NCBI GenBank assembly: GCA_913061075.1
Contig: CAJXSK010000002.1
Location: forward strand, 1-64,000
DNA: 64,000 nt
DNA from: an uncultured Piscirickettsiaceae bacterium
GTDB taxonomy: Bacteria > Pseudomonadota > Gammaproteobacteria > Methylococcales > Cycloclasticaceae
Reading direction: 5' to 3'
Below are positions 1 to 64,000 of this stretch, piece after piece. Numbering within the stretch: the stretch's first letter is position 1; every line of letters begins with the position of its first letter. The notes under the pieces were generated by a model. The model had not been told where the DNA came from and did not search any database. It worked only from the letters and a program-made list of their open reading frames with translations. The position numbers and the translations under genes are program-made.

Positions 1-45
1 GATAGGAGTCCGTCTCGTGGGCTCGGAGATGTGTATAAGAGACAG
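1..45. other. Illumina Nextera i7/Read-2 adapter remnant (non-biological)
   Basis: Positions 12-45 read GTCTCGTGGGCTCGGAGATGTGTATAAGAGACAG (Nextera transposase Read 2 adapter); 1-11 read GAT+AGGAGTCC, matching the end of P7 plus an i7 index (N705-type). Confidence 0.97.
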
Positions 46-304
46 CTGATATGGTGATGGTGTTGAAAATAACGCCTTTGCCACCGGCTTGATCTACGCC
101 AGTTACCGCGTCATCGGCAAGGCCATTGATGTGCATATTACAGGGTGTGACCATCGCCCAAGTTGATGCGACGCCCACTTGGGGTTTTTTGAAATCAGCA
201 TCTTCAAACCCAACAGCGTGAAGCATGGCGCGACTTGGCGCGCGTTCCATGCCATCTACTACTTGAGAGGAAAATGTTCTACCAGTGTTTTTTTTGTCAG
301 TCAT
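46..304 (-). CDS. ilvD: Dihydroxy-acid dehydratase, N-terminal fragment truncated by contig end
   Basis: Reverse translation [63 protein letters not shown] is a typical IlvD N-terminus. Confidence 0.9.
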
Positions 305-325
305 AATAATTTAATTAAAAAGGTG

Positions 326-991
326 TTAAAAAGAAGATTCCCAAGAGGATTTTTTACGCCAGCTTAGTTTGGGTAAAACAAAGCCTAACAGCACGCCTAA
401 TAACAGCACGCCGGCACCTACTAGGAACCAGTCTTGTGAATCGCTGCTTTTTAAAACATCATTTTCACGTTTAACGGTTTCAAGTTCGCGTTCAATGCCA
501 ACAACACGTTGTAATAATTGGTCGCGCTCTTCTTGGGTTTTAACTGCATTGCTAGCGGTCTGTTTTAACGTTTCTAATTCACTGGCCAGTAGCTCATTAT
601 TTTTTTCTAAGCCAGAGCTCTTGGAATCTAATGAGCCTTTTTGTTCACTTAGCTCAGCGAGTTGTTCCTTTGCTAATTTATGAGAGGCTGTTAATTTATT
701 TAGGGCGGCTTCACTTCTTGCTAAACGTGCTTTTGCAGAGGGGGTGTTAAGCAATAGGCGTGTTAGAACCCAGCCTTCACGATTGCCTTTTAGTTGTATT
801 TTTGAGTAGCCGGAGGCAGCATCTTTTTCAAGAATGTTTAGGCGAGTGCCGCTTTTAAGCGTGGCAATAATTCGGTGTGTAGAACTTTTGCCTGAACGCA
901 CCATGATTTCAAGTTCATCTGATACATACGCGGTGGCAGCAATGGTTGATGAGCTGACAGATAGCATTAAAATAAATAAAAATTTCTTCAC
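326..991 (-). CDS. SH3-domain (YgiM/TIGR04211-like) protein with signal peptide, coiled coil and C-terminal TM
   Basis: Signal peptide, SH3-like YVSDELEIMVRSGKSSTHRI..LKSGTRLNIL, coiled coil, C-terminal TM segment. Confidence 0.8.
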   Translation of the reverse strand: MKKFLFILMLSVSSSTIAATAYVSDELEIMVRSGKSSTHRIIATLKSGTRLNILEKDAASGYSKIQLKGNREGWVLTRLLLNTPSAKARLARSEAALNKLTASHKLAKEQLAELSEQKGSLDSKSSGLEKNNELLASELETLKQTASNAVKTQEERDQLLQRVVGIERELETVKRENDVLKSSDSQDWFLVGAGVLLLGVLLGFVLPKLSWRKKSSWESSF

Positions 992-1025
992 GAATAGTTC
1001 CTAGGTTAATTGTTTGATAGTTGAT

Positions 1026-1934
1026 TTAGTGCCCATTAATTAAAAATTCCATTAGCGCTTTTTGTGCATGAAGTCTATTCTCGGCCTCATCCCAAACAAC
1101 ACTTTGCTCACCATCTAAAACATCAGCACTAACTTCTTCACCTCGATGTGCTGGTAGGCAATGCATGAAAAGAGCGTCGGGTTTAGCAAGGGACATCAGT
1201 TGGTCGTTTACTTGAAAGTCAACGAATGCCTGTTCTCTCAGCTTTTGTTCTTGTTCTTGCCCCATGCTGGCCCATACATCGGTAACAATTAGGTCAGCAT
1301 CTTTAACGGCTTCTTGCGTATTATGATACATCACCACATGGCTTTTTGTAGCGCTAAGCAACTCTGCTTCTGGCTCGTAACCAACAGGGCATGCAATAGT
1401 CAGTTGGAAATCTAATAGTTTTGCCGCATTCATATAGGATTGGCACATATTATTGCCATCACCAACCCAGCAAACTTTTTTGCCTTGAATGTCGCCACGC
1501 ATTTCAAACCAAGTTTGTAGGTCAGCTAGTAATTGGCAAGGGTGAAAACGATCGGTTAAACCGTTGATAACGGGAACTTTCGAGTGCTTCGCAAATGTTG
1601 TGACTGTGTCATGTTCGTTGGTTCTTAACATGATTGCGTCGATCATTCTGGACATAACTCTTGCAGAGTCTTCAATAGGTTCGCCGCGCCCAAGTTGTGT
1701 ATCTCGGGGTGATAGAAATAACGCGGTGCCGCCAAGCTGCGCCATGCCTGCTTCGAAAGAAATGCGAGTGCGTGTTGATGATTTTTCAAACACCATACCG
1801 AGCACTTTGTTTTTTAACGGCTCATGGATAGTGCCATTGTTACGAATCGCTTTCAGTTCTATTGAACGCTTGATGATAAAGCGAAGTTCGTCGGCGCTTA
1901 AATCGTTAAGGGTTATAAAGTGGCGTGGTTGCAT
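1026..1934 (-). CDS. argF: Ornithine carbamoyltransferase
   Basis: [34 protein letters not shown] motifs. Confidence 0.95.
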
Positions 1935-1961
1935 AGCGGTTACTTTAACGTAAGGGTAAGG

Positions 1962-3137
1962 TTATCGTGCAATTATTAATTCGCTGATAATAGATACCAT
2001 CATGTCGGCTTCTTCATCGCTCATAGTAAGAGGTGGAAGGAGCCTAACGATATTATTAGCGGCTACATTAATGAGTAATTTTTTTTCAAGCGATTGCATC
2101 ACTAATTCTAGGCAAGGGCTATTGAGTTCGATGCCTATCATTAGACCTTTATGGCGAATGTCTATGACGGATGAGCAGTCACTCAACGTTTGTTTAAAAG
2201 ACTGGGCGATGTATTCGCCCAATTGTTTGGCGCGTTCGGCAAGGTTGTCTCGCTCAATAATTTCAATGGTCTTTAGTGCGGCGGCACTAGCTAACGGGTT
2301 GCCACCAAATGTTGACCCATGTGACCCAGTAGTTAATAACCCCGTTGCCTTTCCAGATGTTAGACAGGCGCCAATAGGCACGCCATTTCCTAAGGCTTTC
2401 GCCATGGTAACAACATCTGCTTTAATACCATTATGTTGGCTTGCTAAAAAGCGACCTGTTCGTGCCATGCCAGATTGGATTTCATCTAGCATCAATAGCC
2501 AGTTATGTTTGTCGCAAAGTGACCGTAATTTATTAAGGTAGTCGTCAGCAGGAATGTTAATCCCACTTTCACCTTGAATAGGCTCAATAAGTACAGCAAC
2601 GATGTTTTTGTTTTGCTCGGCTAGCTCTTCCAATGCGGCAATATCATCGTATGGGACATGGCAAAACCCTTCGGGTAAAGGCCCAAACCCTTCTTTAACT
2701 TTTGGGTTGCCAGTTGCGGTGAGTGTTGACAGCGTGCGCCCATGAAAACTGTTTGTGGCTGTCACAATGACTGGGTTTTGAATTTGCTGGCTGTGTGCGA
2801 AACGGCGGGCAATTTTTATAGCAGCTTCATTAGCTTCTGCGCCAGAGTTTGCAAAAAAAACATCGTGCATACCGGTTAATTCGCATAGCTTATCGGCTAG
2901 TTTTTCTTGCTGGTCAATATGATACAGATTAGATGTGTGCACCAATGTATTGGCTTGCTTGCTAATAGCATCACCAACGTCTGGATTTGCATGGCCTAAT
3001 CCACAGACAGCAATACCGGATAGGGCATCTAAATATTTGTCACCTTTATCATCAAATAGCCAGGAACCTTCGCCTTTAATAAACCTAACAGGCAGGGGGG
3101 CGTAAGTGGGCATAATGTGGGTAGGTTTTGTGGTCAT
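1962..3137 (-). CDS. argD: Acetylornithine aminotransferase (class III PLP)
   Basis: NSGAEANEAAIKIAR, LMLDEIQSGMARTGR, adjacent to argF. Confidence 0.93.
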   Translation of the reverse strand: MTTKPTHIMPTYAPLPVRFIKGEGSWLFDDKGDKYLDALSGIAVCGLGHANPDVGDAISKQANTLVHTSNLYHIDQQEKLADKLCELTGMHDVFFANSGAEANEAAIKIARRFAHSQQIQNPVIVTATNSFHGRTLSTLTATGNPKVKEGFGPLPEGFCHVPYDDIAALEELAEQNKNIVAVLIEPIQGESGINIPADDYLNKLRSLCDKHNWLLMLDEIQSGMARTGRFLASQHNGIKADVVTMAKALGNGVPIGACLTSGKATGLLTTGSHGSTFGGNPLASAAALKTIEIIERDNLAERAKQLGEYIAQSFKQTLSDCSSVIDIRHKGLMIGIELNSPCLELVMQSLEKKLLINVAANNIVRLLPPLTMSDEEADMMVSIISELIIAR

Positions 3138-3241
3138 GATTTTTTTCTTTTTGCCAAAAATAAAAGGCAGTCTAATTCGACTGCCTATTTGTTTAATCAG
3201 TTATTATAATTATCTGTTTGTAAATCAGCAACTAAACACGC

Positions 3242-4780
3242 ATGAATGCCATTCAATTAAGTATATTTTCTAGCCGAATTGAGTCCGTTTGCGACGAAAT
3301 GGGCGCAATTCTTCAACGCGCTGCGTTTTCCCCTAATATAAAAGACCGTTTGGATTTTTCGTGTGCAGTGTTTGATGTGGGCGGAAAGTTGTGCGCTCAA
3401 GCGGCTCATATACCCGTCCATTTAGGCAGTATGGCCTATGCGATGCAAGACATTGTTAGCCTTTTTGAATGGGAGCAGGGTGACGTGGTGGCGTTGAACG
3501 ACCCCTATCTTGGAGGGACTCATTTACCTGATGTTACATTGGTTTCTCCTCTATTTGTAAATGATGATTTAGTTGGGTTTGTAGCCAACCGTGCCCACCA
3601 CGCGGACATTGGCGCAGAGTCTCCAGGGTCAATGCCTCTATCATCGTCGCTGGATGAAGAAGGTTTGGTTATTTCGCCTATGAAAATAGTGAGAAAAAAC
3701 AAAAAGAAGCCCGAATTCCATCAATTGTTAAATAAATTAAAGAACAGTGTGGAATCAACGGGCGATTTCAATGCGCAAATCAGTGCAAATTGGCGAGGCA
3801 TTGAAAGGCTATCAACCATTGTGAGTGATTACGGTGTGGGTGAGTTTGCCAACGCTGTTGGTCAGCTTAACGATTACGGTGACCGATTGATGTTGGGGTT
3901 GTTAAAAACTATTCCGAGTGGTGTTTATCAATTCACGGACGTGATGGATGATGATGGGTTGGGAACAGAAAATATAAGAATTAGGCTAAAGCTCACCATT
4001 GATAATAAAAAAGTAATAGCAGATTTTGCGGGCACTGATAAGCAAGTGGTAGGTAATATTAATTGCCCGTTGTCGGTTGTTGCGGCGGCAGTGTGTTACG
4101 TCTTTAGATGTTTAATGCCAGATAATACACCAGCGTGTTATGGCGTTTTTAAACGTATTGATATATTAGCTGAAAAAGGCTCGTTTATTCATGCAGAAAA
4201 ACCAGCTGCTGTAGCGGCCGGTAATGTGGAAACCAGCACGCGTTTAGTTGATGTGGTGATGGGCGCGCTGAGTAAAGCTATTCCAGAAAAAATACCGGCC
4301 GCGAGCCATGGCAGTATGAACAATGTGGCAATGGGGTTGAATAGTGGGGCTGATAGCTGGAGTTACTATGAAACGATAGGTGGTGGGATGGGCGCAGGGC
4401 TGCTTAATGATGGGTTGTCAGCTGTACAAACGCATATGACAAACACGTTGAATACACCAATAGAATCCTTAGAAATGCATTACCCCTTACGAATGAAACA
4501 ATATGCCATTCGATGGAAGTCGGGTGGCGGTGGTCTGCATAATGGCGGCGATGGCATAGTCCGTGAAATGGAGTTTTTAGCGCCGGCACAGGTAACATTG
4601 TTAACTGAAAGACGAAGAAATAAAGCATGGGGGCTGTTAGGCGGTGAAGATGGTGACGCTGGAAAAAACTGGTTAAACGAAAAGCCCTTAGCAGCAAAAA
4701 CGAGCGTGAATGTTGAACGAGGTGATTGTATTAAAGTGATGACGCCTGGCGGCGGAGGCTATGGAGAGAGCGGTTTATAA
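3242..4780 (+). CDS. Hydantoinase B/oxoprolinase family protein
   Basis: NDPYLGGTHLPDVTLVSP, VANRAHHADIGAESPGSMP, C-terminal MTPGGGGYG. Confidence 0.9.
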   Translation: MNAIQLSIFSSRIESVCDEMGAILQRAAFSPNIKDRLDFSCAVFDVGGKLCAQAAHIPVHLGSMAYAMQDIVSLFEWEQGDVVALNDPYLGGTHLPDVTLVSPLFVNDDLVGFVANRAHHADIGAESPGSMPLSSSLDEEGLVISPMKIVRKNKKKPEFHQLLNKLKNSVESTGDFNAQISANWRGIERLSTIVSDYGVGEFANAVGQLNDYGDRLMLGLLKTIPSGVYQFTDVMDDDGLGTENIRIRLKLTIDNKKVIADFAGTDKQVVGNINCPLSVVAAAVCYVFRCLMPDNTPACYGVFKRIDILAEKGSFIHAEKPAAVAAGNVETSTRLVDVVMGALSKAIPEKIPAASHGSMNNVAMGLNSGADSWSYYETIGGGMGAGLLNDGLSAVQTHMTNTLNTPIESLEMHYPLRMKQYAIRWKSGGGGLHNGGDGIVREMEFLAPAQVTLLTERRRNKAWGLLGGEDGDAGKNWLNEKPLAAKTSVNVERGDCIKVMTPGGGGYGESGL

Positions 4781-4827
4781 GCTATAAATCCTGTATAATT
4801 CCGTTATTAAAATTTCAAAAGGTTAGA

Positions 4828-5151
4828 TTGATGAGTATAAACGAAAGAATTGAAGAGCAACTTAATGGGCATTCTGTTTTGCTATATATGAAAGGCACGC
4901 CTTATTTTCCACAGTGTGGTTTTTCGAGCAAAGCAGTGCAAATTTTACAGGCTTGCGAAACAGAATTCGCGTATGTAAATATCTTTGACGACGACGAGGT
5001 GCGTGAAGGTTTAAAGGCGTACTCTAACTGGCCAACATTCCCGCAGTTATATGCAAATGGTGAGCTAGTAGGTGGCGCCGATATCATGATAGAGATGTTT
5101 GAAAATGGCGAGCTAAAAGAATTGCTTGATGCGCTTCCGGCTAAGAGCTAA
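4828..5151 (+). CDS. grxD: Monothiol glutaredoxin, Grx4 family
   Basis: VLLYMKGTPYFPQCGFSSKAVQIL; WPTFPQLYANGELVGGADI. Confidence 0.95.
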   Translation: MMSINERIEEQLNGHSVLLYMKGTPYFPQCGFSSKAVQILQACETEFAYVNIFDDDEVREGLKAYSNWPTFPQLYANGELVGGADIMIEMFENGELKELLDALPAKS

Positions 5152-5758
5152 ACGCATCCCACTGATTAACAATTTTACAGAATAAAAGAGCCGTCTGTTC
5201 AGCGTCATAAAGAGCTGAATGGGCCTGTTCACTGTCCCACTCAATGCCTGCTGCTTTCGCCGCTTTTGCTAGAACAGTTTGTTTGTATGCAAGGCCGCCA
5301 AGCGTGGCTGTGTCAAAGGTGCTGAATGGGTGAAAGGGGTTACGCTTAAATTGGGTGCGCTCAACAGCGGCATTCATAAACCCAATATCAAAGGCAGGGT
5401 TATGGCCAACAAGAATAGCGCGCGTACAACCTTGGTCTTTAACGGCTTGCCTAACAGGCTTGAACAGATTAGTTAAGGCTTCTTTTTCATCTATCGCCAT
5501 TCGAAAGGGGTGATGGGGATCAATGCCATTAAACTTCAAGGCGGCAGGCTCTAAGTTTGCACCCTCAAAAGGCACGATATGTTCTCTATATGATGCTTGT
5601 ATGACAAGTTCACCGGATTCTTTCATTTCGGGAATAACGACAGCCATTTCTAACAAGGCATCAGTTGCTGAGTTGAACCCGGCGGTTTCCAAATCAACAA
5701 CAATGGGTAAATAACCTCTAAATCGGTTTGCCATTGTGTTTTGCTTTGATTCGGTCAT
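5141..5758 (-). CDS. rnt: Ribonuclease T
   Basis: DEDD exonuclease: VVDLETAGFNSATDALLE, VGHNPAFDIGFMNAA. Confidence 0.93.
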   Translation of the reverse strand: MTESKQNTMANRFRGYLPIVVDLETAGFNSATDALLEMAVVIPEMKESGELVIQASYREHIVPFEGANLEPAALKFNGIDPHHPFRMAIDEKEALTNLFKPVRQAVKDQGCTRAILVGHNPAFDIGFMNAAVERTQFKRNPFHPFSTFDTATLGGLAYKQTVLAKAAKAAGIEWDSEQAHSALYDAEQTALLFCKIVNQWDAFSS

Positions 5759-5846
5759 TGTAATCAGTCTGTCATGAAGTTTAATTTCATCTATAATAAA
5801 TCAACTAGGGTTAACCCGTTAAAAAATATTGTTGGAGAAGTTCTTA

Positions 5847-6581
5847 ATGTTACTTATACAAGCAAAAAGAAAAGGAATACTTGTTGCCGCACTTTTGGCT
5901 ATTGTTATGTTGTCTGGCTGCGCAAGCTTAACGTCACAAAAGGAAAATGACCCGCTGGAATTAGTGAATAGAGGCGTGTATTCGTTTAATGAAACGGCCG
6001 ATAAATACGTGATTGAACCTGTTGCCAAAGGATATCAGTTTGTTACCCCAGAGATAGTCGATACTGGCATTACTAATTTCTTCAGCAACTTAAATGATAT
6101 TTCTGTTTTTGTTAATGATGTGCTTCAATTTAAATTAATCCAAGCAGCTTCAGATGGCGGACGTTTTTTAGTGAATAGCACAGTAGGTGTTTTAGGCTTC
6201 GTAGACGTAGCAACGGGCATGGGTATGCCAAAGCACAATGAAGATTTTGGTCAAACATTGGGTGCTTATGGCGTGGGGACAGGCCCCTATATTGTTTTAC
6301 CTTTCCTTGGCCCAAGCAACTTAAGAGACACAGTGGGCATCGTTGCAGATACTAATGTGGATCCAATTTACTATATAGAAGAGTCTCATACTATGTGGGG
6401 CGTCATTGGGCTAAAAGCCATTGATACACGAGCAGATTTAATTTCAGCAAAAAAACTGCTAGATCAAGCGTCATTAGACCCTTATGAGTTTTTACGTAGT
6501 AGTTACTTCCAGCGTCGTGAATATCTAGTGTTTGATGGTAATCCACCGATGGATGACGAAGAATTTTTAGACGACGAGTAG
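5847..6581 (+). CDS. mlaA: MlaA/VacJ family outer-membrane lipoprotein
   Basis: Lipobox LSGC; DPLELVNRGVYSFNE; GTGPYIVLPFLGPSNLRD. Confidence 0.9.
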   Translation: MLLIQAKRKGILVAALLAIVMLSGCASLTSQKENDPLELVNRGVYSFNETADKYVIEPVAKGYQFVTPEIVDTGITNFFSNLNDISVFVNDVLQFKLIQAASDGGRFLVNSTVGVLGFVDVATGMGMPKHNEDFGQTLGAYGVGTGPYIVLPFLGPSNLRDTVGIVADTNVDPIYYIEESHTMWGVIGLKAIDTRADLISAKKLLDQASLDPYEFLRSSYFQRREYLVFDGNPPMDDEEFLDDE

Positions 6582-6591
6582 TCGCCTTAAT

Positions 6592-6620
6592 AAAAAAAGC
6601 CCCGGTTCGGGGCTTTTTTA
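6592..6620 (+). terminator. Intrinsic terminator after mlaA
   Basis: AAAAAAGCCCCGGTTCGGGGCTTTTTT hairpin plus T-tract. Confidence 0.85.
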
Positions 6621-6677
6621 TGTGTTGTGGAAATAGTTTTATAAATAGCCGTGCATGAAAGCCAAGGCTTGGTTGCC

Positions 6678-7712
6678 TTATCCGGCTTTAATGCGCCATT
6701 GAAGCGGAGTTTCTTGCCTAAAGGGCTTGATGGTTTCTCCGGCATAGGGATAGCTATCGGGTGCTTGCCAGCTCTCTTGAATTAAGGTGATTTGCTCAGT
6801 GTTTCTTGGTAAACCATAAAAGTCTGCTCCATAAAAACTACTAAAGCCTTCAAGCTTGTCTAAAGCATTTACATTGTCAAACGCCTCTGCATAAAGCTCA
6901 ATAGCTGCATGTGCGCTGAAGCAACCTGCACAGCCACAATTATTTTCTTTTGCGTTAACAGCATGTGGGGCGCTATCAGTTCCTAAAAAGAATTTGGGGT
7001 TCCCGCTCGTGGCAGCCTTAAGAAGTGCTTGTCGGTGGTTCTCTCGCTTCAAAATAGGTAGGCAATAGTTATGTGGGCGAACACCGCCGGCTAAAAGGTC
7101 GTTACGGTTTAGTAATAAATGCTGGGGCGTTAGAGTGGCGGCAACGTGATCATTAGAAAGAGCATAATCAATCGCCTGCTCTGTCGTTGCGTGCTCAAGT
7201 ACGATTTTAAGGTCTGGAAAATCTGCACGAATACTGTTTAAGTGTCGGTCAATAAACACCTGTTCGCGATCAAATATATCAATATCAGCGTCAGTCACTT
7301 CAGCGTGTACTAATAGCGGTAACGCATGTTTTTGCATGGCCTCAAAAACGGTCGCCATGTTGCATATATTGGTTACGCCACTATCCGAATTGGTCGTTGC
7401 GCCGGCAGGGTATAGCTTAGCGGCATAAACAACGTTCGATTTACTCGCCTCAATGATGTCGTTGACGGTCGTATTATCTGTTAAGTAAAGCGTCATAAGT
7501 GGCTGAAAGTTGCTGTCAGCAGGTGCGGCTTTAAGTATTCGGTCGTGGTATTGTGTGGCTGCTTGAACAGACGCAACTGGCGGCGTTAAGTTTGGCATGA
7601 CGATAGCGCGGCCAAATTGACGCGCAGTAAAGCTCACGGTTGTTGGTAATGCGGCACCATCTCGCAAGTGTAAATGCCAATCATCTGGCTTAGTTATTGT
7701 TAACTGTTTCAT
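6678..7712 (-). CDS. pyrC: Dihydroorotase
   Basis: PDDWHLHLRDG, FLGTDSAPHAVNAKE. Confidence 0.95.
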   Translation of the reverse strand: MKQLTITKPDDWHLHLRDGAALPTTVSFTARQFGRAIVMPNLTPPVASVQAATQYHDRILKAAPADSNFQPLMTLYLTDNTTVNDIIEASKSNVVYAAKLYPAGATTNSDSGVTNICNMATVFEAMQKHALPLLVHAEVTDADIDIFDREQVFIDRHLNSIRADFPDLKIVLEHATTEQAIDYALSNDHVAATLTPQHLLLNRNDLLAGGVRPHNYCLPILKRENHRQALLKAATSGNPKFFLGTDSAPHAVNAKENNCGCAGCFSAHAAIELYAEAFDNVNALDKLEGFSSFYGADFYGLPRNTEQITLIQESWQAPDSYPYAGETIKPFRQETPLQWRIKAG

Positions 7713-7831
7713 GTGATTGTGCCAAAAAGGCTATAAAATGAAAGAATATGCCGTTATTTTACATGCATTGCTTGCTATGGACGGTTGAAATCACCGAAAA
7801 TACCCAGTTCACATAAAAGTACTTATACAAA

Positions 7832-8098
7832 ATGCCAATTTATGAATACCAATGTAAAGCTTGTGGTGAGCGCCGCGAAGCCTTGCAGAAAATTAGTGAT
7901 GCGCCGTTAATAACCTGTAAAGAGTGTGGTGAAGACGCGCTGACCAAACAGATCTCGGCGGCAGGTTTCCGTTTGAAAGGTGAAGGCTGGTACGAAACTG
8001 ATTTTAAAAGTACCAATAAGAAAAATTTAGCAGAAAGCTCGTCTGCTGCTCCGGCAGAAAAAAAGAGCACTAAAAAGGATTCAACGAGCGGCAAATAA
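7832..8098 (+). CDS. FmdB-family zinc-ribbon protein
   Basis: MPIYEYQCKACGERREALQKISDAPL.TCKECG. Confidence 0.9.
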   Translation: MPIYEYQCKACGERREALQKISDAPLITCKECGEDALTKQISAAGFRLKGEGWYETDFKSTNKKNLAESSSAAPAEKKSTKKDSTSGK

Positions 8099-8131
8099 GC
8101 CACTCTTCCATTTACACAGTAAGGAATTAAT

Positions 8132-9916
8132 ATGCGAAGCCATTATTGCGGCGAAATAAACGAAGCTCATTTGGGTCAAGAAATTGAACTCTGTGGATGG
8201 GTACATAAAAGGCGTGACCATGGTGGTGTTATTTTTATTGACCTGCGTGATCGTGAAGGTATTGTGCAAGTTGTTTATGATCCGGATAGAGCGGAACCAT
8301 TTGCTATTGCGGAAAGCATTCGTAGTGAGTATGTTGTTAAGCTAAAAGGCCGCGTACGTGCGCGCCCAGAAGGCACTGTTAACGATAAAATGAAAACAGG
8401 CAAGGTTGAAGTGCTTGGTTTGGAATTAGAGGTGCTTAACAGTTCAGAAACACCACCCATTCAAGTGGATGGTGATATTGAAGTGAACGAAGAAACGCGG
8501 TTGCGCTATCGTTATATTGACCTTCGTCGCCCTGAAATGTTGGAAAAAATACGCTTGCGTCGTGATGTGACATTAAATTTGCGCCGTTTTTTAGAAGATG
8601 AAAATTTCTACGAAATTGAGACGCCTTTCTTAACAAAGGCAACGCCTGAAGGTGCGCGGGATTATTTAGTGCCGAGTCGTACGCATGAAAATAGTTTCTT
8701 TGCATTGCCTCAGTCCCCTCAGCTGTTTAAACAGTTGTTGATGATTGCTGGTATGGATCGTTATTACCAAGTCGTGCGCTGTTTCCGTGATGAAGATTTA
8801 CGGGCAGATCGCCAGCCAGAATTCACACAGCTTGATATTGAAACGTCGTTTTTAGACGAAACACAAATTATGGGCTTAATGGAAGGCATGATTCGTCGTC
8901 TATTTAACGAAGTAATTGATGTTCAATTACCTGAACAATTTCCGCAGATTACTTATGCTGATGCGATGCACCTATATGGCACTGATCGCCCCGATTTACG
9001 TAATCCATTAAAGCTAATGGATGTGGGTGATTTGATGGCGTCGGTTGAATTTAAAGTGTTCTCAGGCCCAGCAAATAGTGATGATGGACGAGTGGCAGCG
9101 TTGCGCGTGCCAGGTGCCGGCTCACTTAGCCGTAAAGTAATTGATGAGTACACTAAATTCGTAAGTATTTACGGCGCCAAAGGCTTGGCGTATATCAAAG
9201 TAAATGATCGAACTGCGGGTATAGAAGGGCTGCAGTCGCCGATTCTGAAATTCTTGCCAGATGATGTAGTAGAAAACATCATGCAACGGACAGGCGCTGA
9301 AACGGGCGATATTGTGTTCTTTGGCGCGGATAAAACGAAGATCGTTAATGAATCGCTCGGTGCGTTGCGAGATAAAATTGGTCAAGACAAGGGCTTGTTA
9401 GAAGGTAAATGGAAGCCAGTTTGGGTTATTGATTTCCCTATGTTTGATTGGGATGAAAAATCAAGCCGTTGGAATGCTATTCACCACCCATTTACAGCAC
9501 CTTCCTGCTCTGCTAATGAATTAAAAGCAAATACAGGCGGCGCATTATCGCGTGCCTATGATCTTGTTTTAAACGGTACGGAAGTGGGTGGCGGTTCTAT
9601 ACGTATTCATAAAACGGATATGCAGCAAGTCGTGTTTGACTTATTAGGAATGGATGCGGAAGAGTCACAAGAAAAATTTGGATTTTTACTCGACGCACTA
9701 AAGTATGGCTGCCCTCCACACGGCGGCATGGCGTTTGGTTTGGATCGCTTGGTAATGATTATGGCGGGTGCTTCAACTATTAGAGATGTAATGGCCTTCC
9801 CAAAAACCCAAACAGCCGCTTGCCCGTTAACATCAGCACCAGCCATGGTGAGTGATGGGCAATTAAAAGAGTTAGGCATTCGCTTAAGAAAGCCTCCACA
9901 ATTAGAAGCAGAATAG
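8132..9916 (+). CDS. aspS: Aspartyl-tRNA synthetase
   Basis: Full-length class II aa[35 protein letters not shown]. Confidence 0.97.
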
Positions 9917-9924
9917 GTAAATAT

Positions 9925-11025
9925 ATGTCTACATCAGCCCGTGCTATTCAAGATTACTCTTTATTAAGTGATGAAGAATGCGACCAACGTATTCTAAAAG
10001 CAAAGGAGAAGCTAGGTGACCGATGTGTGATATTAGGGCACCATTACCAGCGTAATGAAGTGTTTAAGCATGCTGATTACAGTGGGGACTCTTTAAAGCT
10101 GTCCCGCCATGCTGCTGATTCTAAAGCGGAATACATTGTATTTTGTGGTGTGCACTTTATGGCGGAAGTATCCGTTATTTTGTCGCGCCCAGACCAAGTG
10201 ACTATATTGCCGGATATGGCAGCGGGTTGCTCCATGGCAGACATGGCAAATTTAAAAAATGTAGAGCGCAGTTGGAAAGAATTAAATTCTGTGCTCAATG
10301 CGGATGAAGAAGTAACGCCTGTCACGTACATTAATTCAGCCGCCGACTTAAAAGCCTTTTGTGGCAGACACGAAGGTATCGTTTGTACATCATCTAATGC
10401 ACAACACGTGCTTAACTGGTGTTTTGAAAAACGCGAAAAGATTCTATTTTTCCCCGATGAGCATTTAGGTAGAAATACGGGTTACCGAATGGGTATTCCA
10501 TTAGATGAAATGGTGGTGTGGAATTTTAACCAACCAATGGGTGGCTTAACAAAAGAGCAAATTAACAACGCAAAACTCATTCTTTGGAAAGGGTTTTGTT
10601 CAGTTCATCAAATGTTTGAAGCAAGCCAAATTGACGACTTTAAAAAGCGTTATCCCGAAACGTTGGTTATCGCGCATCCAGAAGCCAACTTTGAAGTGTG
10701 TGAAAAAGCGGATTATGTGGGTTCTACTGAAATGATTCTAAAAACAGTAAAAGATGCTAAGCCCAATACTCGTTGGTTGGTAGCGACAGAACTTAATTTG
10801 GTGAATCGTTTAAAGGAAGAAGTTAAAGGCGAAGGCAAAGAAGTTCACTTTATGTCGCCGACTGTTAGCATGTGCTCAACCATGTTTAGAACTGACCCTC
10901 AGCACTTAGCGTGGGTAATGGAAAACCTTGCAAATGGTGTTGTGGTGAATCAAATCATTGTGTCTAAAGAAGATCAGTTAATGGCAAAGAAGGCGCTTAA
11001 TAATATGTTGAACTTAGCTATTTAA
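9925..11025 (+). CDS. nadA: Quinolinate synthase A
   Basis: ILGHHYQRNEV, IAHPEANFEVCEKADYVGST. Confidence 0.95.
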   Translation: MSTSARAIQDYSLLSDEECDQRILKAKEKLGDRCVILGHHYQRNEVFKHADYSGDSLKLSRHAADSKAEYIVFCGVHFMAEVSVILSRPDQVTILPDMAAGCSMADMANLKNVERSWKELNSVLNADEEVTPVTYINSAADLKAFCGRHEGIVCTSSNAQHVLNWCFEKREKILFFPDEHLGRNTGYRMGIPLDEMVVWNFNQPMGGLTKEQINNAKLILWKGFCSVHQMFEASQIDDFKKRYPETLVIAHPEANFEVCEKADYVGSTEMILKTVKDAKPNTRWLVATELNLVNRLKEEVKGEGKEVHFMSPTVSMCSTMFRTDPQHLAWVMENLANGVVVNQIIVSKEDQLMAKKALNNMLNLAI

Positions 11026-12985
11026 CTAACGCTCCTTTTAGTGAATGTATTGAGGAGTTGTTCTCAATCTGTTGAATAGCCAGTTTAAGTTCATTAATAT
11101 GCCGGTCGAAATTAATTGTTAATGCTGGGTTAGTATTGGCATCTTCAATTTGAGCTAAGACAATACGAGCATTATCTGGTTGTTTAAGGGCTAAAAAAAT
11201 ATTCCCTGTTTCAAACAATGGGTTAAGAAACTCGTTATTTAGATGAAATGCTTGTTGGTGAGCATTAATGGCGCCGAGTGTATTGCCCGTTATTAAATAA
11301 GCTTTAGCTAAAAAGTACTGGTAAATAGAAGCTTGTTTCGACGCCCCCAAATTTTTTAGAATAATGTTAAGCCATGTAATGAAATAAGGCCTTAGAGGTT
11401 CAAACTCACTTTTTGATAAATGGGTGCTGATATGTGCAAAGGAAATTTGTGTTGATGTCGAAAATGGGTTGTTTTTAAGTTTCGTATTAATTTCGTTAAC
11501 TAGGGTGACATCAATAGGTTTTTTTAATAACACAGCTATCACCAAGCTGTTAATAGCATAGGAGCTTTCAGTCGGTAGTAATGTTCGTGCTGAGTTAATG
11601 GCTTCTTCAGCAACGCCATATTCTTGGTATTTGTAGGCGGTATTACTAAGCAGCGCTAACGTAGCGGGTGACTCTGGGTGGTGTGAGGCCTCGTAAGAGG
11701 CTAATGTATAGTCATTTTGCCACTGATATGCTCGGAACATGGTGGTTGCACCGAGTACGATAAAAAAGGCGCAGCAGGCGGCTGTATAAATACGCTTGTT
11801 AAATGATGGCCAGTGAATAAAAAACCCAACTAAAGCAATAATAATGCCTATTGATGCCAAGTGATTACGGTGCTCGTGCGCAATTTCTAATCCGAAAATA
11901 GTTGATTCTAATAAATGTGCAGTAAAGAAAAAAAGAATACCAAATGATACTAGGGGTTTGTTAACGCGCCAGCGAACGGCAAGAATTACTAAGCTAATAA
12001 TAAAAACAATGGATAGCAGTGTTGTCCATGGGTCTATTAAAGATGTGGATAGCTGAATATCATCGTGAAACAAGCCAAATGCATTGATGCGTGGTAAGAC
12101 GATAAGAGATATATAAAAAGTGATGATTCTTGATTCGGTCAGCACGCGTTCAATGAGTGTAAAAGAACGGCTGCTATAACCACCAGCAGCATAATCGAAG
12201 GCTAAAATTAAGATAGTGAAGGCGGAGAGCGCTAATAGGGTGTAAATGAACTTCTTTGCTCGAATGGGTAGAGTTGAGTAATTTGTCCAAGGGTTTTTAT
12301 CACTAAAGAACATCCATTCTATGAGGAATAGATATGCAGGAATAAGGAGGGCGTTTTCCTTACTAAAAATGGCTAATAAGAAACAAACAAAACTAGTAAT
12401 GTAAGTGAAGAAGTTCTTTATGGGGTGTTTATTAGCTATGTTTTGACGCGCTTTAATGTAAAAAATCAACGTCGCAAGTGCAAATAAGGTACTCAACGAA
12501 GTCATTCTTTGCACGATATACAATACGCTGGTTAAGTTAATTGGGTGTACTGCCCAAAGCATGGCAATAGAGAAGGCAAGATATGGAACGATTTTATCGT
12601 GAAGGTTGCTGTTCTTCACAATGACAGGCATTCGTAATAATTGCAGACTAAAAATAAATAGTAACCATGCGCAGGTTACCTGAATTAAAACGTTTGTTAA
12701 TTTAAATGCAAAATATTGATAACCATCAGCAAAATAATAATTGAGCGCAAAGCTCAACATAGCAACGGGGCGTTTTAAAGGGCCTGCCCTGCCAGATAAG
12801 GTAGCATCCGCTACCGTGGCCGGAGTTAACTCGGTAATTCTTATTTGTGTGTTTTCTTGTATGTTGCCGTGGTCATCAAATACAAAAGGCCCATGTATGC
12901 CCTGGTGATATACGGCTATAGTTGTAAGTGCTAAAGCAAGAAGAAAAAATGCTAAGTGCGCTTTAGATAGTGATGGAGGCATCAT
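11018..12985 (-). CDS. Multi-TM GT-C/TMTC-like membrane protein with C-terminal TPR region
   Basis: N-terminal GPFVFDDHGNI..RPVAMLSFALNYYF motif, many TM segments, C-terminal helical repeats. Confidence 0.7.
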   Translation of the reverse strand: MMPPSLSKAHLAFFLLALALTTIAVYHQGIHGPFVFDDHGNIQENTQIRITELTPATVADATLSGRAGPLKRPVAMLSFALNYYFADGYQYFAFKLTNVLIQVTCAWLLFIFSLQLLRMPVIVKNSNLHDKIVPYLAFSIAMLWAVHPINLTSVLYIVQRMTSLSTLFALATLIFYIKARQNIANKHPIKNFFTYITSFVCFLLAIFSKENALLIPAYLFLIEWMFFSDKNPWTNYSTLPIRAKKFIYTLLALSAFTILILAFDYAAGGYSSRSFTLIERVLTESRIITFYISLIVLPRINAFGLFHDDIQLSTSLIDPWTTLLSIVFIISLVILAVRWRVNKPLVSFGILFFFTAHLLESTIFGLEIAHEHRNHLASIGIIIALVGFFIHWPSFNKRIYTAACCAFFIVLGATTMFRAYQWQNDYTLASYEASHHPESPATLALLSNTAYKYQEYGVAEEAINSARTLLPTESSYAINSLVIAVLLKKPIDVTLVNEINTKLKNNPFSTSTQISFAHISTHLSKSEFEPLRPYFITWLNIILKNLGASKQASIYQYFLAKAYLITGNTLGAINAHQQAFHLNNEFLNPLFETGNIFLALKQPDNARIVLAQIEDANTNPALTINFDRHINELKLAIQQIENNSSIHSLKGALVK

Positions 12986-13004
12986 ACGATTAGTATAGTA
13001 ATAG

Positions 13005-13040
13005 AAATAAAAAAGGCGGCCTTAAAGGCCGCCTTTTATT
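13005..13040 (-). terminator. Intrinsic terminator between pilin gene and GT-C gene
   Basis: AAAAGGCGGCCT-TAA-AGGCCGCCTTTT, 12-bp perfect stem, T-tract on the minus strand. Confidence 0.8.
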
Positions 13041-13052
13041 AATTGCTTAATA

Positions 13053-13506
13053 TTATGTTTTAGGTAGGTATTTTGATGGCATTGGTGTGCTGCCTGTACC
13101 TGAAATGGACCACCGTAGAGCCGAACCACCATTTGAATTAGGTGTCATTCTAAATGATGCGCCTGAAGCAGTTCCAAGTTCAGCTATGTCTCTAAGTTCA
13201 ACATCAATTAACCCAAGGCCTGTTACGGTGACAGTAGACACATATTTTGCGCTGTAAGCGGTAGGTGCGGAAATACCCAGTGTGCTAGCTCCGTTTGCAC
13301 CTGATAGCGTACCGTTTTCACTAAAATAAATATCAACGGCTGTTTTAGCAGCGCCTGACATTGATGCGCCTTCTGCAACCTTCGCTTTAATGGTGTAATC
13401 CTGGTAAGCAGGAATCGCTAGTGCAGCCAAAATACCGATAATGGCTACCACAATCATTAATTCGATTAGGGTAAAACCCTTTTGTACGTTATGTACGACG
13501 TTTCAT
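13053..13506 (-). pseudogene. pilA: Type IV major-type pilin with frameshifted leader
   Basis: [30 protein letters not shown] in frame, but no start codon in that frame; ATG at 13506 (MKRR) is +1 out of frame. Confidence 0.75.
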
Positions 13507-13568
13507 TTTTACGACGTACGCGCGATGAGTGTTTTTAGATTTGTTGCGTCACAAAGTGACCTTTTTTG

Positions 13569-14909
13569 TCAGTCGCCCAGATCAAGTTTCTTCAATCGAT
13601 AGCGTAACGCTCTAAATGTGATGCCTAGTTCTTTCGCAGCGGCAGTCTTGTTCCATTTGGTTTTTTCGAGCGCTTCTACAATGGCTTGTTTTTCTAGGGT
13701 ATCTAAATAGTCTTCCAGCTGAACGCTGTCAGTTGAGAAGGATTGTTCATGTAGATTTTGGGCGCCTTCAGGGAGGTGGATGTCGTTAGCTATGATGTCT
13801 GCCGTTTCACATAATGTAAGCGCCCTTTCTAATATATTCTCTAGTTCTCGAACATTCCCTGGGTAGGCGTATCCTTTTAACTTTTTAAGTGCTTCTTTGG
13901 AAGGCTCTTTGGCGTCTTCTTCAAAAGAAGCCGCGAGTTTTTCTAATATATGATTCGTTAATACGGGTATATCTTCTGTGCGGCTGCGTAAGCTAGGTAG
14001 TGGCAATTCAATGACATTGATTCTATAAAAAAGATCTTGTCTAAATTGTCCATCGTTAACTAAGTTAGATAAATTTTTATGTGTCGCACTTAAGATGCGC
14101 ACATCAATAGGAATTTCGCGATCACCACCAACCGGCCTAACGGATTTTTCTTGAATGGCGCGCAGTAGTTTGACTTGCATGTGAAGGGGTAGGTCTGCGA
14201 TTTCATCTAAAAATAATGTACCGCCATTAGCCGTTTGAAATAGCCCTTTTTTATCACTAACTGCGCCAGTAAAGCTGCCTTTTAAATGCCCAAATAATTC
14301 GCTCTCGAGCAATTCGCTGGGGATGGCGCCGCAGTTGATGGGAACGAAAGGTTTAGCGGCTCGTGGGCCTTTTTCATGAATGAGTTTGGCGACGAGTTCT
14401 TTACCCGTACCGGATTCGCCACTGATATAAACAGGCGCTTGGCTACGGGCCAGTTTGGCTATTTTTGCCCGTACTTGAGCGATTGGTACTGAGTCACCAA
14501 GTAGTTGGTTGCGACTGCGTCTATCGACAGGGGATACGGTATCATTGATTTTTATGGCTGAACTAACGAGGTTTTTTAATATTTTTAGATCAACCGGTTT
14601 AGAAACAAAATCAAACGCACCGAGTTTTAACGCATTGATGGCTGTTTCCATGCTGCCGTAGGCAGTAATAACTGCTGTAGGTAAAGAAGGGGAATATTTT
14701 TGAATATGCTCGACTAACTCTAAGCCATTGCCGTCCGGTAATTGCAGGTCTGTTAGGCAAATATCAAAGTCATTGTTCTTTAGTAATTTTTTTGCGTTTG
14801 AGAGGTCTTCTGCGGACTTGCTGTCTATCCCCATTCTAGATAGTGTGATTTCAAGCAACTCACGAATATCCGGTTCGTCGTCGACGATTAGTGCAAGAGG
14901 TTGGCTCAT
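13569..14909 (-). CDS. pilR: Sigma-54-dependent response regulator PilR
   Basis: Receiver + AAA+ (GESGTGKE, GSFTGA) + Fis-type HTH; paired with pilS and pilin. Confidence 0.9.
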   Translation of the reverse strand: MSQPLALIVDDEPDIRELLEITLSRMGIDSKSAEDLSNAKKLLKNNDFDICLTDLQLPDGNGLELVEHIQKYSPSLPTAVITAYGSMETAINALKLGAFDFVSKPVDLKILKNLVSSAIKINDTVSPVDRRSRNQLLGDSVPIAQVRAKIAKLARSQAPVYISGESGTGKELVAKLIHEKGPRAAKPFVPINCGAIPSELLESELFGHLKGSFTGAVSDKKGLFQTANGGTLFLDEIADLPLHMQVKLLRAIQEKSVRPVGGDREIPIDVRILSATHKNLSNLVNDGQFRQDLFYRINVIELPLPSLRSRTEDIPVLTNHILEKLAASFEEDAKEPSKEALKKLKGYAYPGNVRELENILERALTLCETADIIANDIHLPEGAQNLHEQSFSTDSVQLEDYLDTLEKQAIVEALEKTKWNKTAAAKELGITFRALRYRLKKLDLGD

Positions 14910-16543
14910 TGATGAAGGTTTTTGTTAGTTATAGTTAAGGTAAAACAACTACCGCCGTGCTGAGGCTGGTGATAGCTTAGCTTAGCATTATTAATCTCAG
15001 CCAGTTGGTTCGAAATGTATAGCCCAAGCCCGGTGCCAGTAGAGGAGGTTGTGTAGAAAGGGTCAAAGATCTTCTCGGCTATTGTTTTGTTAATTCCTGG
15101 GCCCTTGTCGCTAATAGCAATGGTGGTTTGTTGATTATTGGTTTTTTGTTCAATGGTGATGGTGATTGGTTCGCCAAAACTGGAACCATGTTTGAGAGCA
15201 TTGCTACAAAGGTTATTAAGAATCTGCTTTAAGTGGTTGCTGTCAAAATTAATAGAGAAGGCATTGCTAGGTAGGATTGTTGTAAAAGGTGGTATATCCA
15301 AGCCAAACTGTTCTTTAAACTCTTTTTCAAACTGTACTAGCCATTCTTCAATATTAATAGCTTCACTGTACGTTTGTTCTTGACGTGATAATTGCAAAAT
15401 ACTTTTAACAATACTATTAACACGGTCGCTATGGTTGTGAATAATGTCTAACAAACGTTTGTCGCCATCTTTAATATCTTCTGACTCTGATAACAATTGC
15501 CCTGCGTGACTGATGGCGCCTAAAGGGTTACGAATTTCATGTGCAATACTCGCGGTAAGATGCCCCAAAGAAGCGAGCTTGCCTTGCTGGATTTGTTGGT
15601 CAATGGCGGATAAATCATCGATAAAGATAATAAATGCAGGTTCACGGAGGTTGCTTAAAGCATTGAAGCGTAACTTTAGTCGTTGATGGTTTGATGTTGA
15701 GTTAAGAACGGCATTGTCTTTTTCAGAGTTTCTCAACCAACGGTTATATAAATGCCAGCATTCACTGGCCTCGGATGAAAGGGGGTTGCCCCAAGTTAAA
15801 GGTTTACCCAGAAACTCTGCAGCAGCTTCATTTGATAAGCGGACATTGTGATCAGCATCAACAACAATAATGCCGGATTGTAAGTGTTTAATGATATAGC
15901 TATTAAGTTGTTCAAGGTCGTAAATATCTTTGCCTTGTTGCTTGGCAATATCTTCTGATACTTCAACTCGTTTAGCCAGTACCATTGCGAGTAAAGCAAT
16001 GGCAAAGAAAGATGAGCTGAGGACGCCGGCATATGTGTAAGCTGTTGAAGCAAATGCGTGTGTGTAGGAGGCGTATGCCTGTTCACCGAGAACTGAAAAA
16101 GTTGCAAGGGCGGCAAATGCTAGGGTGCATTGCCCACCGGCTAGTAAACCGCCTGCAGCGACTGTGACGGCTAGTAGCACACCTATGCCACTGGTAATGC
16201 CACCAGAGCTATGCATGATAATTGTTAGAAGAAGAATTTCAGCAACAACCTTTAATTGAACTTGTGCTGCATAGCTAAGCGTGTTCTTTTTGAGAAAAAA
16301 CAGGCCGGCGATGGCCACTGCAACATAAAAAATACCCGTATTCAGAAAAAGAGATGGATTTAGTTGACCAAATAAGGAAGGGCCTTTTTTGCTGATAAAA
16401 AGCATTAAAAAAGCCGAGGATAATGTCAGCTGGTAGATATTGAAAACATTTAATGTTCCCCAAGCTTGAGAGGCAGGCAGGAAAAAGCCTTTGCCAAGCG
16501 GGCATGTTTTAATTTGTTTCGGATTGATTTCCTCTATGGCCAT
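14906..16543 (-). CDS. pilS: Sensor histidine kinase PilS (start trimmed to MAIEEINPKQ)
   Basis: TM domain, PAS-like, HEIRNPLGAISHAGQLL, GTGLGLYIS; longer ORF start overlaps sucC. Confidence 0.87.
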   Translation of the reverse strand: MAIEEINPKQIKTCPLGKGFFLPASQAWGTLNVFNIYQLTLSSAFLMLFISKKGPSLFGQLNPSLFLNTGIFYVAVAIAGLFFLKKNTLSYAAQVQLKVVAEILLLTIIMHSSGGITSGIGVLLAVTVAAGGLLAGGQCTLAFAALATFSVLGEQAYASYTHAFASTAYTYAGVLSSSFFAIALLAMVLAKRVEVSEDIAKQQGKDIYDLEQLNSYIIKHLQSGIIVVDADHNVRLSNEAAAEFLGKPLTWGNPLSSEASECWHLYNRWLRNSEKDNAVLNSTSNHQRLKLRFNALSNLREPAFIIFIDDLSAIDQQIQQGKLASLGHLTASIAHEIRNPLGAISHAGQLLSESEDIKDGDKRLLDIIHNHSDRVNSIVKSILQLSRQEQTYSEAINIEEWLVQFEKEFKEQFGLDIPPFTTILPSNAFSINFDSNHLKQILNNLCSNALKHGSSFGEPITITIEQKTNNQQTTIAISDKGPGINKTIAEKIFDPFYTTSSTGTGLGLYISNQLAEINNAKLSYHQPQHGGSCFTLTITNKNLHQ

Positions 16544-16635
16544 ACCAATATTATAGTGGTATGGCTGGTTTTTTTTGATATTTAGTTTACTATTAGGGTG
16601 GTTAAGGAACGTATTAAAAACACTAAGGAAACTAC

Positions 16636-17796
16636 ATGAATTTACATGAATACCAAGCAAAGCAAGTTTTTGCAGAATTTGGCGTGCCTGTTCCAATGGG
16701 TAAGCCTGCAAGATCGATTAAAGAAGCGGTGAACGCGGCAAAAGAGCTGGGTGGTGACCGTTGGGTTGTTAAGGCCCAAGTGCATGCCGGCGGGCGTGGT
16801 AAAGCTGGCGGCGTTAAGCTGTGTGATGGTTTTGCAGAAGTTGAAGAATTCAGCAAAAAATTATTGGGCTCTCGATTGGTCACTCCACAAACGGATGCTG
16901 AGGGTTTACCTATAGAAATCTTGATTGTGGAAGAAGTGAAGCCTATTGAAAGAGAGCTTTATTTAAGTGCTGTGGTCGACCGTGGTAGCAAGCGTATTAT
17001 GTTTATGGCGTCAGAAGCAGGCGGTATGGATATTGAAGAAGTGGCAGAAGAAACACCAGAAAAAATCCTACTGGCGGAAGTGGATCCTGTTGCAGGGTTG
17101 CAACCTTACCAAAGCCGTAATATGGCCTTTAAAATGGGCTTGAAAGGTGAGCAAGTGGGCCAGTTATTTAAAGTGATGAATGGCTTGTTAGATATGTTTA
17201 AAGCAAAAGACGCGAGCCAAGTTGAAATTAACCCATTAGTGGTTAACGGCGAAGGTGATCTTATGGCGCTCGATGCCAAAGTAAACCTAGATGATAACGC
17301 AGCTTATCGCCATCCGGACATGGTAGCGATGCGAGACCCGTCTCAAGAAGATGCAAAAGAACACGCAGCTCAACAGCACGACCTTAATTATATTACGCTA
17401 AACGGCAGCATTGGCTGCATGGTGAATGGCGCTGGTTTGGCAATGGCAACGATGGACCTTGTTAAGTTAGAAGGCGGCTTTCCAGCTAACTTTTTAGACG
17501 TAGGTGGGGGCGCAACTGCTGAGCGTGTTGCAGAAGCATTCAAGCTAATTTTATCGGATGATAAAGTAAAAGTAGTCTTAGTGAATATTTTTGGCGGTAT
17601 TGTTCGTTGTAATTTAATTGCTGACGGGATTATTCAGGCAGTTAAAGAAGTGGGTGTGAACGTCCCTGTCGTGGTTCGTTTAGAAGGTACGAATGCGGAC
17701 CAAGGTCGCCAAATCTTGAAAGATTCTGGTTTGGATATTATTGCTGCTGATGATTTAACACTGGCTGCAAAAGCTGCTGTTAAAGCAGCATCTTAA
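16636..17796 (+). CDS. sucC: Succinyl-CoA ligase beta subunit
   Basis: [37 protein letters not shown]. Confidence 0.97.
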
Positions 17797-17809
17797 GTAG
17801 GGAAAAATA

Positions 17810-18682
17810 ATGAGTATTTTAATTAATAAAGATACAAAAGTAATTTGCCAAGGCTTTACTGGAAAACAAGGCACATTCCACTCAGAGCAAGCGATTGAAT
17901 ATGGTACTAACGTGGTAGGTGGTGTTACGCCAGGTCGTGGTGGCGAAAAACACTTAAATTTGCCTGTTTTTAATACAGTAGCAGATGCGGTAGACGCAAC
18001 CGGTGCTACAGCCACAATGATTTATGTGCCGCCTCCGTTTGCTGCGGACGCAGTATTAGAAGCTGCCGATGCAGGCATTAAAGTTATCGTCTGCATCACT
18101 GAAGGGATACCTGTATTAGATATGCTTAAAGTTAAGGCCTCACTAGAGAAGTATAAAGATGTTGTACTGATTGGCCCTAACTGCCCGGGCATTATTACAC
18201 CTGGAGAATGTAAAATTGGCATTATGCCAGGCTTTATTCATCAAGCAGGTTGTATTGGTGTGGTGTCTCGTTCAGGTACATTAACGTATGAGGCGGTTCA
18301 CCAAACAACGGTAACAGGGCTTGGCCAAACAACGTGTGTTGGTATTGGTGGTGACCCGATTCATGGCATGAACTTTATCGATGTGATTTCTCGTTTTCAA
18401 GAAGATGAAAATACTAAAGGTATTATCATGGTGGGTGAAATTGGTGGAACTGCGGAAGAAGAAGCGGCCGAATATATCAAAGCACATGTTACTAAACCTG
18501 TTGTTGGTTATATTGCTGGTGTCACAGCGCCTCCTGGAAAACGCATGGGGCATGCTGGTGCCATCGTCTCTGGCGGAAAAGGAACAGCCGATGCTAAGTT
18601 TGAAGCATTAGAAGCAGCCGGTGTACATATTGTTAAATCTCCCACAGAAATGGGCGCAAAAATGAAAGAAATTTTAGGCTAA
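17810..18682 (+). CDS. sucD: Succinyl-CoA ligase alpha subunit
   Basis: [31 protein letters not shown]. Confidence 0.97.
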
Positions 18683-18702
18683 GGTTTTCTTTGTTGTTTA
18701 AA

Positions 18703-18729
18703 GGGCTGTTTATTACAGCCCTTTTTTTT
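18703..18729 (+). terminator. Intrinsic terminator after sucCD
   Basis: GGGCTGT..ACAGCCC followed by T8. Confidence 0.85.
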
Positions 18730-18757
18730 GCCTCATAGTTAAGTAAAATAGGATGTT

Positions 18758-20383
18758 ATGAAAATTGCTATTGTTCAATTCAACCCCGTTGTTGGAAATA
18801 TTGTTGGAAATGCCAACCGAATAATTGAGTTCTGTCGTCAAGCTCAACAAAAAGGTGCGGCTGCGATAGTTTTTCCTGAGTTAGCCATTACCGGCTACCC
18901 GCCGGAAGATTTGTTGTTAAGGCCGGACTTTATTTCTAAAGTTGAGTACGAGCTAGATAATATTGCCAATCAATTCCCGATGCTTAACGTGATATTGGGC
19001 TATCCGGAACGGGGTGAAGGCGGATTGTTTAATAGTGTCGCCGTACTTCATGACGGCAAATTAACGGCAAATTACCGTAAACAACAACTACCTAACTATG
19101 GCGTGTTTGATGAGAAACGGTATTTTGAAGCGGGCACGAGTCCATGCGTTGTTGAAATTCAAGGGGTGATGTTTGGAATAACCGTGTGCGAAGATATTTG
19201 GACGGCGGGTGCGTGTATTCAAAGTAAAAATGCAGGTGCAGAAGTAATCATTAATTTAAACGCCTCGCCCTTTGAACTCAATAAGCTAGACAAAAGGCGA
19301 GAGACGTTACGAAATAGGGCGCAAGAATCACACTTACCCATTGTCTATGTAAACCAAATTGGGGGGCAAGACGAATTAGTGTTTGATGGCGCGTCTTTCG
19401 TCATGAATGAAACAGGCGTGGTAACACAAAGCCTAAAGCCGTTTGAAGAGATTTTAGATGTGGTTGAGTTCGCCAGGCAAGACAACGTCTCCCCCGTTTC
19501 AAAAGAGGAAAAACCCGGTTTATCAGACTTCGCCAGTATTTATAGTGCGTTGGTGTTAGGTGTAAGGGATTATGTTACTAAAAACAAATTTTCTGGCGCT
19601 GTTCTTGGGTTGTCAGGAGGTATTGATTCTGCGCTGACAATGGCTATTGCAGTAGATGCGTTAGGTGCTGACCAGGTAGAAGTGCTTCTTATGCCGTCGC
19701 GTTATACGGCGGACATGAGTAATGAAGATGCAGTAAAGCAAGCGAAGGCTATGGATGTTGGGTATGACGTTATTCCAATTGAACCCGCTGTGAACGCTTT
19801 TTCTTCAATGTTAGCGGATGCTTTTGATGGGTTAGCTAATGATGTGACAGAAGAAAACATACAAGCGCGCTGTAGAGGCGTTTTGTTGATGGCCATTTCT
19901 AATAAAAAAAGAAAAATTCTGCTGACGACCGGTAATAAAAGTGAGATGAGTGTTGGCTACGCGACCCTATATGGTGATATGGCGGGTGGTTTTGCGCCAA
20001 TAAAAGATGTGCCTAAATTAATGGTATATGCCTTAGCAACATACCGAAATGAGATATCGCCAGTTATACCGAAAAGAGTGATAGATAGGCCGCCATCAGC
20101 TGAGCTCGCACCAGACCAAAAAGATGAGGATAGTTTGCCACCTTATACGATTTTAGATGACATATTGGCCAGGTATATCGAGCAAGATGAATCTAGAGAA
20201 GAGATCATTGCATCGGGTTTTGAACCACTTGTGGTGGACAGGGTATTGAGGTTAGTAGAGCAGAATGAGTATAAGCGGCGCCAATCACCGCCAGGTATTA
20301 AAATTACGTCAAAATCTTTTGGTCGAGAACGTCGTTACCCGATTACGTCTGGTTATAGCCAGATGGTGTTTTCTTCGAAATAA
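18758..20383 (+). CDS. nadE: NAD+ synthase, glutamine-hydrolysing
   Basis: Nitrilase-type amidase N-term plus LGLSGGIDSALT synthetase domain. Confidence 0.94.
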   Translation: MKIAIVQFNPVVGNIVGNANRIIEFCRQAQQKGAAAIVFPELAITGYPPEDLLLRPDFISKVEYELDNIANQFPMLNVILGYPERGEGGLFNSVAVLHDGKLTANYRKQQLPNYGVFDEKRYFEAGTSPCVVEIQGVMFGITVCEDIWTAGACIQSKNAGAEVIINLNASPFELNKLDKRRETLRNRAQESHLPIVYVNQIGGQDELVFDGASFVMNETGVVTQSLKPFEEILDVVEFARQDNVSPVSKEEKPGLSDFASIYSALVLGVRDYVTKNKFSGAVLGLSGGIDSALTMAIAVDALGADQVEVLLMPSRYTADMSNEDAVKQAKAMDVGYDVIPIEPAVNAFSSMLADAFDGLANDVTEENIQARCRGVLLMAISNKKRKILLTTGNKSEMSVGYATLYGDMAGGFAPIKDVPKLMVYALATYRNEISPVIPKRVIDRPPSAELAPDQKDEDSLPPYTILDDILARYIEQDESREEIIASGFEPLVVDRVLRLVEQNEYKRRQSPPGIKITSKSFGRERRYPITSGYSQMVFSSK

Positions 20384-20385
20384 CG

Positions 20386-21240
20386 TTATTTGTCTAACTC
20401 AAGGAATTCCCATATTTTTTCAGACGTAGTGGGTTTTCTAGACAGTACAGGGTTATCTAACGGTGGCATGCCATTCGGGTAATTTAAGTTGTAAATTTTT
20501 TGTGCATCTGCCGCTAAATCGTTCATACCAATTTCTTTGTAAGATGAGACCATTAAAAGCAAAGCACGTGGCACGGCAGTGCTTCTAGGGTATTTTTCAA
20601 TAATGTGTTTAGTTCTATTTACCGCTGCAACGTGAGCGCCTCTTTTTATGTAGTATTTTGCAACATTCAAGTTGTATAAGGCTAACGTGGATTTTAATGC
20701 GACGATACGTTGTTTAGAGTCAGCAGCGTATTTGCTGTCTGGGAATCTGCGTAGCAGCGTTTCAAAATCATCAAGTGAATTTACGGCAGCACCCGGATCA
20801 CGTTGTGATCTATCAGTAGGTAAATAGCGTTCAAGAAAGCCAATACCACGATTAAAGTTAATTAAGCCTTTAAGGTAGTAAAGATAATCAACACTGGCAT
20901 GGCGAGGGTGTACGCGTATAAACCGATTAGCTGTGGCGATGGCAGAATCGGGGTCGTCATTTTTATAATAGGCGTACGCTAAATCTATTTGGGCCTGTTG
21001 CGCAAAGCGGCCAAAGGGATAGCGTGTTTCTAAACTCTCATATAATTCGATAGCATTGAGGTAATTTTCATCTTTTAACTCAGCTTTGGCCTCATCGTAA
21101 AACTGTGAGGCAGTCCAATTGGCTTTTTCATCAACGTCTTCATCGGGTGTAACGAGATCCATCGTGCTGCAGGCACTAATAAGACTAAATAAAGCAGTAA
21201 GTAAAAAAAGTTTGAAAAAAGGTCGATAAGCTAAAGTCAT
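20386..21240 (-). CDS. bamD: Outer-membrane assembly lipoprotein BamD
   Basis: Lipobox ISAC, TPR: YPFGRFAQQAQIDLAYAYYK. Confidence 0.93.
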   Translation of the reverse strand: MTLAYRPFFKLFLLTALFSLISACSTMDLVTPDEDVDEKANWTASQFYDEAKAELKDENYLNAIELYESLETRYPFGRFAQQAQIDLAYAYYKNDDPDSAIATANRFIRVHPRHASVDYLYYLKGLINFNRGIGFLERYLPTDRSQRDPGAAVNSLDDFETLLRRFPDSKYAADSKQRIVALKSTLALYNLNVAKYYIKRGAHVAAVNRTKHIIEKYPRSTAVPRALLLMVSSYKEIGMNDLAADAQKIYNLNYPNGMPPLDNPVLSRKPTTSEKIWEFLELDK

Positions 21241-21278
21241 GGTTTAAATAACAAGTTGAGACAAATTAAGCGGTTATA

Positions 21279-22271
21279 ATGCCGCAGCACTCCAATTATT
21301 ACAATGATATTAGCTTGAAAACTGAAGAACAAATTGAATTAATCATTCCGGATACGATGGCAGGCCTTAGGTTGGATCAAGCGTTAGCGGAATTATGTCC
21401 TGAATATTCGCGTAGTCGTTTAAAAAGCTGGTTGGTTGATGGTCATATTAAAATCGACTTAGGTTTGTTACGCCCTCGTGATAAAGTTAAAGGCGGCGAA
21501 TTGGTTTCGATTAACCCAGTGGCGGATAAGAACTTACAAGTAGCAGCTGAAAATATTGATTTAGCTATTGTGTATGAAGATGAATCGATGATTGTAGTGA
21601 ACAAGCCCGCCGGTTTAGTGGTGCACCCAGCAGCAGGTAACTGGGCGGGGACATTGCAAAATGCGTTGTTACATCATGATTCGTCTTTAGAAGGGTTGCC
21701 ACGCGCGGGTTTAGTGCACCGTATAGATAAAGAAACGAGTGGTTTATTGATGGTGGCTCGTAATATAACAGCACATAAGATTTTGTCGGAACAATTACAA
21801 GCACGTGCGTTTGAAAGAGAGTATTTAACGGTTGTACGCGGTTATTTGACGGCTGGCGGCACGGTCGATGAGCCATTAGCAAGGCATCCGACAGATAGGA
21901 AAAAATATGCTGTTCGTAATGGTGGTAAAGAGGCGGTAACGCATTACCGTGTGGAAAAACGGTTTGCTAAACATACATTATTGAAAGTGAAGCTGGAAAC
22001 AGGGCGTACACACCAAATTCGTGTTCATATGAGTCATATCAAACACCCCATCGTTGGCGATCAGGTGTATGGGGGGCGCTATCGAGCGATTGCAAAAGCT
22101 AGTGAATTATTGACTGATACATTAAGCGGGTTTAGGCGGCAAGCGCTGCACGCTGCACGGTTGGGTGTTGTTCATCCGCTGACGGGGGAAGACATTTCTT
22201 GGCAATGCGATATGCCGGACGATATGACAGAACTGGTTCGAGTGCTAGAAAAAGAGACGCCAGTAAAATAA
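21279..22271 (+). CDS. rluD: 23S rRNA pseudouridine synthase RluD
   Basis: S4 domain; GLVHRIDKETSGLLMVA; TGRTHQIRVHM. Confidence 0.93.
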   Translation: MPQHSNYYNDISLKTEEQIELIIPDTMAGLRLDQALAELCPEYSRSRLKSWLVDGHIKIDLGLLRPRDKVKGGELVSINPVADKNLQVAAENIDLAIVYEDESMIVVNKPAGLVVHPAAGNWAGTLQNALLHHDSSLEGLPRAGLVHRIDKETSGLLMVARNITAHKILSEQLQARAFEREYLTVVRGYLTAGGTVDEPLARHPTDRKKYAVRNGGKEAVTHYRVEKRFAKHTLLKVKLETGRTHQIRVHMSHIKHPIVGDQVYGGRYRAIAKASELLTDTLSGFRRQALHAARLGVVHPLTGEDISWQCDMPDDMTELVRVLEKETPVK

Positions 22272-22273
22272 TA

Positions 22274-23008
22274 ATGGACGTTATTACACCAGATTGGCCT
22301 GCGCCCACCCAAGTTAGGGCGTTAACAACAACTCGTGACGGTGGCTTGAGTGAACGCTTTTACGCCAGTTTAAATTTAGGGAGCCATGTGGGTGATAACG
22401 CGCTGTCAGTTCAACAAAATAGAGAATACTTGTTTAAACACGCTGAGCTCCCTTCTCAGCCCTTTTGGCTAGATCAGATTCATAGTATAAAAGTCGTTGA
22501 AAATACCAATGAAAACTGTGTAACGCCTATTCAAGCGGATGCATCTTTTGCTAAGAAGAAAGGATTGGTTTGTGCGGTTATGACGGCTGATTGTTTGCCT
22601 ATATTGTTGTGTAATAAACAGGGGTCTGTCGTCGCAGCACTACACGCGGGTTGGCGCGGTTTGTTAGCGGGTGTGGTTGAAAACACGATTAATCAATTAG
22701 GCGAACCTGAAGAATTATTAGCATGGTGTGGGCCTGCCATTGGGCCAGGTAAGTTTGAGGTAGGCATAGAGGTTGAAAAGGCCTTTGTAGAAAAGAAAAC
22801 AATAATGAAACAAGCATTTCAACAAGTTGATCAATCACATTTTCTTGCAGACTTGTATGCCTTGGCGCGTATGACGTTGCTGGATTGTGGTGTAAAAAAT
22901 ATATTTGGTGGTGAATATTGTACGTATAATCAGGCCAATAAATTTTACTCTTATCGACGAGAGCCCATCACAGGGCGGATGGCATCGTTAATTTGGATTC
23001 AACCTTAA
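22274..23008 (+). CDS. pgeF: Laccase-domain protein PgeF/YfiH
   Basis: HAGWRGLLAGV, CGPAIGPGKFEVG, REPITGRMASLIWI. Confidence 0.9.
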   Translation: MDVITPDWPAPTQVRALTTTRDGGLSERFYASLNLGSHVGDNALSVQQNREYLFKHAELPSQPFWLDQIHSIKVVENTNENCVTPIQADASFAKKKGLVCAVMTADCLPILLCNKQGSVVAALHAGWRGLLAGVVENTINQLGEPEELLAWCGPAIGPGKFEVGIEVEKAFVEKKTIMKQAFQQVDQSHFLADLYALARMTLLDCGVKNIFGGEYCTYNQANKFYSYRREPITGRMASLIWIQP

Positions 23009-23023
23009 TTTTTTGATTGTCGC

Positions 23024-23803
23024 ATGACTGTTTTAACGTGGATTATTCTGTTTACCTTATTCGGGGCTATTCTGAGTGTATTGGGTGCGTCGCTGGTTTT
23101 GTTTTTACCAAAAAAAATCATCTCAAAAGCCTTACCATTTAGCGTTAGTTTTGCCACCGGTGCTTTATTAAGCGTTTCATTTGTCGGCCTTATTCCTCAT
23201 GCATTAGAAGAGGTGGGTGTAGGAAATTTCCACACCTTATCGATGACAATTCTTGCGGGGTTGCTATTCTTTTTTACCTTAGAAAAGCTCGTGCTTTGGC
23301 GTCATTGTCATCATGACGATTGCGAAGGGCACGTTGATGTTAATGCACACAGTCATAAGTCTGCCGGCACATTAATATTGGTGGGTGACACCGTGCATAA
23401 CTTTGTAGATGGCATATTGATTGCTGCTGCATTTTTAACGGATATACATTTAGGCGTTGTGACCGCATTAGCTGTTACAACGCATGAAATCCCTCAAGAA
23501 ATTGGTGATTTTGCCATTTTATTGCAAAGCGGCTTTACGCGAAAAAAAGCGATTATTTATAATATGATTTCAAGTGTCGCCACGCTAGTGGGTGGCTTGC
23601 TTGCATATTTTTGGCTTGCAGACTTTGAACACATTTTGCCGTATATTTTGGCATTTGCTGCAGCTAGTTTTATATACATTGCCGTAGCAGATCTAATACC
23701 TACCTTACATAAGCGTGTTAATTTGGCGGCTGCCATAGAACAAATTAGTTTGATTTTGGCAGGTATCTTTTTAATTGCTTGGCTGCACAGCTTTATTCAC
23801 TAA
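23024..23803 (+). CDS. ZIP-family divalent metal transporter
   Basis: HNFVDGILIAAAF, THEIPQEIGDFAILL motifs; His-rich loop. Confidence 0.92.
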   Translation: MTVLTWIILFTLFGAILSVLGASLVLFLPKKIISKALPFSVSFATGALLSVSFVGLIPHALEEVGVGNFHTLSMTILAGLLFFFTLEKLVLWRHCHHDDCEGHVDVNAHSHKSAGTLILVGDTVHNFVDGILIAAAFLTDIHLGVVTALAVTTHEIPQEIGDFAILLQSGFTRKKAIIYNMISSVATLVGGLLAYFWLADFEHILPYILAFAAASFIYIAVADLIPTLHKRVNLAAAIEQISLILAGIFLIAWLHSFIH

Positions 23804-23838
23804 ATAACTTTTTCGAAGGCGCCTAGATTCAATCCGTG

Positions 23839-23867
23839 CTTGAAAAAATGACTACTTGTCTCCATTA
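23839..23867 (+). promoter_or_regulatory. Predicted sigma-32 heat-shock promoter of clpB
   Basis: CTTGAAA (23839-23845), 14-nt spacer, CTCCATTA (23860-23867). Confidence 0.75.
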
Positions 23868-23902
23868 ATAAGTCATCAGACAAAACTAATGAGGCTTAAA
23901 TC

Positions 23903-26482
23903 ATGCGAATGGATAAACTTACCAACCAATTTCAGATGGCGCTAGCCGATGCGCAAAGTTTAGCGTTAGGCAAAGACCATCAATTTATAGACCCCGTCCA
24001 TTTACTCATTGCGATGCTTGATCAGCAAGGCGCGAGTGTGCGCCATTTGCTTCAATTGGCAGGTGTTAATGTCAATAAGCTTCGTTCATCATTAGGTGAG
24101 GCATTAGATAGAATAGCAACGGTGGAAGGCGCGGCGGGTGATGTTCAAATGTCCAATGATTTAGGGCGTTTGTTGAATGTTACCGATCAGTTGGCCCAAA
24201 AGCGTAAAGATGCTTATATTTCAAGTGAGTTGTTTGTTTTGGCAGCATTGGATGACAAAGGTGTTGTTGGCAAGGCATTGGCAGAGACTGGCGCTACAAA
24301 AAGTTTAATAGAAGAAGCGATTGATGGCGTGCGTGGTGGCGAAACGGTGAGCGATCCCAACGCCGAAGAAAACCGTCAAGCACTTGAAAAATACAGCATT
24401 GATCTAACTGAGCGAGCAGAACAGGGAAAACTAGATCCCGTGATTGGTCGCGATGAAGAAATTCGCCGCACCATTCAAGTTCTACAACGTCGTACAAAAA
24501 ACAACCCAGTATTAATTGGTGAGCCCGGTGTTGGTAAAACAGCGATTGTAGAAGGTTTAGCGCAACGGATTGTTAATGGTGAGGTGCCAGAAAATTTAAA
24601 AGGCAAACGCTTGTTGTCGTTAGATATGGCTGCGTTGATTGCCGGGGCAAAATTCCGCGGTGAGTTCGAAGAGCGGCTAAAAGCCGTTTTAAATGACGTC
24701 ACTAAACAGCAAGGGCAGGTTATTTTGTTTATCGACGAGCTGCATACTATGGTGGGTGCCGGTAAAGGTGATGGTGCAATGGATGCAGGGAATATGTTGA
24801 AGCCTGCACTGGCACGGGGTGATTTACACTGCGTAGGCGCAACAACGTTGGATGAATACCGTCAATACATTGAAAAAGATGCGGCGTTAGAACGTCGTTT
24901 TCAAAAAGTGTTAGTGGATGAACCAAGCGTTGAAGACACGATTGCTATTTTGCGTGGTTTAAAAGAACGTTACGAAGTGCACCACAGTGTGGATATTACC
25001 GATCCGGCGATTGTATCGGCTGCGGTACTGTCACATAGATACATTACAGATAGGCAGCTGCCTGATAAAGCCATTGATTTAATTGATGAGTCAGCCAGTC
25101 GAATCCGCATGGAAATGGATTCAAAGCCGGAGTCTATGGACAGGCTAGAGCGGCGTTTAATTCAACTCAAAATAGAACGAGAGGCTTTAAAGAAAGAAAG
25201 CGATGAGGCTTCGCTAAAGCGATTTGGATTGCTTGAGTCAGAAATTGATGAGCTGGAAAAAGACTATGCTGATTTAGACGAAGTATGGAAGTCTGAAAAA
25301 GCAGCTATGCAAGGTAGTGCCCAACATAAAGAAGAGTTGGAACGCGTTAAATTGGAAATGGAAACAGCGCGTAGGGCGGGTGACTTAACGCGGATGTCAG
25401 AATTGCAATACGGTGAAATTCCTCGTTTGGAAAATTTAATTAAAGAAGCTGAGGCTGGTGATGACGACCAGGTGTTCACATTATTGCGTAATAAAGTAAC
25501 GGAAGAAGAAATTGCCGACGTCGTGTCGAAATGGACTGGGATTCCTGTATCCAAAATGCTTGAAGGTGAACGCGAAAAGTTGCTTCAAATGGAAGATAAT
25601 TTAGGCAAACGCGTCATTGGTCAGCAAGAAGCAGTAAAAGCCGTGAGTGATGCAATTCGTCGTTCACGAGCAGGGCTATCCGATCCCGATCGTCCGAACG
25701 GTTCGTTCTTATTCCTTGGCCCAACAGGCGTAGGTAAAACAGAGTTGTGCAAAGCATTAGCAGAGTTTTTATTTGATACTGAAGAAGCGATTGTACGTAT
25801 CGATATGTCCGAATTTATGGAAAAACACTCCGTCGCACGTTTAATCGGTGCACCTCCGGGATACGTTGGTTATGAAGAAGGTGGTTATTTAACTGAAGCA
25901 ATTCGCCGTAGACCCTACTCTGTGATTTTGATGGATGAAGTAGAGAAGGCTCATCCTGACGTCTTCAATATTTTATTACAAGTGTTGGATGATGGTCGAT
26001 TAACAGACGGACAAGGCCGTACCGTTGATTTTCGCAACACGGTGATAGTGATGACGTCTAACTTAGGGTCTGATCGTATTCAAGAGTTGGCGGGTGAGGC
26101 GAATTACGACGAAATGAAAAATGCGGTGATGGACGTGGTGGGTAACCACTTCCGACCTGAGTTTATCAACCGCATTGATGAGTCCGTTGTATTTCACCCA
26201 TTAGGCCGTGAACAAATCCGTGCGATTACCACGATTCAAGTGGATGTGTTACGCAAACGGTTACTAGAGCGTGACATTGAATTGCACGTTTCCGAGGCGG
26301 CGCTTGATAAACTAGGCGACGCAGGATTTGACCCGGTTTATGGTGCAAGGCCTTTAAAACGTGCTATTCAGCAACGTTTAGAAAACTCTTTAGCGCAAGA
26401 TATATTGGCAGGAAAGTTTTTGCCAGGTGATGTGATTAGTGTTGATGTTAAAGATGATGTGTTGACGTTTAAAAAAGGCTAG
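23903..26482 (+). CDS. clpB: ATP-dependent chaperone ClpB
   Basis: Two AAA+ domains ([16 protein letters not shown]), Clp_N, middle coiled coil. Confidence 0.97.
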
Positions 26483-26510
26483 TCGCGTAATGATTTTGGT
26501 TTAGCGGTCG

Positions 26511-27152
26511 TTAGTGATCGCTAAACCAAATATCACCAAACCATGCTTGAGTAGAAGTCCCTGTTTGGTCGGTATCCGTCATAATGGCAATCGCCTCAAT
26601 ATCTGTGACTGTTTTGCCAAACGTTTTTTGTATGTCATCTAATACATTTCTACTTTCAACGTGCCATTGCCCAGTGTTTTCATTGTCTGATCGTACAGCG
26701 AACATTTGAGCATTACTCGTATAAGGATTTGGCCAATGGTCTTCTGTTTGAGCTTGATTTGCCCAAACATAATTTAACGTTTTTGTTTGCCAAAAAAAGG
26801 GGCCATCGGAAAAAACAATATAAATTCTCGCCGCAAAATCATCGCCTGACTTTTCACGCTCATTTAGGCTTTTTAATGTATTTTTTACTTTCCAAGACCA
26901 ATGAATAACCGGGGTTTTGTTGAGGTCAATTTCCACTTTTTTGAATAAACCAGATGCTGCATTAGAGCTTGAGGCCTTTAAAACGTTACGGCCATCAAAA
27001 TGTGTTAATCGGTATGTGGTTTTGCCTTCAAACTCTTTTTCTTCCCAACCAGATAGGTTGTTAGTAGAAAAATTGCCAACAATAATATTCTCGGTTAGCA
27101 CTAGGGGCGAGAAGCTAAATAATATGAGTAATAAGGTGTGCTTATAAAGCAT
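26511..27152 (-). CDS. DUF3047-type secreted protein
   Basis: Signal peptide; HWSWKV, RIYIVFSDGPFFWQTKTLNYVWAN pattern. Confidence 0.75.
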   Translation of the reverse strand: MLYKHTLLLILFSFSPLVLTENIIVGNFSTNNLSGWEEKEFEGKTTYRLTHFDGRNVLKASSSNAASGLFKKVEIDLNKTPVIHWSWKVKNTLKSLNEREKSGDDFAARIYIVFSDGPFFWQTKTLNYVWANQAQTEDHWPNPYTSNAQMFAVRSDNENTGQWHVESRNVLDDIQKTFGKTVTDIEAIAIMTDTDQTGTSTQAWFGDIWFSDH

Positions 27153-27532
27153 GTTTTGTTACACCGGGTAATTGTAGGCTATGAGTGTAGCTTAACACTT
27201 TCTATAGTGATGTTCTTTTTACAACCTCACTGCTAATAATAGGCTGTAAAGGAAGCAAAGGTAATAAGCCGTTAAAAGTTCATTAATTTAATGATTGACT
27301 TATTGTTTAATGGCAAAAATCAGTTCTTATTAAAATGGCGTCGAATGGTGGTGAAACGAGGCGTAGCGAGCACTAATTTATATGTCTTAAAGACGCAAGG
27401 AGATGTTTTTGAAAATATGAAATCAGTTTTAATTATTGTGAGTTTGCTTGCCTCGCCGTTAACATTTAAAGAATCATTTGTGGTGGTCATTTTTTTTGGC
27501 TAATGTCTTTAGCCCATTGATTAGTATTAAGT

Positions 27533-27550
27533 TTGTCACATTGTCGTCAT
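27533..27550 (+). promoter_or_regulatory. Pho box upstream of phoB
   Basis: TTGTCAC-ATTG-TCGTCAT, 11-bp spaced half sites. Confidence 0.75.
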
Positions 27551-27593
27551 AATGGAGATGTATGCTGCATCAATAAATATATAGATGGTTGTT

Positions 27594-28289
27594 ATGGAAA
27601 AAATCAAAGTTCTATTGGTAGAGGATGACGAAGACATTGGTGAAATGTTGGAAATGTCGCTTCAAGCCAATAACATGAGTGTCGATTGGCGTATAAATGT
27701 AGTGAAAGCTCAGGAGTCCCTTCGCGACTCTACACCGGATATTGTTTTATTAGATTGGATGTTGCCTGGGATTAGTGGGCCGGAATGGGTAGCATTTCTA
27801 AAAAACCAAGAAGAAAACAAACGCATTCCTATTATCATGTTGACTGCTAGAAATTCAGAAGAAGATATGGTGTCAGGGTTAAATACAGGGGTGGATGATT
27901 ATGTCACCAAGCCTTTTTCTATACGCGAGCTTATTGCGCGAATGCATGCAGTTATAAGGCGGTCTAGTATCGAAGAAGAAAAGACGATTATTAATTTGGG
28001 TGCTTTACAGATTGACCCTGAAAGTCACCAGGTGAGTCTTAATGGCGTTGACATCATGATGAGCCCAACTGAATACAAATTACTTTATTTTTTCGCGACT
28101 AACCCCAATAAAGTACTCTCTCGCAATCAGCTATTAGATAATGTGTGGGGTGATAACGTCTATATCGAAGATCGAACAGTTGATGTGCATATTCGCCGCT
28201 TAAGAAAAATATTAGAAGCGCAAGGTTGTGCTGATTTGGTTCAAACCGTGCGTGGATTTGGCTACAAACTGGTGAGTAAAAACTCATGA
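27594..28289 (+). CDS. phoB: Phosphate response regulator PhoB
   Basis: OmpR-family regulator, LDWMLPGISG, VDVHIRRLRK; next to phoR/pst. Confidence 0.94.
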   Translation: MEKIKVLLVEDDEDIGEMLEMSLQANNMSVDWRINVVKAQESLRDSTPDIVLLDWMLPGISGPEWVAFLKNQEENKRIPIIMLTARNSEEDMVSGLNTGVDDYVTKPFSIRELIARMHAVIRRSSIEEEKTIINLGALQIDPESHQVSLNGVDIMMSPTEYKLLYFFATNPNKVLSRNQLLDNVWGDNVYIEDRTVDVHIRRLRKILEAQGCADLVQTVRGFGYKLVSKNS

Positions 28290-29593
28290 ATTTGGAGCCA
28301 AAATTTGAACGTAACTGGCTATTTTTCTACCTTTTAGTTTTGGTGTTAGTGGGTTTGTTAACAGGATATACAGTTGAGCTAATCGCTGTTTTTCTGGTGG
28401 GTTATATTTTTATATATCTTTATAAACTTGAAAAGCTGTATCAATGGGCGCAAAGCTCAAATATGGAAAATTTACCTTATGAGAATGGGGTACTAGGGCT
28501 TCTATCAAGCTATATTTATCAATGTAAAAAACAGCGATTTGAGCAAAAAGAAAGTGTTAAGTATCAATTAGAGCGCTTTAGAAAATTGATTTCAATCTTT
28601 CCAGATGGTGTGGTTATATTGTCATTATCTGATGAAATTCAATGGTTTAATAATGAAGCCACAAGGTTATTGCTTCTGGAAAAAAGAGATATAGGCTTAC
28701 CAATAAACCATTTGTTGAGGCACCCAAAAGTTTCAGAGCTGATTAATCGCGGGTCTAAGGGCGCGGTGGTGACTATTGATGCGCCGACATCAGAAGACCA
28801 ATGGCCAGTGAAGAAACTTGAAGTGCGTTTATTGCCTTATGGGGACAATGAGCGGTTATTGTTAGTCAGAGATGTCTCGCAAATGGAACGCGCAAGCCAA
28901 ATGCGAAAAGATTTTGTTTCGAACGCATCACATGAATTGAGAACGCCATTAACTGTGATGAAAGGGTATTCTGAATTGCTACTTGCTTCGGACGTAATTG
29001 ACGCTGACGTGAGAGCACCACTGAAAAAAATAGAACAGCAAGTGGTTAAGATGCAAACCATGACGGAGGAGCTGTTAACCCTGAGTCGTCTCGAAGAAGG
29101 GGGCGCTGATTTCAAGGAGGTGCTGGTCAATGTTCGTAGTCTTTGTGAGCAAATTAAATCTGAACTGGCACCCGTTGCTGATGCTAAAGAACAAAACTTT
29201 ATTGTTGATGTTTCACCAACAGTAAACCTTAGGGGTAATAAAACATCACTGGTGACAGTATTGAGAAATCTTGTGACTAACGCGATTAACTATTCTGAGA
29301 AAGCTGGGGATATACATATTTTCTGGTCAATGAACGAGTTGGGCGAGGGGGTTCTTACCGTAAAGGATGCAGGTAAGGGGATTTCAGCGCGTCATTTATC
29401 AAGATTGACGGAACGCTTTTATCGGGTGCCGGAGAATAATGTAATGCATAAAACCGGGACAGGACTGGGTCTTGCAATAGTTAAACATGAATTGGAAAGA
29501 CATGATGCCCGTTTGATTATTGATAGTGTCGTGGGTAAGGGCAGTTGGTTTCACTGTGTCTTTCCAATAACAAAAGTCAATATTACAAAATAA
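28286..29593 (+). CDS. phoR: Phosphate sensor kinase PhoR
   Basis: PAS + SNASHELRTPLTVMKGY, GTGLGLAIVKH. Confidence 0.94.
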   Translation: MNLEPKFERNWLFFYLLVLVLVGLLTGYTVELIAVFLVGYIFIYLYKLEKLYQWAQSSNMENLPYENGVLGLLSSYIYQCKKQRFEQKESVKYQLERFRKLISIFPDGVVILSLSDEIQWFNNEATRLLLLEKRDIGLPINHLLRHPKVSELINRGSKGAVVTIDAPTSEDQWPVKKLEVRLLPYGDNERLLLVRDVSQMERASQMRKDFVSNASHELRTPLTVMKGYSELLLASDVIDADVRAPLKKIEQQVVKMQTMTEELLTLSRLEEGGADFKEVLVNVRSLCEQIKSELAPVADAKEQNFIVDVSPTVNLRGNKTSLVTVLRNLVTNAINYSEKAGDIHIFWSMNELGEGVLTVKDAGKGISARHLSRLTERFYRVPENNVMHKTGTGLGLAIVKHELERHDARLIIDSVVGKGSWFHCVFPITKVNITK

Positions 29594-29606
29594 TACGTGT
29601 GAACGG

Positions 29607-29635
29607 TTGTCATCAAGCTGTCATATAACGTTCAT
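29607..29635 (+). promoter_or_regulatory. Pho boxes upstream of pstS
   Basis: TTGTCAT-CAAG-CTGTCAT-ATAA-CGTTCAT, three 11-bp units. Confidence 0.85.
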
Positions 29636-29707
29636 TATAATGCCATATACCACGATTACAGTTGCTACCAAGGTAAAGCAAAACTTTGCTGGTAAATTAA
29701 ATTAAAT

Positions 29708-30718
29708 ATGGAAAATAAAATGAATATGAAAAAAACATTGGCCTTAGGGTTGCTTAGTTTAACAATTGGTGCTGCTGCACATGCGGCTAAAATTCAGGGC
29801 ACAGGCTCAAGTTTTGCTTACCCAGCATATACAGCATGGAGCAAGGTTTATTACGGCGATACAAACAATCAAGTAAATTACACGCCAACAGGTAGTGGTT
29901 CCGGTATTAAAGAGGTGACTGCACGCCACGTAGATTTTGGTGGTTCTGATAAGCCTTTAAAAACCAGTTCGTTAGCAAAAGCGGGTTTGGTACAGTTTCC
30001 AACAGCAATTGGTGCGGTAACGTTTGCTTACAATGTTGAAGGTGTCAGCGGCTTGAAATTAAGCGAAGCTGCCATTTCGGGCATTATGTTAGGTAAGGTT
30101 ACAAAGTGGAATGACCCTGTTATTACTGCGGATAATGCCGGACTTGTATTGCCAAACGAAGATATTTTATTTGTTCACAGAAGTGACAAGTCAGGCACAA
30201 CATTTGCGTTTACCTACTACTTGAGCAAAATGAATAAGGAATGGCGTAAAACTATTGGTGCTAAAAAATTAGTGGCGTGGCCATCCGAAAATCGTGTAGC
30301 AGGCAAGGGTAACTTTGGTGTGGCAACCGCGATTAAAAATAACGCATTTTCAATCGGTTATGTTGATTATGCTGATGCAAAAAAGAACGGTTTAGATATG
30401 GCAGTTATTGAAAACCGAGAAAAGATGTTCGTAAAACCTGAGCCGGCAACATTCGAAGCAGCCGCAGTTTATGCCGACTTGGATCCTAAAAAAGACTTCT
30501 ATGCAAACATTGCCTACCCACCAAAGGGGTATCCGGTTGTAACAGCGACATTCGCGCTGGTACCTCAAAAAAGTGAAAATTCAAAAGAGGTGATTAAGTT
30601 CTTTGAATATGCGCTAACAAAAAAGAACAACCTAATCGAAGAAGTAGGCTACGTTGCTTTACCTGACGCGGTTATTAAAAAGATTCAAGCCTACTGGGTA
30701 GAAAAGGGCTTGAAATAG
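29708..30718 (+). CDS. pstS: Phosphate ABC transporter substrate-binding protein
   Basis: IQGTGSSFAYPAY, HRSDKSGTTFAFTYYLS. Confidence 0.95.
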   Translation: MENKMNMKKTLALGLLSLTIGAAAHAAKIQGTGSSFAYPAYTAWSKVYYGDTNNQVNYTPTGSGSGIKEVTARHVDFGGSDKPLKTSSLAKAGLVQFPTAIGAVTFAYNVEGVSGLKLSEAAISGIMLGKVTKWNDPVITADNAGLVLPNEDILFVHRSDKSGTTFAFTYYLSKMNKEWRKTIGAKKLVAWPSENRVAGKGNFGVATAIKNNAFSIGYVDYADAKKNGLDMAVIENREKMFVKPEPATFEAAAVYADLDPKKDFYANIAYPPKGYPVVTATFALVPQKSENSKEVIKFFEYALTKKNNLIEEVGYVALPDAVIKKIQAYWVEKGLK

Positions 30719-30744
30719 TTTTACCCTATATAAAATACTTAAGG

Positions 30745-30775
30745 CCTCCTCAATATGTCGTTGAGGAGGTTTTTT
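30745..30775 (+). terminator. Terminator-like hairpin between pstS and pstC
   Basis: CCTCCTCAA..TTGAGGAGG plus T6. Confidence 0.8.
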
Positions 30776-30792
30776 AATGAGAAAATGTCGTC

Positions 30793-31779
30793 ATGGAATT
30801 AATTTTTAAAAAACTTGCCCAAATTAGTGCTAGCCTTTTGTTTGTTATTTTAGCGGCAACGACCATTGTCTTGTATTTGTCGGCAAAGCCAGCAATACAA
30901 GAGTTTGGGGCCGGTTTCCTTTTTGAATCCAGATGGGCAGTAGAAGAAAGAATTGAGCAATCGAGTGGAAGCTCTCCTCAAGACATGGCAAACGACTCAG
31001 TATCATCTGAGAGCAGCTTTGTTGAGGATGAAGGGTTTATAGATGATGATGAAGACTTTGTAACAGACGATGATGCGGAAGGCGATTCAAATGACTCTCA
31101 GGTGGTCTATGGTGCATTGGTTCCGATCGTTGGTACTATTTTTTCAACAATGATCGCTATGATATTTTCCATACCCATTGCAATGGGTATAGCCGTGTTC
31201 TTATCCGAAATTGCGGGTGGTGTTTTTTCAAAAATCATTGGCATTGCGATTGAATTGTTAGCATCAATACCAAGTATTATTTATGGCATGTGGGGGTTGT
31301 TTTACTTCGGCCCATTTATCGCTGATATTTTTGGTGGCAAAACCGTTTCTTTATTGGTCGCCGGGTTGGTGTTAGGCGTTATGGTGATACCTTTTATGGC
31401 GGCTTTGAGCCGAGATGCGATAAATACAGTGCCTGATATGCTTAAGGAATCTGCGTATGCGATGGGGGCGACGAAGCTTGAAGTTATAAAAGATATTGTA
31501 TTTCCTTATGCAAAAGCTGGGGTGATAGGTTCCATTATTCTTTCTTTTGGTCGAGCCTTGGGGGAAACCATGGCGGTCGCATTTGTTATTGGCGGTGTTT
31601 ACAGCTTTGCTGGAAAAGTGACGGACCCTACGAATTCAATACCGGTTGTTTTAGCGAATAGTTTCGCAGAGTCGAGCGGTTTAAGTTTGTCGGTGCTGTT
31701 TTATCTTGCCTTGATACTTTTTGTAATGAGCTTTTTAGTGATTATAGTTGCGAAATTTTATTTCCTAAGGAGAAAGTAA
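30793..31779 (+). CDS. pstC: Phosphate ABC transporter permease PstC with acidic loop insertion
   Basis: C-terminal permease motif RDAINTVPDMLKESAYAMGATKLEVI; upstream of pstA. Confidence 0.93.
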   Translation: MELIFKKLAQISASLLFVILAATTIVLYLSAKPAIQEFGAGFLFESRWAVEERIEQSSGSSPQDMANDSVSSESSFVEDEGFIDDDEDFVTDDDAEGDSNDSQVVYGALVPIVGTIFSTMIAMIFSIPIAMGIAVFLSEIAGGVFSKIIGIAIELLASIPSIIYGMWGLFYFGPFIADIFGGKTVSLLVAGLVLGVMVIPFMAALSRDAINTVPDMLKESAYAMGATKLEVIKDIVFPYAKAGVIGSIILSFGRALGETMAVAFVIGGVYSFAGKVTDPTNSIPVVLANSFAESSGLSLSVLFYLALILFVMSFLVIIVAKFYFLRRK

Positions 31780-32588
31780 TGCGGCTGTTAATGAATAAAG
31801 TGTTTTTGGTTTTAGCAACGACTGCGGCAATGATTGGTCTGTTTTTTTTAGCGTGGATTTTATTTACGCTTTGCATAAAAGGTGTGGCAGGGATTAATTT
31901 GCATGTGTTTACTAATGACTTAGTTAATGGTGGTTTGCGTAATGTTATTGTTGGCCAGTTGATGCTGTCAGGCATCGCAACATTGTTTGGTATTCCATTG
32001 GGCATGCTTGCAGGCGTGTATCTTCAGGAATATGGTGGAAATTCTAAGTTAACAGAGTTTATAAGAGATTTAAGTGACGTGATGATGTCGGCGCCATCAA
32101 TTGTTGTTGGTACTTTTGTTTATGCCGTTGTTGTTATACCAACGGGGCATACCAGTGGTTGGGCAGGTGTGTTAGCGCTGTTTATATTAATGGTGCCAAT
32201 TATCGTAAGAACGACAGATGATATGTTGAAGTTGGTGCCGATCGAGTTACGTGAAGCTGGCATGGCAATAGGTGCCTCTAAATATCACGTGACTATGAAT
32301 ATTGTCATTAGGTATGCAAGGGCGGGTATTTTAACGGGTATATTGTTAGCGTTCGCTCGAGTGGTGGGCGAAACTGCACCGCTGCTATATAGCAGTGGTT
32401 CCAGCCAATTTTGGTCAACCGATTTAACGAGTACTTTTCCATCGTTAACGGTCTCAATTTATAACCTGGCGACGATGCCAGATGAAGAGATGGTTCAATT
32501 AGGTTGGACAGGGGCTTTTTTGCTAACGGCAATGGTACTTTTTATTAATATAATTGGCAGGTATGCCAGTAATAAAACGAGACGCTAA
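31779..32588 (+). CDS. pstA: Phosphate ABC transporter permease PstA
   Basis: RTTDDMLKLVPIELREAGMAIGASKYHV. Confidence 0.94.
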   Translation: MRLLMNKVFLVLATTAAMIGLFFLAWILFTLCIKGVAGINLHVFTNDLVNGGLRNVIVGQLMLSGIATLFGIPLGMLAGVYLQEYGGNSKLTEFIRDLSDVMMSAPSIVVGTFVYAVVVIPTGHTSGWAGVLALFILMVPIIVRTTDDMLKLVPIELREAGMAIGASKYHVTMNIVIRYARAGILTGILLAFARVVGETAPLLYSSGSSQFWSTDLTSTFPSLTVSIYNLATMPDEEMVQLGWTGAFLLTAMVLFINIIGRYASNKTRR

Positions 32589-32591
32589 TAG

Positions 32592-33377
32592 ATGATTAAT
32601 ATGATGGAAGTCCAAGGTTTAACGTTTACCTACAGTGGTGCTCCAGAGCCATCGTTAAACAATATAATGTTGCCCATTGAGAAAAACAAGGTGACTGCGC
32701 TGATAGGCCCTAGTGGTTGCGGTAAGTCTACTTTATTGCGTGCTATGAACCGGATACACGACTTGTATCCAGGGCATCATTATGAGGGTGCAATCAATTT
32801 ATTGAATAGTGATGAGCAGGCTTATACAGATATTTTAGGGCTTAAAAAGGAAGCTGAAATGATTCGCTTGCGCCAACGTGTTGGGATGATTTTTCAAAAG
32901 CCAACACCGTTTCCAATGACGGTTGCAGAAAATATAGCATATGGCTTACGGTTAACAGGCGTTAAAAAACGAATTGAAGTACAAGAGGTGATAGAAAAAT
33001 CACTAAAAGATGCGGCGTTATGGAATGAAGTTAAAAACCGTTTAAATGACGATGCGCGAGGTTTAAGTGGTGGTCAACAACAACGACTGTGTATAGCACG
33101 TGCCATTGCATTAAAGCCTGAGGTTATTTTATTTGATGAGCCGACGAGTGCATTAGACCCTATATCGACATTGGCGATTGAGGAAATGATTTCGGTTTTG
33201 CGTGAAAAGTACAGCATTTGTATCGTGACGCATAATATGCAGCAAGCGGCAAGAATTTCAGACTATACCGGGTTTATGTATCTAGGTGAGATGATTGAGT
33301 TCGATCAAACAGATACTATTTTCATGAAACCGTCCGTTAAACAAACAGAAGACTATATTAGTGGTCGTTTCGGCTAA
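32592..33377 (+). CDS. pstB: Phosphate ABC transporter ATP-binding protein
   Basis: [42 protein letters not shown]. Confidence 0.96.
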
Positions 33378-33386
33378 GGAGAGAAG

Positions 33387-34091
33387 ATGAACACAGGACA
33401 ACATATTTCACATAAATTTGATGAAGAAGTTGATGAGGTCATGAGCAGTGTGCTGAGCATGGGAGGGCTGGTTTTACAGCAAATTGAGGCGGCGATAACG
33501 GCGTTAATAAGCTGCGATAAAGCGCTTGCTGATGTCGTTATTGATAATGATGTTAGGGTAAACACAATGGATGTCAAAATTGATGAAATGTGTAACCGAA
33601 TCATCGTTATGCGCCAACCAACGGCAACGGATTTGCGGTTAATTATGGCCATCATTAAAACCACCAATGATTTAGAAAGGATGGGCGATGAGGCGAAACG
33701 GATCGCACGACAAGCTATAGATATTTCCCAACGGGCTGTGAATATGCCTGAGCGCTTTAACAGTATTGAGCAAATGGCCGCACGTGTTAAAGATATGCTA
33801 AACAGGTGTTTAGATGCGTTTGCTCGGAAAGACATAGAGGAGGCCTTAAGTGTGATTAACTACGACAGGAAAGTTGATAAGGATTATGAGAATTTAACAC
33901 GCCAGCAAATAACATACATGATGGAAGATCCGCGTAAAATTCATGAATCACTGGATTTAATGTGGTCAGCGAGGGCGTTAGAGAGAATTGGAGACCGCAC
34001 TTGTAATATCTGTGAATACATCATTTATTTAGTTAAAGGTAAGGATGTAAGGCATATCCATATTGATGAGCTAGAAGCGTTGGTTGAATAA
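33387..34091 (+). CDS. phoU: Phosphate regulator PhoU
   Basis: TDLRLIMAIIKTTNDLERMGDEAKRIA. Confidence 0.95.
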   Translation: MNTGQHISHKFDEEVDEVMSSVLSMGGLVLQQIEAAITALISCDKALADVVIDNDVRVNTMDVKIDEMCNRIIVMRQPTATDLRLIMAIIKTTNDLERMGDEAKRIARQAIDISQRAVNMPERFNSIEQMAARVKDMLNRCLDAFARKDIEEALSVINYDRKVDKDYENLTRQQITYMMEDPRKIHESLDLMWSARALERIGDRTCNICEYIIYLVKGKDVRHIHIDELEALVE

Positions 34092-34110
34092 TCTTTAACA
34101 ATATCCCTCC

Positions 34111-34140
34111 CCCAAGCCCGCTTACTAGCGGGCTTTTTGT
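34111..34140 (+). terminator. Intrinsic terminator after phoU
   Basis: AGCCCGCTTACTAGCGGGCTTTTT. Confidence 0.85.
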
Positions 34141-34164
34141 TGTAAATTGCCAAAAAAACAACAA

Positions 34165-34193
34165 CTGTCATCTGGTTGTCACAAGACTGTCAT
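34165..34193 (+). promoter_or_regulatory. Triple Pho box upstream of porin
   Basis: CTGTCAT-CTGG-TTGTCAC-AAGA-CTGTCAT, exact 11-bp periodicity. Confidence 0.92.
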
Positions 34194-34256
34194 TTAAGCT
34201 CGATAGAATCTCCCCGTGTTACAGAAAAATATTATTTATTAAATAGGGAAGACAAA

Positions 34257-35444
34257 ATGAAACAAACAACATTATCAATTGCGCTTAAAGCGACATTATT
34301 AGGTGCTTCAATTGCACTTGCTCCTACAGCATTTGCAGCCGACAAAGAGTTATTAGATATTTTAAAGGCTAATGGCGCTATTACAGAAGATCAGTACACA
34401 GAACTGTCAATGTCAAATATGATGAATAAGCAGAGCAAGCCCTCTGATGAAATGCTTAAAAAAATGGCATGGGCTGGCAAAATAAAAATTAAAGGTGATT
34501 TGCGCGTTCGTCAAGAATATCAAACAGAAGATACCGTTACAGGGTCTGGTGACGGCGAAGACCGTCAACGTTACCGTGCCCGTGTTGGTATTTATGCTGA
34601 TGTAACAAATAACGTCAAAGCTGGTGTACGTTTAGTTTCAGCAGGTGGTGCGACATCAACCAATGAAACATTAGGTGATGGTTTTTCAAATGACTCCGTG
34701 TTTTTTGATTTGGCCTACATTAACTGGTCGCCATTAAAAGGCTTAGAAGTAATCGGAGGTAAATTCAAAAAGCCATGGCAATCTATCGGTGCCGGCCTAA
34801 TTTGGGATGGTGACGTAAATCCAGAAGGTGGTACGTTACGATATACAACAAAATTAGCGGGGGCAAAAGTCATTGGAACTTTAGGACACCTCGTGCTAAA
34901 TGATGTTGATGGTTACAGTTTTGATGAAGACCAAACAGTACAATTTGGTCAATTAGCGGTTAAAGCAGGCAACACTAAAGTGGGTGTTAGTGTTTACTCG
35001 TATGATGAAGATAAAAATAATAATCTGATATCTGGTGGTGGCAATGATTCTACTGAATTCTCAATTTCGGAAATCTTTGGCCAAACGACGATTGATTTGG
35101 GCTTGCCAATTAAACTGTATGGTCAATACGCTACGAATAATGATGCAAATGGTGTCAATGACGGCGAAGATTCTGCATGGTTAGTAGGTGTTGGTACGAA
35201 AGTGGGTGCTTGGAAAGCCAGTTACGACTATCGGGAAACAGAGTTGAACGCAGTTAATGGTGCATTCAATGATTCTGATTTTGCTGGTGGTCGTACAGAT
35301 GCTGAAGGGCACCGTTTCAAACTATCATACAAGATTGATAAAAATTTCAGTCTAGCAACGACTTACTATGTGGCTGAAGTAGGTGACTTGAATGGTGATT
35401 TAGATGTTGATACTTGGCACATTGATTTAAAAGCTAAGTTCTAA
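34257..35444 (+). CDS. Phosphate-regulated outer-membrane porin (OprP/O-like)
   Basis: Signal peptide, beta-barrel pattern ending in aromatic (DLKAKF), Pho box upstream. Confidence 0.82.
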   Translation: MKQTTLSIALKATLLGASIALAPTAFAADKELLDILKANGAITEDQYTELSMSNMMNKQSKPSDEMLKKMAWAGKIKIKGDLRVRQEYQTEDTVTGSGDGEDRQRYRARVGIYADVTNNVKAGVRLVSAGGATSTNETLGDGFSNDSVFFDLAYINWSPLKGLEVIGGKFKKPWQSIGAGLIWDGDVNPEGGTLRYTTKLAGAKVIGTLGHLVLNDVDGYSFDEDQTVQFGQLAVKAGNTKVGVSVYSYDEDKNNNLISGGGNDSTEFSISEIFGQTTIDLGLPIKLYGQYATNNDANGVNDGEDSAWLVGVGTKVGAWKASYDYRETELNAVNGAFNDSDFAGGRTDAEGHRFKLSYKIDKNFSLATTYYVAEVGDLNGDLDVDTWHIDLKAKF

Positions 35445-35474
35445 AGAGCGTTATTTAAAAACAGTTTCCGTTTT

Positions 35475-35504
35475 TGCCCGGGCATGATGCCCGGGTTTTT
35501 TTTG
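35475..35504 (+). terminator. Intrinsic terminator after porin
   Basis: GCCCGGGCATGATGCCCGGGTTTTTTTT. Confidence 0.85.
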
Positions 35505-35577
35505 TCTTTTACTAGGTGATTTCAGCATTTACATTTATATTGTGCGACAAATATAACTTAAAGAAGGTTAGATTATC

Positions 35578-36258
35578 ATGGCATCTAAAAATTACTTATC
35601 GGGTATATTTGGCCCATCTCCCGTAGCTCCTCTTCAATCGCACATGAGGCTTGTCGACCAATGTGTTTCAAAGTTAGTCGATTTGTTTGAAAACATGGCG
35701 AAAGGCGATGATGCTGCGGTGGAAAAGGTTTACCACGAGATAGCGGCGCTGGAACAAAAAGCCGACGACCAAAAGCATTTATTGCGCGAGCATTTGCCAA
35801 GCGGTTTGTTTATGCCTATTGATCGACAAGACTTACTTGATTCATTACGGGTTCAAGACTTACTGGCTAATCGCGCAAGAGACATCGCCGGAATTGTTGT
35901 TGGACGTAAGCTTCAATTCCCTAAAAACGCTAGCACACGCGCCATTGAGTTAGTTAAAGCAACGGTTGTAACCTGTCACCAGGCGCTAAAAGTAGTTAAC
36001 GAATTGGATGAGCTGATTGAGACAGGTTTCAGAGGCCATGCAGTGAGGGTGGTTGAAGGTATGTTGGTAGAGCTGGATAATCTGGAGTCTGAAACTGACC
36101 GTATTCAGGTTGAATTGCGCAACGCTTTATTTGAAGTTGAAAAGGATTTATATCCCGTGGACGTGATGTTTATGTACCGGATTATCGAGTCTATCGCGGA
36201 AATTGCAGATGATGCTGAGCGCGTTGGTCGTCGTTTCCAAATTATGTTGTCTAAATAA
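35578..36258 (+). CDS. DUF47/TIGR00153 PhoU-like protein
   Basis: PhoU-like helices; directly upstream of a Pit transporter. Confidence 0.88.
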   Translation: MASKNYLSGIFGPSPVAPLQSHMRLVDQCVSKLVDLFENMAKGDDAAVEKVYHEIAALEQKADDQKHLLREHLPSGLFMPIDRQDLLDSLRVQDLLANRARDIAGIVVGRKLQFPKNASTRAIELVKATVVTCHQALKVVNELDELIETGFRGHAVRVVEGMLVELDNLESETDRIQVELRNALFEVEKDLYPVDVMFMYRIIESIAEIADDAERVGRRFQIMLSK

Positions 36259-36268
36259 GGGGTTTACG

Positions 36269-37519
36269 ATGGATTACGGAACAACTTATTTAGTTTTAGC
36301 GGTTATTTTTGGTTTATTTATGGCGTGGGGTATTGGTGCCAATGACGTGGCTAATGCCATGGCAACATCCGTTGGTTCAAAAGCGATTACTATTAAACAA
36401 GCCATCTTAATTGCAGCAGTGTTTGAATTTGCAGGCGCAATAATGGCCGGTGGGCAGGTTACATCGACGATTCGAAAGGGTATTGTAGATGTCACTGATT
36501 TAGGTGCGACACCTGAAATACTGGTGATGGGCATGTTGGCAGCATTATTGGCTGCTGGAACTTGGTTATTGATAGCGTCTCATAAAGGTTGGCCCGTTTC
36601 GACAACGCACTCAATTGTGGGTTCAATTGTTGGTTTTGCTATCGTTGGGGTTGGGGCTGATGCGGTTCAATGGGGCAAAGTCGGTACGATTGTCATGAGC
36701 TGGGTAACCTCGCCTTTACTAGCGGCGATTCTTTCATTCTTAATCTTTAGAAGTGTGCAAAAATTAATATTAGAAACAGACGCACCTTTAGATAATGCAA
36801 AAAAATACGTACCGTTTTACGTCTTCTTCGTTGGCTTCATCATTGCCATGGTAACAATCGTTAAAGGGCTAAAGCATGTTGGCCTTGAGATCACAGGAAG
36901 GGAGGCTGTTTACGCTGCTACTATTGTAGGGTTGGCTGTGATGTTTTTAGGTAAGTTTTTAATAAGCCGGTTGGAATTTGAAGAATCTAATGATATGAAA
37001 TTTCATTACGCGAACGTTGAAAAGATTTTTAGTGTACTTATGTTATTAACTGCCTGTGCAATGGCGTTTGCACATGGTTCAAATGATGTAGCAAATGCGA
37101 TTGGCCCTTTAGCGGCAGTTGCGAGTATTGTCGAAACAGGTGAGCTTTCGCAAAAGTCGCCTTTGCCAATTTGGATATTGTTTGTAGGTGGTGTGGGTAT
37201 TGTTTTAGGCTTGGCGATGTATGGACGGAAGGTAATTGAAACTGTTGGCACAAAGATAACGGAATTAACGCCAAGCCGTGGTTTTTGCTGCGAAGTTTCT
37301 GCAGCCACAACAGTCGTGTTGGCTTCTGGAATTGGCTTGCCAATCTCAACAACGCATACATTAGTGGGTGCTGTATTAGGTGTAGGCGTAGCTCGAGGTA
37401 TGTCTGCGTTAAACCTTGGTGTGATACGTAGCATTTTCATGTCTTGGGTTATCACTTTGCCAATTGGTGCGGGCCTTGCTATTATTTTCTTTTTTATATT
37501 GAAAATGGTATTCACATAA
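36269..37519 (+). CDS. pit: PiT-family inorganic phosphate transporter
   Basis: WGIGANDVANAMATSVGS and AHGSNDVANAIGPLAA duplicated signature. Confidence 0.94.
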   Translation: MDYGTTYLVLAVIFGLFMAWGIGANDVANAMATSVGSKAITIKQAILIAAVFEFAGAIMAGGQVTSTIRKGIVDVTDLGATPEILVMGMLAALLAAGTWLLIASHKGWPVSTTHSIVGSIVGFAIVGVGADAVQWGKVGTIVMSWVTSPLLAAILSFLIFRSVQKLILETDAPLDNAKKYVPFYVFFVGFIIAMVTIVKGLKHVGLEITGREAVYAATIVGLAVMFLGKFLISRLEFEESNDMKFHYANVEKIFSVLMLLTACAMAFAHGSNDVANAIGPLAAVASIVETGELSQKSPLPIWILFVGGVGIVLGLAMYGRKVIETVGTKITELTPSRGFCCEVSAATTVVLASGIGLPISTTHTLVGAVLGVGVARGMSALNLGVIRSIFMSWVITLPIGAGLAIIFFFILKMVFT

Positions 37520-37657
37520 AACGTCATAAATTCACGAAAGGTTAAATGTAAGAAAATTCGCCCTAAAAACTTCAATAATCTAATTTCTCTGCTAGAGTTT
37601 TAGTATGTAAATCCGACTTGTTTGTGTTGGATACTAAAAACTATTAAGGGAAGAACA

Positions 37658-38434
37658 TTGGATATTGCAACACTGGTGGGTTTTGTAGGTGGGCTTGGTA
37701 TCATTATCGCAGCCATTGCAACGGGTGGTGATGTCGGCATGTTTGTTGATGTGCCATCGGTACTTATTGTGGTCGTGGGCACCTTTATGGTGACATTAAT
37801 GCAGCTGTCATTAGGGGAGTTTTTAGGCTCCTTTAAAGTGGCCATTAAAGCGTTCATGAATAAAAATGATGACCCTGTCGCGTTGATTGAACAAGCAGTT
37901 GAGCTATCTGATATAGCACGAAAAAATGGGCTTTTAGCGCTGGAAGATCAAGAAGTTGATAATGATTTCCTCAAGCGAGGGCTTAGTTTATGCGTGGATG
38001 GTCATGAAGCAACAATGGTTCAAAAACTGTTGAGTCGTGATATGGATTTGGCTATTGAACGGCACGAAGTAGGGCAAAGAATGTGGAAGTCGGTGGGTGA
38101 TATGGCCCCTGCGATGGGCATGATTGGTACGCTCGTTGGGCTTGTTCAAATGTTGGCAAACATGGCTGATCCCGCAGCTATTGGTCCGGCGATGGCGGTT
38201 GCTTTGTTAACGACGTTATATGGTGCGATTATTGCGAATGCATTTGCTTTACCTATGTCAGCGAAGTTGGCAGGTATTAGCCATAACGAACGCCTCAACA
38301 AAGCACTCATTTTAGAAACAGTTCAAAGCATTCAAGATGGCATGAACCCGCGCGTTTTAGAAACGTTGCTTAAAACTTACCTACCTGAAAGTAAACGTTC
38401 TGCGATTGGTGAGCCTGAAGATGAAGCAGCTTAA
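37658..38434 (+). CDS. motA: Flagellar motor stator MotA/PomA (TTG start likely)
   Basis: LDIATLVGFVGGLG; VGDMAPAMGMIGTLVGLVQML. Confidence 0.9.
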   Translation: MDIATLVGFVGGLGIIIAAIATGGDVGMFVDVPSVLIVVVGTFMVTLMQLSLGEFLGSFKVAIKAFMNKNDDPVALIEQAVELSDIARKNGLLALEDQEVDNDFLKRGLSLCVDGHEATMVQKLLSRDMDLAIERHEVGQRMWKSVGDMAPAMGMIGTLVGLVQMLANMADPAAIGPAMAVALLTTLYGAIIANAFALPMSAKLAGISHNERLNKALILETVQSIQDGMNPRVLETLLKTYLPESKRSAIGEPEDEAA

Positions 38435-38455
38435 GCGACTATCCTGGTTTAACGT

Positions 38456-39382
38456 ATGAGTGATGATAATTGCCCAAAATGCGTAGAAGGTCTACCTGCA
38501 TGGATGGGTACGTTTGCCGATTTAATGTCATTATTAATGTGTTTCTTTGTGTTGTTGTTGTCAATGGCGACAATGGATGCCAACCGGTTTAAAAAAATGG
38601 CCGAATCATTAAATGATGCATTTGGTGTGCAACGCCAGGTTGTTGCATACGAAATAGTTAAAGGGACGAGTGTTGTGGCTCAACATTTTAGCCCTGCCGC
38701 CGGCGACCCAACTATAATTGATGAAGTAAGGCAGCAAACAACCGAGTCTGAAAAAGAATTTTTAGGGAAAGACTCAGAATCAGATACCGAAGAGAAAAAA
38801 GAACAAGAAGCCAAACAAGAAGAGGTTGAAGCTAAAGCTCAAATCGTCACGGAATATGTGGAAGCAACTGAGCAAAAAATTCAAAATGCAGAAAACCTTG
38901 CTGAAGAAATAAAAGAATTCATGATAGAAGAAATGGAAGAAGAGTTAGTCAGTGTCGAAACTAACCTTGACCGGGTCATCATAAGAATTCATGAAAAAGG
39001 CTCATTTTCATCAGGCAGTGCAGAATTTAATCCGCAATTTATACCCATTATGGATAAAATTACGGCGGTGGTAAATGGTAGTGAAGGAACGGTAACGGTA
39101 GCTGGGCACACGGATAACATCCCTATTAAATCAGGCTTGTATAGGTCAAATTGGGAGCTGTCAGCCGCTCGTGCTGTAACAATAGCGCAAACGCTGCTGA
39201 CTGATGGGTCGGTGGATGAAAACAGACTGGTTATTAATGGGCATGCTGATACGGTGCCTCTAGTTGATAACGATACGCCTGAAAACCGTGCGCAAAATAG
39301 GCGTGTAGAAATTATTTTGACTCAAGGTGAGATGCCGCAAACGTTGAGTAATCCAATTTTAGATGTAGTGAGAGGCGAATGA
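38456..39382 (+). CDS. motB: Flagellar motor stator MotB, OmpA-like domain
   Basis: TFADLMSLLMCFFVLLLSMA; VAGHTDNIPIKSGLYRSNWELSAARA. Confidence 0.92.
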   Translation: MSDDNCPKCVEGLPAWMGTFADLMSLLMCFFVLLLSMATMDANRFKKMAESLNDAFGVQRQVVAYEIVKGTSVVAQHFSPAAGDPTIIDEVRQQTTESEKEFLGKDSESDTEEKKEQEAKQEEVEAKAQIVTEYVEATEQKIQNAENLAEEIKEFMIEEMEEELVSVETNLDRVIIRIHEKGSFSSGSAEFNPQFIPIMDKITAVVNGSEGTVTVAGHTDNIPIKSGLYRSNWELSAARAVTIAQTLLTDGSVDENRLVINGHADTVPLVDNDTPENRAQNRRVEIILTQGEMPQTLSNPILDVVRGE

Positions 39383-39939
39383 GCGATCAAGAACGCAGGG
39401 ACTTTTTTAGGGTAGATGATGAAATAGCATTGAACTATCGAGTGGCGACTGAAGATGAGTTGAATAATAACGAAGGTCTTCGGGTTAACGAAGCAGACAG
39501 CTTGACGCTCGCAACCGAATTAGAAAAAATGAAAGCGGCATCTCGTATACATTTTCGACATGTAGAAAAAGAAACACCGGAAGTTGCACGTTACTTTACG
39601 CACATAGAAAAGAAAATTGATTTGATTGCTCGTCATGTGATGATGGGTGCGGATGGATTGTTTACTAAGAACACACAATCAGTAAGTATCAGTGCATCTG
39701 GTTTGGGTTTTACGACAGATGAAGCATTACAGCTTGATGCGATGTTGGAGCTTAAGTTTATTTTAAACCCGTCGCTAACCTGTATTCATAGTTATTCTAA
39801 AGTGGTTACGTGCGACCCTCAAGATGATGGGAAATACAAAATTGCGGTTGAATTCAGTTGGTTGAATGAAGACGATAGAGAGATTTTAATTCGCCATGTT
39901 GTTCAAAAACAAATGAATGAAATACGCGAACATAAGTAG
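39379..39939 (+). CDS. PilZ-domain-like protein
   Basis: RDFFR (RxxxR) and SISASGLGF near the PilZ [DN]xSxxG position; overlaps motB. Confidence 0.75.
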   Translation: MSDQERRDFFRVDDEIALNYRVATEDELNNNEGLRVNEADSLTLATELEKMKAASRIHFRHVEKETPEVARYFTHIEKKIDLIARHVMMGADGLFTKNTQSVSISASGLGFTTDEALQLDAMLELKFILNPSLTCIHSYSKVVTCDPQDDGKYKIAVEFSWLNEDDREILIRHVVQKQMNEIREHK

Positions 39940-39986
39940 TTTTCTGATTGCTTTTTTGAAAAGGTGGAAGCTGTTATCCTGTTGCG

Positions 39987-40979
39987 ATGGAATTAACGAC
40001 AACAGAAATTAAGCTACTCCAATACCTGTCAGATGGACAGTTTTATTCTGGTAAACAGCTCGCGTTAGAATTTGGTGTTAGCCGAACCACGATTTGGAAT
40101 TATCTTAAAAATTTAGAAAAATTTGGGATTGATTTTCATGCTGTGAAAGGTAAAGGGACTCGATTAGCTAAGCCTATTGAGTTATTGAATAAACAGTTGA
40201 TATTAGAGGGGCTGTCGCCTGAATCCTCTAAATTTATAAGTCAGTTAGAGCTTTTAACTAGTTTGCCTTCTACGAGCAAGTATTTGCTGCAAAAAAACCA
40301 GTCTCAAAAACTAAATAGTGGCATGGTGTGCATCGCTGAAATGCAAACATCAGGTAAAGGGCGTTTAGGAAGAGCCTGGGTGTCTCCATTCGCTCAAAAT
40401 TTATACATCTCATTTTTATGGAATTTTAAAACTGGCATTGGGGCTTTATCGGGGCTTAGTTTGGCCTGTGGTATTGCTGTTTGTCATGCTTTAAAAAATA
40501 TTGGTTTGAATGGGCACGCCTTAAAGTGGCCAAATGATATTTTATTTGAAGACAAGAAGCTCGCTGGCATACTCGTCGAAATTCAGGGAGAAAGCCAAGA
40601 TGAATACACGGCAATAGTAGGCATTGGAATAAACTGCAATATGACAGCACAGGAGGCCAATCAAATTAATCAGCCGTGGACAGACATTAAAAAAGCTATA
40701 TTGGGAAAGCCGTTTAGTCGAAACGCATTAGCGAGTGAGCTTATTGGTCAGGTCTTGAAAGTGCTTAGTGCGTTTGAGTCGGAAGGGCTAAAGCCATTGT
40801 TACCTGAGTGGAATAAATATGATGCTTGCAAAGATAAGAACGTTAAGATTATTGCTGGAACCACTTCTTCTTTGGGTGTGGCGAAAGGGGTAACTGAATT
40901 AGGTGAATTAAAATTGTTAAATAGTGTGGGCGAAATTGAGCATATAACGTCCGGTGAAGTGAGTTTACGTTTAGAGTAA
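39987..40979 (+). CDS. birA: Biotin operon repressor/biotin-protein ligase
   Basis: N-terminal HTH; SGKGRLGRAWVSPFAQNLYIS; KWPNDILFEDKKLAGILVE. Confidence 0.94.
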   Translation: MELTTTEIKLLQYLSDGQFYSGKQLALEFGVSRTTIWNYLKNLEKFGIDFHAVKGKGTRLAKPIELLNKQLILEGLSPESSKFISQLELLTSLPSTSKYLLQKNQSQKLNSGMVCIAEMQTSGKGRLGRAWVSPFAQNLYISFLWNFKTGIGALSGLSLACGIAVCHALKNIGLNGHALKWPNDILFEDKKLAGILVEIQGESQDEYTAIVGIGINCNMTAQEANQINQPWTDIKKAILGKPFSRNALASELIGQVLKVLSAFESEGLKPLLPEWNKYDACKDKNVKIIAGTTSSLGVAKGVTELGELKLLNSVGEIEHITSGEVSLRLE

Positions 40980-40984
40980 AACGA

Positions 40985-41722
40985 ATGTCTATATTGTTAA
41001 TTGATAAAGGAAATACGCGACTTAAATGGCAGCTTAGGCAGTCAGATATTGTAGAAGCGACGTGTATAGAAGACAAAGATATTCCGATATCAGGCGTATT
41101 TAATGGATTAACAGATGTTGTTTTATCAGGCATATACGTCGCTAATGTCGCCGATGCGGATTTCGAAAATGAAGTCAGTGCGTGGGCTATTGATCATACG
41201 TTTCCGGCGCCTCTTTTTATTAAAAGTATGAGGGAAGAGTGTGGTGTGATTAATGGGTATGAAAACCCAGAACAGTTAGGTGTTGATAGGTGGCTTGCTG
41301 TGATTGCAGCGCATAATAAATTTGATGAGAACTTATGTGTTGTAGACGTAGGGACCGCATTAACCATGGATTTTGTTTTAAAAAATGGGCAGCACATGGG
41401 CGGCTTTATAGTCCCTGGGCCACAATTACAAAGGCGGTCACTTCTTAACAATACTCACAAAATCGCGCTAACAGACCAACTTAGTAATGGCGTGTTGGGT
41501 AAAAATACGCGAGAAGCGGTAGAGTCTGGCGTTATAAACATGCTGAGTGCTTTTATTAAACAATCTGTCGCAGATGCAAAAGCAAGGTTTTCTTCACCTA
41601 TAAAACTGGTGCTAACAGGTGGTGCTGCTGCTCAAATAACACCCACGTTAGATATTGAATACTCGTTAGAAGAAAATTTAATTTTTGATGGCATTGCAAT
41701 GATAGCGGCTAAGCACAAATGA
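40985..41722 (+). CDS. coaX: Type III pantothenate kinase
   Basis: LIDKGNTRLKW; DVGTALTMDFV; GGFIVPG. Confidence 0.93.
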   Translation: MSILLIDKGNTRLKWQLRQSDIVEATCIEDKDIPISGVFNGLTDVVLSGIYVANVADADFENEVSAWAIDHTFPAPLFIKSMREECGVINGYENPEQLGVDRWLAVIAAHNKFDENLCVVDVGTALTMDFVLKNGQHMGGFIVPGPQLQRRSLLNNTHKIALTDQLSNGVLGKNTREAVESGVINMLSAFIKQSVADAKARFSSPIKLVLTGGAAAQITPTLDIEYSLEENLIFDGIAMIAAKHK

Positions 41723-42378
41723 AATTTTTTTTACTACTATTTATATTCTTTAATTTGCTGGTGTATTTTTGGGCGAGTCTGACGAAGACGAGTGAAGTGG
41801 CAAATAATAGTGACGTGCCGTTATACAATCAGGCCATACTGGAAATATTGCATGTTGTTCCTCGTACTATAATAGAGGGTACAAGCCCAATCAAAGATAA
41901 TAAAAATAGAGAGCAGAAGAAAGAATCAGTGCTTTGCTTAAGTATTGGTGACTATGAAAAAGATAAGGCGGTCATCGTTGGTAACTCTTTGGCCGGGCTG
42001 TCTGAATATTTATTTGTTATCCCCAACGATACAGTGGTGAAAGAAAGGTATTGGCTTTTTTCCCCGGCAGAAAAAAGATGGCAAGATTCGGTAAACAATG
42101 CGTCGAGTATACGCTCAAAAGGTATCTCTGATATTTGGCTAATCCCAAAAGGAAAAGACAAAGGGAAGGTGTCATTAGGGCTGTATTCGCGGCAAAGCAA
42201 AGCGGAACAAAAATTACAAGAGTTAAGGGGCATGCAAATTAATGTTGAATTGTCTAATCTCACAGAAAAGAAATACAGTATCCGATTAGAGAATATAGTT
42301 AAGCCAAATGATATTTTTAAGCAACTAAGTTTGCGTTTTGAAGATAGTGAACCAAATATACAAAAAATTAATTGTTAA
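41719..42378 (+). CDS. Membrane-anchored SPOR-like protein
   Basis: N-terminal TM; VSLGLYSRQSKAEQKLQELRG; overlaps coaX. Confidence 0.65.
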   Translation: MKFFLLLFIFFNLLVYFWASLTKTSEVANNSDVPLYNQAILEILHVVPRTIIEGTSPIKDNKNREQKKESVLCLSIGDYEKDKAVIVGNSLAGLSEYLFVIPNDTVVKERYWLFSPAEKRWQDSVNNASSIRSKGISDIWLIPKGKDKGKVSLGLYSRQSKAEQKLQELRGMQINVELSNLTEKKYSIRLENIVKPNDIFKQLSLRFEDSEPNIQKINC

Positions 42379-42423
42379 TTTATTGCCCGGCTTGAGCATT
42401 TAGCTTAGAATAGCCGCCCTGAT

Positions 42424-42499
42424 GCTGGTGTAGCTCAGTCGGTAGAGCAGCTGATTTGTAATCAGCCGGTCGGTGGTTCGAATCCTCTCACCAGCTCCA
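42424..42499 (+). tRNA. tRNA-Thr (TGT)
   Basis: Cloverleaf with CTGATTTGTAATCAG anticodon arm, acceptor GCTGGTG/CACCAGC, encoded CCA. Confidence 0.93.
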
Positions 42500-42505
42500 T
42501 ATATT

Positions 42506-42536
42506 AAGGCCTCACTTTTGTGAGGCCTTTTTTTGT
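42506..42536 (+). terminator. Intrinsic terminator after tRNA-Thr
   Basis: AAGGCCTCAC-TTTT-GTGAGGCCTT followed by T-tract. Confidence 0.85.
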
Positions 42537-42545
42537 TTTAAGGAT

Positions 42546-43772
42546 TTAAATGGTTTGTGTTGCTGAGTGTTTGGGTAGGCCCAACGATAACAGGGTGGCT
42601 AGTAAGACGAATCCTGCAGATGTCCAAAGGCAGACAGCTAAACCATATGTTTGAAACAACCAGCCTGAAAGAGTGGTGCCTATTAGTCGCCCCATGGCGT
42701 TTGCCATATAATAAAAGCCAACATCAAGGGATACGTTATCTTCATCTGCGTAGCTAACAATTAAATAGCTATGTAACGACGAGTTGATAGCAAAAAAAAT
42801 GCCGTAGACTAATAGCCCAATTAACAAGGCGTTTTCTATCTGCCAGTTGTATTTAAGTACTAATGCGATACAGGCTGGCACAGCACAAAGAGCGAGCGCC
42901 CATATGAATGCGTCTTTTCCATCTGGTACGTTGCTTGTTGTCTTTCCGATAATATAAGGTGCGCAGCTTTGTACAATGCCATAGCCAATAACCCAAGCCG
43001 CTAAATAGCCTCCAATATGCCAGTGGTCCCAATTAAATGTTGAGGACAGGTAAACAGGCAAGGCGACGACAAACCAAATATCTCTGGAGCCAAATAAAAA
43101 CATGCGTGTAGCGGACAGGGTGTTGATAGCATTACTTTTGGATAAGATGTCAGTGAATTTTGGTTTGGCTTTAGATTTCCCTAGTTCTTTTTTAAGAAAG
43201 ACTAGGCTAATAATCCAAACTAAGAACAATGCAAATGCCAAGCCCACAATGGCGGCATGGAACCCCAAAGCGGTTAATAGTGCGCCTCCTAAGAAGAATC
43301 CCGCGCCTTTTAGTGTGTTTTTTGAACCCGTCAAGACCGCAACCCAACGAAATAGTGTGTCTTGAGCATCTGCGGAAACTAACAGCCTTATTGCGCTTTT
43401 AGCGCTCATTTTGTTGAGGTCTTTTGCTATTCCAGATAATGCTTGTGCGGCCATTACCCACAGCACAGTTAGTTGCGTTTCTGGGATTAGCAACATGCTG
43501 AGGGCAATAATTTGTAGAAATAGCCCAGCGTTCATGATTCGATTGAGGCCAATATGTGCACCAAGCCAGCCGCCAATCAAATTGGTTATGACACCAAATG
43601 CTTCATAAAAAACAAACAATAACGCGATATCTAGCGGTTTGTAGCCAAGCCCGTGAAAATACAAAATAACGAGCATTCTCAACGCGCCGTCGGTGAGCGT
43701 AAAGGCCCAATAGTTGCCAGTTATCAGCAAATATTGCTGAACATTAGAGGGGAGTGTTGTTAATTTTCTCAT
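42546..43772 (-). CDS. arsJ: Organoarsenical efflux MFS transporter ArsJ
   Basis: MFS permease downstream of a GAPDH and an As-type ArsR repressor. Confidence 0.85.
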   Translation of the reverse strand: MRKLTTLPSNVQQYLLITGNYWAFTLTDGALRMLVILYFHGLGYKPLDIALLFVFYEAFGVITNLIGGWLGAHIGLNRIMNAGLFLQIIALSMLLIPETQLTVLWVMAAQALSGIAKDLNKMSAKSAIRLLVSADAQDTLFRWVAVLTGSKNTLKGAGFFLGGALLTALGFHAAIVGLAFALFLVWIISLVFLKKELGKSKAKPKFTDILSKSNAINTLSATRMFLFGSRDIWFVVALPVYLSSTFNWDHWHIGGYLAAWVIGYGIVQSCAPYIIGKTTSNVPDGKDAFIWALALCAVPACIALVLKYNWQIENALLIGLLVYGIFFAINSSLHSYLIVSYADEDNVSLDVGFYYMANAMGRLIGTTLSGWLFQTYGLAVCLWTSAGFVLLATLLSLGLPKHSATQTI

Positions 43773-43784
43773 GCGTTTTAGACT

Positions 43785-44801
43785 TTACGCGCCAACCAGT
43801 TTAACCAGTTCAACTGTGCGGTTTGCATAGCCCCATTCATTGTCATACCAAGCATAAATTTTCACTTGGGTGCCGTTCACGACCATGGTGGATAAGGCAT
43901 CGATAATGCTAGAACGCGGATCTGTTTTGTAATCAATGGATACCAACGGGCGTTGTTCAAAACCCAAGATCCCCGACAGTTCATTTTCTGAAGCCTCTTT
44001 GAAATACCGGTTAACGTCTTCAGCCGTTGTCGCCTGCTCAACTTCGAATACGCAGTCGGTTATGGATGCGTTAGCCAAGGGCACACGAATAGCGTGGCCG
44101 TTTAGTTTGCCTGCCAGTTCGGGGAATATGTGCGTGATGGCCGTTGCAGAACCTGTGGTCGTAGGAATCAAGCTCATGCCACAAGCGCGAGCACGGCGTA
44201 AATCTTTATGTGGGGCATCAAGAATGGTCTGGGTATTGGTGATGTCGTGAATGGTGGTCATGGAACCATGCTTGATCCCCAGTTTTTCATGAATCACTTT
44301 AACAACAGGTGCAAGACAGTTAGTGGTGCAAGATGCCGCCGTCACGATGGCGTGTTGTTGTTTATCGAATAAGTGCTCGTTGATGCCCATAACAACATTC
44401 AATATGCCTTCTTCTTTAACAGGCGCGGTTACAACAACCTGCTTAACACCTTGGTCGATGTATTGTTGGAGTAAGGTTTTTGTTTTCATTTTTCCGCTGG
44501 CTTCGACAACCACATCGCAGTCCGACCAATCGGTTTCGCTGATAGTGGAATGTTGAGTGCATTTAATGACCTGATCGTTAATGACGATATCATCACCTTG
44601 ATGGCCTGCATCGTGGTGCCATCGTCCGTGAACAGAGTCAAACGTAAGAAGGTGTGATAATGTTGCCGCATCGCCGGCAGGGTCGTTTATCTGAATAAAC
44701 TCAATCTCGTCCCAATCAAATGCTGCGCGAAGCGCTAATCGTCCCATGCGGCCAAAGCCGTTAATTCCCACTTTAATAGTCATGTTTTCTCCGGCTAGCA
44801 A
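43785..44801 (-). CDS. ArsJ-associated glyceraldehyde-3-phosphate dehydrogenase
   Basis: [28 protein letters not shown]; in arsR operon. Confidence 0.9.
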
Positions 44802-45166
44802 CAGGCTTTTGGTTGGTCGGGCCTATTGTTCATTTGTTGTAATCTCTCAATGTCATTAATGATGAATGAGCGGTTGTTTGCTAGTGTTGTCGACAGTACT
44901 GACTTTGCCCAAATCGGTAATGAAGAGTTGATGCGGTAGTACACCCATTGGCCTTGTCTGCGGTCTACGAGAAGGTCGCATTTTCGTAGTTGAGCAAGGT
45001 GCCGGGATATTTTAGGTTGTATGTCATCTATCGCGGCCATCAGCTCACAAACACATAATTCGCCTTCTTGTTCAATGAGTAATAAACAACGTAGTCTCGT
45101 GTCATCTGCTAGGCATTTGTAAAACTGTATGGGGCTCATTATTTGATAATCCTTAATTTCACTCAT
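44795..45166 (-). CDS. arsR: ArsR-family transcriptional repressor
   Basis: Winged helix with [11 protein letters not shown] As(III)-site motif; C-terminal CC. Confidence 0.92.
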
Positions 45167-45182
45167 ATGGGAAATAGGTTAG

Positions 45183-45220
45183 CATATATGAAATATAATA
45201 TATATGAAAAAACATATATA
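45183..45220. promoter_or_regulatory. Probable ArsR operator region
   Basis: CATATATGAAA (45183-45193) followed by perfect inverted repeat TATATATG-N6-CATATATA (45199-45220), just upstream of arsR. Confidence 0.65.
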
Positions 45221-45418
45221 ATAAAACTGTTAAGGTTTTTGTTGGTTTTCTAGCAAAATGGCGCTTACATTTTTGATATTGATGCGAGTTTTAAACGAGT
45301 AGGAATTGCAAAGTTGACTAAATTTAGCGAAAATACACGGTTCATTTGGCCTTGCGCCGATTTAATTCCTTTTAGCCCTACGTGTTAGTGGGTAAAAGAA
45401 CTAGCTTTGGAAAGAATT

Positions 45419-46819
45419 ATGAAAAAAACAATGTACGAGAAAATTTGGGAAAGCCACTTTGTTCACCAAGAACCCGGCCAGGCTCCTTTGTTGTATGTGG
45501 ACAGGCATTTAATGCACGAGGTTACTAGCCCTCAAGCCTTTGAAGGTTTGCGTATGGCGGATAGACCCGTACGCAACCCCCACAGTATTTTGGCGACAAT
45601 GGATCATTGCGTGCCGACTAAAAATCGTAATCTTCCTATTGCTGACCCCATCGCTAAAAAACAGATTGAAACGATGGCGGATAATTGTGAAGAGAACGGC
45701 CTAAATTTGTACGACATGGAAAGCCCGCATAACGGCGTTATCCATGTGGTTGTACCTGAGCACGGCTTTGTACACCCCGGTATGGTCGTGGTCTGTGGCG
45801 ATAGTCACACAGCAACGCATGGCGCATTTGGTGCTTTGGCGTTCGGAATTGGCACGTCTGAAGTTGAGCACGTAATGGCAACACAAACCTTACCGCAACA
45901 AAAATCTAAAACCATGTTGGTGCAGGTTGATGGCAAGTTATCAAAACACTGTACTGCAAAAGATATTGCGCTCGCTATTGTTGGCGTAACAGGTACAGCA
46001 GGTGGTACGGGTTATGTGATTGAGTATGCTGGTGAAGCGATCGATGCGCTTTCAATGGAAGGCCGTATGACCGTTTGTAATATGGCCATTGAAGCCGGTG
46101 CACGTGCAGGCATGGTGGCGCCAGATCAAAAAACGTTTGATTTCCTTGAAGGTAAAGAATTTGCACCTAAAGGCGAACAGTGGCAACAAGCATTAACGTA
46201 CTGGAAGTCTTTAGTGACAGATGAAGGTGCTGAATACGACACAGTTGTTACGTTAAACGCAGCGGATATTGCGCCACAAGTTACGTGGGGCACATCACCC
46301 GAACAAGTAGTTGGTGTTAACGGTTCGGTGCCGACACCTGAAAGCTTTGATGATAAAGGCAAACGTTTAGCATGTGAAGGCGCACTTAAATACATGGATC
46401 TTGAAGGCTCGACAAAAATGACGGATATCGAAATTGATTACGTATTCATTGGTTCGTGTACTAATGGCCGTATTGAGGATTTCCGCGATGCCGCTGAAAT
46501 GGCAAAAGGTACAAGCGTAGCAGAAGGCGTTACGGCTATTGCCGTGCCAGGTTCGGTTCATGTGAAGCTTCAAGCCGAAAAAGAAGGGATTGATAAAATT
46601 TTTAAAGATGCGGGTTGGGAATGGCGTGATCCAGGTTGTTCAATGTGCTTAGCCATGAATGGCGATGAGCTAAAAGACGGGCAACGTTGTGCATCGACAT
46701 CAAATCGTAACTTCGAAGGGCGTCAAGGCAAGGGTGGTCGTACTCACCTTGTGTCACCAGCAATGGCGGCGGCGGCGGCGGCGGCTGGCCACTTCGTTGA
46801 TATCAGCAAATTAGGTTAA
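45419..46819 (+). CDS. leuC: 3-isopropylmalate dehydratase large subunit
   Basis: [44 protein letters not shown]. Confidence 0.96.
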
Positions 46820-46823
46820 GGCT

Positions 46824-47438
46824 ATGGAACAATATAAAAAACACGAAAGCGTTGCGGCGTTAATGAACCGTAATAATGTTGATACGGACCAAATCATCCC
46901 AAAGCAGTTTCTAAAAAAAGTGGAGCGCAGTGGTTTTGGTGTGCACTTGTTTCACGATTGGCGTTATAACGCAGATGGCGTAACAGATAACCCAGAATTT
47001 GAATTGAATAACCCGGCATTTAAAGGCGCAAAAGTGCTTGTGGCAGGAGATAACTTCGGTTGTGGTTCATCGCGTGAGCATGCGCCATGGGCAATTGCAG
47101 ATTTTGGGTTTAACACCATTATTTCTACCAGTTATGCTGATATTTTCTACAATAACTGCTTTAAAAACGGCATTTTAGCGATTGTGGTTGAGCCCGCTCA
47201 GTTGGATGCATTAATGGAAGAAATTAATGCCAACGAAGGCGTGAGCTTTTCGGTAGACTTAGAGAATCAAACGGTCACAACACCGGGTGGAAATGGCTTT
47301 ACGTTTGAGATTGACCCATTTCGTAAAGACAACATGCTTAATGGCTTGGATGATATTGGTTTAACGCTAAAACACGTTGATAAAATTAGCGCGTTTGAAG
47401 AAGGTCACAAACAGCGCTTACCTTGGCTTTGGGCTTAA
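46824..47438 (+). CDS. leuD: 3-isopropylmalate dehydratase small subunit
   Basis: NVDTDQIIPKQFLK; GDNFGCGSSREHAPWA. Confidence 0.96.
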   Translation: MEQYKKHESVAALMNRNNVDTDQIIPKQFLKKVERSGFGVHLFHDWRYNADGVTDNPEFELNNPAFKGAKVLVAGDNFGCGSSREHAPWAIADFGFNTIISTSYADIFYNNCFKNGILAIVVEPAQLDALMEEINANEGVSFSVDLENQTVTTPGGNGFTFEIDPFRKDNMLNGLDDIGLTLKHVDKISAFEEGHKQRLPWLWA

Positions 47439-47475
47439 GTCTTAAGGCTAATCATAATAATTAACGAGTGATGTA

Positions 47476-49002
47476 ATGGCACCTCGCCACATTCAAATAA
47501 TGGATACCACCCTGCGTGATGGAGAACAAACGCAGGGTGTGTCGTTTTCGCCCGCTGAAAAAGTCAGTGTGGCTAAGGCGTTATTAGAGTCCTTACGTGT
47601 GGACCGTGTAGAAGTAGCATCCGCATGTGTGTCTGAAGGTGAGCAAGAGGCTGTTCGTAATATTAACGAATGGGCGCAAGCTGAAGGGTTTGGTGATGCG
47701 GTTGAAGTGTTGGGATTTTCCGACCATAAGCGCAGCGTTGATTGGATTGTAGCGGCGAATGGCAAGGTTATTAACTTGCTGACCAAAGGTAGCGAAAAGC
47801 ACTGCCGAGATCAATTAGGAAAAACCTTAGAGCAACACGTAGAGCAAGTATTAAACACGGTTAATTACGCGTTAGAGCAAGGCCTAAAAGTTAACGTGTA
47901 TCTGGAAGATTGGTCGAATGGTTATGCTGATAGCCCCGATTACGTGTTTGCCTATATGGACGCAATTAAAGATGCAGGCATCAATCATTTTATGTTGCCA
48001 GACACATTGGGCGTTATGTCGCCAGAGGAAGTATTTGATGCGTTGAGTGATATGTGTACGCGTTATCCAGACACGCAGTTCGATTTTCATCCTCATAATG
48101 ATTACGGCCTCGGCACAGCTAATATTATGGCAGCGGTTCGTGCAGGTGTTAGCGCCATTCACTGTACAGTTAATTGCTTAGGCGAACGTGCGGGTAATGC
48201 GTCTGTATCAGAAGTGACTGTAGTATTGCGCGATAAAATGGGTATGGAATTATCGATCGATGAAAGTAATATTGTTCGCTTGAGCAATATGGTGGAAAAC
48301 TTTTCGGGCAAATGGGTGTCGGCCAATGCGCCAATTGTTGGTGAAGATGTCTTCACACAAACCGCAGGTATTCATGCCGATGGCGATAAAAAAGGCGGCT
48401 TGTACGAAAGCAAACTAAGCCCCGAACGTTTCTCAAGAATACGCAGTTATGCCTTAGGGAAAATGAGCGGCAAAGCCTCGTTGAGCAAAAACTTAGAACG
48501 CTTGGGTATTGAGCTATCTGAAGAAAATCAAAAGAAGGTGTTAGAGCGTATCGTGCGCTTGGGTGATTCCAAGCAAACGATTACCACAGAAGACTTACCG
48601 TTTATCATTGCCGACGTATTAGAAAGTGAAAGTTACAAACACATAAAATTATTAGCTTGTTCTATTACTAGCCGTTTAGATGAGTCATCTGCAGCAACTA
48701 TCAGAGTTAATATAAAAGGCAGCGAGCACGAGTCAACAGGAAATGGCAATGGCGGATTTGATGCGTTTATCAATGCCATTAATAAAGTACTAGCTGATTA
48801 TGACGTTGTATTGCCCGAGTTGGTCGATTATGAGGTTAGAATCCCAAAAGGCGGGCATACCAGTGCATTAACCGAGTGTGTAATTACGTGGGATGACCCG
48901 TTTAAAAAACGCAAAACGCGTGGTGTTCATTCTAATCAAGTGTTTGCATCTATATCTGCTGCCGTACGGATGATTAATATTCAGCTACACGAAAAAGCGT
49001 AA
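47476..49002 (+). CDS. 2-isopropylmalate/citramalate synthase family protein with regulatory domain
   Basis: MDTTLRDGEQTQGVSFSP; HPHNDYGLGTANIMAAVRAGVSAIHCTVNCLGERAGNA; C-terminal LeuA-like domain. Confidence 0.9.
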   Translation: MAPRHIQIMDTTLRDGEQTQGVSFSPAEKVSVAKALLESLRVDRVEVASACVSEGEQEAVRNINEWAQAEGFGDAVEVLGFSDHKRSVDWIVAANGKVINLLTKGSEKHCRDQLGKTLEQHVEQVLNTVNYALEQGLKVNVYLEDWSNGYADSPDYVFAYMDAIKDAGINHFMLPDTLGVMSPEEVFDALSDMCTRYPDTQFDFHPHNDYGLGTANIMAAVRAGVSAIHCTVNCLGERAGNASVSEVTVVLRDKMGMELSIDESNIVRLSNMVENFSGKWVSANAPIVGEDVFTQTAGIHADGDKKGGLYESKLSPERFSRIRSYALGKMSGKASLSKNLERLGIELSEENQKKVLERIVRLGDSKQTITTEDLPFIIADVLESESYKHIKLLACSITSRLDESSAATIRVNIKGSEHESTGNGNGGFDAFINAINKVLADYDVVLPELVDYEVRIPKGGHTSALTECVITWDDPFKKRKTRGVHSNQVFASISAAVRMINIQLHEKA

Positions 49003-49095
49003 CTATTTAAATAATATTAAATGTTTGTCTTCATTGTTTGAATAAACATGTTTAATATTATTGTCTTGGTTTTTAATTGCTTAGTTAGTTAATAA

Positions 49096-49374
49096 ATGAA
49101 AGCATCACTTAGAAAGCTATTCTCACCCATACTTAACCGCTTTGAATCGGGCGATGAAGCATTCAGCTATAAAGCGTCTCATCGAAAGGTGCTGATGTTT
49201 ATGGGTGTCTTGTTTTTGGTATTATCGGGCGTATCAGCGGTAGCTACTGTTGTATCTGGGCAAATAGGTGGTCTCGTGCCTTTTCTTGTATTTTTTGTGG
49301 TTGGGTTGGTTTGTGAGGTGGTGGGTTTTCTAGGAAACGACCGAGCAGTGGCCAAAATTTGGGGTGATAGATAG
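49096..49374 (+). CDS. Small two-TM membrane protein
   Basis: 92 aa with two hydrophobic segments. Confidence 0.5.
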   Translation: MKASLRKLFSPILNRFESGDEAFSYKASHRKVLMFMGVLFLVLSGVSAVATVVSGQIGGLVPFLVFFVVGLVCEVVGFLGNDRAVAKIWGDR

Positions 49375-49439
49375 AAGTGGTACTTGTTTGTTGTTCGTAA
49401 TAATTAACGTTTTGCCTTAAAGGATATGCTAAAATTTCT

Positions 49440-49456
49440 ATCATTTCATAAATGAT
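49440..49456. promoter_or_regulatory. Palindromic operator candidate of the metal-uptake module
   Basis: ATCATTT-CAT-AAATGAT perfect 7-bp inverted repeat, 17 nt upstream of the 49474 ORF. Confidence 0.5.
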
Positions 49457-49473
49457 TTTTTAGTTTTGTAAAA

Positions 49474-49764
49474 ATGACGTTGGCTAAATCGAAAATTAAA
49501 TTAGTTAACATTGCGCTGTTATGTGTTGTGTTGCTCGCTGGGCAATTTTTTGCACTGGCACACTCGGTTGAGCATAATTTTCACGAAGCCGAAGCATCCT
49601 GCGATGTTTTTGCCACCGTTGAGCGTTCTGGCAATGCGGTATTCTGCGACACGCAGGCAAATTTAGTTGGCGATTTCTCGCCATTTTTCTTGGATTGTGG
49701 ACAACCACTCGTCCTATCCCATATTTCTTTAGCGAATCAGGCTCGCGCACCACCACGTTCTTAA
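49474..49764 (+). CDS. Small secreted His/Cys-containing protein
   Basis: Signal sequence; AHSVEHNFHEAEASCD candidate metal site; upstream of metal genes. Confidence 0.5.
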   Translation: MTLAKSKIKLVNIALLCVVLLAGQFFALAHSVEHNFHEAEASCDVFATVERSGNAVFCDTQANLVGDFSPFFLDCGQPLVLSHISLANQARAPPRS

Positions 49765-49841
49765 TTTAGTGTTACAGGTTTTTTTGAAGCAGCTCCTTTG
49801 TGGGTTGCTTAGTAATATGTATTAAATTAAAGGAGTGTTAC

Positions 49842-51227
49842 ATGCGTACCACATTATTGGCGACCGTTGTTGTTGCCGTACTAAACGTGAACTCGGTATT
49901 TGCAGCGAGTGATATTGAGTTGTTAAAACAACAGCTAGGAGTCTTAAAAAGTAATTACGAACAACGCATCGTGGCGTTAGAGAAGCGGCTAGAACAAGCA
50001 GAAAATAAGGCTGTACAAGCAAGTGATAAAGTTCAGGTTGTTGAAAATAAAATGGTTCAACAAGAGAAGAAAGTGGCTTCTTTTTCTACTAAGAGTAACT
50101 TTAACCCAGACATTAGCCTTATTTTAGATGGTCGATTTGCCAGTTTTGATAATGAGGCAGATGATTATGAACTACCTGGGTTTGCCTTAGGAGGTGAAGC
50201 AGGCCTTGGAGAAGAAGGTTTTTCACTAGGGCATACAGAGTTGGTGATGAGTGCAACGATTGATAATTTGTTTTTTGGGAAGGCAACTATCGTATTAGAT
50301 GATCATGATGGCGAAATTGAACTAGAGCTTGAGGAAGCCTATATTCAAACCTTAGGGTTAGGGCATGGTGTGACCGTTAAGGCTGGCCGCTTTGCATCCA
50401 ATTTAGGTTATTTGAATGAGCAACATGAACACGCTTGGGATTTTGCGGATGCACCATTAATTTATCGCGGTCTATTCGGAAACCGTTTGTATGATGACGG
50501 TGTACAGATAAGTTATGTTGCGCCAACTGATTTATTTATTGAAGTGGGTGCAGAAGCCTTTAGAGGTAGCCGTTTTCCTGCAGGTGGTGAACAAGCTGAT
50601 GTAGGTGCTTGGACGGCCTATGCAAATGTTGGTGGTGATATTGGTATTGAGCACAGCTGGCAAATGGGCGTAGGCCATTGGCGGGCTGATGATATTGAAG
50701 ACAGAACCAGTGGCGGGCATAGTCACGGCGGTGGTGCCGATGAGATTCCATCGTTTGCTGGTGATAGTCATATCAACGCGTTTGATGTGGTGTACAAATG
50801 GGCACCTAATGGGAACCCGAAAAATCGCAATTTCAAATTCCAGTTCGAATACTTTGAGCGTGAAGAAGATGGCGTTGTGGCCTTGTTGAACAGCGCGCCG
50901 TTAGAGGAAACAAGCTACGATGGCGACCAGTCCGGTTGGTACGCACAAGGGGTTTATCAGTTTAAACCGCAATGGCGAATGGGTGTGCGATACGACGAGC
51001 TTGATAGCAGTAACTCAGGTTCAGACTTTGATGTATTGGGCGAAGCAGGTCTTGATAATGAAGGTCATACACCGAAGCGTTTTAGTGCTATGTTGGAATG
51101 GGTGCCAAGTGAATTTAGTCGTATTCGTTTGCAATATAACCATGACGAGTCGTATGAAGATACGGGTGATCAGCTCTTTATACAATATACACACAGCCTG
51201 GGTAGCCACGGCGCGCACGCATTTTAG
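49842..51227 (+). CDS. Outer-membrane beta-barrel protein with N-terminal coiled coil and His-rich loop
   Basis: Signal peptide, coiled coil, beta-barrel pattern, GGHSHGGG segment, terminal aromatic. Confidence 0.75.
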   Translation: MRTTLLATVVVAVLNVNSVFAASDIELLKQQLGVLKSNYEQRIVALEKRLEQAENKAVQASDKVQVVENKMVQQEKKVASFSTKSNFNPDISLILDGRFASFDNEADDYELPGFALGGEAGLGEEGFSLGHTELVMSATIDNLFFGKATIVLDDHDGEIELELEEAYIQTLGLGHGVTVKAGRFASNLGYLNEQHEHAWDFADAPLIYRGLFGNRLYDDGVQISYVAPTDLFIEVGAEAFRGSRFPAGGEQADVGAWTAYANVGGDIGIEHSWQMGVGHWRADDIEDRTSGGHSHGGGADEIPSFAGDSHINAFDVVYKWAPNGNPKNRNFKFQFEYFEREEDGVVALLNSAPLEETSYDGDQSGWYAQGVYQFKPQWRMGVRYDELDSSNSGSDFDVLGEAGLDNEGHTPKRFSAMLEWVPSEFSRIRLQYNHDESYEDTGDQLFIQYTHSLGSHGAHAF

Positions 51228-51235
51228 GGGGCCAT

Positions 51236-52138
51236 ATGTTAATTAGCTTAGTTAAACGCAGCGTAATTGCGTTAGGCATTGGTCTGTTGTCGCTACCTGC
51301 CTATAGTGAGGTACGTGTGTTCGCGTGCGAGCCAGAATGGGCGTCGTTAACACAGGCCTTAGGTGGCGAGCATGTCAGTATTTATACAGCGACTTCCAAT
51401 GAGCAAAATCCACATTATATACAGGCGCGTCCTAGCCTAATTGCTAAAGCGCGTCGGGCAGATTTGCTTGTTTGTACGGGGGCAGAGTTGGAAATTGGTT
51501 GGTTACCGCTGTTGATTCGTAAATCGGGTAACCCTGCAATTCAAGTGGGCCAAAAGGGGCATTTTTTGGCAACGGATACGATGACGTTACTTGGTAAGCC
51601 CGCGGTGTTGGATCGTAGTCTTGGCGATATCCATGCGGCTGGAAATCCACATGTTCACCTTGACCCAGAGCGGTTGCTAACAGTGGCTGAACGCGTAACG
51701 CAAACATTAGTTAGTATTGATGTTGCTAATAGTGAAGATTATCAGCGCAATTTGGCGGTTTTTTCAGAAGAATGGAAAGAAAAAATGGTTGCTTGGCGTT
51801 CATTGGCCAGTCCACTGCGGGGGCAGTCGATTGTGGTTCACCACGATAATTGGCTGTATCTTCAACAATGGTTGGGCTTGAATAAACTGGCGGCACTAGA
51901 GCCCAAACCCGGTGTGCCGCCCACCAGTTCGCATCTCAGTGGTTTAGTGTCGCAAGTTAAGCAAACGGATGTGTACGGTATTGTTTACGCAAATTATCAA
52001 GATAAGAAAGCGGCAGACTGGTTATCTGATAAAACAGGTGTGGCGACGTTAGCATTAGACTTTAGTCCTGCGTCGGGTGAGCGTTTAGTGCAGTGGTATG
52101 AGCGCTTAATTAACCAATTAGTGCAGCTAAATCATTAA
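51236..52138 (+). CDS. Metal (zinc) ABC transporter substrate-binding protein, ZnuA-like
   Basis: VFACEPEWASLTQALGGEHVSIYTATSNEQNPHYIQARPS; GNPHVHLDPERL. Confidence 0.88.
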   Translation: MLISLVKRSVIALGIGLLSLPAYSEVRVFACEPEWASLTQALGGEHVSIYTATSNEQNPHYIQARPSLIAKARRADLLVCTGAELEIGWLPLLIRKSGNPAIQVGQKGHFLATDTMTLLGKPAVLDRSLGDIHAAGNPHVHLDPERLLTVAERVTQTLVSIDVANSEDYQRNLAVFSEEWKEKMVAWRSLASPLRGQSIVVHHDNWLYLQQWLGLNKLAALEPKPGVPPTSSHLSGLVSQVKQTDVYGIVYANYQDKKAADWLSDKTGVATLALDFSPASGERLVQWYERLINQLVQLNH

Positions 52139-52893
52139 TGGAAGCCATTGATTTAACCATTATTGCACCCGCGTTCGTCGCAGGATTTCTCATCTTGCTG
52201 ACGCATGTGCCATTGGGTCAAGAAGTGGTTAAGCGTGGCATCATTTTTATAGACCTAGCCATTGCGCAAGTTGCTGGAACCGGTGTGATTTTTGCGTTTT
52301 GGCTAGGGTTTGATGCGCACGGTGTTGAGGTGCAGATAATAGCCATTGGTAGTGCGTTGTTAGGTGCATGGGGTTTGTCGCTATTAGAAAAACGATTGTT
52401 ACATCTTCAAGAGGCGTTCATTGGCGTGGTGTTTGTATTAGCAGCAACGGCGAGCCTTTTGCTCTTGGCAAATAACCCCCATGGTGGTCAGCAACTAAAG
52501 GATTTACTGGTTGGGCAAATACTTTGGATTACATGGGAGCAGCTTCTTCCTGTCGCAATTATTTCGGTATTAATTGCTTTTTGCTGGTTTAAGTTTGTAG
52601 CAGCAAGAAAGGCGTTATTTTATTATATTTTTGCGATTGCCATTACCAGCTCTGTTCAACTGGTTGGGGTGTATCTGGTGTTTTCTAGTTTAATTATTCC
52701 AGCGTTGGCGTGCCGTGATTTAGAGTCAGCTAAATCGTTTAAGATAGCGTTTATTATTGGCGTGCTAAGTTATGCGTTGGGGTTAATGTTATCGTCTATT
52801 GTGGACTTGCCTAGCGGTGCTGTCATTGTTTGGGTGATGGCGATTATCGCTTTGTTTGTACGACGCTTAGTAAGCCCTCAGGTAAGTAGTTAA
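52138..52893 (+). CDS. Metal ABC transporter permease, ZnuB-like
   Basis: Multi-TM ABC-3 permease overlapping the SBP stop. Confidence 0.87.
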   Translation: MEAIDLTIIAPAFVAGFLILLTHVPLGQEVVKRGIIFIDLAIAQVAGTGVIFAFWLGFDAHGVEVQIIAIGSALLGAWGLSLLEKRLLHLQEAFIGVVFVLAATASLLLLANNPHGGQQLKDLLVGQILWITWEQLLPVAIISVLIAFCWFKFVAARKALFYYIFAIAITSSVQLVGVYLVFSSLIIPALACRDLESAKSFKIAFIIGVLSYALGLMLSSIVDLPSGAVIVWVMAIIALFVRRLVSPQVSS

Positions 52894-52900
52894 TAAATTG

Positions 52901-52931
52901 ACCACCCGCCAACGTTTAGTTGGTGGGTGGT
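52901..52931. terminator. Bidirectional terminator hairpin between permease and leuB
   Basis: ACCACCCGCCAAC..GTTGGTGGGTGGT, 13-bp stem with one wobble. Confidence 0.65.
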
Positions 52932-52938
52932 GTATTAA

Positions 52939-54045
52939 TTAAACCGTTGGCATCGCTTTCAGTTTTTCGACGACCTTATCACCAAAGGCATCCGTGCTAA
53001 TCATTTTTACACCGCTGCCAGGTTTGGATAAGTCGGCAGTCGAGTAACCATCTGCGAATACACCTTGCATAGCCGCCCAAACATTTTTTGCTTCATCAGC
53101 CATGCCAAAACTGTATTCCAGCATCATAGCGACGGAACCAATCATTGAATAAGGGTTGGCAATGTTTTGGCCAGCAATATCTGGCGCTGAACCGTGAGAC
53201 GGCTCGTAGTAGGCTTTTTTATCCCCTAAGCAAGCAGAAGGCATAAGGCCTAATGAACCTAAGATGCCACCGCCTTGGTCGCTTAAAATGTCGCCAAACA
53301 TGTTTTCCATTACCATTACATCAAACTGTGTTGGTTTTAGGCAAAGCAACGTAGCCACGGCATCAACCAGAATATTAATTACTTCAACGTCAGGGTATTC
53401 AACCGCCACTTCTTCCATGACTTCATTCCAAAGTACGGATGATTTCAGCACGTTACTTTTATGGATGTTGTGCAATACTTTTTTTCGGCTGCTTGATAAT
53501 TTAAACGCGTGATGCATAATTTGGCGAATTTGCGCTTCGTCGTATTCCAAGGTTTCTTTTACATAACGTAAACCTTGTTCATTCACGCCCACTTCTTTTT
53601 CTCCAAAATACAAGCCGCCGACCAATTCGCGAATCATAATCAAGTCAATGCCATCGCCAATAATGTCGGATTTAAGTGGAGAGAAATGCGCCAAGCTTTG
53701 AGGTAATGAAACAGGGCGGTAGTTTGCGTAGGTGTTGTAACGTTTGCGCATGGGCAGCAGGGCGCCACGCTCAGGTTGCTTGTCGATGGGGATTTTTTTA
53801 GACTCTTCATGGCTTAAACCAATCGGGCCTTTAATAATCGCATCGGCTTCGTCGCAAATATCTTTTGTTTCTTGTGGAAAGGCATCGCCTTTTTCAAAAT
53901 AAGCGCAGGCGCCAAATAAAGCAGGCATTAATTCAAAGCTAACGTCGTTACGTTCTTCAACAAGTTTTAAAACCTTAACTGCTTCGGCCATAATTTCTGG
54001 GCCAATGCCGTCGCCAGCCATAACGGCAATTTTGTAATTTTTCAT
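52939..54045 (-). CDS. leuB: 3-isopropylmalate dehydrogenase
   Basis: VMAGDGIGPEIMAEAVKVL; NMFGDILSDQGGGILGSLGLMPSA; EPSHGSAPDIAGQ. Confidence 0.93.
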   Translation of the reverse strand: MKNYKIAVMAGDGIGPEIMAEAVKVLKLVEERNDVSFELMPALFGACAYFEKGDAFPQETKDICDEADAIIKGPIGLSHEESKKIPIDKQPERGALLPMRKRYNTYANYRPVSLPQSLAHFSPLKSDIIGDGIDLIMIRELVGGLYFGEKEVGVNEQGLRYVKETLEYDEAQIRQIMHHAFKLSSSRKKVLHNIHKSNVLKSSVLWNEVMEEVAVEYPDVEVINILVDAVATLLCLKPTQFDVMVMENMFGDILSDQGGGILGSLGLMPSACLGDKKAYYEPSHGSAPDIAGQNIANPYSMIGSVAMMLEYSFGMADEAKNVWAAMQGVFADGYSTADLSKPGSGVKMISTDAFGDKVVEKLKAMPTV

Positions 54046-54202
54046 GAGCTTACCTTAGTTTAGTGTGTTGAAAATAAACAACGTATTTTACTCGACTGGG
54101 AACATATGCGCCATGCGTTGCTGAATATCAGATAGATAGTTTTTAAGTATCTAAGCGCATAACGTATAATCACGGCCTTTATAGAATCAAGAAGAGAAAC
54201 GT

Positions 54203-55294
54203 ATGGCTTTAAATTGTGGCATTGTGGGCTTACCAAACGTGGGTAAATCAACCCTGTTTAATGCATTAACAAAAGCAACGATTGCTGCGGAAAACTACCC
54301 GTTTTGCACTATCGAACCAAATACGGGCATTGTGCCTGTGCCCGATGAGCGCTTAGATAAGTTGGCGGCTATTGTGAACCCTGAACGTATTTTGCCAACA
54401 ACCTTTGAGTTTGTAGATATTGCAGGCCTAGTGGCTGGCGCATCAAAAGGTGAAGGCTTGGGCAATCAGTTTTTGGCTAATATTCGTGAGTCAGATGCCA
54501 TTGCACACGTTGTACGATGTTTTGAAAATGATGATGTGATTCATGTTGCAGGTACAATTGACCCATTAGCTGACATTGAAGTGATTCAAACAGAGCTGGC
54601 GTTAGCTGATATGGCCTCACTTGAGAAAGCCGTGGTTAAAGCAACCAAAGCGTCAAAATCAGGCAATAAAGATGAGTTAAAAAACAAAGTATTCTTAGAA
54701 AAAGTGCTTAAGCACCTAGACGAAACAATGACGCTAAGAAGTTTGGAAGCAACGGAAGATGAGTTGTTATCGTTAGCCGGTTTCCAGCTTTTAACATTGA
54801 AGCCTATGCTGTACATAGCCAATGTTCAAGAAGATGGTTTTGAGAACAATCCGTTTTTGGATAAAGTAACAAGCCTAGCAAATGAACAAAACGCGGCGAT
54901 TGTTTCTGTGTGTGCTGCAATGGAAGCAGAAATAATTCAGCTAGAAGAAGATGAGCGCGAAGAGTTTTTAGAAGAAATGGGCTTGACTGAGCCTGGGCTT
55001 AATAGAGTGATTAGAGCAGGTTACGAATTATTAAACCTACAAACTTATTTCACCGCTGGTGAAAAAGAAGTGCGTGCCTGGACAGTAAAAAAAGGCGCCA
55101 CGGCACCACAAGCAGCGGGTGTCATCCATACTGATTTTGAAAAAGGCTTTATTCGCGCAGAAATCACGGCCTATGACGACTTCGTTGAATACAATGGTGA
55201 AAAAGGCGCAAAAGAGGCCGGAAAGTTAACTGTGCAAGGCAAGGAATACATCATGCGAGACGGTGATGTGACGCACTTTAGGTTTAATGTATAG
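54203..55294 (+). CDS. ychF: Redox-regulated ATPase/GTPase YchF
   Basis: [39 protein letters not shown]. Confidence 0.96.
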
Positions 55295-55368
55295 AACTTA
55301 GTGTGTATATGCTTGTTTGTCTTGACAAAATAGGCTGAAACCACGAAAATTCACACCCTTCAAAGTAT

Positions 55369-55445
55369 GGTCATGTAGCTCAGCTGGTTAGAGCACGGCA
55401 TTCATAATGCCGGGGTCGGTGGTTCAAGTCCACCCATGACCACCA
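55369..55445 (+). tRNA. tRNA-Met (CAT), elongator type
   Basis: GGTCATGTAGCTCAGCTGGTTAGAGCACGGCATTCATAATGCCGGGGTCGGTGGTTCAAGTCCACCCATGACCACCA. Confidence 0.93.
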
Positions 55446-55526
55446 TTTCAAGCCCTCTCATCTCAAATTACGCGACTTCAGCGACTCTTAAAAAGAGGTG
55501 CTGCTTTATACTTGCCATTTGTATAA

Positions 55527-55757
55527 TCAGAAATGTTCAAATGCTGTCCAATCCAGCCAAATTGATAGGCCAAGATAGACACTAATAATGGCTAAGCCTG
55601 TTCCCCACGTCCACATGTACATTTGCTTACCTTTTCTACCTAAGTAAATTAATGCGATAGCGATGAAGAAAGCAATAACGCTAGTTAGAATTAACATCTC
55701 ATCGCTGGCATGCATTGTGAGTTGTTCTTTTGGAATGGTGCCTTCAGCGTATCTCAT
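55527..55757 (-). CDS. Small membrane protein
   Basis: 76 aa with two TM segments. Confidence 0.5.
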   Translation of the reverse strand: MRYAEGTIPKEQLTMHASDEMLILTSVIAFFIAIALIYLGRKGKQMYMWTWGTGLAIISVYLGLSIWLDWTAFEHF

Positions 55758-55789
55758 TTGAGGCGGGGTTTATTAGGCTTATTAATAGG

Positions 55790-56140
55790 TTAGCCAAGTA
55801 TTTTTTTAAGTTCATCGTATTTTGCTGTTATAGCGTGTGCGTTTGCATAGCCCATTTCTTTGAGTCTAGCAGCGGCTAAAGATGCTCGCCCACCACCGCC
55901 GCAATGGACAAGAATGGTTGTCTCTTCATTAGGGCAATGGCCTTGAATTTTCATTTCAAGTAATCCCCTAGGAAGGTTTATAGAACAGGCCAGTTTAGAT
56001 TCCGCAGCTTCTGCTGGTTCTCTAACATCTAAAACAATGATATCTTTTGTGCTTTGAATCAGTTCTTTAGCTTGTGTGGGATTTAAGCATTTGATGTGCT
56101 GCTGTGCGTCTGCAATAAAATCACTGGCGGGTTTAATCAT
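55790..56140 (-). CDS. Rhodanese-domain protein (start trimmed)
   Basis: VLDVREPAEAAESKLACSINLPRG; ILVHCGGGGRASLAAARL. Confidence 0.85.
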   Translation of the reverse strand: MIKPASDFIADAQQHIKCLNPTQAKELIQSTKDIIVLDVREPAEAAESKLACSINLPRGLLEMKIQGHCPNEETTILVHCGGGGRASLAAARLKEMGYANAHAITAKYDELKKILG

Positions 56141-56202
56141 GGTATCTATCCTATCGTTAATATTAAAAGGTGATGTTTGTCGTGAAGTTATATAATAGGC
56201 GC

Positions 56203-56994
56203 ATGGATAACTATAAATCAATGGTTGAAAACGACGTGCTAAGTGATTTGCAAAGGCAGCAATTTTCTCGTGATGGTTTTTTGAAGGTGTCAGGCCTTGC
56301 AGACAATAATTTGTGTGAACGAATTTTAGGCGTTGTAACAGCGTCGATGGCGCCGGCGATTGGTCCGCTCGAATATGAAGCGGATGTTCATTACCAAGGT
56401 GCTCCACAATTTAGGGCAGATGACGGTGGTGACACGCCGCGACGATTATTGAATGCTTACGCGCGTGATTCAGTGTTTCGTGAATGGGCTTGTAGGCCAA
56501 ATATGGTGGCGTGTGTAAAGCAAATATTAGGTTCTGATACGTTACGGCTAACGCAAAACCACCATAATTGCATTATGACTAAGTTGCCTAAATTTAGTAG
56601 CCGTACCGATTGGCACCAAGATATTCGTTATTGGAGTTTTGATAAGCCAGAGTTAATTAATGTGTGGCTGGCATTAGGTAATGAGACACATGGAAACGGT
56701 GGAATGAAGTTAATTCCAGGTTCGCATCGAATGGAATTTGATCGTGGTAGATTAGATGCGAAATTGTTTTTACGGCAAGATTTAGATGAAAACAAGGTAT
56801 TGTTAGATAGTGCCGTTAATGTGGATATGAAGGCTGGTGATGTTTTGTTTTTTCATTGCCGTACGTTTCATGCTGCCGGAGCAAACACAACGGACAAGCC
56901 TAAATATTCTTTAGTGTTTAGCTACCATGCAGCGGATAACAACCCAATAAGAGGTACGCGTTCTTCTCGATTAGAAAGTGTAGACATTGCCTAA
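56203..56994 (+). CDS. Phytanoyl-CoA dioxygenase family protein (start trimmed)
   Basis: DWHQDIRYW (HxD) and FHCRTFHAAGANTTDKPKYSLVFSY. Confidence 0.87.
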   Translation: MDNYKSMVENDVLSDLQRQQFSRDGFLKVSGLADNNLCERILGVVTASMAPAIGPLEYEADVHYQGAPQFRADDGGDTPRRLLNAYARDSVFREWACRPNMVACVKQILGSDTLRLTQNHHNCIMTKLPKFSSRTDWHQDIRYWSFDKPELINVWLALGNETHGNGGMKLIPGSHRMEFDRGRLDAKLFLRQDLDENKVLLDSAVNVDMKAGDVLFFHCRTFHAAGANTTDKPKYSLVFSYHAADNNPIRGTRSSRLESVDIA

Positions 56995-57002
56995 GTTAAA
57001 CA

Positions 57003-58448
57003 TTAGTGAGCAGGTGCATCTGTTGGCAGTTGCACCGTAATCCACTTCCATTCAGTCAGTGCGTCCACATCTACTTCTACACCTTCACGCCCAAAGCCAC
57101 TTTCACCTGTACCGCCAAAAGGCACATGGGGTTCATCGTACAGTGTCGGTGCATTAATATGCACCATGCCCGCGTTGATGTTTTCTGCGAGCATTAGGGC
57201 GCTATTAATGTTGGTTGTGCAAATGGCTGCACTCAGTCCATAGCGCGTATCGTTAGCCATCTCTAAGGCGGCGTCAATATCTGCAACGGAATAAACAGAG
57301 GTCACGGGGCCAAAGGTTTCTTCGTAACAAACGGTCATGTCTTTGGTAACGCTCGTTAAAATAGTAGGTTGGCAGCGGTTACCTTCCCATTTACCACCGG
57401 TTAAGACGGTTGCGCCATTTTCTCGGGCATTCTCAATATGGTCGCGAATTCGGTCACGTTGACGCGGTGAAATAATGGGGCCTAAAATGGTACTCATTTC
57501 ACGCAAGTCTCCTAACGATAAACCGTTAGCGGCGGCACTGAATTTTTTAATAAATTCATCGTATACGGGCGTTTCAACAATAATTCTGCTGGATGCCATA
57601 CAGGCTTGGCCTTGGTATAAAAACATGCCAAAAACAGCCGTTTGAACCGCTTTGTCGATATCAGCATCGGCTAAAATAATTAAGGGGTTTTTGCCGCCTA
57701 ATTCAAGCACGGCATGCTTCATTTGCTTGCCGCAAATTTCGCTAATATGTTGCCCTACTCGGCTGGAACCGGTAAACATGACGGTTTTTACCAACGGATG
57801 GCCAGTTAAGTAATCACCAATGTCCATGCCAAAGCCAGATACAACATTCAGCGCGCCAGCAGGAAAGCCCGCTTCATGAATTAATTGTGCGAACCGATAT
57901 GACAGGGATGGTGCTTCTTCAGAGCAAAGTAACACCACGGTGTTCCCCGTCGCTAAAGGTGAGGCAATTAATTTAGCTGATTTAATCAGGGGTACATTAA
58001 AGGGTGTAATCGCAGCAATAACGCCCAGAGGTTTTCTGACGCTCATGCTTAGGCGGCCAGGCGTGTCAGAAGGGATGGTTTGCCCGGTAACGCGTCGTGC
58101 GGAGCCTGCGGCAGCACGCAAATGGCCAATAGCATACTGTACTTCAAATTGTGCCTTGTTAATGGGAGAGCCAATCTCATCAATTAGAATATCAAGAAAT
58201 TCTTGTCGGTCTCGTTCCAGCAAATCAGCCGCTTTACACAACATGGCTTCACGGTCTTTTGCTAAGCCTTTTCCGTACGTGCTAAAACAGGCTTGAGCGC
58301 TTTCTACGGCTTTGTTTATATCGGCTTCATTGCCTTCAGCAGCAGTGCAATAAAGCGAGTCATCAATAGGGTTAAGCACATCAAAGTACTGTCCGTTATT
58401 AGGTTTGCAATGTTCGCCGTTTATCCAAAGGTCGTATTGTTTTGTCAT
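57003..58448 (-). CDS. NAD(P)-dependent aldehyde dehydrogenase (vanillin/salicylaldehyde dehydrogenase-like)
   Basis: VLELGGKNPLIILADADID; YQGQACMASSRIIVE; FGGTGESGFGREGVE. Confidence 0.92.
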   Translation of the reverse strand: MTKQYDLWINGEHCKPNNGQYFDVLNPIDDSLYCTAAEGNEADINKAVESAQACFSTYGKGLAKDREAMLCKAADLLERDRQEFLDILIDEIGSPINKAQFEVQYAIGHLRAAAGSARRVTGQTIPSDTPGRLSMSVRKPLGVIAAITPFNVPLIKSAKLIASPLATGNTVVLLCSEEAPSLSYRFAQLIHEAGFPAGALNVVSGFGMDIGDYLTGHPLVKTVMFTGSSRVGQHISEICGKQMKHAVLELGGKNPLIILADADIDKAVQTAVFGMFLYQGQACMASSRIIVETPVYDEFIKKFSAAANGLSLGDLREMSTILGPIISPRQRDRIRDHIENARENGATVLTGGKWEGNRCQPTILTSVTKDMTVCYEETFGPVTSVYSVADIDAALEMANDTRYGLSAAICTTNINSALMLAENINAGMVHINAPTLYDEPHVPFGGTGESGFGREGVEVDVDALTEWKWITVQLPTDAPAH

Positions 58449-58479
58449 CAGAGCTTCCTAAATAGATTGGGGTGGCTTT

Positions 58480-59901
58480 TTAGCCAAAGTTGCGTTCAGG
58501 ATCCAACGCTTTTTTAACACGTTTATTCAGCGTTTGTAATCCGGCGTGACGGGTTTGGTTAACAGTATCTTGAAGGTCAGCATCAGATTGGCTAACTGAA
58601 TAACCTTGTGCATCAAATGCTTTAATTAAGGTATTAGCGAGTTTTTTTGCGGCGCTTAATTGGTCTTTGCCATAGCTGATGCTTAACTGGGCAAACATCG
58701 TGCGCCAAGTTAGTGCCAGCTGGCTGATAACGTTTTGTTCGCTACTATGACTATTGATAATTGCCTGCATGGCCAGCGCATCTTTGCCTTCTATTGGGCT
58801 AGCGAAATGTAAATTAATGACGGCGGTGTTGTCTAATTCTGAATTGCGCTTATTGAATTGCCCGAGCATTATTTTTTCACGCTGCGCCCAAATAGGATGC
58901 TTGTCGGTGTCATCTTTAAGTAAGAATTTTGCACCGTCAATTTCCCCTAGTGAGCCATTAACAGCACCCCAAACAACATCCACATTACCGGGTATGCCAT
59001 ACAATGCGCCATAAATATTCCATGTACCCAGTTGGTGCTTTTCTGCTGTGGTGTTATCGAATGCCGCGCTAAGCCCGCCATTAACAAACTGCATGACTTC
59101 GGATTCTGCCGAGGCAATAACAACGGTATTTGGCACCAGCATGTTAATTTTAAGAGAACGTAAAATTTCCACCGCTTGCTCCATTGCAGTATCGTTCGGT
59201 AGCTGTAGCATAAAGGGTTTATAAGCCGGAGGTTTAGGCATTAGCCACAGGCCAATTTTAGTCACAACGCCCATATTAGATTGGGTGAACAGGCCGTCCA
59301 TATACGGGCCATAGCCATATTTAAACAATTGCCATGTGTTGCTTTTTGGCATAGCACCCATGCCGGTTCTAACCAGGCTGCCATCAGCCAACATCACTTC
59401 CATTCCACATTGCATCATCAGTTGGTCGCCATACGGAGTGTAACCAAAATTACGGTTACAAATACTGCCCAATACGGATTGATTCGCATTTTTTTCGACA
59501 TCAACAGCAAAAGGAATATTGTTGTCTTCTAAGTGTTTGTTGAGTTGCTCATAACTAACGCCAGGTTCGATTAGGGCGTATGCATCTTTCTGGTTAATCT
59601 CAATAATGCTATTCATCCGTTGTAGGTCGATAACAACGATATCGCCGCTGGTTGGAATCGGCGCGGTGCCAATTTCACCTGGGCTAAGTAAATTAAATAA
59701 GGAGAAATCTTGGTCTATTGAAAAGGCCAGTAATTTTTGCAATTCATCAACAGTGGTAGGGATGATTGCGGCCAGTATGTCGCGTTTATCGTTATTAATT
59801 CTGTCGGCTAAAAACTGATAGTCAGAACTGTCATTGCCTTTTATAGGCACGATACTGGAAGTGCTTAAAAGACTGGTTAGTTTACTTACGATGTTTTCCA
59901 C
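58480..59901 (-). CDS. Divergent PCMH/VAO-family paralog lacking canonical FAD motifs
   Basis: Collinear with the 62049-63611 product (GYTPYGDQLMMQCGMEV, GPYMDGLFTQSNMGVVTKIGLWLMPKPP) but degenerate at flavin-contacting segments. Confidence 0.82.
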   Translation of the reverse strand: MENIVSKLTSLLSTSSIVPIKGNDSSDYQFLADRINNDKRDILAAIIPTTVDELQKLLAFSIDQDFSLFNLLSPGEIGTAPIPTSGDIVVIDLQRMNSIIEINQKDAYALIEPGVSYEQLNKHLEDNNIPFAVDVEKNANQSVLGSICNRNFGYTPYGDQLMMQCGMEVMLADGSLVRTGMGAMPKSNTWQLFKYGYGPYMDGLFTQSNMGVVTKIGLWLMPKPPAYKPFMLQLPNDTAMEQAVEILRSLKINMLVPNTVVIASAESEVMQFVNGGLSAAFDNTTAEKHQLGTWNIYGALYGIPGNVDVVWGAVNGSLGEIDGAKFLLKDDTDKHPIWAQREKIMLGQFNKRNSELDNTAVINLHFASPIEGKDALAMQAIINSHSSEQNVISQLALTWRTMFAQLSISYGKDQLSAAKKLANTLIKAFDAQGYSVSQSDADLQDTVNQTRHAGLQTLNKRVKKALDPERNFG

Positions 59902-59910
59902 AGTATAGGC

Positions 59911-60144
59911 CTATTTGTATTGTGCCGGCGGCATGATGACGGGGTAAGGTTTTTCAGGGTCAACCCTAAAGAACTCTTCACGTAAGTTGTAATCGATGGT
60001 TCTAGCCGGCTCGCTATCGCGCCAGGTAAAGGCACAGCTTTCACAGTTAAAAATAGTCCAAACAAGCTCGCCTTTGGCGTTTAGCCCTTTGTGTTCTGTG
60101 CGAATTTTGTTTTCTTCGGCTTGGCAACGTGGGCAAGTGCTCAT
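59911..60144 (-). CDS. Zinc-ribbon subunit D of hydroxyarylic acid decarboxylase (VdcD/BsdD-like)
   Basis: CPRC..CESC ribbon, FTWRDSEPARTI; overlaps UbiD stop. Confidence 0.8.
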   Translation of the reverse strand: MSTCPRCQAEENKIRTEHKGLNAKGELVWTIFNCESCAFTWRDSEPARTIDYNLREEFFRVDPEKPYPVIMPPAQYK

Positions 60145-61622
60145 GATTGACCTCCATTTTGTAATAGTTGAATAACCTTGGCGATAGCGTCAATTTCTGG
60201 GCCTGATGGCGGGGTCACTATTTTTGAATCGCCGCCTAATTTATCAGGTGGCATAAAGCTGGTGGCATCAATAATTAAACGATGGCCTTTACCAGCCACT
60301 TCGGCCGCAGGGTCAATCGGAATCATCGGCATATTAGGGATAACGATGGTGTCTTCTGCTCGGGTGCGTGTGGACAGTGCCCACATTACTTCATTTAAAT
60401 CAAAGGGGTCAACGTCATCATCAACCATGATTAAATTCTTTAAATACATGGTGCCGTGGGGCGTGCCCAAAGCGCGCATGGCGACCGATTTTGCAAAACC
60501 AGCAAAGCGATTTTTAACAGAAATAATACCGGTAAGGCCATGTTGATAGAGTGCATTAACGGCAACGACTTCGGGGAAGTCTTTGATCAATGCGGCATAA
60601 ATAGGCGCGGATGTATTTAAGCCAATCAATGTGTCGTGCTCGGTCCAGCCTCTGCCAATGTAGATATTTTCAAAAATAGGGTCATTACGGTGTGAAATGG
60701 CGGTCACTTTAAAACGCGGTATTTTTCGTACACCGCTGTAGCTGCCAGGGAATTCACCAAATGGGCCTTCAAAACTACGTACGCCATTCATCAGCTCGGC
60801 TTCAATCACCATTTCAGAATCTGCCAGAATGTCCATGCCATTGCCAGACTTAGTTAAGCGCATTGGGCTGCCCATCATTTGTGAGGCGTAGGCAAATTCG
60901 GACTCGTCATAGCCTATAGGCGTGGCAGCAAACATGCACATCGCGGGGTGGTTACCCAACATCACGGAAATCTTTAATGGTACGCCTTCTTGTTCGGCGG
61001 CCATAATGTGTCGTCCCATATCGTGGGCAGGCACGCTCAGTAAGGTGAACTCGCCAGGTGCTTGTACTTGAATACGATAAATACCGACATTTTGTTTGCC
61101 AAAATTATCAGGGTCGCGTGGGTCGCGGCTAACAACATTGGCTTTGCCAATATAAAAACCACCGTCGTATTCGTTAATACGATACAGCGGTAGCAGTTCA
61201 TATAAATTAAAGTTGCTGGTCAGTCTGTTCTCGTTAACGGGGGCTTTATCCGGTTCGATAAAATCTAATAAAGGCTCATCTGCGCCCCAACGAGAAATAA
61301 TATCGTAGAACAATTCTTTAATGGTGGTGCCTTTTGGGTGGCCTAATAACAACGCAAGGTTAGTGAAGCTACCGTGTACGCCCAACACCATTTTTTTACC
61401 GGGGTAACCGGCGATATTGTCAAAAATAACAGCGGGGCCATTCATTGAATCTCTACCGGCAGCAACTGCAACATTACGAATATCTGGTTCGGGGTAGACT
61501 TCTTCTGACCAATTAATGCATTGGCCGTTTTCTTTTAGAAATTCCAGAAAGTCACGCAGACTGCCAATGCGTCTAGCGACTTCTAGTGCTTTGTCTGACA
61601 AAGGAGGGTTCTTATCACTCAT
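60141..61622 (-). CDS. UbiD-family decarboxylase (start trimmed)
   Basis: RSFEGPFGEFPGSYSG catalytic Glu motif; NVGIYRIQVQ. Confidence 0.9.
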   Translation of the reverse strand: MSDKNPPLSDKALEVARRIGSLRDFLEFLKENGQCINWSEEVYPEPDIRNVAVAAGRDSMNGPAVIFDNIAGYPGKKMVLGVHGSFTNLALLLGHPKGTTIKELFYDIISRWGADEPLLDFIEPDKAPVNENRLTSNFNLYELLPLYRINEYDGGFYIGKANVVSRDPRDPDNFGKQNVGIYRIQVQAPGEFTLLSVPAHDMGRHIMAAEQEGVPLKISVMLGNHPAMCMFAATPIGYDESEFAYASQMMGSPMRLTKSGNGMDILADSEMVIEAELMNGVRSFEGPFGEFPGSYSGVRKIPRFKVTAISHRNDPIFENIYIGRGWTEHDTLIGLNTSAPIYAALIKDFPEVVAVNALYQHGLTGIISVKNRFAGFAKSVAMRALGTPHGTMYLKNLIMVDDDVDPFDLNEVMWALSTRTRAEDTIVIPNMPMIPIDPAAEVAGKGHRLIIDATSFMPPDKLGGDSKIVTPPSGPEIDAIAKVIQLLQNGGQS

Positions 61623-62052
61623 TGTTGGTGTCCTGTTGTTTGTATGCTTTGCCTTGCTCAATCATGTACTGGGCAAGGCTTTCTAATTCTTCGTCGTTAA
61701 TATCAGTCGGGCGAAATGGAGGCATTTCAAGCAAGCCATCACGCACGATATGGCTGATATAAGCACTGGTTAAATCAGTGCGTTGAACAAGCACAGCCAT
61801 GTCTTCAGCTCGGGCAAGTTTAAGCTTCATCGTCGCCGCATGGCCAAGCCCAGCAGCGTGGCAACCAGCACAGTGCAATTCATAAGTCACTCTGCCAGCA
61901 CGGGCAGTGCTTTTAGGAGTTTGAACAACTGGTGCGCTAACGATGGGTGTAGGTTTTTCAACGACAATCGGTTTGCTCGGTTCGGTCTGTTCACAACCGA
62001 ATAAGCTGATGGTGCCAGCGATAATTAATGCAGTTATTAGGGGCCTTTTCAT
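61615..62052 (-). CDS. Predicted lipoprotein c-type cytochrome (PCMH cytochrome subunit-like)
   Basis: Lipobox SLFGC, CAGCH heme site, MPPFRPTDI axial-Met region; overlaps flavoprotein stop. Confidence 0.87.
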   Translation of the reverse strand: MKRPLITALIIAGTISLFGCEQTEPSKPIVVEKPTPIVSAPVVQTPKSTARAGRVTYELHCAGCHAAGLGHAATMKLKLARAEDMAVLVQRTDLTSAYISHIVRDGLLEMPPFRPTDINDEELESLAQYMIEQGKAYKQQDTNNE

Positions 62053-63611
62053 GAGTCATCTCTCATACGTTTTGGCCAAATACCCATTTTTCCGGGTGAT
62101 AAAATACCGTTTGGATCGAGCTCGTCTTTAATCTTATGCTGGGTTTTTAATAAGGCGCTATCGTTCCAGCCATAAGAGTCGGCAATTTTGTCCATAAACG
62201 ATAAATGAGTACGGTATTCGCCGTAACCATGGTTTGCAGCATCGTCAATAAGCACATCGAATAGATCGTGAGCACGTTTTTTCTCTTCTGCGTTCATGCG
62301 GTCAAACATCAACATAAAGATATGATGTTGATCGCGCCAGCCGACTAAAAATTCGCCGATGTAATCAAAGCCGAATTCATGGGCGCGTTTGCGAATCATG
62401 TCAAATTGGCGATAAGAGTCTTTGCCATCTACCGCTGAAATGGGTGAAAAGTTGATATGACCACCGCCACCAACCCAGTTAAGTAAGCTGAACTCTGTCA
62501 TATTAGGTTTGCCGCGCATCAGTTCCACGCGGTAGTCCCAACCGGGGGTGCCTTTTCGCGTGTCATCGTAATGAAATTCTGCACCGGGAATTTTGCTAAA
62601 TGTGTCACGAATCAAATCCATGTTGTTTTTCATTATCGGTGGCGGGCCATACACTGCTGCATAAAAATTCCAAACACCTAAGCCTAAATCTGCGCCCAGT
62701 TTTTTCCGTGCGCTATCGGGCATTGGGCCTTTGCCGGTGTAGTACTGAGCCTTTGTGTGCGACATGGCAGCTTCCCATAGCAAATCCACCGTGGTGGCGG
62801 CATTGGGGATGACCATATTGAGTTTTAACGGCTGAGCTAAATCAGTAATCAACTCAAGGTCTTGCTCATGCGGCAGCGTTACCATAAACGGTGTGTAGCC
62901 GGGAGGTTCTGGCATGAGCCAAATGCCCATGCGGGTAATAACACCAAAGTTAGATTGGGTGAATAAGCCATCAACCCAAGGGCCTTGCCCATATTTATAC
63001 AGTGAGCTTGCTTTGCTATCGCCAGCAACACCGGTTTCAACAACAGTGCCATCAGCCAGTACCACTTGCATGCCGCATTGCATTAATAAATGGTCGCCAT
63101 ACGGGGTGTAGCCAGCGCCGTGGTCGGATGTATTACCAACAATGCCGCCCCAAGCAGGCGCGGCGCAATCAATCCAAAGTTTGTAGCCTTTTTCTTGAAT
63201 GTAATTGTACAAATCGTAGTAGCTTACGCCGGGTTCAACAACGGCATAACCATGCTTTTCATTGACTTCAATAATGCGGTTCATGCGCTTTAAATCCAGC
63301 ACGATATAGCCAGGTTTACGCGGGGCAGCACCACCGTAAGCAAAGTTTTTGCCAGTAGAAATAGTCCAAACCGGAATTTTATATTGGTTTACAACCGCAA
63401 GAATTTGTTGAATTTGCTCTAGCGTTTTTGGTGCAACGGCTGCCGAAGGCGCGAAGTCTTCATCCCGTGTTGTGTTGTACGGGTCGCGGTAACTGCGCAG
63501 TTCTTTTATGTCATCAGTAAATACAAACTCATCACCAATAATTTTTATAATCTCAGCGATAGCGCCGTTAAATTGTTCAAGATTAATGCCTTGCGGAAGC
63601 GGTTTATTCAT
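62049..63611 (-). CDS. FAD-dependent 4-alkyl/allyl-phenol oxidoreductase (PCMH/VAO family)
   Basis: VWTISTGKNFAYGGAAP, GYTPYGDHLLMQCGMQVVLADG, GLFTQSNFGVITRMGIWLMPEPPG, DPNGILSPGKMGIWP. Confidence 0.92.
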   Translation of the reverse strand: MNKPLPQGINLEQFNGAIAEIIKIIGDEFVFTDDIKELRSYRDPYNTTRDEDFAPSAAVAPKTLEQIQQILAVVNQYKIPVWTISTGKNFAYGGAAPRKPGYIVLDLKRMNRIIEVNEKHGYAVVEPGVSYYDLYNYIQEKGYKLWIDCAAPAWGGIVGNTSDHGAGYTPYGDHLLMQCGMQVVLADGTVVETGVAGDSKASSLYKYGQGPWVDGLFTQSNFGVITRMGIWLMPEPPGYTPFMVTLPHEQDLELITDLAQPLKLNMVIPNAATTVDLLWEAAMSHTKAQYYTGKGPMPDSARKKLGADLGLGVWNFYAAVYGPPPIMKNNMDLIRDTFSKIPGAEFHYDDTRKGTPGWDYRVELMRGKPNMTEFSLLNWVGGGGHINFSPISAVDGKDSYRQFDMIRKRAHEFGFDYIGEFLVGWRDQHHIFMLMFDRMNAEEKKRAHDLFDVLIDDAANHGYGEYRTHLSFMDKIADSYGWNDSALLKTQHKIKDELDPNGILSPGKMGIWPKRMRDDS

Positions 63612-63617
63612 CGTTTA

Positions 63618-64000
63618 TTATGATTGGGTTGAGTTGCTTGGAATAAGAAGCCATGAGACTAAAACATGATTGTCACCGGCTTGCGATAAAGATTGGGTTC
63701 GGCTGTTAGCTGTGTTGTCGGCAGCTGTTGTGTTTTGTAACGTGGCTAAGTTGTCTGCTAGCCATGTTGGCCATTTGTCACCGGCATTACCAAGGGCTCG
63801 TGCAAGCAAAGGCGCTTTTTCGGCGCTGCTTGTTACTTGATGTGCCAATGTGTTGTTCGACACCGTGTGGGTGGCTGAATAGGCCGTGTGATAACCATGT
63901 TGACTTGCTAATTGTTGTAAAACAAAAAAGTCAGAATCACGCGTAATGCCGCTTACCCAGCCGTTAGGGTTTTCTCTGCAAAATGCGTTAAAGGTATCAA
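63618..64000 (-). CDS. Unidentified protein, C-terminal part (runs off window)
   Basis: Open frame continues to the window edge (DTFNAFCRENPNGWVSGITRDSDFFVLQQLASQHGYHTAYSATHTVSNNT...); 6 bp upstream of the flavoprotein gene. Confidence 0.65.
   Translation of the reverse strand, partial: DTFNAFCRENPNGWVSGITRDSDFFVLQQLASQHGYHTAYSATHTVSNNTLAHQVTSSAEKAPLLARALGNAGDKWPTWLADNLATLQNTTAADNTANSRTQSLSQAGDNHVLVSWLLIPSNSTQS

Follow-up and report, generated by a model that had tools for sequence, protein, structure and literature searches.

The window analysed here, a 64,000-nucleotide stretch of contig CAJXSK010000002.1 from an uncultured Piscirickettsiaceae bacterium (Cycloclasticaceae), ends in a compact operon (Table 1). 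The Cycloclasticus order is ubiX, a Tat-signal protein gene (tatP), a PCMH/VAO flavoprotein gene (PCMH1), a lipoprotein cytochrome c gene, vdcC, vdcD, a second flavoprotein gene (PCMH2) and an aldehyde dehydrogenase (ALDH) gene. Families were assigned by HMM search with model cut-offs, and all seven open reading frames described in an earlier note on this DNA were recovered on the minus strand with the order and tight spacing it had given. Overlaps of 4 nt join PCMH1 to the cytochrome c gene and vdcC to vdcD, and gaps of 6, 9 and 31 nt separate tatP from PCMH1, vdcD from PCMH2 and PCMH2 from the ALDH gene, respectively. The annotated vdcC frame overlaps the cytochrome c gene by 47 nt from its TTG start and by about 8 nt from a conserved internal ATG. 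The frame that the note had called unknown is present but truncated, as the complete Tat-signal gene extends past the window; similarly, every family it listed is there, but the operon's own UbiX, which lies outside the window, had been missed. The ALDH gene belongs to the operon in nearly all relatives and is duplicated in most Cycloclasticus.

Table 1. Genes of the operon, in order of transcription; positions refer to the window unless prefixed C2.
Feature	Position	Strand	Description
ubiX/vdcB	C2:64227-64799 (beyond window, upstream of tatP)		UbiX subfamily models passed
tatP	63618..64000 in window; full gene C2:63618-64211	-	197-aa Tat-signal protein, truncated by window end
PCMH1	62049..63611	-	Catalytically complete PCMH/VAO-type flavoprotein, predicted dehydrogenase
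Cytochrome c	61615..62052	-	Mono-haem lipoprotein; lipobox LFGC, CAGCH motif, Cytochrome_CBB3 E 1.2e-14
VdcC	60141..61661	-	UbiD-family non-oxidative hydroxyarylic acid decarboxylase, catalytic subunit; NF041204 663.9 bits (cut-off 650)
VdcD	59911..60144	-	Zinc-ribbon subunit; NF041205 57.6 bits (cut-off 30); two CXXC motifs (zinc knuckles CPRC and CESC)
PCMH2	58480..59901	-	PCMH1 paralog, predicted catalytically dead; probable partner subunit
Aldehyde dehydrogenase	57003..58448	-	Aldedh E 9e-156

The operon is found in 12 of 18 Cycloclasticus genomes, with the gene order kept in 12. More widely, PCMH genes lie in the same locus for 61 of the 70 VdcC homologues of at least 60% identity, which come from alpha-, beta- and gammaproteobacteria; they occur at none of 10 loci of more distant VdcC and are absent from the Bacillus bsdBCD loci. 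The proposal that PCMH/VAO oxidation, aldehyde dehydrogenation and UbiD/VdcCD decarboxylation form one conserved unit is borne out by these 61 loci, which also show that UbiD and flavoprotein genes are clearly linked in relatives. Conservation of the order in 12 Cycloclasticus genomes and many unrelated proteobacteria is far more than chance would give, and a chance neighbourhood is thereby ruled out. The combination is not special to the source genome: many relatives have it, and catabolic plasmids, pNL1 among them, carry it too. Most carriers degrade hydrocarbons and polycyclic aromatic hydrocarbons (PAHs), and the operon is common to the marine oil degrader Cycloclasticus and dozens of other pollutant degraders. 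No paper connecting Cycloclasticus or sphingomonads with the operon was found in the open-licence literature.

PCMH1 matches both FAD_binding_4 and FAD-oxidase_C by HMM, and its nearest characterised enzyme is VAD of Marinicaulis flavus (53% identity). A residue audit at VAO positions found equivalents of Tyr108, Tyr187, Arg398, His422 and Tyr503-Arg504 together with the N5 proline, and alanine replacing Asp170, giving Ala-Pro at positions 170/171. The corresponding N5-interacting pair of Pseudomonas putida PCMH is tabulated as A154/P155 (PMC7617285). A VAO-type histidine occupies the His422 position in every locus audited, and so the Tyr-only flavin link of PCMH proper is not matched. Compared with the VAD clade, PCMH1 has the flavin-linking histidine and N5 proline, and the flavin-contacting aspartate (D150) is replaced by alanine in every locus examined. 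The cytochrome c partner typical of PCMH-type enzymes is supplied by the adjacent lipoprotein, which probably takes up the electrons from PCMH1. VAD acts on vanillyl and 4-hydroxybenzyl alcohol and is inactive on p-cresol (PMC7617285), an observation that speaks against p-cresol, but VAD has aspartate where PCMH1 has alanine.

The second flavoprotein had been read as a working paralog, and the audit overturns this. PCMH2 matches FAD_binding_4 only and lacks equivalents of Tyr108, His422 and Tyr503-Arg504, that is, the catalytic tyrosine, the flavin-linking histidine and the Tyr-Arg pair, while its P-loop is shortened; the equivalents of Tyr187 and Arg398 are retained and the fold is intact. 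Judged by these residues, PCMH2 is a predicted conserved pseudoenzyme, catalytically dead, and probably a partner subunit of PCMH1. Decay is ruled out by a dN/dS (omega) of about 0.085 and intact reading frames. The active and dead flavoproteins are both present at 51 of 61 scan loci, and six of the remaining loci have the dead copy only, on short or cut stretches. That PCMH2 is instead a second active enzyme with altered chemistry is judged improbable. The intact fold, the two retained residues and the strong selection would suit such an enzyme, as would the Immundisolibacter-type PCMHb, which keeps the flavin-linking histidine, has lost only the Tyr-Arg pair and is the one exception to an audit that otherwise rules out two active flavoproteins. 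Elsewhere, however, the shortened P-loop and the missing residues argue against activity, and one genome (G120) carries the PCMH2 gene beside PCMH1, cytochrome c and TatP genes with VdcC absent, an arrangement that suits a PCMH1 partner subunit.

VdcC and VdcD both exceed their family cut-offs, and the third member of the set falls under the VdcB model (NF041206, 267 bits against 290) and passes the UbiX subfamily models (PRK06029, 274.8 against 188); the operon's B subunit is therefore UbiX, not strictly VdcB. VdcC residues E303, H374 and Y406 (E278, H349 and Y381 of ShVdcC) are present in all aligned members, with one unresolved X at E303, and the nearest solved relative is 7ae4. By homology, VdcC, VdcD and UbiX make up a benzoate-type decarboxylase set. 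Relatives of VdcC decarboxylate vanillate, and oxygen sensitivity is described for those UbiD enzymes whose direct target is an aromatic ring (PMC8379154). An allylphenol-to-cinnamate route, also raised in the earlier note, sits uneasily with a VdcC of the benzoate-decarboxylating type.

TatP (signal MLTRRTFIKS) is the sole bearer of a Tat signal in the operon set, the flavoproteins being signal-less. Matches to its family HMM lie directly upstream of the PCMH frame at 85 of 142 PCMH loci, compared with 0 of 40 loci without PCMH, and its fold has no PDB match at E <= 0.001. TatP belongs to a Tat-signal family that has no earlier description and occurs only next to PCMH genes.

The operon probably serves to remove a one-carbon para substituent from phenols, with a 4-methyl- or 4-hydroxymethylphenol passing through a 4-hydroxybenzoate to a phenol or catechol for meta-cleavage. 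PCMH1, in a complex with its inactive paralog PCMH2 and the membrane-bound cytochrome c, would oxidise the benzylic carbon by way of a quinone methide and water and pass the electrons to the respiratory chain, and TatP may aid export or assembly of the signal-less flavoproteins. The ALDH would take the aldehyde to a 4-hydroxybenzoate, from which VdcC and VdcD, whose families are established, would be expected to produce a phenol or catechol with prenyl-FMN from the operon's UbiX. The Cycloclasticus product could then be taken on by phenol hydroxylase and the catechol meta-cleavage pathway, whose genes lie nearby. A TouA-like monooxygenase and a catechol 2,3-dioxygenase (C23O) pathway are on the same contig as the operon, and such a toluene/o-xylene-type monooxygenase could supply p-cresol or a dimethylphenol. 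Our leading guess for the substrate is p-cresol or a dimethylphenol; conversion of p-cresol to phenol would be one such course, although the closest characterised flavoenzyme does not act on p-cresol and some carriers are without phenol hydroxylase. Phenol hydroxylase orthologues are present in 9 of the 12 operon-bearing Cycloclasticus genomes and in 0 of the 6 others. The classical 4-hydroxybenzoate route is ruled out for the genus, which lacks intradiol dioxygenases and any PobA scoring above cut-off. DmpR-type control via sigma-54 was also rejected, as the surroundings of ubiX in eight loci showed no -24/-12-like site, a result that counts against the proposed role.

Some carriers speak against this reading. 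The complete genome G379 and genomes G150, G262 and G357 have the operon genes and no multicomponent or PF07976-type phenol hydroxylase, phenol hydroxylase is absent from Immundisolibacter-type genomes, and no single-component enzyme was found as a stand-in in G379 and f152. The natural acid could therefore be protocatechuate, with PCMH1 and ALDH oxidising 4-methylcatechol or another 3,4-dihydroxybenzyl compound and VdcCD releasing catechol for C23O, which would make phenol hydroxylase unneeded; G379 retains C23O and the meta pathway. Moreover, the VdcC of Ammoniphilus (L140), 70% identical, adjoins C23O without PCMH, and the coupling of VdcC/VdcD/UbiX to C23O and phthalate-type genes suggests protocatechuate as the acid in that organism. 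The distribution of phenol hydroxylase between Cycloclasticus carriers and non-carriers runs against this, and the detour would gain little, as 4-methylcatechol can itself be meta-cleaved directly. We regard protocatechuate as rather unlikely, with a small but real share of the probability. Vanillyl or 4-hydroxybenzyl alcohols from lignin or plants, with vanillyl alcohol going via vanillin to vanillate and VdcCD yielding guaiacol, seem quite unlikely substrates. The activities of VAD (PMC7617285) and of VdcC relatives (PMC8379154) would fit, but the carriers' hydrocarbon and PAH lifestyle does not, no O-demethylase is among the annotated neighbours, and the PCMH1 N5 pair is Ala-Pro as in PCMH, where VAD has Asp-Pro.

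Several known systems come close to the operon. The P. putida p-cresol methylhydroxylase pathway is encoded by pchA, pchC, pchX and pchF, and shares with the operon a signal-less PCMH-type flavoprotein, an adjacent cytochrome c, an aldehyde dehydrogenase and the N5 Ala-Pro pair. Unlike P. putida PCMH, with Tyr384, PCMH1 has a VAO-type histidine at the predicted flavin link, and the operon adds the dead paralog, TatP and VdcBCD in a genus without the PobA/protocatechuate route. PCMH1 resembles VAD (PDB 8s7p) in overall sequence, histidine link and N5 proline, and differs at Asp150. The VdcBCD/BsdBCD sets of Sedimentibacter, Bacillus and Streptomyces likewise combine a UbiX-type B, a UbiD-type C and a zinc-ribbon D with conserved catalytic residues, but identity between the operon's C and Bacillus BsdC is only about 45%, the operon's B is separated from CD by PCMH genes, and the set is embedded in an oxidation operon. 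Geobacter metallireducens PCMH comprises an active flavoprotein, a paralog thought inactive (alpha') and a cytochrome c; the present operon likewise holds one complete and one predicted dead flavoprotein. The Geobacter PcmI flavin is linked via Tyr394 (PMC12724174), and G. metallireducens differs further as an anaerobe with no embedded decarboxylase.

We tentatively propose, with confidence that stops just short of calling it probable, an undescribed and widespread aerobic removal of para carbons from phenols, in which PCMH-type oxidation, ALDH and prenyl-FMN decarboxylation share one operon, the active/dead PCMH pair is obligate and export is aided by the new Tat-signal family. If true, bacteria that are prominent degraders of oil and PAHs would have a fate for 4-methylphenols that bypasses 4-hydroxybenzoate 3-hydroxylase and protocatechuate, and TatP-aided export would explain how signal-less PCMH flavoproteins arrive in the periplasm, an old question that TatP makes directly testable. 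An oxygen-sensitive UbiD class is notable in bacteria that use oxygenases on aromatics, and in PCMH1/PCMH2 an active enzyme with a dead partner, widespread across loci, becomes available for study. On pNL1 of Novosphingobium aromaticivorans F199 (L180) the operon reads ubiX-tatP-PCMH1-ALDH-vdcC-vdcD-PCMH2-cytc. In favour of the proposed function, this plasmid is reported to encode p-cresol catabolism (PMC3946609); its current record names the operon genes only generically.

All seven minus-strand open reading frames proposed earlier are present with the order and spacing described, and HMM searches bore out their families: an aldehyde dehydrogenase (ALDH), two FAD_binding_4 proteins, a cbb3-type mono-haem cytochrome (lipobox LFGC, haem motif CAGCH), the UbiD-type decarboxylase VdcC (663.9 bits; cut-off 650) and its zinc-ribbon subunit VdcD (57.6 bits; cut-off 30). 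The observation is not only confirmed but extended, as the operon is larger than the window showed. Contig C2 runs beyond the window end, where a UbiX/VdcB-like flavin prenyltransferase completes the order ubiX - tatP - pcmh1 - cytc - vdcC - vdcD - pcmh2 - aldh. The formerly unknown frame, tatP, encodes 197 aa when complete, with an N-terminal Tat signal (MLTRRTFIKS). Since this UbiX is the only one found in the source genome, which encodes a housekeeping UbiD elsewhere, it may also serve ubiquinone synthesis. A PhyH-family dioxygenase gene, conserved in a subset of the Cycloclasticus loci, converges on the ALDH end, and an unannotated small frame lies between ubiX and a divergent DmpR-like regulator.

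Coordinates of features discussed (C2, C5: contigs of the source assembly; L-numbers: gene neighbourhoods)
Feature	Location	Strand	Remark
Operon UbiX/VdcB	C2:64227-64799		
Housekeeping UbiD	C5:199876-200481		
PhyH-family dioxygenase	window 56170-56994	+	
Small ORF	L003:6874-7107	+	~77 aa
touABCDE-like four-component toluene/o-xylene monooxygenase	C2:100579-104099 (= L085:2579-6099)		~36 kb from operon
Desaturase-like hydroxylase	L003:10048-10968; L131 and L171 at ~20.3 kb		
Ammoniphilus sp. YIM 78166 locus	L140:3000-12400		Gram-positive; VdcC 70% identical, VdcD, UbiX

VdcC occurs in 12 of 18 Cycloclasticus genomes and PCMH2, the second flavoprotein, in those same 12; gene order is identical wherever the contig is long enough, with two ALDH genes in most. 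A VdcC-alignment scan over 85,462 species genomes returned 80 loci, and PCMH-type genes lay in the same stretch in 61 of the 70 with VdcC at least 60% identical, compared with none of the 10 below 60%, all Bacillus bsdBCD among them. This contradicts the possibility, raised in the earlier note, that the two families are never linked in relatives. Carriers include Porticoccaceae, Rugosibacter, Sphingobium, Novosphingobium, Sphingopyxis, Erythrobacter, Croceicoccus and Immundisolibacteraceae, and copies are borne on plasmids pNL1, pF2 and pBN2.

In its chemistry the operon combines known enzyme families in a new way, and what stands out most is the active/dead PCMH pseudoenzyme pairing and the TatP family. 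Alignment of 111 distinct PCMH-type proteins with the vanillyl-alcohol dehydrogenase (VAD) of Marinicaulis flavus (PDB 8s7p), read at nine active-site columns in VAO numbering, showed that PCMH1 retains Tyr108, Tyr187, Arg398, His422 (the flavin link) and Tyr503-Arg504, with the N5 proline kept in all loci but two. Its sole systematic change, Asp170 to Ala, produces the same Ala-Pro pair that PMC7617285 lists for P. putida PCMH; a His link combined with this pair is absent among the representatives tabulated there. PCMH2 is a flavoprotein paralog by family, as first described, but key catalytic and flavin-linking residues are lost: the P-loop is shortened, Tyr108, the N5 proline and the Tyr-Arg pair are gone, and the flavin His is replaced in all copies but one, while Tyr187 and Arg398 are still present. 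One complete and one dead copy were found in 51 of the 61 scan loci with PCMH genes. In a FastTree phylogeny of uncertain rooting, all 59 Tyr108 copies, including VAD, formed one group (support 0.99) with dead copies outside. Within Cycloclasticus, omega (~0.085 for PCMH2 against 0.02-0.08 for PCMH1, synonymous sites being near saturation) shows PCMH2 to be a maintained protein, and the predicted PCMH2 fold is complete (TM 0.84-0.87 to VAD). PCMH2 is most simply explained as a partner subunit without catalytic activity; Geobacter metallireducens PCMH reportedly shares this active/inactive design, which we take as a lead only.

Relatives matching an HMM built from the frames upstream of PCMH1 were confined to loci with PCMH genes: they lie directly upstream of a PCMH frame in 85 of 142 such loci, and the 40 loci lacking PCMH gave no match. 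The loci were chosen for PCMH or VdcC, several being the same place twice, so the counts do not reflect random sampling. Short stretches ending before the upstream gene account for many of the 57 misses, some distant PCMH relatives truly lack TatP, and pBN2 carries a Tat-signal frame in the same position that the HMM missed. TatP also accompanies PCMH relatives without adjacent VdcC (e.g. neighbourhoods L011, L013 and L043-L047). The family matched nothing in Pfam or NCBIfam, and its structure, though confidently modelled, matched no PDB fold at E <= 0.001. PCMH flavoproteins function in the periplasm without a signal peptide (PMC12724174), and a natural hypothesis is that TatP is the Tat-signal partner carrying them there.

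The closest solved relative of the operon VdcC is that of S. hydroxybenzoicus (7ae4). Equivalents of E278, H349 and Y381 are conserved, and V210 and I447 replace L182 and M423, the pocket-enlarging positions in the other characterised VdcC (PMC8379154). The enzyme is of benzoate rather than cinnamate type, which makes the previously suggested allylphenol-to-cinnamate branch less likely. Contig C2 also encodes, mostly on the opposite strand, a DmpR/MopR-like regulator, multicomponent phenol hydroxylase, C23O, 2-hydroxymuconic semialdehyde dehydrogenase and DmpE, together with a touABCDE-like monooxygenase. Among solved structures TouA is nearest to the alpha subunit of this monooxygenase, which has Asn at what we take to be the G103/E103 regiospecificity position. 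Inspection of the DNA around ubiX in eight loci revealed no sigma-54 site. Of the 12 operon-bearing Cycloclasticus genomes, 9 have a DmpN orthologue, versus 0 of 6 others; neither PobA above cut-off nor an intradiol dioxygenase was found in any genome of the genus searched, and LigB-family proteins occur singly. These neighbours and the missing PobA/intradiol route suit a pathway in which the operon would oxidise 4-methylphenol to 4-hydroxybenzoate, decarboxylation would yield phenol, and phenol would pass via catechol to meta-cleavage.

The earlier interpretation is partly supported: conversion of 4-methylphenol to phenol fits the context, but VAD is inactive on p-cresol (PMC7617285), and neither searched type of phenol hydroxylase was found in the complete genome G379 or in G150, G262 and G357, despite their operon genes. 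Either a different enzyme handles phenol in these carriers, or the natural acid there is protocatechuate; G379 retains C23O and the meta pathway. The Ammoniphilus locus suggests protocatechuate, with VdcC beside C23O and phthalate-type genes; its neighbours include a DmpD-like hydrolase, a class II aldolase-family protein and a LigXa-like Rieske oxygenase. PCMH genes are absent at this locus, where a phthalate to protocatechuate to catechol route is possible and horizontal transfer likely.

A membrane fatty-acid-desaturase-like hydroxylase is encoded near the operon in both Cycloclasticus and Novosphingobium loci; the two versions share 67% identity, which suggests that it travels with the cluster.
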